34,285 nt of DNA from Clostridiales bacterium (GTDB lineage: Bacteria > Bacillota > Sulfobacillia > Sulfobacillales > Sulfobacillaceae), in NCBI GenBank assembly GCA_027365485.1, contig DAHXNH010000363.1, positions 1 through 34,285 of the forward strand, written 5' to 3'. The notes below the pieces were generated by a model, which saw nothing but the letters and a program-made list of their open reading frames with translations, was not told the origin of the DNA and did no database searches. The position numbers and the translations under genes were made by a program. This document shows, piece by piece, positions 1 to 34,285 of this stretch (positions are counted from its first letter, which is position 1; each line of letters begins with the position of its first letter).

Positions 1-117
1 ATTCGTTAAGGTGCGCACGGGAATCAACCGTCCCTCGCGCTCCCATTTCCGGAGCCCTTCGATACTCATCCCGAGCATCTTTGCGGCCTTGCCAATACTG
101 ACAAACTGTTCGTCCAT
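1..117 (-). CDS. IS607-type OrfA/TnpA (MerR-like HTH + serine resolvase), N-terminal part
   Basis: Only the first 39 codons lie in the window; the gene continues past the left edge. The translation starts MDEQFVSIGKAAKMLGMS and goes on to LRKWEREGRL. This is the MerR-like helix-turn-helix that opens IS607-family transposases, which have a small serine-resolvase domain behind it. The start is ATG at 117-115, preceded by AGGTGA at good spacing. The upstream DNA (about 120-180) is far more AT-rich than the rest of the window. A plain MerR or excisionase-like regulator is possible because the resolvase domain is not visible. Confidence 0.7.
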   Translation of the reverse strand, partial: MDEQFVSIGKAAKMLGMSIEGLRKWEREGRLIPVRTLTN

Positions 118-180
118 CGTTCTATCACCTAAATGAATTATAACATATTATATGACGTAATTGTATATGTATTACAAACA
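118..180 (-). promoter_or_regulatory. AT-rich promoter region of the IS607-type gene
   Basis: On the minus strand this stretch contains two TATAAT hexamers and a TTGTAA/TACAAT-like upstream element, just before the AGGTGA ribosome binding site. The base composition is strikingly AT-rich against GC-rich flanks, as expected of the terminus of a transferred element. Exact -35/-10 pairing is uncertain. Confidence 0.45.
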
Positions 181-594
181 GTTGCAACCTCCTTCAGCGC
201 TCCAGCTGGATCACGGCACGGCAAAGACGCTCATGGCTTGGATAACCCACCCATCGGCTAGACTGGACGGCCCGGGTTTCGGTATCCCCAAGATGCCATA
301 TGGCTCGCGCTGCCGCGTCGGAGTTGGGCGTTCATGGGCTCAGCTTCGCCGCTCCTACTGCTACTTCACTGCCAATTCTATCGGACTCTCTTGACCGGTC
401 ATTTCTCAGTTCCCATCGATCTTCCCCAGACTGTTTGTACTCATGGCGCCTTTTTCCAGAGGCCTTGGGCGCGGACTATCGGGTCGCCGACGCTATCCAC
501 CATCCTCGGCAGGAGCTGGGCCAACCCCTCAACAACGCCGATATCCTGGACGCGTTCGCCGGAGCCCAAGACTTACGCACCATTTGGGGCATGC
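181..594. other. Gene-poor stretch between the IS607-type gene and the ger operon
   Basis: Plus-strand open frames exist at about 161-394, 300-662 and 334-732. They lack a convincing ribosome binding site, have no recognisable domain, and the longest run into the 3' end of the germination permease gene. I see no RNA gene and no clear terminator. It may be degraded sequence next to the mobile element. Confidence 0.4.
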
Positions 595-1716
595 CTAACC
601 CTCGAAGGGATCGATACGACGATGCCGAATCCACCCGAGGAGGGGCGACAGAACACTGGTAAAGAGGGTCAATCCCAGCGCCACGGGGTCGACCCACGCC
701 AAGACCACATGCGTGGCTTCGAGGGGAGATGATAACGTAACCGAAATCGCCAACAAGAAGAGGATGCCACTCCAGACCATCCCAGTGCGCTGAGGTTGGG
801 TGAGTCCTAATGCATCTTCCAGGTTCAGAGTAAGCACCAACAGGGCGACCGCCTCATACAAGATGAGTGCGACGACCCAAGAAATCAGAATGAACAGCCC
901 GGGCCGACTAATGAAGAGGGCGGAGATGGTCAGATCGGAAAAAATGAAGGGCAACGGCCATTCGAGCTGGATCGGCGCATTGGGTCCGAGCGTTCCCACC
1001 ACCAAAGCATAAATCAAGATCAACATAAGCCCTTCAAATGCGATGGCGCCGAGCGCCCAATGACGAATGGTCGACCACGGCGCACCACGCACATAAGATC
1101 CTAAGGTCACAATCACCTCGCCTTGCACCCAAAGATACCAGGTCGACACCAAGGCCTTGGCAATGGGTCCTAGGGCAATCACGGATGACGGCCGCAGAGC
1201 GGCCATTTGATTCAAGTGCGGCGCTGCCATCGCCACCAACAGGAAAAGTGAAGCGATGGTCAGGGGGAACCAAAACTGAACATTTCGGGCCACCTGGCTC
1301 ACCGACTTCGAAGCCATCCAGCCAATCACCAAGACAATGCTGCCCTCGAAGATCCAAAGCGGCGTGCGCTGATAAAAGTTTACGTGCAGCATTTGGCTAA
1401 AGAGCGCCAATAAGGCGCCATCCAATCCCAGGTAGATGGCGAGGGTGCTGGCAAATAGCGGCCACCTCGCCCATCCCCAAATCGCCTGCATGCGGGTCAA
1501 CGATGACGAACCCTCAACGTGAGGCGGCCAAAGCGTCTGGAGCCAGACCAGCCCTAGCGCCAGGCCCACGGACACGAAGATCACCCAGGGGGCGTCCAAG
1601 CCCGCATCCTCGAGCACGGCGCTTGGCCAAATGTAGACGCCGCCCGCTACCACGGAGACGGCCACCATCAAGAAAAATTGACCCAAACTAATCGGTTCAA
1701 TTGGAACGGATTTCAT
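595..1716 (-). CDS. gerAB: GerAB/GerB-type spore germination permease
   Basis: This is the inner-membrane amino-acid-permease-like subunit of a GerA-type nutrient germinant receptor. The 373 residues form about ten hydrophobic membrane segments beginning right after a short N-terminus (ISLGQFFLMVAVSVVAGG), the usual length and architecture of the GerAB/APC-like family. The start ATG overlaps the end of gerAC by four bases, so translation is probably coupled. It is the last gene of an A-C-B operon; the more common order in Bacillus is A-B-C. In the family this subunit is thought to bind the germinant. Confidence 0.9.
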   Translation of the reverse strand: MKSVPIEPISLGQFFLMVAVSVVAGGVYIWPSAVLEDAGLDAPWVIFVSVGLALGLVWLQTLWPPHVEGSSSLTRMQAIWGWARWPLFASTLAIYLGLDGALLALFSQMLHVNFYQRTPLWIFEGSIVLVIGWMASKSVSQVARNVQFWFPLTIASLFLLVAMAAPHLNQMAALRPSSVIALGPIAKALVSTWYLWVQGEVIVTLGSYVRGAPWSTIRHWALGAIAFEGLMLILIYALVVGTLGPNAPIQLEWPLPFIFSDLTISALFISRPGLFILISWVVALILYEAVALLVLTLNLEDALGLTQPQRTGMVWSGILFLLAISVTLSSPLEATHVVLAWVDPVALGLTLFTSVLSPLLGWIRHRRIDPFEG

Positions 1717-2819
1717 CGCGCCAGTCCCTCCCCTTGCAATTTCACGTGTGCCCTAATCACCGCCTGGATGGGTAAAGTGGCCAACGCCTGAGGCGAAATC
1801 GCCGCTGCCGTCTGATTGTCCAACCAGGCGGCACGCTTGGCATAGCCGAAGGGATCGGTATGGGTCTGGTTAGCCCAGTGGATAGCGAGCCTGCTCAATT
1901 GAACCAAACGCGCTGCCGCTGCCTGCTCGATGGCCCGCTCGGCGGCTCGGGTGATCAGGAGTCCTGCGGGCATATCCGCCATTTCCCCTTTGGCATGAAT
2001 GACGATGCGAACATCGACGGCGGTCGGGGTCAAGCGCACACGCGAAGTGGCCTCGTCGATAATGGGAGAAATCATATAACTGGTACCGTCGCAATTGACC
2101 TTCTGGGTGCCGCTTTTCACTTTGCCCATCAAATAGGCAAAGCCTTGAGTGGCCTGGCGAGGCATCAAAAGAGGCTTGCCCTGTACCGGATAGACTAATA
2201 TCTGGTAGACGGCTGCACCTTCTTGGGTTTCGGTAAAGACCGGTAGGACTGGAGAGACGCCGGGAGTCACCGCGCGATCCCACCACTGCCAGGCTCGCAC
2301 GCCAAAGTCGGCCGCATGGCACGCGGGGCAGTCAAAATAACTAGAAAGGTTATAGACCGGGACCACAGTTTGCGGCGAGGGATGCATCAAAAGCGTCGAC
2401 GGAGAAGTTTGGCTGGCCGCCAGCCAAACTTGTGCCGGTATCGCACCGGTCAAAATCATCGAGTCCATAATGCGTGCCAGCTGACCGCGGGTGAGCCTTG
2501 CACTCAGGTCGACCAGTTGCACATCTCCCGTCGAGACTTCCCGGCTAGCTTGAAGTTGCACTCGGTGGAGGGCTTTTTGGTACGACTCGGCCTTGGCCGT
2601 GATGGTATAAAATTCATCGGATCGACCGAGGGAGGAGATACTGGAGGCGGTCACGGTAACGTTTGGGAAGAGCAGTGTCCAGTGATGGTCGGCAGATACC
2701 CCTATGGCCAACACAATCGCGCGTTGCTCAATCGCCCGCTGATCCCAACAGCCAGTCAGCAGAAAAAGCCCGAGACCGCCAATGAAAAGTCCGCGGATGC
2801 GCCGAGAGAGGCGGCTCAC
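1713..2819 (-). CDS. gerAC: Ger(x)C family germinant receptor lipoprotein GerAC
   Basis: This is the membrane-anchored lipoprotein subunit of the germinant receptor. A basic N-terminus and hydrophobic core run into the lipobox FLLTGC with Cys24, followed by WDQRAIEQRAIVLAIGV, the classic Ger(x)C opening. At 368 residues it has the family's usual length. It overlaps gerAA upstream and gerAB downstream by four bases each, so the three genes form one tight operon. A CPAC pair (about residues 164-167) is visible but its role is unknown. Confidence 0.92.
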   Translation of the reverse strand: MSRLSRRIRGLFIGGLGLFLLTGCWDQRAIEQRAIVLAIGVSADHHWTLLFPNVTVTASSISSLGRSDEFYTITAKAESYQKALHRVQLQASREVSTGDVQLVDLSARLTRGQLARIMDSMILTGAIPAQVWLAASQTSPSTLLMHPSPQTVVPVYNLSSYFDCPACHAADFGVRAWQWWDRAVTPGVSPVLPVFTETQEGAAVYQILVYPVQGKPLLMPRQATQGFAYLMGKVKSGTQKVNCDGTSYMISPIIDEATSRVRLTPTAVDVRIVIHAKGEMADMPAGLLITRAAERAIEQAAAARLVQLSRLAIHWANQTHTDPFGYAKRAAWLDNQTAAAISPQALATLPIQAVIRAHVKLQGEGLAR

Positions 2820-4387
2820 GGTCGCCCTCGGCCAAGATGTGCGGGGGGCTCCTCCATCGACGGCCCCATCATAGTCGGATGGGTAGGCCGAGCGTCAGAT
2901 AGACGCCGACGCATGAGCGTCCACGGAAGTCGGATCAAAAAATCGAACCAATCACTCAGCCGAAACGGTGCCAGCGGTTCGAAGTAGGGGGCGCCAAACG
3001 ATTGCAGAGAAATCAAGCTCCCAATCATCCAGACGGTGACCAGCACCAAGCCGTAAATTCCCACGATGGCTGCGGCGATTAACATCATGATGTTGACGAC
3101 CCGCCAAGTACCGGTGAGTTCATAGACGGGCACGGTATAAAAGCTTAAGGCGGTCAGCGTAATCACAAAAATCATCTGCGGGCTGACAATCCCCGCCTTG
3201 ACCACTACCGTGCCGACAATGATGGCACCCACCGTACCAATCGTGGTGGACAGCACCTTGGGCAATCGGATGGCGGCTTCGCGCAAAACCTCAATCACAA
3301 ACACCATTAAAAAAGCTTCCACTATTGGAGGAAAGGGCAGACCGGCATGATTGCCGGCGGTCAGAATCAAGAGGGAATGCGGAATGAGATCGGTGTTCAC
3401 CTCGGTCAAGGCAATATAGAGCGCCGGCAGATAGACGCCCACGGCCCAAGCGGTTAATCGCAGCACGCGCACAAACGACACATCATACCAGGCCTCGTCG
3501 TAATCCAGTGCCGTGCGATAAAAGTCGGCCAGGGGCGATGGTGCCACCAGAGCAAAGGGATCGCCGTCGATCAATACCAACACCTTACCCTGCAACAATT
3601 CATGACAGGCCGTATCCACCCGTTCGGTCGCCCGCATTGTAGGGAAAATCGATCGCGGATGATCGCGAATGAGGCCAGAGAGCAGAGTTCCAGTCGCTCG
3701 CCCGTCAATCGCCACGTGTTCCAGTCGTTCTACCACCACCTGAATCAACGCCGGATTGGCCAAGCCCTCTAAATAGGTGACGACCACAGCGGTATGTTGC
3801 AACCGCCCTAAAGTGATGGAATGAAAACGAAGACCCGGATACGAAAACTCCCGGCGCAGTTGACTCATCTGCACGGCGATGACTTCATTAAACGCTTCGT
3901 CCGGTCCCCGGATGGTTTGTTCTGTCTTGGGAGTGGAGATGCTGCGCTGCGGCAACTTGGAAACACCAATACTCCATACCCATGAGAGCCCAGGAGCGAA
4001 CACGAGCGTACGCCCCTGGGTTAAGTCGTGCAAAATTTCGGGCCACCGGCGGCGTGGACGGATGTCCCCCGACAAGAGCATCGCGTGGGCCCAAGTACTC
4101 GGTGCCAACCGGGTTTTGAGTAATGGGGCAATGATCGACGAATCTACCAGTTGGGCATCGACCAGCCCATCAATATACCCCAACAACACCCCGTCGGGTT
4201 GGCACGCTGGCGAGTTCAGTTTTCGCAAGATAACGTCGGGACTAGACCCCATGCTCATCTGGACGTGCGCATAGGCGGCGTCAATATCGGGCGTGTACCA
4301 AGCCCCTTCGGGCAACATTTGGTCAATCTGATCCAGAGCCATGGCAGCCATGGCTGCCATGGCCTCCAGTTCCTTGCAGTCCACCAA
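2816..4387 (-). CDS. gerAA: GerA spore germination protein (GerAA)
   Basis: This is the large A subunit of the germinant receptor. It has a soluble N-terminal domain of about 280 residues (containing LVLIDGDPFALV, a typical GerA segment) and then about five or six membrane segments (GNHAGLPFPPIVEAFLMV is the conserved GerA core). The length of 523 residues fits the family. GGGAGG sits six bases before TTG at 4387; GTG three bases later is an alternative start. The early coding region has MAAMAAMA, encoded by a perfect 26-base palindrome at 4338-4363. It is the first gene of the ger operon, which should be expressed in the forespore, but I found no good sigma-G promoter directly upstream. Confidence 0.93.
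   Translation of the reverse strand: MVDCKELEAMAAMAAMALDQIDQMLPEGAWYTPDIDAAYAHVQMSMGSSPDVILRKLNSPACQPDGVLLGYIDGLVDAQLVDSSIIAPLLKTRLAPSTWAHAMLLSGDIRPRRRWPEILHDLTQGRTLVFAPGLSWVWSIGVSKLPQRSISTPKTEQTIRGPDEAFNEVIAVQMSQLRREFSYPGLRFHSITLGRLQHTAVVVTYLEGLANPALIQVVVERLEHVAIDGRATGTLLSGLIRDHPRSIFPTMRATERVDTACHELLQGKVLVLIDGDPFALVAPSPLADFYRTALDYDEAWYDVSFVRVLRLTAWAVGVYLPALYIALTEVNTDLIPHSLLILTAGNHAGLPFPPIVEAFLMVFVIEVLREAAIRLPKVLSTTIGTVGAIIVGTVVVKAGIVSPQMIFVITLTALSFYTVPVYELTGTWRVVNIMMLIAAAIVGIYGLVLVTVWMIGSLISLQSFGAPYFEPLAPFRLSDWFDFLIRLPWTLMRRRLSDARPTHPTMMGPSMEEPPAHLGRGRP
4338..4363. repeat. Perfect 26-base palindrome inside the gerAA 5' coding region
   Basis: The sequence from 4338 to 4363 equals its own reverse complement, centred on CCATGG. 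It encodes MAAMAAM about nine codons into gerAA. In the mRNA it could form a hairpin close to the ribosome binding region. Confidence 0.85.
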
Positions 4388-4455
4388 CTTTGACCTCCCT
4401 TCGCGGCATTGACTCGATCCGTGTAGCCGGCGAATTTACCCCCAAAAATCTCACC

Positions 4456-4626
4456 CTAGCGGGCGATGAGCACCAGGGATAGGGCTTCATTTTCGCACCA
4501 ATCTACCGAGTTGGTGCCAATCAAAGCGAGATCCACGCCTGCTTGACCCAGGGTCACCAGAGCCTTGGACCAGACTGCTATGGCAATTTGGCGATCGAAC
4601 CCGCGGTGAGACAGAGCCCGGTACAA
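4456..4626 (-). pseudogene. Unidentified gene remnant upstream of gerAA
   Basis: A 56-codon reading frame on the minus strand ends in TAG at 4458-4456. It reads like real protein, including GFDRQIAIAVWSKALVTLG and then DLALIGTNS. The frame opens just after tandem stop codons and has no credible start signal, so it looks like the C-terminal remnant of a lost gene. I do not recognise the family with confidence; an acetyltransferase-like C-terminus is a weak possibility. It lies between the small Ala/Gln-rich gene and the ger operon, in the same orientation. Confidence 0.35.
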
Positions 4627-4675
4627 TGCTTATTACCAACAAGGCGATCGGATTTGACCAAAATCGTGCCGTAGT

Positions 4676-4700
4676 GGTGCCCTAGTCCCGCTAGGGCACC
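4676..4700. terminator. Stem-loop downstream of the Ala/Gln-rich gene
   Basis: A perfect 10-bp inverted repeat (GGTGCCCTAG / CTAGGGCACC) with a 5-base loop sits about 45 bases past the stop of the minus-strand gene at 4747. There is no proper T-tract, only GATTTTGG ten bases further. A terminator role is plausible but not proved. Confidence 0.45.
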
Positions 4701-4746
4701 CCTTGGAACTCACTCTAACGACTGGCTTAGGACACCATCCCAGCAA

Positions 4747-4998
4747 TCATTGCCAAGGCGTAGTCGAAAAACTGTTGGGTGCGGCCGCGCCTTGGGCGAC
4801 ACTGATCGATGCGTCTTGGGTGGCAATCAAAATACTTTGGGCCGCTTGGCCAGCTTGAGCGGCGGCGGCAGCAGCGTTTTGAGCCGCTTGGGCGGCTTGT
4901 TGAGCGGCCGCCTGCGCCTGATAAGCTAATTGAATGGTACGATTGGCCTGGTCGGCGGCGTGCTTGCGTGCGTCCATAGGATCGTAATCTCCCTTCAT
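4747..4998 (-). CDS. Small Ala/Gln-rich protein, probably forespore-expressed
   Basis: This 83-residue protein is dominated by Ala and Gln (AYQAQAAAQQAAQAAQNAA), giving a long amphipathic, probably coiled or helical, middle. There is no signal peptide, membrane segment or Cys. I do not recognise a family. The start ATG at 4998 has AAAGGG just upstream; ATG at codon 8 with GGGAG upstream is an alternative. A sequence matching the Bacillus sigma-G consensus lies 25-54 bases upstream of the start, and the germination operon is next door. A spore core or spore-specific structural protein is therefore the best inference; it does not resemble the alpha/beta-type SASP sequence. Confidence 0.7.
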   Translation of the reverse strand: MKGDYDPMDARKHAADQANRTIQLAYQAQAAAQQAAQAAQNAAAAAAQAGQAAQSILIATQDASISVAQGAAAPNSFSTTPWQ

Positions 4999-5022
4999 CG
5001 GGCCCTTTCAGGACACCGTCGC

Positions 5023-5052
5023 TAATATGTCCCCAGTCCCTGGGCCCTATGC
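5023..5052 (-). promoter_or_regulatory. Sigma-G-type promoter for the Ala/Gln-rich gene
   Basis: On the minus strand GCATA (5052-5048) is followed after exactly 18 bases by CATATTA (5029-5023). This fits the B. subtilis sigma-G consensus (GHATR, 18 bases, CATWHTA) at every position. The predicted transcript starts near 5016 and gives a short leader before the ATG at 4998. Confidence 0.65.
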
Positions 5053-5460
5053 AAGAAATCTCACGCATCCAGCGCGCACTTCTCCGTCATCTTCGCTCGG
5101 ATGAAAAAGTCGCTCGGAGGAGAAAGAAATCTCGAGCCCACTGTCCCCCCTCCCTCCACCGTCTTCGCCGTGCGGGCCTCGCCCCAACGGCTCCTCGGGC
5201 CAAACATTCGGTGCGAATGGAGGCAGGCGCAAATTCAACCCACCTGCGCCAAGCACGAGCCCGCTGATACTTTTTCCCCTCGAGACGTCTGATTCTGACC
5301 GTCAGATGGCGGGCACTTAAAAGACCTCGTGAGGAGTCTAGACCGCAAGAGAATCTCTAAAGCTCGTCAAAAATTAGAGGACTTTTGGCATCCCCTAGCG
5401 AATTTACCCCGTTACTGTCGAATTTTAAGCGACTCCGCAATTCGAGAAAGCTGGTGGGTT
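5053..5460. other. Non-coding stretch before minC
   Basis: Open frames on both strands at about 5047-5292 lack ribosome binding sites and family features. The minC frame is open upstream to GTG at 5329, but that GTG has no ribosome binding site and the extra 44 residues do not look like MinC. I see no convincing RNA element. Confidence 0.4.
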
Positions 5461-6126
5461 ATGGAAATCAAGGGGGATACGAAGCGTGGTCTTCGGCTTG
5501 TCGCAGAAGGCTTCGCCAACGAGCAAGACCTAATCAGCGATTTGGAAACGACCCTTGCCCGGAGGCACGCTTTTTTGACGGGCGCCGTGCTGGATGTCCA
5601 AATCAACGATTTTCCGCTGAGTCCCGACCTTTTAAGCCAAGTTGCGGGAGCCTTTAGCCGCTATCCCGATCTTTCTTTAAACGGCATCGTCCGCGACCCT
5701 AGACGTCCTGACCCGATACCCTTGGCCCGCCGATCCGAACCCACGTTGGTAGTTCGCCATACCTTGCGTTCCGGCCAACATCAATTTCACCAAGGCGACC
5801 TCATCATCATTGGTGACGTCAATCCAGGTGCCACGGTAGCTGCTACCGGAGACATTTTGGTTTTTGGCCGCCTACGCGGAAACGCTCACGCCGGTCAACC
5901 GCAAGATGTGAGCAAATCCGTCTACGCATTAACCTTTACTCCCGCCCAAGTCCGGATCGGCTCGCTCTTAGCCATTGGTGAGAGCTCTTCGCATGATCCA
6001 GAATTTGCCCACGTAGAAAACGGTCAAGTCGTGGTTGAGGCCTGGACCGACGTGAAGTTGCCGGACGTCGTCACTGAAGAAGGCCGGCCGCGACGTGCTA
6101 AGGTTGCTCACCCATCCTCGTCCTAG
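5461..6126 (+). CDS. minC: Septum site-determining protein MinC
   Basis: This is an inhibitor of FtsZ ring assembly that works with MinD to keep division away from the poles. From ATG at 5461 the protein is 221 residues. The N-terminal domain starts MEIKGDTKRGLRLV, the expected MinC opening. The C-terminal beta-helix domain is clear (QFHQGDLIIIGDVNPGA, then GDILVFGRLRGNAHAG). I chose 5461 because homologues start at this motif and GGTGGG lies upstream. No minD is adjacent; the Mrp ATPase in this window is not MinD. Confidence 0.88.
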   Translation: MEIKGDTKRGLRLVAEGFANEQDLISDLETTLARRHAFLTGAVLDVQINDFPLSPDLLSQVAGAFSRYPDLSLNGIVRDPRRPDPIPLARRSEPTLVVRHTLRSGQHQFHQGDLIIIGDVNPGATVAATGDILVFGRLRGNAHAGQPQDVSKSVYALTFTPAQVRIGSLLAIGESSSHDPEFAHVENGQVVVEAWTDVKLPDVVTEEGRPRRAKVAHPSSS

Positions 6127-6142
6127 CTTGTGCAATGCTTCT

Positions 6143-6173
6143 CCCCCGAGTCTGATAGAATGAGAGTCGGGGG
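6143..6173. repeat. Inverted repeat masking the DUF2103 ribosome binding site
   Basis: CCCCCGA (6143-6149) pairs with TCGGGGG (6167-6173) across a 17-base loop. The 3' arm is the G-rich stretch that would serve as ribosome binding site for the next gene, so the stem could lower its translation. It could also simply mark the end of the minC transcript, but it has no T-tract. Confidence 0.4.
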
Positions 6174-6186
6174 GGATGGGGTTTGC

Positions 6187-6525
6187 GTGGCCAAATATCG
6201 ACGATCCAAAATCAAGCGTAAACATCACGTAGTAAAGGAATTAGAACCGGGCTTGACTTTTTTAAGCGGGCTGTCTCAAGTGGACGGCATTATTCCGGGT
6301 CCTATCCATCCCAAGACTGGCGGAAAAGTTGGCTTCAGTTTTCAATATTGGACGCCCAGCGGATTCAAACTTTTGGGCCGGTCCAGTGGTGCCGTACAGG
6401 AAATCTTCGTCATTTCCACTCATCCTGTCGACGTCACCACGGCTTTTCATCAAGCGGGGTATCTCGGTGAAGCCCTCATTCCGACTCCCGAACCCAAACC
6501 GCCCGAGGGGCACCGTGTACCCTGA
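6187..6525 (+). CDS. DUF2103 family protein
   Basis: This predicted small protein has 112 residues from GTG at 6187. Its features match my memory of the DUF2103 family (sometimes described as putative metal-binding): the opening VAKYRRSKIKRKH, then IIPGPIHPKTGG, and SSGAVQEIFVIS. The function is unknown. The start was chosen because the family begins at this K-Y-R-R-S-K segment and a G-rich ribosome binding site precedes it; ATG at 6160 is an alternative. It follows minC by 60 bases in the same orientation. Confidence 0.72.
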   Translation: MAKYRRSKIKRKHHVVKELEPGLTFLSGLSQVDGIIPGPIHPKTGGKVGFSFQYWTPSGFKLLGRSSGAVQEIFVISTHPVDVTTAFHQAGYLGEALIPTPEPKPPEGHRVP

Positions 6526-6583
6526 GTAAGGATGGGTTGCTCAGGGGCATTGTGTTCGTAAAACGGCAGACAGGCAGGTAGGC

Positions 6584-7075
6584 ATGTCTAGTGTAAACGA
6601 AGCCAAAGTGCGCCAAGAAGGGCTGGAGGCCTGCTCATCCATCGCCTGCGCGAAGGCGGACTTCGAGTCACCCCGGATCGGCTGACCATTTTTCGTGAGC
6701 TCTCCCAAACCCGACATCCCTTGCCCAAGCCAGAGTTGGTCGAGCGGCTCAAATCCGCTGGCATTAATCAGGCGATGGTTTAGCGTGTCCTCGATTTATT
6801 TACGGCATTATTAATTTACGGCATTGAAGATAGTGCATGCCGTGCTCTTACCCCATGGGGTGGTAGGTTATGAACCTTTACCGCCCTTTCGCGACCATCA
6901 CCACCACATCGTCTGTGCCTCCTGTGGCACCATGGCCGACCTGTACGAGTGCGATATTGACCAGGTCATTCAGCACGACTTGCAACCCATTGGCTTTATT
7001 CCCATTTCGCATGCGCTCGAAGTGGTTGGCCTCTGCCGAGCTTGTCAGTCTTCGGACCCGCATCGGCCGAGCTAG
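6584..7075 (+). pseudogene. Fur/PerR/Zur-family regulator, inactivated
   Basis: This is the remains of a ferric-uptake-regulator-type repressor. The winged-helix half reads LREGGLRVTPDRLTIFRELS and then PKPELVERLKSAGINQAMV. The metal-binding half reads DHHHHIVCASCG with a second CRAC pair near the end. Three lesions break it: a one-base deletion near 6630 shifts the frame after the N-terminus, TAG at 6781-6783 replaces the Tyr expected in the recognition helix, and a 16-base duplication around 6798-6825 shifts the frame between the two domains. Removing that duplication joins FTAL to KIVHAV in frame. The start ATG at 6584 has an AGG-rich region before it. An isolated C-terminal frame from 6824 remains open. 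Confidence 0.85.
6798..6825. repeat. 16-base duplication inside the Fur pseudogene
   Basis: ATTTACGGCATT occurs at 6798-6809 and again at 6814-6825, a spacing of 16 bases. The extra 16 bases are not a multiple of three and cause the frame change between the two Fur domains. Confidence 0.8.
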
Positions 7076-7515
7076 CCTTCATGGGCTCGGTGCTCTCGCC
7101 GACGCAACGCCCGCATGCCCGCCGTCGCCAGGGCCAATCCCAACGAAAGTGCCGCCGCCAATAGCAATGCACGCAAGCCTCTCTCCAAGCCCACTAAAAA
7201 CTGGTTGCGCAAAAATGAGAGCATGCTCTCGTAGAGCAAATATCCGGGAACAAACGGAATAATCGCCGGCACCTGAAACACCAAGGCGGGTTGCTTGTAC
7301 ACCAGGGCCGCTAGTTCAGCTAAAACCCCGACCGTCAACGCTCCCAAAAATTCTGGCCACCCTGAACTACCGCCAAATGATCCTGTCAACCCCCGATATG
7401 CCGCCCACGCTAGGGCCGCAATGACCGCCGACACCGCCACCATACGCGCGGATACTTGATACATGATGCCAAACGCAAACGCGGTCAAGCCGGCCAATAG
7501 CACTGCACGAATCAT
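7072..7515 (-). CDS. Threonine/serine exporter, ThrE small subunit (DUF3815-like)
   Basis: This 147-residue integral membrane protein forms the C-terminal half of a split ThrE-type exporter. About four or five membrane segments are visible, and the loop PAIIPFVPGYLLYESML is characteristic of the ThrE_2/DUF3815 domain. The start ATG at 7515 overlaps the stop of the upstream large subunit (ATGA). A longer frame upstream is only overlap with that gene. It is the last gene of the 11.5-7.1 kb operon. Its 3' end overlaps the end of the convergent Fur pseudogene by four bases. Confidence 0.85.
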   Translation of the reverse strand: MIRAVLLAGLTAFAFGIMYQVSARMVAVSAVIAALAWAAYRGLTGSFGGSSGWPEFLGALTVGVLAELAALVYKQPALVFQVPAIIPFVPGYLLYESMLSFLRNQFLVGLERGLRALLLAAALSLGLALATAGMRALRRREHRAHEG

Positions 7516-8282
7516 GGCCAGCGCCCTCCCAGGGCAAGGTACAAATTGAGTGGCAAGGCCACTCCTGCGGCCACCGCCGCCGCGGTTAACAAGGCCTCCA
7601 ACACCCTCGATACCGAAGACACCACATCCCCGGCGATACCGTCGCGAATGGCACTGGTGATGGCCATGCCAGGCACTAACACCATGATCCCCCCGACAAT
7701 GATCGTACCCGGGTGAAATAAAGACCATTGCGCCGCGACCAATCCTGGAATCACCGCGGCCACCGCAGCGATAAAGTCCTTTAGGCTATCATTGAGCGAT
7801 CCTGGTCTCTGGCGCACGATATGGGCCAAGGCACCGGCCAGCATGGCTGGAAAAAAGTCGTACCAACGGCCGCCAACCAATTGACAGAGCATGCCTCCGG
7901 CTAGCGCCGCCACCACCGTGGTCTGCCATCCAGGATAGCGTTTCATCGCAGAAATCAAGCCCAACTGTTCACGGAAGACGACGAGATCAATCCGGTGTTC
8001 CGCCAGATCGCGTGACAACTGGTTCACTCGCGCCACGACGGCTAAGTTGACTGAGCGTCGGCGCACACGCCGCATGAGGGTCGCTCCCGGCGCGGACAAA
8101 AAAATAACGGTCGGGAACACCGCCGCCTCCACCGATTCCAGCCCTAATCCGGCCGTGATCCGAATCATGGTATCTTCCACTCGGCTGACTTCGCCGCCCG
8201 CCGATAACAAATGCACGCCTGCGTCAGCCGCGGCTTCCAGAACGCCGAGAGGACTTGACAGATCCCGGTTGGGTTGCAGCAT
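7512..8282 (-). CDS. Threonine/serine exporter, ThrE large subunit (DUF1212)
   Basis: This 256-residue membrane protein starts with the ThrE soluble motif (HLLSAGGEVSRVEDTM) and carries about five membrane segments in the second half. Together with the next gene it makes a two-component ThrE exporter, thought to export threonine/serine or related small solutes. The start is ATG at 8282 with GAGGGGGTGG in front; the open frame reaches 8408 but that part is the GtrA gene in another frame. The gene overlaps gtrA by 59 bases, an unusually long overlap. Confidence 0.86.
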   Translation of the reverse strand: MLQPNRDLSSPLGVLEAAADAGVHLLSAGGEVSRVEDTMIRITAGLGLESVEAAVFPTVIFLSAPGATLMRRVRRRSVNLAVVARVNQLSRDLAEHRIDLVVFREQLGLISAMKRYPGWQTTVVAALAGGMLCQLVGGRWYDFFPAMLAGALAHIVRQRPGSLNDSLKDFIAAVAAVIPGLVAAQWSLFHPGTIIVGGIMVLVPGMAITSAIRDGIAGDVVSSVSRVLEALLTAAAVAAGVALPLNLYLALGGRWP

Positions 8283-8676
8283 CGCCACCCCCTCGTGCCG
8301 TAAACACCCAAAAATATGAAACCCCAAAAGTGATGGCCGTCCCACAGGGAATCGCCAAAAGGTCTGACAATAGCTTGTCCAAATGATACCCGTGGAACAA
8401 AAGCGCATAAACTCCTAGTTGCAGTAGAGCCCCACCGGCCGATGCCAAGTTAAACTGCCCGAGCGACGCCCAAGAATAAGGGCGACGAAACGTAAATCGC
8501 GCATTTAAGGCATAATTACTCAAAATAGAAGCCTCAATAGCTAGCGCTTGAGCAATCACCGATTGGTGCTCCAAGCCCCCTATTAAGGCTAATCGAAAGA
8601 TGCCCGCATTCACTACCACACCGCTGGCACCCACTAAACCGAAACGAATGATCTTACCCAAAAAGTCTGATCTCAT
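8224..8676 (-). CDS. GtrA-like membrane protein
   Basis: This 150-residue protein has four membrane segments and the GtrA-family opening (IIRFGLVGASGVVVNAGIF) with NYALNARFTFRR in the middle. GtrA proteins are thought to help move polyprenyl-linked sugars across the membrane for later transfer to envelope polymers. It follows the polyprenyl-phosphate glycosyltransferase by three bases, the classical pairing. The last roughly 20 residues, polar and basic (SVKSSRRSGSRG), are encoded in the 59-base overlap with the ThrE gene and may be a late extension. Confidence 0.88.
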   Translation of the reverse strand: MRSDFLGKIIRFGLVGASGVVVNAGIFRLALIGGLEHQSVIAQALAIEASILSNYALNARFTFRRPYSWASLGQFNLASAGGALLQLGVYALLFHGYHLDKLLSDLLAIPCGTAITFGVSYFWVFTARGGGDAATQPGSVKSSRRSGSRG

Positions 8677-8679
8677 CGC

Positions 8680-9432
8680 TTAGGAACGAATCCGATCCCC
8701 TTCCAGCCGAGCTTTTCGGTGCACTTGCTCCGAAACCCTCAACTTTGCAACCATCCACAAAGCTTCCGTGAAAATACTGGCCGACATCTTACTCTGCCCT
8801 TCGCGACGATCCTCAAAGATAATCGGAATCTCCACCACTTTAAACCCGTGTTGAACCGCTCGATAGGTCATCTCAATTTGAAATCCATATCCACTCGCTT
8901 CAATTTCATCCAATTGGATGGCTTCCAATACTTCACGTCGAAAACATTTAAAACCTCCGGTCAAATCCCGAATCGAAAGCCCTAACACGATGCGCGCATA
9001 CTGCGACCCACCCACCGAAATCAGACGGCGATACCAAGGCCAATGCGCTACTCCGCCCCCTTCAACGTAGCGTGAGCCCAAAACCACGTCGGCGCCCTTC
9101 ATTTTCATGGCGCTGATAAATTCGGGAAGATAGCGAGGATGATGAGAAAAATCGGCGTCCATTTCAAACAGATAATCGTATCCCATCGCAATTCCATATT
9201 GGAAACCTGCTAGGTACGCAGTGGCTAAGCCCAGTTTTCCCTGGCGGTGCAACACTTCTATCCGTCCAGGATACTGCGTCTTTAGATGATCTGCTAACAA
9301 CCCGGTCCCATCGGGCGAACCATCATCAATGATAAGGAGGTGAAACATCTCCCCCTGACCCGTGATAGCTTCCACCAACGGGCCCAAATTGCCAACCTCG
9401 TTATAGGTGGGAAGAATCACTAAGGCTCGCAT
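8680..9432 (-). CDS. Polyprenol-phosphate mannosyltransferase (DPM1-like GT2)
   Basis: This family 2 glycosyltransferase should load a sugar, probably mannose, from a nucleotide donor onto a polyprenyl phosphate. Visible motifs are LVILPTYNEVGNL, the donor-site DDGSPDGTG, the metal-site MDADFSHHP, and GGFKCFRREVLEAI. These match bacterial and archaeal DPM1-type enzymes. It has 250 residues from ATG at 9432, with GAGGAG upstream; six more codons upstream are open but lie before that ribosome binding site. The context of GtrA downstream and a PIG-V-like mannosyltransferase upstream supports a lipid-linked mannose pathway. Confidence 0.9.
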   Translation of the reverse strand: MRALVILPTYNEVGNLGPLVEAITGQGEMFHLLIIDDGSPDGTGLLADHLKTQYPGRIEVLHRQGKLGLATAYLAGFQYGIAMGYDYLFEMDADFSHHPRYLPEFISAMKMKGADVVLGSRYVEGGGVAHWPWYRRLISVGGSQYARIVLGLSIRDLTGGFKCFRREVLEAIQLDEIEASGYGFQIEMTYRAVQHGFKVVEIPIIFEDRREGQSKMSASIFTEALWMVAKLRVSEQVHRKARLEGDRIRS

Positions 9433-9451
9433 TGACACTCCTCCTCGCATT

Positions 9452-10609
9452 TTAAGCTATCCAGTGCCATGTCGTAAAAATTGTAAAGAATACCGCTTGT
9501 AATAAGGGAAATAACCAGTTCGCCGCCCGACGCCAGGTCGAATTCTCCGTTAGTATACCCAATCCTACGTAGGTCGGAAAGAGAATGAGTACCAGTCGCG
9601 ACATACTTAACAACGGGCTCCGACCATACGGGCTAGGAGCAGACACATCAATCAACCAAAGTACCGCCCAATACATCATCCAATCCACCGGAAGCTTCTT
9701 CCGACTGTAAATCCACAAAGCCAGAGACACGAGACTGGAAGACAGGTCTATCATACTAAGAACCGTACTCGCTTGCAATGAGCTTCCATGCCAGATTCTT
9801 CCAATCGCCAGCCAAATGCCCACCCATGGCCAGGTAATATGGCGACCCCAAGCGCTCTGGGAACTAATAAATGCCAACGGATTACCAAAATGTCGCCATT
9901 GAAAATACATAAATCCGCCCATGGCCAAAGGCACGGACAACACAGACAAAAGTTCCCAACGAAATTTGAAGCCGCGGGCCAAATAATACTGCCATAAGAT
10001 CGGGATCACCATAAACACGCCTTCATTGCGGGTCAGGGTGGCACCAATCGCACAAAAACCCGCCCACCAAAACTTCTGGCGTCGAGCCAGCCAAAATACC
10101 ATGACGCTCAGAAATAAAAACGTCGACTCGGTATAGGCGGCTGACATAAAAAACGCGGTAGGGAAAGCCAACGCTGCCCATAGCGCCCGCTGCCGAACGG
10201 ATTGGTCAAAGTATTCGCTCACCAAAGCCCAGAACACAAACAGAAATGCCAAACACATGGCATTGGACAAGAGCAGCGCGGAGACGTCGAAGGGCAGACG
10301 GGTCAATAAATGCACCCCGCGAATCAGCATGGGGTAGGTAGGAAAAAATGCCAACTCATTAACTTGGGTATAGCCATGCGCGGCAATTTTCAAATACCAT
10401 AAAGCATCCCACCGTAGCCACATCAAGAGCCATGCCTTGGTCGTAATGTTGAAAGTGGGCGAATAATAGCCCCAAGGAATTCGGCCAAGCGCCACCCACC
10501 CAACGATAATCAACGCCAAGCGACTAAAGACAAAAGACTCTAGAATCTCTCTAAGACCGGAAGCAGGTGTGCGCCACCTCGATATCAATCCTGACCAAAA
10601 CCCTGTCAT
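9452..10609 (-). CDS. PIG-V-like integral membrane mannosyltransferase
   Basis: This 385-residue protein has many membrane segments. It carries PIG-V/GT-C features: RWDALWYLKIAAHGY, AFFPTYPMLIRG, and TAFFMSAAYTESTFLF. Such enzymes use polyprenyl-phosphate-mannose as donor outside the membrane, and the next gene would make that donor. The start ATG at 10609 overlaps the stop of the upstream acetyltransferase gene (TGATG), so translation is likely coupled; upstream in-frame starts exist but lie inside that gene. The acceptor cannot be deduced. Confidence 0.8.
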   Translation of the reverse strand: MTGFWSGLISRWRTPASGLREILESFVFSRLALIIVGWVALGRIPWGYYSPTFNITTKAWLLMWLRWDALWYLKIAAHGYTQVNELAFFPTYPMLIRGVHLLTRLPFDVSALLLSNAMCLAFLFVFWALVSEYFDQSVRQRALWAALAFPTAFFMSAAYTESTFLFLSVMVFWLARRQKFWWAGFCAIGATLTRNEGVFMVIPILWQYYLARGFKFRWELLSVLSVPLAMGGFMYFQWRHFGNPLAFISSQSAWGRHITWPWVGIWLAIGRIWHGSSLQASTVLSMIDLSSSLVSLALWIYSRKKLPVDWMMYWAVLWLIDVSAPSPYGRSPLLSMSRLVLILFPTYVGLGILTENSTWRRAANWLFPLLQAVFFTIFTTWHWIA

Positions 10610-11490
10610 CAGGAGGGCACAACCACAGGATGTAACGCCTTTTCTAGAAGCCATCCCCGCCAACCAGACTCTGCAGCTTTGCCATACCACTCAACCAGCG
10701 CTTGAGCTTGATCGGAAGCCAGTCCATAACGCAATTCGGTCACGCCCCATGCGTGCGCGTCCACCATCAGGTACGTTAACAAGGCTTCGAGATCCACGGT
10801 CTTTGCCGATTGCAAATAGCCTAAGTTAAGCCGTTCGCGATTTTTAATTGAATACAGCGCTAAAGCGGCTATCGGCTGCCCGAGATCTTGCGGGGATAGT
10901 GCAGCCCCTCCCACTTCAAACCCATGAGCTAGGTCTTCTTCGGTCAACGTTCGCGGAAACCACGGGTCCCCCGAGGCCCACACTTGACCCGGATGCTTCG
11001 CTAAAAAATCAAACAGCCTTTCGCGATCTACCGCCCAGGCCGGTCCTGCCTCACCCACCCCTCGATTGAGGGCCACGGGCAACTCGCTTAGCGTACCCAC
11101 TTCCCACTCGGTTTGTGGATTAAACTGTAACTCCTCTTGCAACACTCTGAGAGGAATGTCATCCGTTTCTTCGATTAACGCTCTAACCACCTGCGCTCCG
11201 GTCTGGGTAGCATCTTCAATCAGAACGCCCGCCAGCCCCTGACTTGCCTCCGAACTCTGTTCTCCTTGTGCCATTCGCATTCCTAATATGTACATCTCTC
11301 GAGACCTTTCACCCACGAGTGCCGCGCACCCCAAGACCGTGGAGTCATCATCAAGGGCCAAGAACATCCCGCCTAACGAGGCGTTCAAATACTGCGAGAG
11401 ATTTTGACTCCAATGACTCATGGGGAACTGGCCAAGAAATTGTCTTATCTTGGCCTCGTCCTGCCCCGAAGCTCGGACATAGTGCAACAA
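10609..11490 (-). CDS. GNAT-family N-acetyltransferase
   Basis: This protein of about 293 residues begins with a GNAT-like region (MFLALDDDSTVLGCAALVG, later SQGLAGVLIEDATQTGAQVV). A second, more degenerate half ends in ALVEWYGKAAESGWRGW, suggesting a tandem GNAT. Start TTG at 11490 has GGGAGG six bases upstream; further in-frame codons upstream lack a signal. It is the first gene of the six-gene minus-strand operon behind a strong promoter at 11520-11548. The substrate is unknown. Confidence 0.7.
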   Translation of the reverse strand: MLHYVRASGQDEAKIRQFLGQFPMSHWSQNLSQYLNASLGGMFLALDDDSTVLGCAALVGERSREMYILGMRMAQGEQSSEASQGLAGVLIEDATQTGAQVVRALIEETDDIPLRVLQEELQFNPQTEWEVGTLSELPVALNRGVGEAGPAWAVDRERLFDFLAKHPGQVWASGDPWFPRTLTEEDLAHGFEVGGAALSPQDLGQPIAALALYSIKNRERLNLGYLQSAKTVDLEALLTYLMVDAHAWGVTELRYGLASDQAQALVEWYGKAAESGWRGWLLEKALHPVVVPS

Positions 11491-11519
11491 AGAAGGCCTC
11501 CCTTGCAAGCAATGGATTC

Positions 11520-11548
11520 ATTGTACAATGGGGTTGGCTTGACTTCAA
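11520..11548 (-). promoter_or_regulatory. Vegetative (sigma-A) promoter of the glycosylation/ThrE operon
   Basis: On the minus strand TTGAAG (11548-11543) is followed after exactly 17 bases by TACAAT (11525-11520). Transcription would start near 11513, about 23 bases before the TTG start. Confidence 0.7.
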
Positions 11549-11699
11549 CTAAAACCCAGGTAGTGAGCATAATCCGACCATGACCATCTCAACTTCCCTT
11601 TTGGCCTCAGAATTGTAAAAATACCCGCTGGGCGACTTTTTCTTTGCGAAGATTTGGCGTACACTGAATGAAATCTTGGCAGCGAAGCGAGGCTAGACC

Positions 11700-12173
11700 A
11701 TGTTCACGAAAATAAAAGCGCAGTGGTTGGGGGCCGTGCTGGTAGGAGTACTCGCTGGGAGCACCGCACCCGCGCTGGCAGCGAACACAGTCAGCATTCA
11801 CAGCAACCCCACTCACTTGGAGGCACCTGCGACCGAAGTCTTTATCGTGCGCGTTCCCGACCATTCGGGGCTGGTTCCCTCGCGCGCGGACGTGAGTTAC
11901 GTCGGAAAGTCAGCGCACTACAAAATGGCTTTAAAAAAAGCCGCTAAGGATGCTTGGGGCGGATCGGTTTACGCCGCTGTACCCGGCACATTGGCCGTCT
12001 CCGTCTATTCTCGTTCCGGCGAACTCTTGACCACCCAAGATTTCCCGGTGACGAAGGCCAAAGAATCCTGGGTGCCACGCATCATCATCGGCGTGTTATT
12101 CATTGGTATCGCGCTTTGGTACTGGCGCCGAATGCAATCCGTGACCAACCCGCAGGGACGAAGGCCCCGTTAG
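11700..12173 (+). CDS. Secreted, C-terminally membrane-anchored protein of unknown function
   Basis: The 157 residues begin with a signal peptide (WLGAVLVGVLAGSTAPALAA) and continue as an extracellular domain of about 100 residues rich in beta-prone sequence. They end with one membrane segment (IIIGVLFIGIALWYWRRM) and a basic tail. The domain looks like a small immunoglobulin-like or FixH-like fold, but I do not recognise a family. The start ATG at 11700 has GAGG seven bases upstream. The gene is convergent with the next one; their stops are two bases apart. Confidence 0.7.
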   Translation: MFTKIKAQWLGAVLVGVLAGSTAPALAANTVSIHSNPTHLEAPATEVFIVRVPDHSGLVPSRADVSYVGKSAHYKMALKKAAKDAWGGSVYAAVPGTLAVSVYSRSGELLTTQDFPVTKAKESWVPRIIIGVLFIGIALWYWRRMQSVTNPQGRRPR

Positions 12174-12174
12174 C

Positions 12175-12531
12175 TTAGCCCTCGGCTCCCCATCCCACTT
12201 CGATGTCGTGAGCCATCCAACTCCACGCCAAATAGGCGGCAAGCAAGGCAACGCCTGCGGTTTGGCCGCCGATGCTGACGATCCGTTTGCGTTTCGATCG
12301 AAGAGGATAACGAATGGCCGACCGTGCTGCCAGGCATGCCCCCAACCAGCATGTGAGCGCCATCGGTGAAAGGCGTTCAATGTCGTCATCAAACACTCCA
12401 ATCCGGCCCGCCAATGTCCGCACCAGTCGCCTGCGATAAATACGTCTTAGTTCGCGCCGCCGGCTGACATGAAACAGCAGGCTCCACCAAATCAACCGAA
12501 CCAACGTCCACCATGCTCTCACCAAACTCAC
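12175..12531 (-). CDS. Small basic membrane protein, unknown function
   Basis: This 118-residue protein has a hydrophobic N-terminus (LVRLIWWSLLFHV), a strongly basic stretch (SRRRELRRIYRRRLVRTL), and two further hydrophobic segments. Start GTG at 12531 has AGAGGTGA six bases upstream. No family is recognised. It appears to be a single-gene unit, convergent with the 11700 gene. Confidence 0.65.
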   Translation of the reverse strand: MSLVRAWWTLVRLIWWSLLFHVSRRRELRRIYRRRLVRTLAGRIGVFDDDIERLSPMALTCWLGACLAARSAIRYPLRSKRKRIVSIGGQTAGVALLAAYLAWSWMAHDIEVGWGAEG

Positions 12532-12803
12532 CGCTGCTCACCTCTTTCTCGCGTGGGTCGCTCAATCTTCCAATGCAGGATAATAAAAACGTGCTTGTCG
12601 GAAAAAGGATCGTGGGCTGACCAAGAAAAGGGGAATCTTATATCCTGGCGAACCTCAGTCCCGGTTAGTTTGTCCATGTCGATGCCGCAACAAACGCATT
12701 TTTGGCGATCGCGGTATAATATTCTTGGGCAAGAGGGGCCGCAGGATGTCAAACTAGGATTCTTGGACCACCCCAATTACGCAGTGCACAGGAGGAGTAG
12801 GAT

Positions 12804-13103
12804 ATGGCCACGGAGGAGCAAGTCATTGACATCCTTAAAGAAATTGTGGACCCTGAGATAGGCGTCAACGTCGTGGACCTGGGCTTGGTCTATGGAGTGG
12901 AGTTTCCCCAATCCGACAGCGTCACCGTGCGCATGACCCTGACTGCGCCGGGGTGCCCCTTGCACGATACGATCACCCGATCGGCCGAGATGGCGATCGA
13001 AACCTTGCCGGACGTCAAAAAAGCTCAGGTGGATATTGTCTGGGATCCACCATGGACCCCAGAAATGCTGACCGACGAAGGCCGTCGGTTACTCGGATTT
13101 TGA
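12804..13103 (+). CDS. DUF59/MIP18-family Fe-S assembly protein
   Basis: This 99-residue protein is a complete DUF59 domain: ILKEIVDPEIGVNVVDLGLV, then APGCPLHDTI with the conserved Cys. Such proteins (SufT/PaaD/MIP18 type) help iron-sulfur cluster maturation. AGGAGGAG before ATG at 12804 is a strong ribosome binding site. A TATAAT at about 12715-12720 could be its -10 box, without a clear -35. The next gene carries a second DUF59 domain fused to an ATPase, with 32 bases between the genes. Confidence 0.9.
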   Translation: MATEEQVIDILKEIVDPEIGVNVVDLGLVYGVEFPQSDSVTVRMTLTAPGCPLHDTITRSAEMAIETLPDVKKAQVDIVWDPPWTPEMLTDEGRRLLGF

Positions 13104-13135
13104 ATTCTGCAGTCACTAGGAAGGAACCAAACCGC

Positions 13136-14251
13136 ATGATGGACCAGGAGTTAATCCTCGCCAAGCTAAAGACCGTGAACGACCCTGAGTTGCACAAAAG
13201 CATTGTCGATCTTCATATGGTGCGAAGCATCGATATCGAAACACCGGGACAGGTCAGCGTGGATATCGCGCTGACCGTCGCCGGTTGTCCCTTACACGAG
13301 CGCATTGAACAGGAAGTCAAAACCGCCTTGCTAGAGTTGCCCGACGTGGCAGAGGTTTTAGTCAACCTCTCGGTCATGAACGCCGAGGAACGAAAAACAA
13401 CGTTTGCTGCCGCCTTTGGGTCGTCCAGTGCAAAATCCACGGCTGAAGATCGCAAGATCGGACCGCTGCCCGGCCAAACTACCACTCAGGGGCTCGCCGC
13501 CACCAAAACCTCAATCTTAGGAATTGCTTCCGGCAAGGGTGGGGTAGGCAAATCTACCGTGACCGCCAATCTAGCGATCGCTCTCTCCCGTCTAGGGTAT
13601 CGGGTCGGTCTTATGGATCTCGATATCTACGGCTTCAGCCAAGGGCGGATGTTCGGTGCCAGCGGCGGAGCCAACAGCAACGATCGCGACCAGATTCTGC
13701 CCTGGCTTTACCACAACGTCTCGCTGGTCTCTATGGGAATGTTCGTCCCTGAAGACCAAGCGGTAATCTGGCGGGGCCCGATGTTGGGGAAAATGATGGA
13801 CCAGTTTTTTCAAGATGTGGCCTGGCCCGAACTGGACTTTTTACTCATTGATCTCCCTCCGGGCACTGGCGACGTCGCCTTAAATGTGGCGCAAAAGTTA
13901 ACGGCAGCCAAACTCATCATGGTGACCACGCCTCAGCCGGTGGCCACCCATGTCGCCCGTCGCGCCGCCGAAGTGGCCTTGCGCGCCCGCCAACCGATTT
14001 TGGGCGTGATTGAAAACATGTCCTATTTAACCTGTCCCCATGGCGAAGTCTTAAGACTATTCGGCGAAGGTGGCGGTCAAGCGCTGGCTGACGAACTGTC
14101 CGTGCCCTTGCTCGGGCAGATTCCCTTGGAACCCGAAGTTCGCCAGGGTGGCGATGTGGGAGCGCCCGTGACCAGCGAACCTGAGCTTGGGCCAGCCGGC
14201 CAAGTCTTCCTCGATATTGCACAAAAAATAGCACGAGCGGTCGGGCGATAG
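13136..14251 (+). CDS. mrp: Mrp/ApbC (Nbp35-type) iron-sulfur carrier ATPase
   Basis: This 371-residue P-loop ATPase loads or carries Fe-S clusters in the cytosol. An N-terminal DUF59 domain (NDPELHKSIVDLHMV, AGCPLHERI) is followed by a linker of about 40 residues and the ATPase: deviant Walker A GKGGVGKST at about 133-141, IDLPPGTGDV near 238-247, and TTPQPVATHVARRAAEV. Mrp proteins usually carry a CxxC pair for the bridging cluster. Here that place reads TCPHGEV, with Cys300 but Gly at the second position. The start is the first ATG of the MMDQ pair, with AAGGA upstream. Confidence 0.92.
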   Translation: MMDQELILAKLKTVNDPELHKSIVDLHMVRSIDIETPGQVSVDIALTVAGCPLHERIEQEVKTALLELPDVAEVLVNLSVMNAEERKTTFAAAFGSSSAKSTAEDRKIGPLPGQTTTQGLAATKTSILGIASGKGGVGKSTVTANLAIALSRLGYRVGLMDLDIYGFSQGRMFGASGGANSNDRDQILPWLYHNVSLVSMGMFVPEDQAVIWRGPMLGKMMDQFFQDVAWPELDFLLIDLPPGTGDVALNVAQKLTAAKLIMVTTPQPVATHVARRAAEVALRARQPILGVIENMSYLTCPHGEVLRLFGEGGGQALADELSVPLLGQIPLEPEVRQGGDVGAPVTSEPELGPAGQVFLDIAQKIARAVGR

Positions 14252-14273
14252 CCCTCCGTCCGTGCCCGATGCT

Positions 14274-14292
14274 CCCTGATTTGGGATCAGGG
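14274..14292. terminator. Stem-loop between convergent mrp and cupin genes
   Basis: CCCTGAT and ATCAGGG form a perfect 7-bp stem with a TTGGG loop at the meeting point of the two convergent genes; the 3' arm overlaps the cupin stop codon. No T-tract follows on either strand, so a terminator role is tentative. Confidence 0.35.
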
Positions 14293-14640
14293 GGCAGACG
14301 TTCCCTCCCGTCCATAGCGATCCTCGAGGCGGACCACATCCTCCAACTCGGGGGTCGATACCTCCATAATCTCTAAATCGGTCAAGGCCGTCACCCGATG
14401 GCGCCGAAGCGGAGGAATAATCACGGCCTGCCCCGGCTGTAAGGTCTCGGTCACATCGTCCAGGAGAATCTCGCCCTGACCGCTCAGGCAGTACATGCTT
14501 TCATGCTTTACATTATGGTATTGCAAGCTGAGCGATTGCCCGCTGTTGACGTGGATCAACTTACCCACATAGCGATCGGTCACCGTCCACCAAATTTCAT
14601 ATCCCCAAGGTTTGTCTATCCGTTTCAAGATATCCCCCAT
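14287..14640 (-). CDS. Cupin, phosphomannose isomerase type II C-terminal-like
   Basis: This 117-residue single-domain cupin has RIDKPWGYEIWW at the start, GQSLSLQYHNVKHESMYCLSG in the first cupin motif (His and Glu metal ligands) and LQPGQAVIIPPLRRHRV in the second. This matches the isomerase half of bifunctional mannose-1-phosphate guanylyltransferase/phosphomannose isomerase, here as a stand-alone gene. It may interconvert mannose-6-phosphate and fructose-6-phosphate, supplying mannose for the glycosylation genes, but this is inference from family and context. Confidence 0.82.
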   Translation of the reverse strand: MGDILKRIDKPWGYEIWWTVTDRYVGKLIHVNSGQSLSLQYHNVKHESMYCLSGQGEILLDDVTETLQPGQAVIIPPLRRHRVTALTDLEIMEVSTPELEDVVRLEDRYGREGTSAP

Positions 14641-14695
14641 TTCTCAACATCCGTTTGTCTTTATCATAACATAGTCAGAACCGTCTTACCGCTGA

Positions 14696-14741
14696 ATAAA
14701 AACGAGGAACCGTGGCAAGCTATTGCTCGGTTCCTCGTTTC
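14696..14741 (-). terminator. Rho-independent terminator after the SQD1-like gene
   Basis: A perfect 12-bp stem (AACGAGGAACCG / CGGTTCCTCGTT) with a 15-base loop is followed on the minus strand by TTTTTATT. It lies just past the stop of the minus-strand synthase gene at 14760 and isolates it from the cupin gene. Confidence 0.85.
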
Positions 14742-14759
14742 ACAAGCTTCCAATAGCGA

Positions 14760-15947
14760 CTAGATTCGGCTCATTTCCGCATTTAAATGGGACGCTGGAT
14801 TTTTCGTATGCCGCCAATTCACCGACGGCTTGATCGCGTCCCAGTTCACTCGATGCTTATTCTCCTCAATCACCCGAAACAATGACTCAATCAACGTTTC
14901 GGAAAGCAGATGCGGCTTCAGGCCCAACTCCAAGAGCCTGGTGTGCATCGCATGGTAGTAGTGGCTCAAAGCCTCCGTGCGAGGGTCCTCGACGAGTTCC
15001 ACCTTCGCCTCGCCCGGCCACGTCTTGGCCACCAGTTCAGCCATTTCTTTAACCGAAAACTCTTCGGTAAACTGGTTAAAGACCCGGTATTCACCCAGCG
15101 CAGGCGGATTTAGCACCGCTAGTTCCACGCAGCGCACGGTGTCGCGAATATCCAAAATCCCTCGAATTTGGTTTCCCTGTCCATAGACCGTCAGGGGATG
15201 GCCCAACACCGCTTCAATACAAAACCGATTGAGCACCGTGCCAAAGACGGCATCGTAATCTAAACGCGTAGCCAAATCCGGATGGCGGACCGTCTGTTCG
15301 GTTTCGGTGCCGTACACGATCCCTTGATTCAAATCCGTAGAGCGTAAGCCAAAATTCCGGCACGCAAACATAATATTGTGGCTATCGTGCACTTTCGACA
15401 AATGATAGAAAGATCCTGGCTGCTTGGGGTAAGGAAGTACGTCCTTGCGGCCGTTGTGCTCGATTTCGATGAACCCTTCTTCTATGTCGATGTTTGGTGT
15501 GCCGTACTCGCCCATGGACCCCAATTTAACCAAGTGAATCGCAGGGTCGATTTCGGCCATCGCATATATCACGTTCAAGTTGCCAATCACATTGTTCATC
15601 TGCGTATATACCGCATGTCCACGATCAATCATCGAATACGGGGCCGAACGCTGTTCGGCGTAATGAACAATGGCATCTGGACGAAAGTCTCCAATCATGG
15701 AGTAGACAAAATCCGGCTGAGTCAAGTCTCCCACATAAAGCTTGATGGCCTTGTTTGACACCTCGTGCCAGGTCTTGACGCGCTGTTGCAGTGAGACAAT
15801 CGGCACCAAACTTTCGGCACCAATTTCGTAATCGTACTGCCTTCGTGCAAAATTGTCACAAACCGCTACATCCAGTCCACGGTCCGAGAGGTACATTGCT
15901 GTGGGCCAGCCAAGATAGCCGTCTCCACCCAATACTAAAACTTTCAC
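14760..15947 (-). CDS. sqdB: UDP-sulfoquinovose synthase (SQD1/SqdB-like)
   Basis: This enzyme makes UDP-sulfoquinovose from UDP-glucose and sulfite, the head-group donor for the sulfolipid SQDG. The 395-residue short-chain dehydrogenase fold shows the SQD1 signatures: GGDGYLGWPTAMYLS at the NAD site, HYAEQRSAPYSM, the catalytic stretch FYHLSKVHDSHNIMFA with Tyr-x-x-x-Lys, and STDLNQGIVYGTET. Length matches SQD1. Start GTG at 15947 has AGGAGG seven bases upstream. ATP sulfurylase lies 2.4 kb away. The usual GT4 partner that moves sulfoquinovose to diacylglycerol is not in the window. Confidence 0.93.
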   Translation of the reverse strand: MKVLVLGGDGYLGWPTAMYLSDRGLDVAVCDNFARRQYDYEIGAESLVPIVSLQQRVKTWHEVSNKAIKLYVGDLTQPDFVYSMIGDFRPDAIVHYAEQRSAPYSMIDRGHAVYTQMNNVIGNLNVIYAMAEIDPAIHLVKLGSMGEYGTPNIDIEEGFIEIEHNGRKDVLPYPKQPGSFYHLSKVHDSHNIMFACRNFGLRSTDLNQGIVYGTETEQTVRHPDLATRLDYDAVFGTVLNRFCIEAVLGHPLTVYGQGNQIRGILDIRDTVRCVELAVLNPPALGEYRVFNQFTEEFSVKEMAELVAKTWPGEAKVELVEDPRTEALSHYYHAMHTRLLELGLKPHLLSETLIESLFRVIEENKHRVNWDAIKPSVNWRHTKNPASHLNAEMSRI

Positions 15948-16092
15948 CCGTCAACCTCCTACGAACTTAATCTACCCTAATCTCTTCAGCCTATTCACAA
16001 GCACACATTTTCTACAAATGATAGCAGATTCCCTGCTGTTTCTCTAGTCGACCCACAATTTTAAGTCAACCTGCTCGTCCTCCCCTTATCGG

Positions 16093-17103
16093 CTATGGAT
16101 AGTCGACCGATGAGCTGGCCGGGCCCGACTCTGAGGCTTGGCCGCGGTGGAGCGAAAGCGGCGCGGGTTTATGCAAAGTGCCTACCGTACGATAGTAGCA
16201 GTTAACCGCCGGAAGCCCTAGCCCAATCGCTAATACGATGAGGTAATCCCTATTATTATATTGTCGACCTTCTAAACTGGCTAAGACCATCCGAGGCAAT
16301 CCCACTAACAACAGCAATAAACCCAAAATCCCGAGCCACCCAGTTTGACTCAAGATCGCCGCCAAAATCGCCAACTCGCCTATCAAAATCAAGGTTTCAC
16401 TGGGTGGATAAAGACTGCCGAAGTATTCGTTCGCTCGTTTGGGATGTCTCGACCACAACAGCGCATCATTTTTTCGCTTTCGAGCTAATTTGAACACTTC
16501 CCAAGTCGTTCCCTCGCGTGGGGGATGGTCGACAATCGCCTGGGGTTCAAACACGATGCGATAACCGGCTTCCAATAAAGAAAACGCCAGATCCGAATCC
16601 TCACGAAATCGGGTATGGAACCCCCCTACCTTTTCGAGGCACTCCATGCGATAGAGCACGTTGCAAGTCAAAAAGTGTCCTCCATGCAAATTGTGAATCT
16701 GATGAGTACGAATGGTCGGCGGTGTCGTCTGGTCGTCTTCGACTCTGCCTTCGATGCCGGCACAGTCCTCTCCTTCTTGCGCCAACCGTCCTATCGCTGT
16801 TTCCAACCACGTCGAGCGAGGCACCGCATCGGAATCGGTAAACGCGACCACATCGCCTGTAGCCACCTCAATTCCTCGGTTCCGAGCGGAACCCGGTCCC
16901 CCATTTTGTTGCTGAACCAGATCGACCGCATATGGCGTCCTCTTGGCCAACGCCTCGACCACCTTCACAGTGTCATCGGTCGATCCGTCATCGACCACGA
17001 CCACTTGATCCGGCAGGCGGGTTTGATTGGCTAAAGCCTCAAGCGTCCGCCCGATCCATCGGGCTTGATTGTAGGTTGGAATGACCACGCTGACCTTCGT
17101 CAT
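16093..17103 (-). CDS. Family 2 glycosyltransferase with C-terminal membrane segments
   Basis: From ATG at 17103 the protein has 336 residues. The GT-A domain is clear: VSVVIPTYNQARWIGRTLEAL, donor site VVVDDGSTDDT, GGPGSARNRG, metal site FTDSDAVP, and the acceptor-side REDSDLAFSLLEAGY. Two or three membrane segments follow after residue 240. The frame is open upstream to 17205, adding 34 basic residues; 17103 was chosen because the fold starts there, although the ribosome binding site is weak. It lies upstream of the SQD1-like gene in the same orientation, separated by about 145 bases. The acceptor is unknown. Confidence 0.85.
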   Translation of the reverse strand: MTKVSVVIPTYNQARWIGRTLEALANQTRLPDQVVVVDDGSTDDTVKVVEALAKRTPYAVDLVQQQNGGPGSARNRGIEVATGDVVAFTDSDAVPRSTWLETAIGRLAQEGEDCAGIEGRVEDDQTTPPTIRTHQIHNLHGGHFLTCNVLYRMECLEKVGGFHTRFREDSDLAFSLLEAGYRIVFEPQAIVDHPPREGTTWEVFKLARKRKNDALLWSRHPKRANEYFGSLYPPSETLILIGELAILAAILSQTGWLGILGLLLLLVGLPRMVLASLEGRQYNNRDYLIVLAIGLGLPAVNCYYRTVGTLHKPAPLSLHRGQASESGPASSSVDYP

Positions 17104-17326
17104 CCTAATGCTCGCCTGCTTCCGTGTTTGGCTCCGTCTGACAACCTTAAAAACCTCTTGGCATTTCGCCGGGCGGCGCCTTGGCCCTTGATATCCCATT
17201 TTCAAAGGCGTTTGATCGACAAATTTCTCTTTAAACCATGCTCTCGGATTTCTTTCTTTGGTAACATATCATGGGAACTTAGGTTATGCAAAAACCTGAA
17301 TTCGTTATTGACTGGAGGCTTTTCGT

Positions 17327-18298
17327 TTGTCTCACATTCGCGTGCGTCGCACTAAAAGACCTGCCCCCATCCATGGTTTGCTCTTGGCACTCATGCTATT
17401 TCTGGGCGTGCTCGCGGTGGCCAACCTCGGGCATAAGCCCCGCCAAAAGGCGACTCATCGCACCCGCCTGACCACGGTGCGCTACACGCCCGGGGTTCCG
17501 CCGGTTCCCACCCCGATCCCTTCCACCCTACCGTTTTCCATCGGCGAATCCTCCGGGGTTTTATGGAATCTTACCAACCATCAATTAATGTGGGCGCTCC
17601 ACCCCAATCTCGAAGGCGGCTTCGCGTCCACGACTAAACTGATGACGTTTTATTTAGTCTACCATCATCTTGCGCTTTCTCGATCCGTGAACATCTCTGC
17701 GCTGGCTGCCTCAACGACGGGTTCGGATATTTATATGACCGTCGGCGACAAGTTTACCGTGCGCCAATTGCTGTACGGCCTGCTCATCGCCTCCGCCAAT
17801 GATGCGGCGGTCGAACTCGCCAATACGGTGAGTCCAAACACTCAAGACTTCGTCAAGCTAATGAATCAGACTGCGCAATCTTTTGGAATGTATCAGACCC
17901 ATTACCAAGACCCCGATGGCCTTTCTCCAGGTTCTTACGGTAGTGCGTGGGATCTATCCATCATCGCCCAACAAGATTTGCAGATCCCGCTGTTTCGCAA
18001 GATTGTCGACACCAAAGAAGTGAGTCTCCCCTATAATCCTGTCAGGTCCAATTTAAACCAACTGCTGTTCATGGACCCGTCGGTGATTGGGGTAAAGACC
18101 GGATGGACGACCCAAGCTGGCTTTAACGTCGTATTTGAAGCTCGCCAAAAAGTCGATGGCCATTTTGTTACCTTGCTAGGCATCTTGATGCACGGCCAAA
18201 ACGGATTCTATCCGGTGGACATCGATGCCGAAAATCTCTTGAATTGGGGGTTCGCTCAACTTCAAAAAACGGACCACACCGCCCCAGCCAATTCTTGA
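17327..18298 (+). CDS. D-alanyl-D-alanine carboxypeptidase (DacF/PBP5-like, S11)
   Basis: This penicillin-binding protein trims the terminal D-Ala of peptidoglycan stem peptides. A single N-terminal membrane anchor (LLLALMLFLGVLAVANL) and a Pro-rich linker precede the catalytic domain. The three S11 motifs are present: S101-T-T-K104, SAN near residue 158, and KTGWT near 247. At 323 residues it lacks the longer C-terminal beta-domain of many PBP5 proteins, so it may be a compact sporulation or housekeeping type. Start TTG at 17327 has GGAGG eight bases upstream. It is divergent from the GT2 gene. Confidence 0.9.
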   Translation: MSHIRVRRTKRPAPIHGLLLALMLFLGVLAVANLGHKPRQKATHRTRLTTVRYTPGVPPVPTPIPSTLPFSIGESSGVLWNLTNHQLMWALHPNLEGGFASTTKLMTFYLVYHHLALSRSVNISALAASTTGSDIYMTVGDKFTVRQLLYGLLIASANDAAVELANTVSPNTQDFVKLMNQTAQSFGMYQTHYQDPDGLSPGSYGSAWDLSIIAQQDLQIPLFRKIVDTKEVSLPYNPVRSNLNQLLFMDPSVIGVKTGWTTQAGFNVVFEARQKVDGHFVTLLGILMHGQNGFYPVDIDAENLLNWGFAQLQKTDHTAPANS

Positions 18299-18386
18299 TT
18301 CCCCCGGATCGAGTCGAGTAGCCGGCACCCGCAGTCTGCATATAATGGCCTGAATCTTGCCTGATGATGGCCTATGGGAGTGAGAA

Positions 18387-19559
18387 ATGATGCAGAGCCG
18401 GTTGATTCACACGCTAACCCCCGACGGCGCCCCGTTCGGCGAACAGGTGCTGATGGGGGCCGCTGGCGACCAGTTTCGCGCGAGCTTAGGATCTGGTCCC
18501 GCCATTGACCTAGATCCCTTTCACTATTTCGATCTGATCTCGCTCGCCACTGGAATTTTTTCTCCGCTGACCGGATTTCAAGATCATCGGACCGTAGAAA
18601 AAGTTCTCGACGACTGGCAACTTCCCCAGGGTTCACCCTGGCCCATCCCCGTGACTTTACCCGTCGCAGCGAAAATTTCTAGTCAGCTCAAGGTATCGAG
18701 GCTCGCCGCGCTGGTCTACCAAGGGGTTATTGTCGGCGGCGTTCACGTCGAAGACGTGTTTTGGATGGAACCCGCGGACGAAGCCGAGCGACTCTATGGC
18801 ACCTTAGACCGTGCCCATCCCGGCGTCGAACGCTGTCTTTCCGAAAGCCCAATTCGCGTCGCGGGCTCGGTGACGTTGATAGGTCAGCCCCATTTTGACA
18901 CGCTGCCCGTGCTAACGCCTAAGGCCATGCGCCAAGTCATTCATCGCCGCGGATGGCACTCAGTGGTCGCCTTTCAGACCCGGAACCCATTGCACCGCGC
19001 CCATGAATATATTCAAAAGGCTGCCTTAGAATGGGTGGACGGCTTAGTGATCCACCCGCTGATTGGATGGACCAAGTCTGATGATGTGCCGGCCGCCGTC
19101 CGCTGGCAATCGTACCAAGCGCTGATTCATCAATACTATCCGCGCAACCGCGTGCTCCTGAGCGGCTTCCCAGCGGCCATGCGCTATGCTGGCCCGCGCG
19201 AGGCGGTACTCCATGCCTTGGCCCGGCGTAATTACGGGTTCACCCATTTCATCGTGGGCCGCGACCATGCGGGAGTCGGCAATTTTTACCCCCCACTCGA
19301 TGCTCAACGCATTTTTCAGCGCTTTAGCAACTTAGGCATCACCATTATTACCCCGGCGCCAGCCTTTTATTGTCGCATCTGCCGACAGATGGCCACGGAG
19401 CACACCTGCCCCCACGGCGAAGAGGCCCATGACCAATTGTCAGGCACCCGAGTGCGTCAGACGCTCAGCGCGCATAAGACCCTGCCGAGTCATTTAATTC
19501 GACCCGAGGTCTCAACCGTCTTATCCACGTTCTACCGTACCCAAGAGGCATCACCTTAA
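18387..19559 (+). CDS. sat: Sulfate adenylyltransferase (ATP sulfurylase)
   Basis: This enzyme makes adenosine 5'-phosphosulfate from ATP and sulfate, or runs in reverse in sulfur oxidisers. The 390-residue monofunctional Sat has QTRNPLHRAHEY at 197-208, GRDHAG at 291-296 and LSGTRVRQ near the end. A zinc-binding cluster (Cys329, Cys332, Cys341 and a nearby His) is typical of bacterial and archaeal Sat. The start is ATG at 18387 behind GGGAG; TATAAT near 18341 may be the -10 box. No APS kinase or reductase is adjacent. In a sulfur-oxidising host it could act in dissimilation as well as assimilation. Confidence 0.95.
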   Translation: MMQSRLIHTLTPDGAPFGEQVLMGAAGDQFRASLGSGPAIDLDPFHYFDLISLATGIFSPLTGFQDHRTVEKVLDDWQLPQGSPWPIPVTLPVAAKISSQLKVSRLAALVYQGVIVGGVHVEDVFWMEPADEAERLYGTLDRAHPGVERCLSESPIRVAGSVTLIGQPHFDTLPVLTPKAMRQVIHRRGWHSVVAFQTRNPLHRAHEYIQKAALEWVDGLVIHPLIGWTKSDDVPAAVRWQSYQALIHQYYPRNRVLLSGFPAAMRYAGPREAVLHALARRNYGFTHFIVGRDHAGVGNFYPPLDAQRIFQRFSNLGITIITPAPAFYCRICRQMATEHTCPHGEEAHDQLSGTRVRQTLSAHKTLPSHLIRPEVSTVLSTFYRTQEASP

Positions 19560-19582
19560 TATCCATCGGATCCAGGGGCTCT

Positions 19583-21271
19583 CTAGGATGCGCCTTCGGT
19601 CTCGGTTTCCAGCTTTTGCTGGATCCATTCCCGAAGCGTATCTTTTTTGATTTTTCCCCCTGGGCCGAGAGGCATTTCCGAGAGGCACTCAATCCTTTCG
19701 GGCCATTTATATTTCGCAATCCCTAGATCTTCCAGATAGCTCGTCAGGTGAGAAAGCAGCACGGTCTCGCCCTCTTGAGCTACCACATAGGCCACCACTC
19801 GTTGTCCCATTACCGGATCGCTCATGCCGACGATGGCCACGTCACGAATCTTGGGATGAGCACTCAAAATATCTTCCAACTCCTTGGGAAAGATATTTTG
19901 AGCTCCCCGCAAGATCATATCTTTCTTGCGGCCAACAATGCGAAGATAGCCTTCGTCATCGTAGACGCCTAAATCGCCAGTCCGTTGGTAGCCATCCCAA
20001 CGCCCGCTGGAAATCTTGTCCTGGTAGGTTTCGAGGGTCTCAGCCATCGTACTGAGATACCCATGGTGAATATTCCATATCAGTATCTCTCCCACCTCGC
20101 CCGGAGGCAGACGATCCCCTTGGTTGTCGACCACCGGCACATCAAATCCTTCGAACGGCACCCCCGCAGCCGACAACAAATGTTCTCTATTGGCGCGGCT
20201 AAGTATCGGCGACATGCAGCCGCCCACTTCGGAAGTCCCATAAACGTTAAAACTGGTAATGCCCCGGCTGAGCAATTTTTCAATCACTTCCGACGCCAGG
20301 GGGGCGCCAGAATAACTGACTTTGCGCAAGCTCGACAATGGGGCTCGGTCGAACGCGGGATTGGTGACCAAGCGGGTAATCAGGGCGGGATTCCATGCCC
20401 AAATGGTCAACTGTTCTTGATCTGTCAGTTCAAAAATGCGGGCTTCATCAAACTCGGTTAGGTAAATCACTCGTCCCCCGCTATAAAGCGGCGTATGCAC
20501 CCCCCACAGTCTTCCCGAGCCACCACTCAATGGGCCGATGACGACTCGACTATCGTAGACGCTATGCTCAGCTCGTTCGGAAATCGCTACACTATGCACG
20601 TGAAACCAATCCATCGTAGTGCGCTGTGACACTTTCGGTATGCCCGTCGTCCCTGCCGTTGGCAACAGTTCGTGGACCGCCAAGGGGTCTGTTTTCAGAT
20701 ACTCCAGATCCGACTCGCGGTATCGCTGCCACACCGCGTCAGACATCAACGGTTGGAACGTTTGCACGGACGCTGGCAGACTCGACGCCATAGCGGTCAG
20801 CACGTAGAGACGAAGGTTGGGCAAACGCCCCATCATTTCTTGATACCAGCTAAGAAAGTCTCGACCATGCCATTCGGGTACGATGATTGCCACCTGGGGC
20901 TCTACGCGTTCCACCACCCCTTGGGTTTCTTGGCGACCCAGGTCGACGTTTAATCCAAGGTGCTTAGCTCGAAGTTTTGAAGTCGCCAGATCCAGGTACG
21001 CACTTTCCATACAATTAGGCAACTGCGAGACGATCGTGCCGCCCTGCTGAAAACCCTGATCTAGCAAGTTAAAGATCAGGGTGTTGACCTCCGAAAATAC
21101 CTGATTCCAGGTGCGCCGTCGCATGGTCCCGGTAAAGGTGTCGGCCATGGCCTCGCGCTCGCCATACAAGGTCCGATTTCTATTCAACAGATCCCACTGC
21201 ACCCAATCAAAGTGCCGACCGTGAAGTTCGCGAGAGCGCACCACTTGATCGAAGCGAAAAAGACTGTCCAT
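19583..21271 (-). CDS. AMP-dependent acyl/aryl-CoA synthetase (2,3-dihydroxybenzoate-AMP-ligase-like)
   Basis: This 562-residue ANL-superfamily enzyme activates a carboxylic acid as acyl-AMP and probably passes it to CoA. Motifs in order: PTAGTTGIPKVSQRT (P-loop), VYGTSEVGG, YQRTGDLGVYDD, GRKKDMILRGAQNIFPKE, and the late catalytic Lys in PLGPGGKIKKD. The sequence resembles the aryl-acid (DhbE/benzoate) group more than long-chain acyl-CoA ligases, but the substrate cannot be fixed by eye. The start ATG at 21271 has GGAGGGG upstream. The gene is convergent with sat, 23 bases away, and stands alone. Confidence 0.85.
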   Translation of the reverse strand: MDSLFRFDQVVRSRELHGRHFDWVQWDLLNRNRTLYGEREAMADTFTGTMRRRTWNQVFSEVNTLIFNLLDQGFQQGGTIVSQLPNCMESAYLDLATSKLRAKHLGLNVDLGRQETQGVVERVEPQVAIIVPEWHGRDFLSWYQEMMGRLPNLRLYVLTAMASSLPASVQTFQPLMSDAVWQRYRESDLEYLKTDPLAVHELLPTAGTTGIPKVSQRTTMDWFHVHSVAISERAEHSVYDSRVVIGPLSGGSGRLWGVHTPLYSGGRVIYLTEFDEARIFELTDQEQLTIWAWNPALITRLVTNPAFDRAPLSSLRKVSYSGAPLASEVIEKLLSRGITSFNVYGTSEVGGCMSPILSRANREHLLSAAGVPFEGFDVPVVDNQGDRLPPGEVGEILIWNIHHGYLSTMAETLETYQDKISSGRWDGYQRTGDLGVYDDEGYLRIVGRKKDMILRGAQNIFPKELEDILSAHPKIRDVAIVGMSDPVMGQRVVAYVVAQEGETVLLSHLTSYLEDLGIAKYKWPERIECLSEMPLGPGGKIKKDTLREWIQQKLETETEGAS

Positions 21272-21399
21272 TCCATCCCCTCCATGTTTGGGTACAGTTC
21301 GCCTGAACCGGTGTTTTTTCCTTCTGAGTTCTCAGGATTTTTCGCAACCGGCCTATCGGCTCGGGCGGGATGCCGCTCGCTCAAATCGCGCTGAACAAG

Positions 21400-22190
21400 C
21401 GCTACGGATGATCTACCATTTAAAGCGTGGTTAAAATTCTGTCACATAAGTTATCCGACGATGGGTGTCGTGACAAAGTGGAAATTTCAAGGTGGTTCCG
21501 TAATTCTCCCGGTGGGGATCCAAGACTCGGAAGAGCACGGTTGTGGCCCTGAGGTCACAATCGGCGAGTCGCTGACGTGGATGATCTCTGCCTATCGGGA
21601 CTCCCTTTCCGAAACGCCGACCGCCATCTTTTTACGAGGACCGACGAGGCAGTGGAACTCGTCGGCGATTAGACCCCTAAGCCGCAAAGGACCGGGGAAT
21701 CGACGGCCTATGGGGACCTCCATCCAAAGGCCCTTTAATGTCAGGTTCACCATTTGCAACGGCAGGTCTCCGGTGATGTCTCAGGAAAAAATCTGATACG
21801 AAAGACACAGCGAAATAACGCTTCCTCCGGGAACGGCGCGGGCCGAAGTATTTGCCATTATGTGGAACACTTAAAGCGGACAGAAATCCCGAGCGTATGC
21901 GACCACACAGGCTTTACAGTTAGACCCTTCCTGCGCCTCGTCCGCACTGGATTGATGGAACCACGCACGCTCCCCGTTCCGGCACCTGATTGCCGGCTCT
22001 ATCCCTTCGAGTTCTGGGCTCCGTTGCGGCTTGTGCCAACTGCCAAGCGCTTGCGAAAGTTTTGCCATGGATTTCCGATTCAGACCTTTGTTTCGAGTAT
22101 CATGATATACTGTAATCTAGTTGGGCTCCGCGGGGCGAAAGACTCACGGCAGCCACCATGAAAGCGTTGTGCCCGAATTGTCCAGTCTTA
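21400..22190. other. Gene-poor accessory stretch; possible degraded ORF at 21461-21796
   Basis: A GTG-started plus-strand frame reads SVILPVGIQDSEEHG near its start, faintly like the creatininase-family opening PVGSxEQHG, but it then loses all resemblance. Overlapping frames at 21754-22161 (plus) and 21871-22068 (minus) show no family features. Upstream of the acyl-CoA synthetase gene there is a GTGACA/TAAATG pair (17 bases apart, minus strand) that could be its promoter. Most of this stretch appears to be decayed sequence. Confidence 0.35.
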
Positions 22191-22337
22191 TTGACACTCC
22201 CCATGCGTAAACGCAGGGGATTCTTGCGAGGAACGCACTTCGGTGCGCTTTGCTCGCAAGGGGTGAGCCAAACACCCCCTATCCAGTCGCCCGAAGGTCT
22301 CTGGTTACTTGATGTGATGGTTCGCCGAATCCTGTTA
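22191..22337 (-). ncRNA. Omega-RNA-like right-end scaffold of copy A
   Basis: The conserved tail of the mini-element folds into a series of hairpins: GGTG/CACC; the TTGCGAG/CTCGCAA stem with an inner CGCAC/GTGCG stem (22223-22260); and the terminal CCCCTGCG/CGCATGGGG hairpin (22198-22220), ending in GTGTCAA. In IS605-family elements this position encodes the TnpB guide RNA scaffold, and the bases just outside the end (here TAAGACTGGACAATTCGG) would be the guide. Whether it is transcribed is unknown; no TnpB gene is in this window. Confidence 0.5.
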
Positions 22338-22534
22338 ACGTCTGGTCTTGACGACGCGATACATTTTACGTCTCCCACGATTGCGAGAGACAACCGCCAA
22401 CGTATCCATTTGTCAAAGGACAAACACATCCTCAGTATAACACGCAAGGTATAGCTTGGGGACGACAAACCTTCGCCTGACGGCGAGCGCCTTATATCCC
22501 GATACCTAAAGGTAGGGGGTTTACGGCGCGTTTG
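22191..22534 (-). mobile_element. Non-autonomous IS200/IS605-type mini-element, copy A
   Basis: Read on the minus strand, this 344-bp unit follows a TTAT. It opens with CGCCGTAAA and a hairpin, then has a TATACT box, a ribosome binding site (GGGAGACG) and a tnpB-like start (MYRVVKTR, stop after nine codons). It then goes directly into a structured right end finishing in GGGGAGTGTCAA. This is the layout of an IS605-family tnpB element with nearly all of tnpB deleted. Copy B at 26190-26506 has the same deletion junction in the opposite orientation. The left end stops 23 bases before the DIP1984 gene. Confidence 0.75.
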
Positions 22535-22557
22535 ATAAGGATAAGAGGAGGACTGCT

Positions 22558-23097
22558 GTGATGGCTATGATTTCGCTGGCCGATGCCGTACATCTCAGGG
22601 CTCGTATTTTAGCCTACCGTAGCGAACTCGATGCGGCGCGAAGACGGGGAGCCACCGTGCTCGTGCAAAAGGGCGAAGCCCCTGACACTCCCAGCACCAC
22701 GGTTGAGCAATATACCGAGCAAATGGCCGAAGCGTCCGCCGATTATCGCATGCTTGATGTTGCGATGGCGCGACTCAATTTGGATAATCGGGTCACATGG
22801 GATGGACATGAGATTCCGTTGATGGAGGCCCTGCAACTCGCCAAAGACCTTCGTCAACAGATCTCTGAGCTAAAAACTCTCGGCGCTCGGCTCAAGGTCC
22901 AACGCTTGCGCCCAGGCACCATGGGTCGAGATGGAGGCGACTTCGTCGAAGTCGCCATGTACGATCCGGAGGCGATGCGCAAGCAGGCAGATCAGTTGGA
23001 GCGGCAGGTAATGCGACTCTCTCGCTTAATTGACCGCTGCAATGAAGACGTCATGTTCGACTATCCGCCTGCCGTCAAGTACATGGCGTTTGATTAG
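22558..23097 (+). CDS. DIP1984-family protein
   Basis: This 179-residue protein is almost entirely helical, rich in charged residues and without membrane segments. It opens ISLADAVHLRARILAYRSEL and has KQADQLERQVMRLSRLIDRCN near the end. The overall pattern matches the DIP1984 family (sometimes annotated septicolysin-like); the function is not established. GAGGAGG precedes GTG at 22558 and ATG at 22561; either may be used. The left end of mini-element copy A lies only 23 bases upstream, so the native promoter region has probably been separated from the gene. Confidence 0.75.
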   Translation: MMAMISLADAVHLRARILAYRSELDAARRRGATVLVQKGEAPDTPSTTVEQYTEQMAEASADYRMLDVAMARLNLDNRVTWDGHEIPLMEALQLAKDLRQQISELKTLGARLKVQRLRPGTMGRDGGDFVEVAMYDPEAMRKQADQLERQVMRLSRLIDRCNEDVMFDYPPAVKYMAFD

Positions 23098-23101
23098 AGG
23101 A

Positions 23102-23149
23102 TTGCCCCGGCTCTGGCGCCAGTTCTCCCTGACGTGAGAGCTGGGGCAA
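23102..23149 (+). terminator. Stem-loop after the DIP1984-family gene
   Basis: TTGCCCCGGCTCT (23102-23114) pairs with AGAGCTGGGGCAA (23137-23149) in a 13-bp stem with one G-U pair. It begins five bases past the stop. There is no T-tract, so its efficiency as a terminator is uncertain. Confidence 0.55.
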
Positions 23150-23517
23150 CTCAGCACGACAAAGGAGTGGGCAAACGCATGACGCTGGGCGTATCAGCGT
23201 CAATCGCGGCTTGAACGCGAACTTCATAGGCTCTGAAAAGCCTCCAACTGGTAAAACGAATCACGGAGCGACGACTCTTCCAGTGACGGCTGACCAAGGG
23301 ACGGACGAATCTTTCCAAACAATCAGTCCGTCCTTTGTCGTCGAGTGGTCGCCATCTGGCCCCGCTACGCCACCGCACAAGTCCCACCGGCCCGGATGGC
23401 GCAATCCAGCAAACCCCCGCGCAGCAGGAATGGCGAAATCCAACCGTGGACTTGGCGGTTTTTTGAGCCGCTGGAAATTCATCGCGGTCCGTCCTCATCG
23501 CCGTCATTGTTCAATGA
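23150..23517. other. Non-coding or decayed stretch with a hairpin
   Basis: A frame is open here on the plus strand, but its translation is low-complexity and unlike the DUF1906 domain that follows. A perfect 8-bp stem (GGACGGAC at 23299-23306 with GTCCGTCC at 23326-23333) followed by CTTTGTC could be a weak plus-strand terminator. Nothing else is recognised. Confidence 0.35.
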
Positions 23518-24026
23518 TAAGCATTATCGGACGCGGGACTAGGCGTTATTGCCCACTCGGAAAATGGGTACCCGACCCGTGCGAGTTATTTGCGAATGCA
23601 CAAGGACAGAACGACAGAGTCAACGTTTTTAGCTATGCGGCGGATACTATAGGCCAACCCGGATATACCCCTGTGTACTTTTCGGTAGACTATAGTGCTT
23701 ATGCATCAGAAGACAAGACCGCGCGCTTAGGCTACTTCACTGGAGTGGCTCAAGGGTACGAGCGGTGTAAGACAGCTCAACACTCTCACGGGCTACCTGT
23801 TACGGAGTATTACATCGACGTCTATAGGCGTTATGAGGTCTTGAGTGGGCGTGAAGCGGTAGGCGCGGCCACGGATTTGAGGCCAGCGTGCTCGTCAGCA
23901 TACCTGAACAACACCACTAAGTATGCGAGCGATAATCTCGGGCAGAAGTCGGGCAAACATTTGCTTTGTACCGTCGACGGGGACAACGATGAAGGGTTTG
24001 GCAACCCGGGTATTTGGACCATTTAA
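23518..24026 (+). pseudogene. DUF1906 (glycoside-hydrolase-like, Rv2525c type) fragment
   Basis: This is the C-terminal two thirds of a DUF1906 domain: GLGVIAHSENGYPTRASY in one frame, then, after a one-base deletion near 23591, ANAQGQNDRVNVFSYAADTI, YFSVDYSAYASEDK, YYIDVYRRYEVLSG and a final DEGFGNPGIWTI. Joining the frames restores the expected domain order. The N-terminal part and any signal peptide are missing; tandem stops lie just before the readable region. These domains occur in secreted proteins proposed to act on cell-wall glycans. Confidence 0.6.
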
Positions 24027-24232
24027 TGTTTTTAGGTTCACGTCGAAAAAAGAGCGAGCCTCCTCATGTTTGCGCGGGACTGCTCCGTTCCGGTGCCGAA
24101 ATCAGGAAACCAAAGACCTGCTGTCGGCGTTTAACTCGTTGGAGAAACCAACGCAGCGGAGAGTCCTGTAGTATTCTGCCCAACGTTCAGACCGTCGACC
24201 CCAAGAGGCTAACCAACTGAGGAGGATTTACC

Positions 24233-25414
24233 ATGATCCCAGCTATCGGGCGAATAAAAACCCGGTTAACAAACGAAACGTCTAGAGGGGGGGTGCGACG
24301 ATTTCTTACGGCAGGACTTCTGGTTAGTACCCTTACCGTCGGTGGACTAGGAGGCCCACTCGCCAGCGCGGCCACCGTAATCCCAGGGTACGCCCCGGTT
24401 CTGTCACCCATTCTCAGGGTTGCGGCGAGTACCATCCGCGTCTTTCAAGCGCAAGACCAGCCGTCGGAAGCATCATCTCAGGGGATCCTTACGGTTAAAC
24501 GGTACAGCCGGGGCACATGGCAGTCGACTACGGTTGCCACGATCCCAGGGATGAATATCAGTGCCTTAGCTGGCGTCTGTACCTCGACTCAGTGCCTTGC
24601 CGCTGTAGAAACCGATCCCGTGTGGAGCCGCACCGAACCGTTTTACCTATCGGTATATCGCCACCAGGTGAACACGCGCGGATGGAACAGCGTCTGGCGA
24701 CTACGATTGCCTGCGGGCGTCGGCGCGGGACGAATCACCATGGCCCAATCGGGCTCACTGGTCTGGTTGCTGGCAGATGGCACTCCGTCGGCAAGCCTAA
24801 TGCCCAAGGTCCTCTATCTCAGTCGTGACGGGGGTGCTCATTGGATCGCGTTTGCGAACCAGGGAGTGGGGCATCCGAGTCCCATCACGCTTCCCGACGG
24901 ATATCCTACTGGGATGACCGCGCTGCGCGGCGGTCAATTGATTATGACCGTGGATATTGGAACGTCGGCACTGCCAGCTGCCGTAGAATATCGAGCCAAT
25001 CCGCCCAGGCAACGTTCGATATCCTTATCCTTACCATCGAGGGCCGATGCTGGATGGATTGATCCCTTTCCCGCGGTGACCAAGGCCGCCACCGTGGCCA
25101 TTCCTGCAAAAATTGTCTCGACAACGGGGACGACTCGGTTTGGCTGGTTTAGCAAAGATGCGTCGCGTTGGGTCTTTCATCGTGTCAAAATTACCCTTGA
25201 ACCCTCAGAACTCTCCCAGCACGGTACGGCAGTGTTTTGGAATGCCCGTGCGATACAAGTCGTCGCCCTAGGCCATTTTGTCATCACCCTGCCTGTCCCT
25301 TCGGCTGACGGCCGAGCCATCGCGGTAGCCATGGTTGCTCCTGACCGTATCGCAGTGTTGACAAATCGCCACGCCGTGTGGATAAAAACTTTCCCCGAAA
25401 GTCAGACTCAATGA
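24233..25414 (+). CDS. Secreted Asp-box (BNR/sialidase-like) beta-propeller protein 1
   Basis: This 393-residue protein has a signal peptide (RRFLTAGLLVSTLTVGGLGGP, ending ASAA) and no later membrane segment. The mature part is beta-rich with regular Trp/Gly repeats and one clear Asp-box motif, LSRDGGAHWIAF, as found in sialidase-like and Vps10-like propellers. No catalytic residues can be assigned. Start ATG at 24233 has GAGGAGG upstream. A second Asp-box protein lies at 26730; both genes are followed by the same 19-base sequence. Confidence 0.65.
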   Translation: MIPAIGRIKTRLTNETSRGGVRRFLTAGLLVSTLTVGGLGGPLASAATVIPGYAPVLSPILRVAASTIRVFQAQDQPSEASSQGILTVKRYSRGTWQSTTVATIPGMNISALAGVCTSTQCLAAVETDPVWSRTEPFYLSVYRHQVNTRGWNSVWRLRLPAGVGAGRITMAQSGSLVWLLADGTPSASLMPKVLYLSRDGGAHWIAFANQGVGHPSPITLPDGYPTGMTALRGGQLIMTVDIGTSALPAAVEYRANPPRQRSISLSLPSRADAGWIDPFPAVTKAATVAIPAKIVSTTGTTRFGWFSKDASRWVFHRVKITLEPSELSQHGTAVFWNARAIQVVALGHFVITLPVPSADGRAIAVAMVAPDRIAVLTNRHAVWIKTFPESQTQ

Positions 25415-25429
25415 AATGATTGTGATGCG

Positions 25430-25448
25430 CACTCCTGCCCGTTAATGC
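25430..25448 (+). repeat. 19-base repeat, copy 1 (3' of propeller gene 1)
   Basis: CACTCCTGCCCGTTAATGC occurs here, 15 bases after the stop of the first propeller gene, and again at 27833-27851, five bases after the stop of the second. Outside the 19 bases the flanks differ. Confidence 0.8.
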
Positions 25449-25476
25449 TTCAACCAGTACGGTATCGACGCCATCG

Positions 25477-25528
25477 CTTAAGGAGCCAACGCCCCCATGA
25501 AGGCCTTAAGTCTGAGCTTTATTTTTTC
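25477..25528 (+). terminator. Probable terminator after propeller gene 1
   Basis: CTTAAGG (25477-25483) pairs with CCTTAAG (25504-25510), and TTTATTTTTT follows eight bases later. The loop is long (20 bases), so this is a moderately good rho-independent candidate. Confidence 0.45.
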
Positions 25529-25559
25529 CTAACTTTTCCCAATTTATTTCAGAAGGAAC

Positions 25560-25926
25560 TTGGCTATTATTCCGCCTGATTCTGTACCATCTCAAATATC
25601 AAGAGATTCTGAGCTTGCTGGGCACGAAAGGAAATGGATTTCTCAAGCCGGGACCGACGCGGTGAAGGCAGGGAATTATGTTGCCGCGTTATATTACGGA
25701 GCATCTGGACTTACTGCGAGTCAGGTCAAAGGTTTGACTAGTAGCGGTGACTTTAACACGATTTGGGCAGGATGTGCAAAAACCCAAAGCATCGGGGAGT
25801 CGATGAATCAGGGGCCTTCGGATGTGGAGACTTCCCTAACGTATAGTGGGACAACCGATAACGCTGGGCGTCGCTGAAGATGCGTTACTATCCGGTAAAA
25901 GCCCTACGTTTGTCTATAACCATTAG
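25560..25926 (+). pseudogene. Frameshifted gene of unknown function
   Basis: A protein-like frame (AGHERKWISQAGTDAVKAG, then GNYVAALYYGASGLTASQV) runs to TGA near 25877. One base earlier in phase, the sequence continues naturally as ITLGVAEDALLSGKSPTFVY to TAG at 25924-25926. A single-base insertion near 25858 explains this. AAGGA lies close to the TTG at 25560, but the true start may be lost. No family recognised. Confidence 0.45.
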
Positions 25927-25968
25927 TCGTGTTTGCTCCTGCGGGTTATCGAAAAAAGAGAGATCCCT

Positions 25969-25997
25969 CAGCCCCCGCGGATATCCGTGGGGTGCTG
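25969..25997. repeat. Strong GC-rich hairpin
   Basis: CCCCGCGG and CCGTGGGG pair around an ATAT loop (one G-U), extended by CAGC/GCTG after a one-base mismatch. It lies between the frameshifted gene and the winged-helix gene. It lacks a T-tract; it may be a terminator or a protein-binding site. Confidence 0.45.
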
Positions 25998-26333
25998 AAT
26001 CGGAATCTTTACATTCGTCAGCGTAACCTTTTCGGATGTTCTCACGTTAGCATTCGTAGAAAGGGGGGGCTCGCATGATGGGGAGATTGACGGATTCCCT
26101 GACTTGGAACTCCGCACGATTTGAAATTTGTCGAGAGGGGCATCGCTTTATCTTGCACCCAATTGCCGCGCGGATTTTTAAGTATTTATCACATGCGCCG
26201 TAAAACTCCGCCGTTTAGGGCGGAGATACAAGGCGTTGCCGTCAGACATATCTTTTGCTAAAATATGCATGTTCGCTCTTTGATAACTGGATACGTTCGT
26301 GCGGTTGTCTCTCGCAATGGTGGGAGACGTAAG

Positions 26334-26393
26334 ATGTATCGCGTCGTCAAGACCAGACTTAAACAGGATTCGGCGAACCCTCACGTCAAGTAA
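26334..26393 (+). pseudogene. Remnant start of tnpB in mini-element B
   Basis: ATG at 26334, seven bases after GGGAG, opens MYRVVKTRLKQDSANPHVK and meets TAA at 26391, where the right-end scaffold begins. The first residues resemble the start of TnpB/OrfB proteins of the kind that open with M-Y-x-x-V-K-T-R. Copy A has the same start but stops after nine codons. Confidence 0.55.
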
Positions 26394-26506
26394 CCAGAGA
26401 CCTTCGGGCGACTGGATAGCGGGTGTTTGGCTCACCCTTTGCGAGTAAAGCTCACATGAGCGGGTTCCTCGTAAGACTTCCCGCCCTTCAGGGAGGGGAG
26501 TGTCAA
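26391..26506 (+). ncRNA. Omega-RNA-like right-end scaffold of copy B
   Basis: This is the same fold as in copy A with pair-preserving changes: outer stem TTGCGAG/CTCGTAA (one G-U), inner stem GCTC/GAGC (26439-26474), and the terminal hairpin CTTCCC/GGGGAG with inner CCC/GGG (26477-26500), ending GTGTCAA. The adjacent downstream bases, TGGAACATCCCAATCACATC, would be the guide. Transcription could come from the TAAAAT box within the element. Its activity without TnpB is unknown. Confidence 0.5.
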
Positions 26507-26733
26507 TGGAACATCCCAATCACATCGTAAGTTTCGAGCATTTGGCTACCGTAGGATGGCCAGAAATGCGACGAGACCCGGCAGACGAGTATCAACAGAT
26601 TCAATGGCTGCGGCATTGCATTGAAATCGATCCGCACCATCCTCAACTCCTGCAAGGGCATCCAGGTTGGCTATGGATTATACTTACCGAACTTACCGAA
26701 GAGTCGGCAGCCGATGGAGGAGATGTCCCATGA
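26506..26733 (+). CDS. Re-started C-terminal half of the winged-helix regulator
   Basis: After the insertion, the last A of the element and the first TG of the host form a new ATG (26506-26508). The G-rich 3' arm of the element's terminal hairpin (GGGAGGGGAG) sits at ribosome-binding distance. The frame gives 75 residues from MEHPNHIVSFEHLATV to GDVP and stops in the ATGA overlap with propeller gene 2. It keeps the recognition-helix half of the wing fold but not the first helices, so DNA binding is doubtful. Its translation might still serve to feed ribosomes into the next gene. Confidence 0.5.
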   Translation: MEHPNHIVSFEHLATVGWPEMRRDPADEYQQIQWLRHCIEIDPHHPQLLQGHPGWLWIILTELTEESAADGGDVP

Positions 26734-27827
26734 AGTCTTACCTTAAACGGCTACTCCTCGGAATGAGTATCGTTCTGATGGGGGGGAGTCTGGGATGGTC
26801 TGATGGGGCATCTGGCCCAGCACTCGTGGGTCCACGCGTCTCCCACTTTATCACCCTGCACTTTGCGACTCGAACCCACGGATGGGCGCTCACCACTAAG
26901 GGCATCGCTCAATCCACTAATGGAGGCCATACATGGCGGTGGGTGGCACAATGGAGTCGTCCTTTGTCTAAGATCGGGGTTCCGCTGATGGCTAGTTGGC
27001 ACCACACGATCTGGGTTCCAGTCCACCACCAGATTTTACGTGAGTCGACCTCGGCGAGTGCGCCCCATTGGATTCCTTCTCCCGTACGAGCATTCACGAT
27101 AATTACCATGCAATGGACCTCGACCCGCAATGGGTGGATTTTAGCGGCACCGCAAGGCATTTCGGCCGAATCGGAAGCGGTGCAAGTGTGGACCACGCAC
27201 AATGGAGGAAACACATGGCACCTCAGTGGTCCGACGCCGTTTGTCGGAGTCAAAACAGGGCTATCCTTAGGTGGCCTACCCCAGCAATTATGGTTGGGAA
27301 GTACCCATGTGTTTCATGGGAGTCCCTTATTATGGCATGCGACGAGCTCGCCCGATGCTGCGTGGCAAAGCTCGGCGTTGTCGATCCCAGTGACCTGGCA
27401 CTCTCAGGGGCGTCAAACTCTGGGAGCCCCGCTGTGGCTTTCCCCTCTTCACAGTGTGCTGTTCGTCGAATTTTGGGCATCCCCCGGGGCAAGCCACGGC
27501 CCGGTCGTGGTCTATCGCACACAAAACGGGGGGCGCCGTTGGGTTTGGCAAGGCATCCTGGATCGACACATGTGGCTTGGGATCCCGGAAGTGGCTGCAG
27601 TGAACCGGGACGGAGGCTGGATTGGCATCGATCAGGGCTCGATCACGCGCATTGTCCATTGGGAGGATGGCACATCGCATGTCTCCTGGAATACGGTAAG
27701 CACACTGCCCGGATCAGTGCAAATGTTGGACGCAGACCACTCTAGGTTGTGGGCACTTACGACCACTTCTGCGGGGGCAGAGTTATGGAGCAGTCAGAAT
27801 GACGGTAGCCGATGGGAACGTATTTAA
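26730..27827 (+). CDS. Secreted Asp-box (BNR/sialidase-like) beta-propeller protein 2
   Basis: The protein has 365 residues with a signal peptide (YLKRLLLGMSIVLMGGSLGW). At least four Asp-box motifs are visible: STNGGHTW, TTHNGGNTW, RTQNGGRRW and SSQNDGSRW, spaced as blades of a propeller. The pattern resembles photosystem-assembly (Ycf48)/sialidase-like propellers, but no catalytic set is seen. Start ATG at 26730 has GGAGGAG upstream and overlaps the stop of the winged-helix gene, so the two were an operon and the regulator may have controlled it. Confidence 0.75.
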   Translation: MKSYLKRLLLGMSIVLMGGSLGWSDGASGPALVGPRVSHFITLHFATRTHGWALTTKGIAQSTNGGHTWRWVAQWSRPLSKIGVPLMASWHHTIWVPVHHQILRESTSASAPHWIPSPVRAFTIITMQWTSTRNGWILAAPQGISAESEAVQVWTTHNGGNTWHLSGPTPFVGVKTGLSLGGLPQQLWLGSTHVFHGSPLLWHATSSPDAAWQSSALSIPVTWHSQGRQTLGAPLWLSPLHSVLFVEFWASPGASHGPVVVYRTQNGGRRWVWQGILDRHMWLGIPEVAAVNRDGGWIGIDQGSITRIVHWEDGTSHVSWNTVSTLPGSVQMLDADHSRLWALTTTSAGAELWSSQNDGSRWERI

Positions 27828-27832
27828 AGACA

Positions 27833-27851
27833 CACTCCTGCCCGTTAATGC
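27833..27851 (+). repeat. 19-base repeat, copy 2 (3' of propeller gene 2)
   Basis: Second exact copy of CACTCCTGCCCGTTAATGC, five bases after the stop of propeller gene 2; see 25430-25448. Here it runs into a small TGCCCC/GGGGCA hairpin. Confidence 0.8.
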
Positions 27852-27899
27852 CCCAACGGGGCAATTTCAGGACGATTTCCTTGGGGCGTATACGCTCCC

Positions 27900-27974
27900 A
27901 TGGAACAAAATGTCCGCGCATTCCCCTTCCTTGGCCGAGGGCCAGGAGGGGGTCAAGCGGGCATTTTGTTCCAT
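27900..27974. terminator. 75-base long hairpin, possible bidirectional terminator
   Basis: ATGGAACAAAATG (27900-27912) and CATTTTGTTCCAT (27962-27974) pair perfectly, and pairing continues inward (TCCGC with GCGGG, then CCCCTTCCTTGGCC with GGCCAGGAGGGGG with small bulges). It lies 72 bases past propeller gene 2. The extent of pairing is unusual for a simple terminator. Confidence 0.6.
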
Positions 27975-28491
27975 TCTTCACTCTCGAAGATACAGGGCGT
28001 GCATAGCAACATCCCCGTCGGAATCGAAGTTACCATCTTTGCACAATCGCTATGCCCAGCAATGTCAGAAACACGCCCGTCCCAGCCCCCATCAAAACCG
28101 CCAGTCCGAACTTTCGTTGGGGCCCCCAATGGAATTATCCCAATTTGATCATTGCTGACCACATTTGCCGCCACCTTCCTGGTTCATCGCGTCACGGCTT
28201 CAAGGCAAATCGATGCGGAATGTCTTGCCACCCACAACGGAGTGTGATACAACCGAACCAATCGGTCACTAAAGGTAGTCAGTTGAAAGCCGAATCGGTG
28301 GTCAGAACAGATCAGAACGGATCGTCAACCTGATTGGAATACGCATCATCATCTTCGGTCCCCTCCACTGCCAGCCACTATTTATCCTAAAGATACTGCA
28401 TTGTGGGATGTCGACAACCATCCCTGGCTTATCTTAGGATGCGTGAAATCGTATACGGTGGGATGGGAAACGTTTTGAAGGGAGAAAACGG
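27975..28491. other. Non-coding stretch before the MFS gene
   Basis: There are no convincing genes. A minus-strand frame at 28030-28134 encodes a hydrophobic segment (KFGLAVLMGAGTGVFLTLLG) and may be the tail of a lost membrane protein. A tandem 10-base repeat (TCAGAACAGA TCAGAACGGA) lies at 28302-28321. No clear promoter for the MFS gene was found. Confidence 0.4.
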
Positions 28492-29673
28492 GTGAAGACC
28501 GTGCGGCAAAAGAGTTCACGCATTTCTCTCTACTATTTCTTGTTTTATTCAACCATTGCAGTTTGGGCCCCGTATTTTGCTCTCTACTTGCATTATCGCG
28601 GGTTTCATAGTTCTTCGATCGGCTGGATTTTGGCCATCTATCCCTTCATGGGATTGATTTTGCAACCACTATGGGGCATTCTCAACGATCGTTTCCATCA
28701 CGAATGGGGAACCATTGTCACCGCCATCGTCCTCGCGCCCATGGCGGCATGGCTGTTTACCCAGGTTAATCTCGCCTGGTATCCCTTGGTGGCGATGGCG
28801 ATGGCCACGTTTCAAAGTGCCATTATGCCGGTCGCCGACAGCATGACCGTAGGATGGCTTGGAGCCCAACGCTACGGCGAAGCTCGTCTGTTTGGGTCGC
28901 TGGGTTATGCTGTCGTCGTATCCCTCGCTGGCCTCTTGTATCACGTCTACGGCATCGGACACTTTCTGGACTTTTATCTTCTGGCGTCGGTCTTGGCGGT
29001 GGTAGGCGGTCTTCAATACCCTAGACCTCAGCGCCCCGACCGATCATCGGTGTCTGGAGGCTCCCATCGACCCCCTTGGTTCTCGGGAATCGGGGCGCTA
29101 CTCGATCAGCCACGGTTTCGCATCATCTTATTCTTCAGCTTGTTCGTTACCGTCAGCCAATCGATTAATGGCTCATATTTTTCGCTGTACTACCGAGCCA
29201 CCCACCATCCTCTATCGTGGCTCGGAATCATCTTAGGGATTGGTGCGCTCAGCGAAATTCCTATCTTCTATCTGTCTGGTCGCTTGATTAGACGCTACGG
29301 GCCGGCCCGTATGCTTCTCTTGAGCGGCAGCATTTTCGCTTTTCGCTGGATGATGGTGGCACTCAATCCTCCAACCTGGGGCTTAGTCCTATTGCAGTGC
29401 CTGCATGGGCCCTCGTTCGGTTTAGGGCTGGCGTCGGGCATCAATCTCGCTGCCGAAGTCAGCCATATCGGCAATCGCGTTTCTGCGCAATCGCTCTACA
29501 GCGCAACCACCACAGGCATGGCTCCCCTGTTAGGCAGCATTGCTGGCGGTTACGTGCTGGGGTGGGTCGGTCCCACCAACCTCTATTGGATCGACCTGGC
29601 TATCGCATTGTTCGGCATTGCCGGCATCGCTCATTGGGTGATTCGACGTGAGAAATCACCTGCCACCAGATGA
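28492..29673 (+). CDS. MFS permease (LacY/HcaT-like, MFS_1)
   Basis: This 393-residue permease has twelve predicted membrane segments. The first half opens ISLYYFLFYSTIAVWAPYFALYL and has the signature-like loop QPLWGILNDRFHHEWG between segments 2 and 3. The second half has the matching loop SGRLIRRYGPARMLLLSG. This pattern is typical of the oligosaccharide/nucleoside/phenylpropionate group of MFS carriers. The substrate is unknown. Start GTG at 28492 has GGGAG seven bases upstream. It appears to be transcribed alone. Confidence 0.85.
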   Translation: MKTVRQKSSRISLYYFLFYSTIAVWAPYFALYLHYRGFHSSSIGWILAIYPFMGLILQPLWGILNDRFHHEWGTIVTAIVLAPMAAWLFTQVNLAWYPLVAMAMATFQSAIMPVADSMTVGWLGAQRYGEARLFGSLGYAVVVSLAGLLYHVYGIGHFLDFYLLASVLAVVGGLQYPRPQRPDRSSVSGGSHRPPWFSGIGALLDQPRFRIILFFSLFVTVSQSINGSYFSLYYRATHHPLSWLGIILGIGALSEIPIFYLSGRLIRRYGPARMLLLSGSIFAFRWMMVALNPPTWGLVLLQCLHGPSFGLGLASGINLAAEVSHIGNRVSAQSLYSATTTGMAPLLGSIAGGYVLGWVGPTNLYWIDLAIALFGIAGIAHWVIRREKSPATR

Positions 29674-29710
29674 CAAGTTTAGCGACCATTCGACCGCTTT
29701 CAAAAAGCTC

Positions 29711-29738
29711 GCACCCAGCCATGGGGGTGGCCGGGTGC
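29711..29738 (+). terminator. Stem-loop after the MFS gene
   Basis: GCACCC (29711-29716) pairs with GGGTGC (29733-29738), with three further inner pairs after a mismatch. It lies 38 bases past the stop without a T-tract. Confidence 0.4.
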
Positions 29739-29750
29739 AGATGAGGAGGC

Positions 29751-29808
29751 ATCATCTAGCATGGAACTAGATGATTCTGACCATCTCATCGTACCAGAAC
29801 TACTCTAA
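29751..29808 (+). other. Hairpin with a 15-codon mini-ORF
   Basis: ATCATCTAG and CTAGATGAT form a perfect 9-bp stem (29751-29775) whose loop holds an ATG. That ATG opens MELDDSDHLIVPELL and TAA at 29806-29808, and GAGGAGG lies 11 bases upstream. A structured leader peptide is conceivable, but no gene follows in the same direction nearby, so this may be chance. Confidence 0.25.
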
Positions 29809-30162
29809 TCTTTCTCAAGGAATTTACTGGATCCTTCAATTTTCTTGAAATTTCTTGCCTATAGATGCAATCGAACGCCGTCGACAACCGGTATTTTTTG
29901 AGCGTCGTGCTCAAATAGACTCCCCGCTCGGATTAAGACCCCGAAATTTCTGAGACTAGCTTCGCCCTACCCACCCATACCTCCGTTCGAACATTCGGTC
30001 AAAGCAAAACACCATATCCGCAAGACGGCTCCAGACGGAGTCAAACCTTTCGCTGCAACCATCTCGATTGTAGACGGAGTCAAAAGGCGCGAATCATGGG
30101 CCGGACGCAACAACCAATGTACAACCAGCGAGCTTTCAGTCTGCGCCTTCCTAATCGGGCGC
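29809..30162. other. Non-coding stretch with short repeats
   Basis: No gene is seen. AGACGGAGTCAAA occurs twice, at 30033-30045 and 30072-30084, 39 bases apart. A TTTGAGC/GCTCAAA hairpin with a GTCGT loop lies near 29917-29935. An imperfect inverted repeat (CAAGGAATTT / AAATTTCTTG) lies at about 29817-29858. None is assigned a role. Confidence 0.4.
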
Positions 30163-30627
30163 TCAGATTTGACCTTGGTTTTGGGTCCGAAGGAAATTCA
30201 CAGCACGGATCAAGCTGTCTTTGACCACCATCGGTTCGACTCGACGCACGGCTTCTTCAGGTGTCACCCAAACGTAGCGGTCGTGCTCTGGGTCGACCAA
30301 GACCACGGAATCCTGATCATGAGCTTCCGCCACATAGAGGCTCCATTCCGGGGTGCCTAATGGGGTCGGCTGTAAACACAAAGAGAGCCCCGCCTCTTCA
30401 TAAAGTTCTCGCCGAGCCGCATCGTTTACGGCCTCTCCCGGATGCCGAGCTCCAGAAGGCGGCGTCCACGCCCAATCTCCATCGTAGTCCGCTCCGTTGT
30501 GGGCGCGATGCAGTAAAAGCAGCAACCATTTTGGTTGGCGCCGATACACCACCACGCTGACCCCGTGGGGCAATTCCCGACTAATGGGTTGGCCATCCCA
30601 AGTATAACGCTCCATCTCGTCCGCCAA
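30163..30627 (-). CDS. NUDIX hydrolase
   Basis: This 154-residue enzyme hydrolyses a nucleoside diphosphate linked to another group. The Nudix box at residues 59-81 is perfect: Gly59, Glu65, and REL..EEAGL at the end. The flanking PPSGARHPGE and late DPEHDRYVWVTPEEA (a common substrate-side region) resemble dihydroneopterin-triphosphate or diadenosine-polyphosphate pyrophosphatases, but the substrate cannot be fixed. Start TTG at 30627 has GAGG five bases upstream; ATG at 30615 is an alternative. It stands alone. Confidence 0.85.
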   Translation of the reverse strand: MADEMERYTWDGQPISRELPHGVSVVVYRRQPKWLLLLLHRAHNGADYDGDWAWTPPSGARHPGEAVNDAARRELYEEAGLSLCLQPTPLGTPEWSLYVAEAHDQDSVVLVDPEHDRYVWVTPEEAVRRVEPMVVKDSLIRAVNFLRTQNQGQI

Positions 30628-30883
30628 TTCATCCTCACCCTCTCATCCGCGCCCAATGTCGGTGCCGTTTAAGGCCCAAGTCCCCTGGCAGCGATTTCAT
30701 TGCGAATAACTCTTCGCCAACGCTTGGCTCACTCTCTAATATCTGATGCCGCGACAATCTTATCAAATCGTTCACCCAAAGATTGCTTCGCGGACCAGGG
30801 CCTTTGTCGATTAACCCGTTCGCTCGACCCCTGAAAGAATTGAGCCATGAGGCCCCGGCTCATCGACAGGAGAGAATCGAAAA
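30628..30883. other. Short non-coding stretch
   Basis: I see no gene or RNA here. It contains the upstream region of the minus-strand NUDIX gene and the possible leader of the small frameshifted gene at 30884. Confidence 0.35.
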
Positions 30884-31100
30884 ATGGATGACGTACGAAC
30901 TATTCAATTCTTGACTGCCGAAGAGTCTAAGTTAAAGCGCTATCCCCCGCTACGACGGCTATAGAGCTAAGCTTTATCGCAAGCAAGAAGGCATCCGGAC
31001 GAGGATTCGGGCGCCGCTCCGCTCTAAGGGCCCCAGCTATTGCAAAATGTGCATAGGCAGGGATTTGTTAGACTTGGGAAGAATAGATGAACAGCACTGA
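30884..31100 (+). pseudogene. Small CxxC protein gene with a frameshift at a C-run
   Basis: ATG at 30884, with AGGAGA ten bases upstream, opens MDDVRTIQFLTAEESKLKRY and meets TAG at 30962. Skipping one base in the run of five Cs (30944-30948) continues as YDGYRAKLYRKQEGIRTRIR and SYCKMCIGRDLLDLGRIDEQ to TGA at 31098-31100. The product would be a basic protein of about 71 residues with a CKMC pair, perhaps nucleic-acid binding. It may be a pseudogene, a sequencing artefact in the C-run, or programmed +1 frameshifting. No family recognised. Confidence 0.4.
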
Positions 31101-31150
31101 AACCTCAAGCGCGAGGACCATGAGAAAATTTAGATCGAAGGAGTACTAAA

Positions 31151-31789
31151 ATGTGCGGAAGATATACCTTAACCTGGCCGCTTCCTGCCATCTTAGAGCA
31201 GTTGGAATTTACGCCGACTGCTGACTTGACTTGGCAGCCACGCTACAACATTGCGCCGGGCACATCGATTTTAGCCGTGATCGATCGCAAGGGATCGCGA
31301 TTTGGCGGTTTCATGGGATGGGGACTTTCGGTGTCCTGGAGCCCTTCGCGCCGCTTAATCAACGCCCGCAGAGAGACCCTTCTAACCCGGCCTACGTTTC
31401 GAGACCTCACTCGCACCCGACGCGCGATCGTCCCGGCCGATGGCTACTATGAATGGTCGCAAGTCGACCGCCAGCCCTATCGGATTACCGACCCAAACCA
31501 CGGCCTTTGGTACTTTGCCGCTATCTACCAAGAACGGCCGGGCCATTTGGCCGAAATTGCTATCGTCACCACTGAGGCCTCGCAAATGCTGTTGCCCCTA
31601 CACCCTCGTATGCCCTTGATTCTTTCCAAAGACGCCGTCAACCTCTGGCTCGACCAGGAAAACCAAGCCTTCGAAGCCATCCTAGCTATGCCGATGGCAC
31701 CGCCAACCCAATTTTTCCCGGTCTCTTCCGCGGTCAATCGGGCATCGGCAGAGGGCCCGCAACTCATCGTTCCTCAGACTTCATCCTAA
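31151..31789 (+). CDS. SRAP-domain protein (HMCES/YedK family)
   Basis: This protein covalently caps abasic sites in single-stranded DNA through its N-terminal Cys. All key residues are present in 212 residues: Cys2 exposed after Met removal (MCGRYTL), NARRET at 71-76, the Glu of GYYEW at 101, and His151 in HPRMPLIL. AAGGAG before ATG at 31151 is a good ribosome binding site. The family is often linked to the SOS response, but I saw no LexA box upstream. It stands 51 bases after the frameshifted small gene. Confidence 0.93.
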   Translation: MCGRYTLTWPLPAILEQLEFTPTADLTWQPRYNIAPGTSILAVIDRKGSRFGGFMGWGLSVSWSPSRRLINARRETLLTRPTFRDLTRTRRAIVPADGYYEWSQVDRQPYRITDPNHGLWYFAAIYQERPGHLAEIAIVTTEASQMLLPLHPRMPLILSKDAVNLWLDQENQAFEAILAMPMAPPTQFFPVSSAVNRASAEGPQLIVPQTSS

Positions 31790-31834
31790 TTTTTTCTTTC
31801 GCCCTTTAATCCCTATATACAAACAGGTCTATAT

Positions 31835-31847
31835 ATGATTTAATCAT
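31835..31847. promoter_or_regulatory. AT-rich palindrome upstream of the symporter gene
   Basis: ATGATT and AATCAT flank a single T inside a TATA-rich region (TCTATATATG) about 125 bases before the symporter start. TTTAAT at about 31805 with TCTATA 17 bases later could be the promoter. The palindrome is a candidate operator. Confidence 0.3.
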
Positions 31848-31971
31848 CTCATCAACCAATGGCGTGTCGAGAACACTCGGCCCGGTCTCGGCGACGGTCC
31901 TTCGTGAACACCCCTGGCGCCTAATCGTTCCTAGTTTTTCATCCATTAATCGTCATTGGAGGAGTCCATCC

Positions 31972-33537
31972 ATGCACATCCACCCCTCAACCTTTTGGGC
32001 TATCTTGGCTGCTCTCACACTCTATACACTGGTCTTGCTTGGCCTTTCCTACCGCGCCAAGCGGCGTTCGGGCGAGAGCGGATACTTCGATGCCGGCAAG
32101 AAACTTTCCCCAACCACCGTGTTTTTGATGGTGACGGCCCTTTGGACGTCCTCGACAATCGCTATGGAAATCGACACCGGATTTGCCGACGGCTGGTCCG
32201 CGGTCTGGCTCGGGGCGAGTACCGCTCTGCTTTCAATCCTGGTCTCATGGCTCGCTCCTCGCTTTCTGAGGCTCGGCTATACCACCAATAGCGAACTCTT
32301 AGGCCGTGCCTACGGTCCGTTGGTCCGACGGCTGACCGGTGTGGTGATTGGAGCGACCTTTCCCATTTTTGCCATGTCGAACGCACTCTTTGCGGGTTAT
32401 TTCTTGCATGCCCTGTTGGGCTGGCCCCTGTGGTTTAGCCTGGTAGCCACCACGTTTTTGCTCTTAGCCACCGTACAATTTGCTGGCTTGGAGTCCTTAG
32501 CCGCCATTCAGGGTGTAAACTTAGTTTTCATTTTGCTTGCGCTAGGCCTGTTAGTAGTGTTGGTGCATGGGTTACCCGCGCATCCTCTGACCGTAGGCCA
32601 TCATCCTAGTCCGGTAGCGAATGCCACCATCTTGGTGTGGCTAGGAACCAATTTGCTCAACGTCTTTTCCGCCCAGGCAGAATTCCAGGCGGTCGTCGCA
32701 GCCAAAAATGCCCGACGTGCTCAACTGGCGGTCTTGGCCTCGTCGCTTTTCGTCGGTTTAGTGGTGTTCGCCGCGACTTGGGTCGGACGCCAGGCCCGAA
32801 TCGATCTCGGCGCGGTCCCCGGCGGCGGTCTCTCCGCCGTCTCCCATCTGGTGCTAACCCAGGCTAGTCCGCTCGAAGCCGTGCTGATCGCGGTCGGTAT
32901 TTGGGGACTGGCATTAACCTGGTGTGGCCCTCTCCTTTTCTCAGGTGCCGTCAGCCTGGGTCGTGACGCGATTTCTGCTTCGGTGCGCTGGACGAAAATG
33001 GCGCTGGTCGGTGAGGCTGGTTTGATGATCTCCTTAGCTCTATGGCGTCCTGACGCTTTAGCCTGGTGGAGTGTGTTTGGACTCACGGTCAGAAATGCCG
33101 GGGTGGTGGGCCCAACCTTGGCCTTGTTGCTATGGGGAGATCGGGTGCCAAGGTGGTCGGTCGTCGGCGCTATCGGCGCTGGCATCGCGGCGGGGGTCGG
33201 TCTTAATGCGGCCACCGGATTCTCCGCCGTACACTTCTTGTGGGGCATTAACCCGATGTGGATTTCGCAGACCGTCTCTCTGGTGGTTTTGGCATTTGGG
33301 CGGTGGTGGAGTTCTCCCCATCGCTCCGAATCGGCGCTTTGGCTGGCGATCGCTCTTGGCCTCTTGATGGCCGAGGCTTCGGGCAATGTGCTTCCGGTAA
33401 GCCTGCGCGGCATCACGTTGCTGGCTACCAGCGGCCTCTTCTTCGCACTCACTCATCTGGTTTTGGAACACGCCAAAAAAGCCTCCAATTCGAAACCATC
33501 GTGGCAGCTTCTGGACGATAACGTCGCGAGCGAATGA
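31972..33537 (+). CDS. Sodium/solute symporter (SSS family)
   Basis: This 521-residue carrier with about thirteen membrane segments belongs to the SSS group of cation-coupled solute symporters. It opens FWAILAALTLYTLVLLGLSY; the next loop (GYFDAGKKLSPTTVFLMVTA) is the conserved N-terminal region, and YTTNSELLGRAYGPLVRRLTG is a typical SSS segment. The substrate is unknown. GGAGGAG precedes ATG at 31972; the frame is open to 31864 but the extra 36 residues lack a start signal and are not membrane-like. Confidence 0.82.
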   Translation: MHIHPSTFWAILAALTLYTLVLLGLSYRAKRRSGESGYFDAGKKLSPTTVFLMVTALWTSSTIAMEIDTGFADGWSAVWLGASTALLSILVSWLAPRFLRLGYTTNSELLGRAYGPLVRRLTGVVIGATFPIFAMSNALFAGYFLHALLGWPLWFSLVATTFLLLATVQFAGLESLAAIQGVNLVFILLALGLLVVLVHGLPAHPLTVGHHPSPVANATILVWLGTNLLNVFSAQAEFQAVVAAKNARRAQLAVLASSLFVGLVVFAATWVGRQARIDLGAVPGGGLSAVSHLVLTQASPLEAVLIAVGIWGLALTWCGPLLFSGAVSLGRDAISASVRWTKMALVGEAGLMISLALWRPDALAWWSVFGLTVRNAGVVGPTLALLLWGDRVPRWSVVGAIGAGIAAGVGLNAATGFSAVHFLWGINPMWISQTVSLVVLAFGRWWSSPHRSESALWLAIALGLLMAEASGNVLPVSLRGITLLATSGLFFALTHLVLEHAKKASNSKPSWQLLDDNVASE

Positions 33538-33553
33538 GATCCTATGATCGCCG

Positions 33554-33582
33554 TTGACAGGCCCTAGACGAACGCCCAAAAT
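33554..33582 (+). promoter_or_regulatory. Promoter of the zinc-ribbon gene
   Basis: A perfect TTGACA (33554-33559) is followed after 17 bases by CAAAAT (33577-33582). It lies 38 bases before the ATG at 33620. Confidence 0.55.
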
Positions 33583-33619
33583 GAACTTGATTGTAGCCGA
33601 TCCTAGGAGGTTGTCCGCC

Positions 33620-33793
33620 ATGGCCCAAGAACCGATAGTTCTGAACGAATTTAAGTGCGTGGATTGTGATCAACTCTTCTTAATGCCGGGTAAAGCTCCG
33701 GCTAAATTCTGCCCGCGCTGTGGTTCTGATGGCATTCAATTTGGCGCGGTCACCCATGTACAAGTCGTGGATACCAAAATTCGCGACCAGTGA
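33620..33793 (+). CDS. Small zinc-ribbon protein
   Basis: The 57-residue protein has two Cys pairs, CVDC and CPRC, spaced as a single zinc ribbon (KCVDCDQLFLMPGKAPAKF, then CPRCGSDG). TAGGAGG lies nine bases before ATG at 33620; the frame is open upstream but that part precedes the ribosome binding site. The role is unknown; such proteins usually bind nucleic acid or act as a subunit. A hairpin follows about 37 bases downstream. Confidence 0.75.
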   Translation: MAQEPIVLNEFKCVDCDQLFLMPGKAPAKFCPRCGSDGIQFGAVTHVQVVDTKIRDQ

Positions 33794-33829
33794 CTTCTGG
33801 CAGGCACCATTCCTCTCCTTTAGTTTCCC

Positions 33830-33865
33830 TAGCGGCATGGAGCGAGACATCCCTTCATGCCGCTA
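33830..33865 (+). terminator. Stem-loop after the zinc-ribbon gene
   Basis: TAGCGGCATG (33830-33839) and CATGCCGCTA (33856-33865) form a perfect 10-bp stem with a 16-base loop, 37 bases past the stop. There is no T-tract. Confidence 0.5.
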
Positions 33866-34056
33866 TCCTCATGATCGACGCGGCGCTTTCATGGCGAGCG
33901 GGGGTTCTTTCAAAGATTCACCGTACATATTCGGTAACCCCGGGTTATCGAGTAGGCTGCAGGCGCCGTAGTTTAGGTGAACTGTCGCTCCGTTTGCTGC
34001 CTCTTTCGATTGACAGTGCCTCAGTACGCCACCCTGCCCGATTTCCTGCAACCTCT

Positions 34057-34285
34057 CTAAAATTCCGTACCAGGAACTAGACACAATCGCTCAGCCTCTG
34101 TAAAAGCCGGAATGACCGTCCGTACCACCGCGGACGTGCCCGTCACCGTGATGTCGACCACCAAGAGTTGCACCAGTTTGGCTTGCCCTGGGGCGTCCAA
34201 TGCCGCGAGGCCCTGGGCGACCTCGGCCGCAAACGTGGTCGCGGCCTGCAACCGTTGGGTATCCACCGCCAAGGCTGCCCGCTGG
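34057..34285 (-). CDS. Probable large serine recombinase, C-terminal part
   Basis: Seventy-five codons of an open minus-strand gene enter from the right edge and end in TAG at 34059-34057. The sequence EVAQGLAALDAPGQAKLVQL, then LLVVDITVTGTSAVVRTVIP, has the helix-plus-strand ending of large serine recombinases and related resolvases (…LLELLVDRVxVxGxxVxIxxxIP). The catalytic domain lies outside the window, so the call rests on the C-terminal pattern only. It would be a second recombinase-type mobile element border, matching the one at the left edge. Confidence 0.55.
   Translation of the reverse strand, partial: QRAALAVDTQRLQAATTFAAEVAQGLAALDAPGQAKLVQLLVVDITVTGTSAVVRTVIPAFTEAERLCLVPGTEF

Follow-up and report, generated by a model that had tools for sequence, protein, structure and literature searches.

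A small gene upstream of a germination operon

The window, i.e., the whole stretch of DNA analysed (34,285 nucleotides of a Sulfobacillaceae genome), carries on its minus strand three germination genes, which encode a gerA-type receptor A subunit (2816-4387; PF03323, E 2e-136), a gerC-type lipoprotein subunit (1713-2819; PF25198 and PF05504) and a gerB-type permease subunit (595-1716; PF03845). Upstream of them on the same strand lies a gene (4747-4977) for an alanine- and glutamine-rich protein of 76 residues, and the Pfam matches agree with the sequence-only reading, which had placed a small open reading frame beside a germination operon. The frame is present at 4998-4747, where its full extent corresponds to 83 residues, and has a homologue of 76 residues and 66% identity in a Sulfobacillus acidophilus-like MAG (G019). 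The homologue starts at the methionine equivalent to position 4977, with a stop codon two codons upstream, and both genes carry a Shine-Dalgarno-like sequence before this start (AAGGGAGA at 4988-4995 on the minus strand of the window, GAGGAGAT at the equivalent place in the homologue). Thus, the frame described earlier exists, but its true start is probably ATG 4977 rather than 4998, giving a protein of 76 and not 83 amino acids.

Comparison of the two homologues further indicates that the frame is coding. Substitutions at the first, second and third codon positions number 8, 7 and 30 over the first 56 codons, against 11, 11 and 13 over the final 20, and the residues PWQ at the C-terminal end are kept in both proteins, a pattern that points to a conserved helical body under selection followed by a looser tail. 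Judged by this conservation, the small frame is a real coding gene. That it is a low-complexity open frame without coding function is scarcely credible: its composition is indeed of low complexity and two copies are known, but these share their length, start and C-terminal PWQ and show a third-position substitution bias between two genera, and the codon-position conservation largely refutes this reading.

Two further features of the window were observed. Positions 1-195, at the end of the contig, belong to a multi-copy repeat with copies up to 99% identical in this genome and further copies in all four relatives searched; it has no Rfam match (none was obtained in window positions 1-7000) and may be the end of a mobile element or an undescribed repeat. 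At 6580-7075 on the plus strand, a gene for a Fur-like regulator looks broken by an in-frame stop and frame changes, whereas the same-genus sister genome (G001) encodes the regulator intact in a single ORF of 171 amino acids (L108, 3658-4173).

A candidate forespore promoter

In Bacillus subtilis, promoters of the forespore sigma factor sigma-G take the consensus form GHATR-N18-CATNHTA. The minus strand across the candidate promoter region reads TTGCATAGGGCCCAGGGACTGGGGACATATTAGCG, and direct reading together with pattern matching locates in it GCATA-N18-CATATTA at 5052-5023, with a -35 element at 5048-5052 and, after an 18-nt spacer, a -10 element at 5023-5029 that was also evaluated by matrix and mismatch scans. 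This site agrees with the Bacillus consensus (GHATR, 17-18 nt, CATNHTA) at all specified positions and in spacing, as the sequence-only reading had stated. It is the sole match to GCATA-N15..19-CATNHTA in the 34-kb window, where 0.13 matches are expected by chance and at least one occurred in 11 of 100 shuffles; shuffling the 100-nt region 5' of the small ORF 3000 times never produced an exact GHATR-N17/18-CATNHTA. Moreover, GGACATATTA, which overlaps CATATTA, fits the generally known sigma-F -10 consensus at 9 of 10 positions and lies 15 nt from GCATA. Since sigma-F promoters commonly have a 15-nt spacer (PMC5942855), use of the site by sigma-F, or by sigma-F and sigma-G in turn, is possible.

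Pattern searches across the genome (4.93 Mb) returned 25 exact matches to GHATR-N18-CATNHTA, compared with 6 for a reversed control pattern. The motif is therefore enriched in this genome but not rare, and since several of its matches fall within unrelated genes, it is by itself no proof of a promoter. Correspondingly, the match at 5052-5023 could be coincidental and the small gene expressed in vegetative growth or under stress from another promoter, in keeping with these genomic matches, with the five window positions that score as high on a family-specific matrix (see below) and with the location of the G019 homologue away from spore genes. We regard this as quite unlikely, given that an exact match in so short an upstream region has a chance of about 0.1% or less, that a promoter scan detected no sigma-70-type promoter in 4300-5400, and that the homologue carries, at a comparable distance from its start, a site with one mismatch (GAATA-N18-CAGCTTA, 37 nt 5'; P = 0.024). 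The latter candidate scores poorly on the Sulfobacillaceae matrix, and the upstream regions of the two homologues otherwise show no significant alignment (P = 0.36).

The family-specific matrix was derived from SASP genes, which are sigma-G-dependent (PMC3533761); 38 SASP upstream regions were collected from Sulfobacillaceae, and 32 of them were used. The SASP loci L023-L052 and L112-L127 share a promoter of the form GGGTA/GGTTA, 17 (sometimes 18) nt, [C/G/A]ATACTA, with the end of the -10 element usually 30-33 nt 5' of the start. Compared with the Bacillus sigma-G consensus, they favour a -35 element unlike GHATR and C or A as the fifth base of the -10 element, and most have a 17-nt spacer. 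On this matrix the window site reaches 10.8 bits, while most SASP genes score 14-20, and five positions across the whole window score at least 10.8. Hence, the promoter described as near-perfect is so against the Bacillus consensus but only mid-scoring against the SASP matrix of its own family, and as a forespore promoter for Sulfobacillaceae it is plausible, not outstanding. In a separate observation made during these scans, a protein of 49 amino acids was found 29 nt behind an exact sigma-G-type site, GTATG-N18-CATACTA, which is among the 25 genomic matches (L060; G000:C57, about 11033), and it resembles the C-terminal part of alpha/beta SASP (PF00269, 13 bits, below cut-off).

The window site is closer to the sites found before gerA homologues than to SASP promoters. 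The Bacillus sigma-G consensus is seen before such homologues both in this genome and in that of a relative (G005): this genome has a second gerA operon (L053) with an exact GHATR-N18-CATNHTA 24 nt upstream, and 8 of 19 gerA homologues of relatives are closely preceded by a site that departs from the Bacillus consensus at one position at most, with GCATA-N18-CATGTTA and GCATG-N18-CATCCTA as examples. GerA-type receptors are generally encoded in sigma-G-controlled operons (PMC4021175).

Transcript, genomic setting and distribution

This resemblance raises the question of which genes the promoter serves. It may belong to the ger operon. The small gene would then be transcribed ahead of gerA-gerC-gerB as the leading cistron, and would either serve the receptor or be a passenger, without a separate spore-core role. 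Such an arrangement would account for the likeness of the site to those of gerA homologues and for the scarcity of alternatives: between the small gene and gerA the best site reaches 5.8 bits on the SASP matrix, i.e., there is no good forespore site, and in the 150 nt before gerA the best site has 4 mismatches to the Bacillus sigma-G consensus. The ger genes also lie on the strand of the small gene, and the segment that carries them all is missing at the equivalent place in the sister genome. However, about 360 nt separate the stop codon of the small gene from the start of gerA, and RNA folding predicts a stable 10-bp hairpin between them (GGTGCCCTAG-CGGGA-CTAGGGCACC, 4676-4700, minus strand). 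The hairpin has no adjacent U tract and was not called by a terminator scan; it is a possible weak terminator. Likewise, the G019 homologue is predicted to have a strong hairpin after its stop codon, and it stands alone, without ger genes, while the regions upstream of the other gerA homologues that were examined contain no small alanine- and glutamine-rich ORF. On balance, we consider it somewhat unlikely that the small gene is simply the leading cistron of the ger transcript.

The sister genome is about 93% identical to the window from 5149 onward, but not before, and contains no close relative of the window ger operon (best GerA 52%). The small gene thus sits, together with the ger operon, on a segment that this species acquired or that its sister lost or relocated. 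By eye, an IS607-type resolvase-like ORF is seen near the synteny break in the sister genome (L108, 5590-5865; break at about 5149 of the window).

The small gene is present in 2 of 34 Sulfobacillaceae genomes and was not found in the sister genome. No further true relative was detected in 42 genomes of the order, in genome_contigs or in viral contigs, and a 398-genome sample of the phylum gave marginal low-scoring matches only. The other matches are weak, correspond to alanine-rich stretches of larger or unrelated frames, and were rejected as homologues. As 32 of the 34 family genomes, that of the sister species among them, lack the gene, it is dispensable for sporulation. The sole homologue belongs to another spore-forming Sulfobacillaceae genome, which agrees with the sequence-only reading. 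In contrast, this copy does not stand next to spore genes but (by eye) between a citramalate-synthase-like and a permease-like gene of G019, which, with its imperfect promoter match, goes part of the way towards refuting that reading by its own standard.

A predicted alanine-rich helix and its possible role in the spore

The 76-residue protein contains 28 alanines and 14 glutamines; its charged residues are three basic (K+R) and three acidic. AlphaFold, run on a two-sequence alignment, predicts a single low-confidence helix spanning residues 2-63 with a mean pLDDT of 72, and in both homologues a period of 3.5 residues per turn gives the largest hydrophobic moment (1.12 and 1.07; shuffle P <= 0.0003). 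This 3.5-residue hydrophobic periodicity within a continuous helix suggests a heptad coiled coil of the alanine-zipper kind, in which alanines form one face and glutamines a stripe. In agreement with the earlier statement that the protein looks like no known spore protein, Pfam and NCBIfam give it no family, and the SASP models PF04259 (gamma-type) and PF00269 (alpha/beta-type) remain unmatched.

The closest functional idea is perhaps the gamma-type SASP, itself a small spore-core protein, as an analogue rather than as a family. Like SspE, the protein is small (76 amino acids, compared with an 84-position model), rich in glutamine and alanine and poor in bulky hydrophobic residues, and its gene is a candidate for sigma-G control in a spore-forming bacterium. 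Unlike SspE, it lacks a PF04259 match, an EFASE-type protease site and a tandem repeat of the SspE kind, and it is predicted to form a heptad helix whereas gamma-type SASP are unstructured. Gamma-type SASP peptides are rich in glutamine and carry EFASE (PMC3003637); neither protein contains an E[FIVL]A motif resembling the GPR protease recognition site, and neither matches PF04259 up to E 10, so that membership in this family was rejected. Gamma-type SASP are reported from most bacilli and from no clostridia, and SASP content is reported to differ between close relatives (PMC3533761), an observation that suits, without showing, a lineage-specific replacement. PF04259 is itself absent from all 34 Sulfobacillaceae genomes, with a positive control in B. 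subtilis. Alpha/beta-type SASP were rejected for the small protein for want of a PF00269 match; true SASPs are encoded elsewhere in this genome. The alanine-zipper lipoproteins (PF11839, Lpp-like) were likewise set aside: they share an alanine-rich heptad helix, but the homologue scores below the cut-off (11.1 bits, E 0.5, against 23.1), the window protein has no match at all, and, unlike Lpp, the small protein has neither signal peptide nor lipobox and would be cytoplasmic in a Gram-positive spore former.

Expression in the forespore with a role in the spore core is favoured by the exact upstream site, the occurrence of the same consensus before gerA operons, the one-mismatch site of the homologue, the lack of a detected sigma-70-type promoter, the codon-position conservation, the helix with its heptad moment and the absence of gamma-type SASP from the family. 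Against it speak the moderate score of the site on the SASP matrix, the setting of the homologue and the poor score and lack of alignment of its upstream region, the absence of the gene from nearly all family genomes and that of a GPR-type cleavage site. Weighing these, our best explanation, to which we give even credence, is a lineage-specific gene for a spore-core protein that is transcribed in the forespore and has a role like that of the gamma-type SASP. Sigma-G RNA polymerase would bind GCATA-N18-CATATTA, perhaps after earlier use of the same site by sigma-F, and the transcript would be translated from ATG 4977 into a soluble 76-residue protein. This would fold as one long helix and self-associate through its alanine face, leaving the glutamine stripe outside, and would accumulate in the spore core, most likely in a structural, packing or amino-acid-reserve role. 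We infer forespore expression, oligomerisation and accumulation in spores from the features above; a reserve or packing role is speculative. Broader still, and a long shot, is the idea of an undescribed class of alanine-zipper proteins, expressed in the forespore, that some Sulfobacillaceae use in place of the gamma-type SASP, either as a compact store of amino acids or for packing the core.

The proposal of an undescribed forespore protein thus retains a real conserved gene of no known family behind a plausible promoter, and is weakened by the setting of the homologue, by the imperfect promoter match of that homologue and by the alternative of a promoter that serves the ger operon; it is plausible, if somewhat overstated. 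The gene is an orphan of patchy distribution that is probably expressed in the forespore. The Sulfobacillaceae-specific SASP promoter consensus is useful for forespore gene annotation in this family. If forespore expression is confirmed, the small gene would add to the spore proteins that are confined to single lineages, here an acidophilic one far removed from Bacillus, and would be an example of the ease with which small proteins of the spore core arise and disappear.
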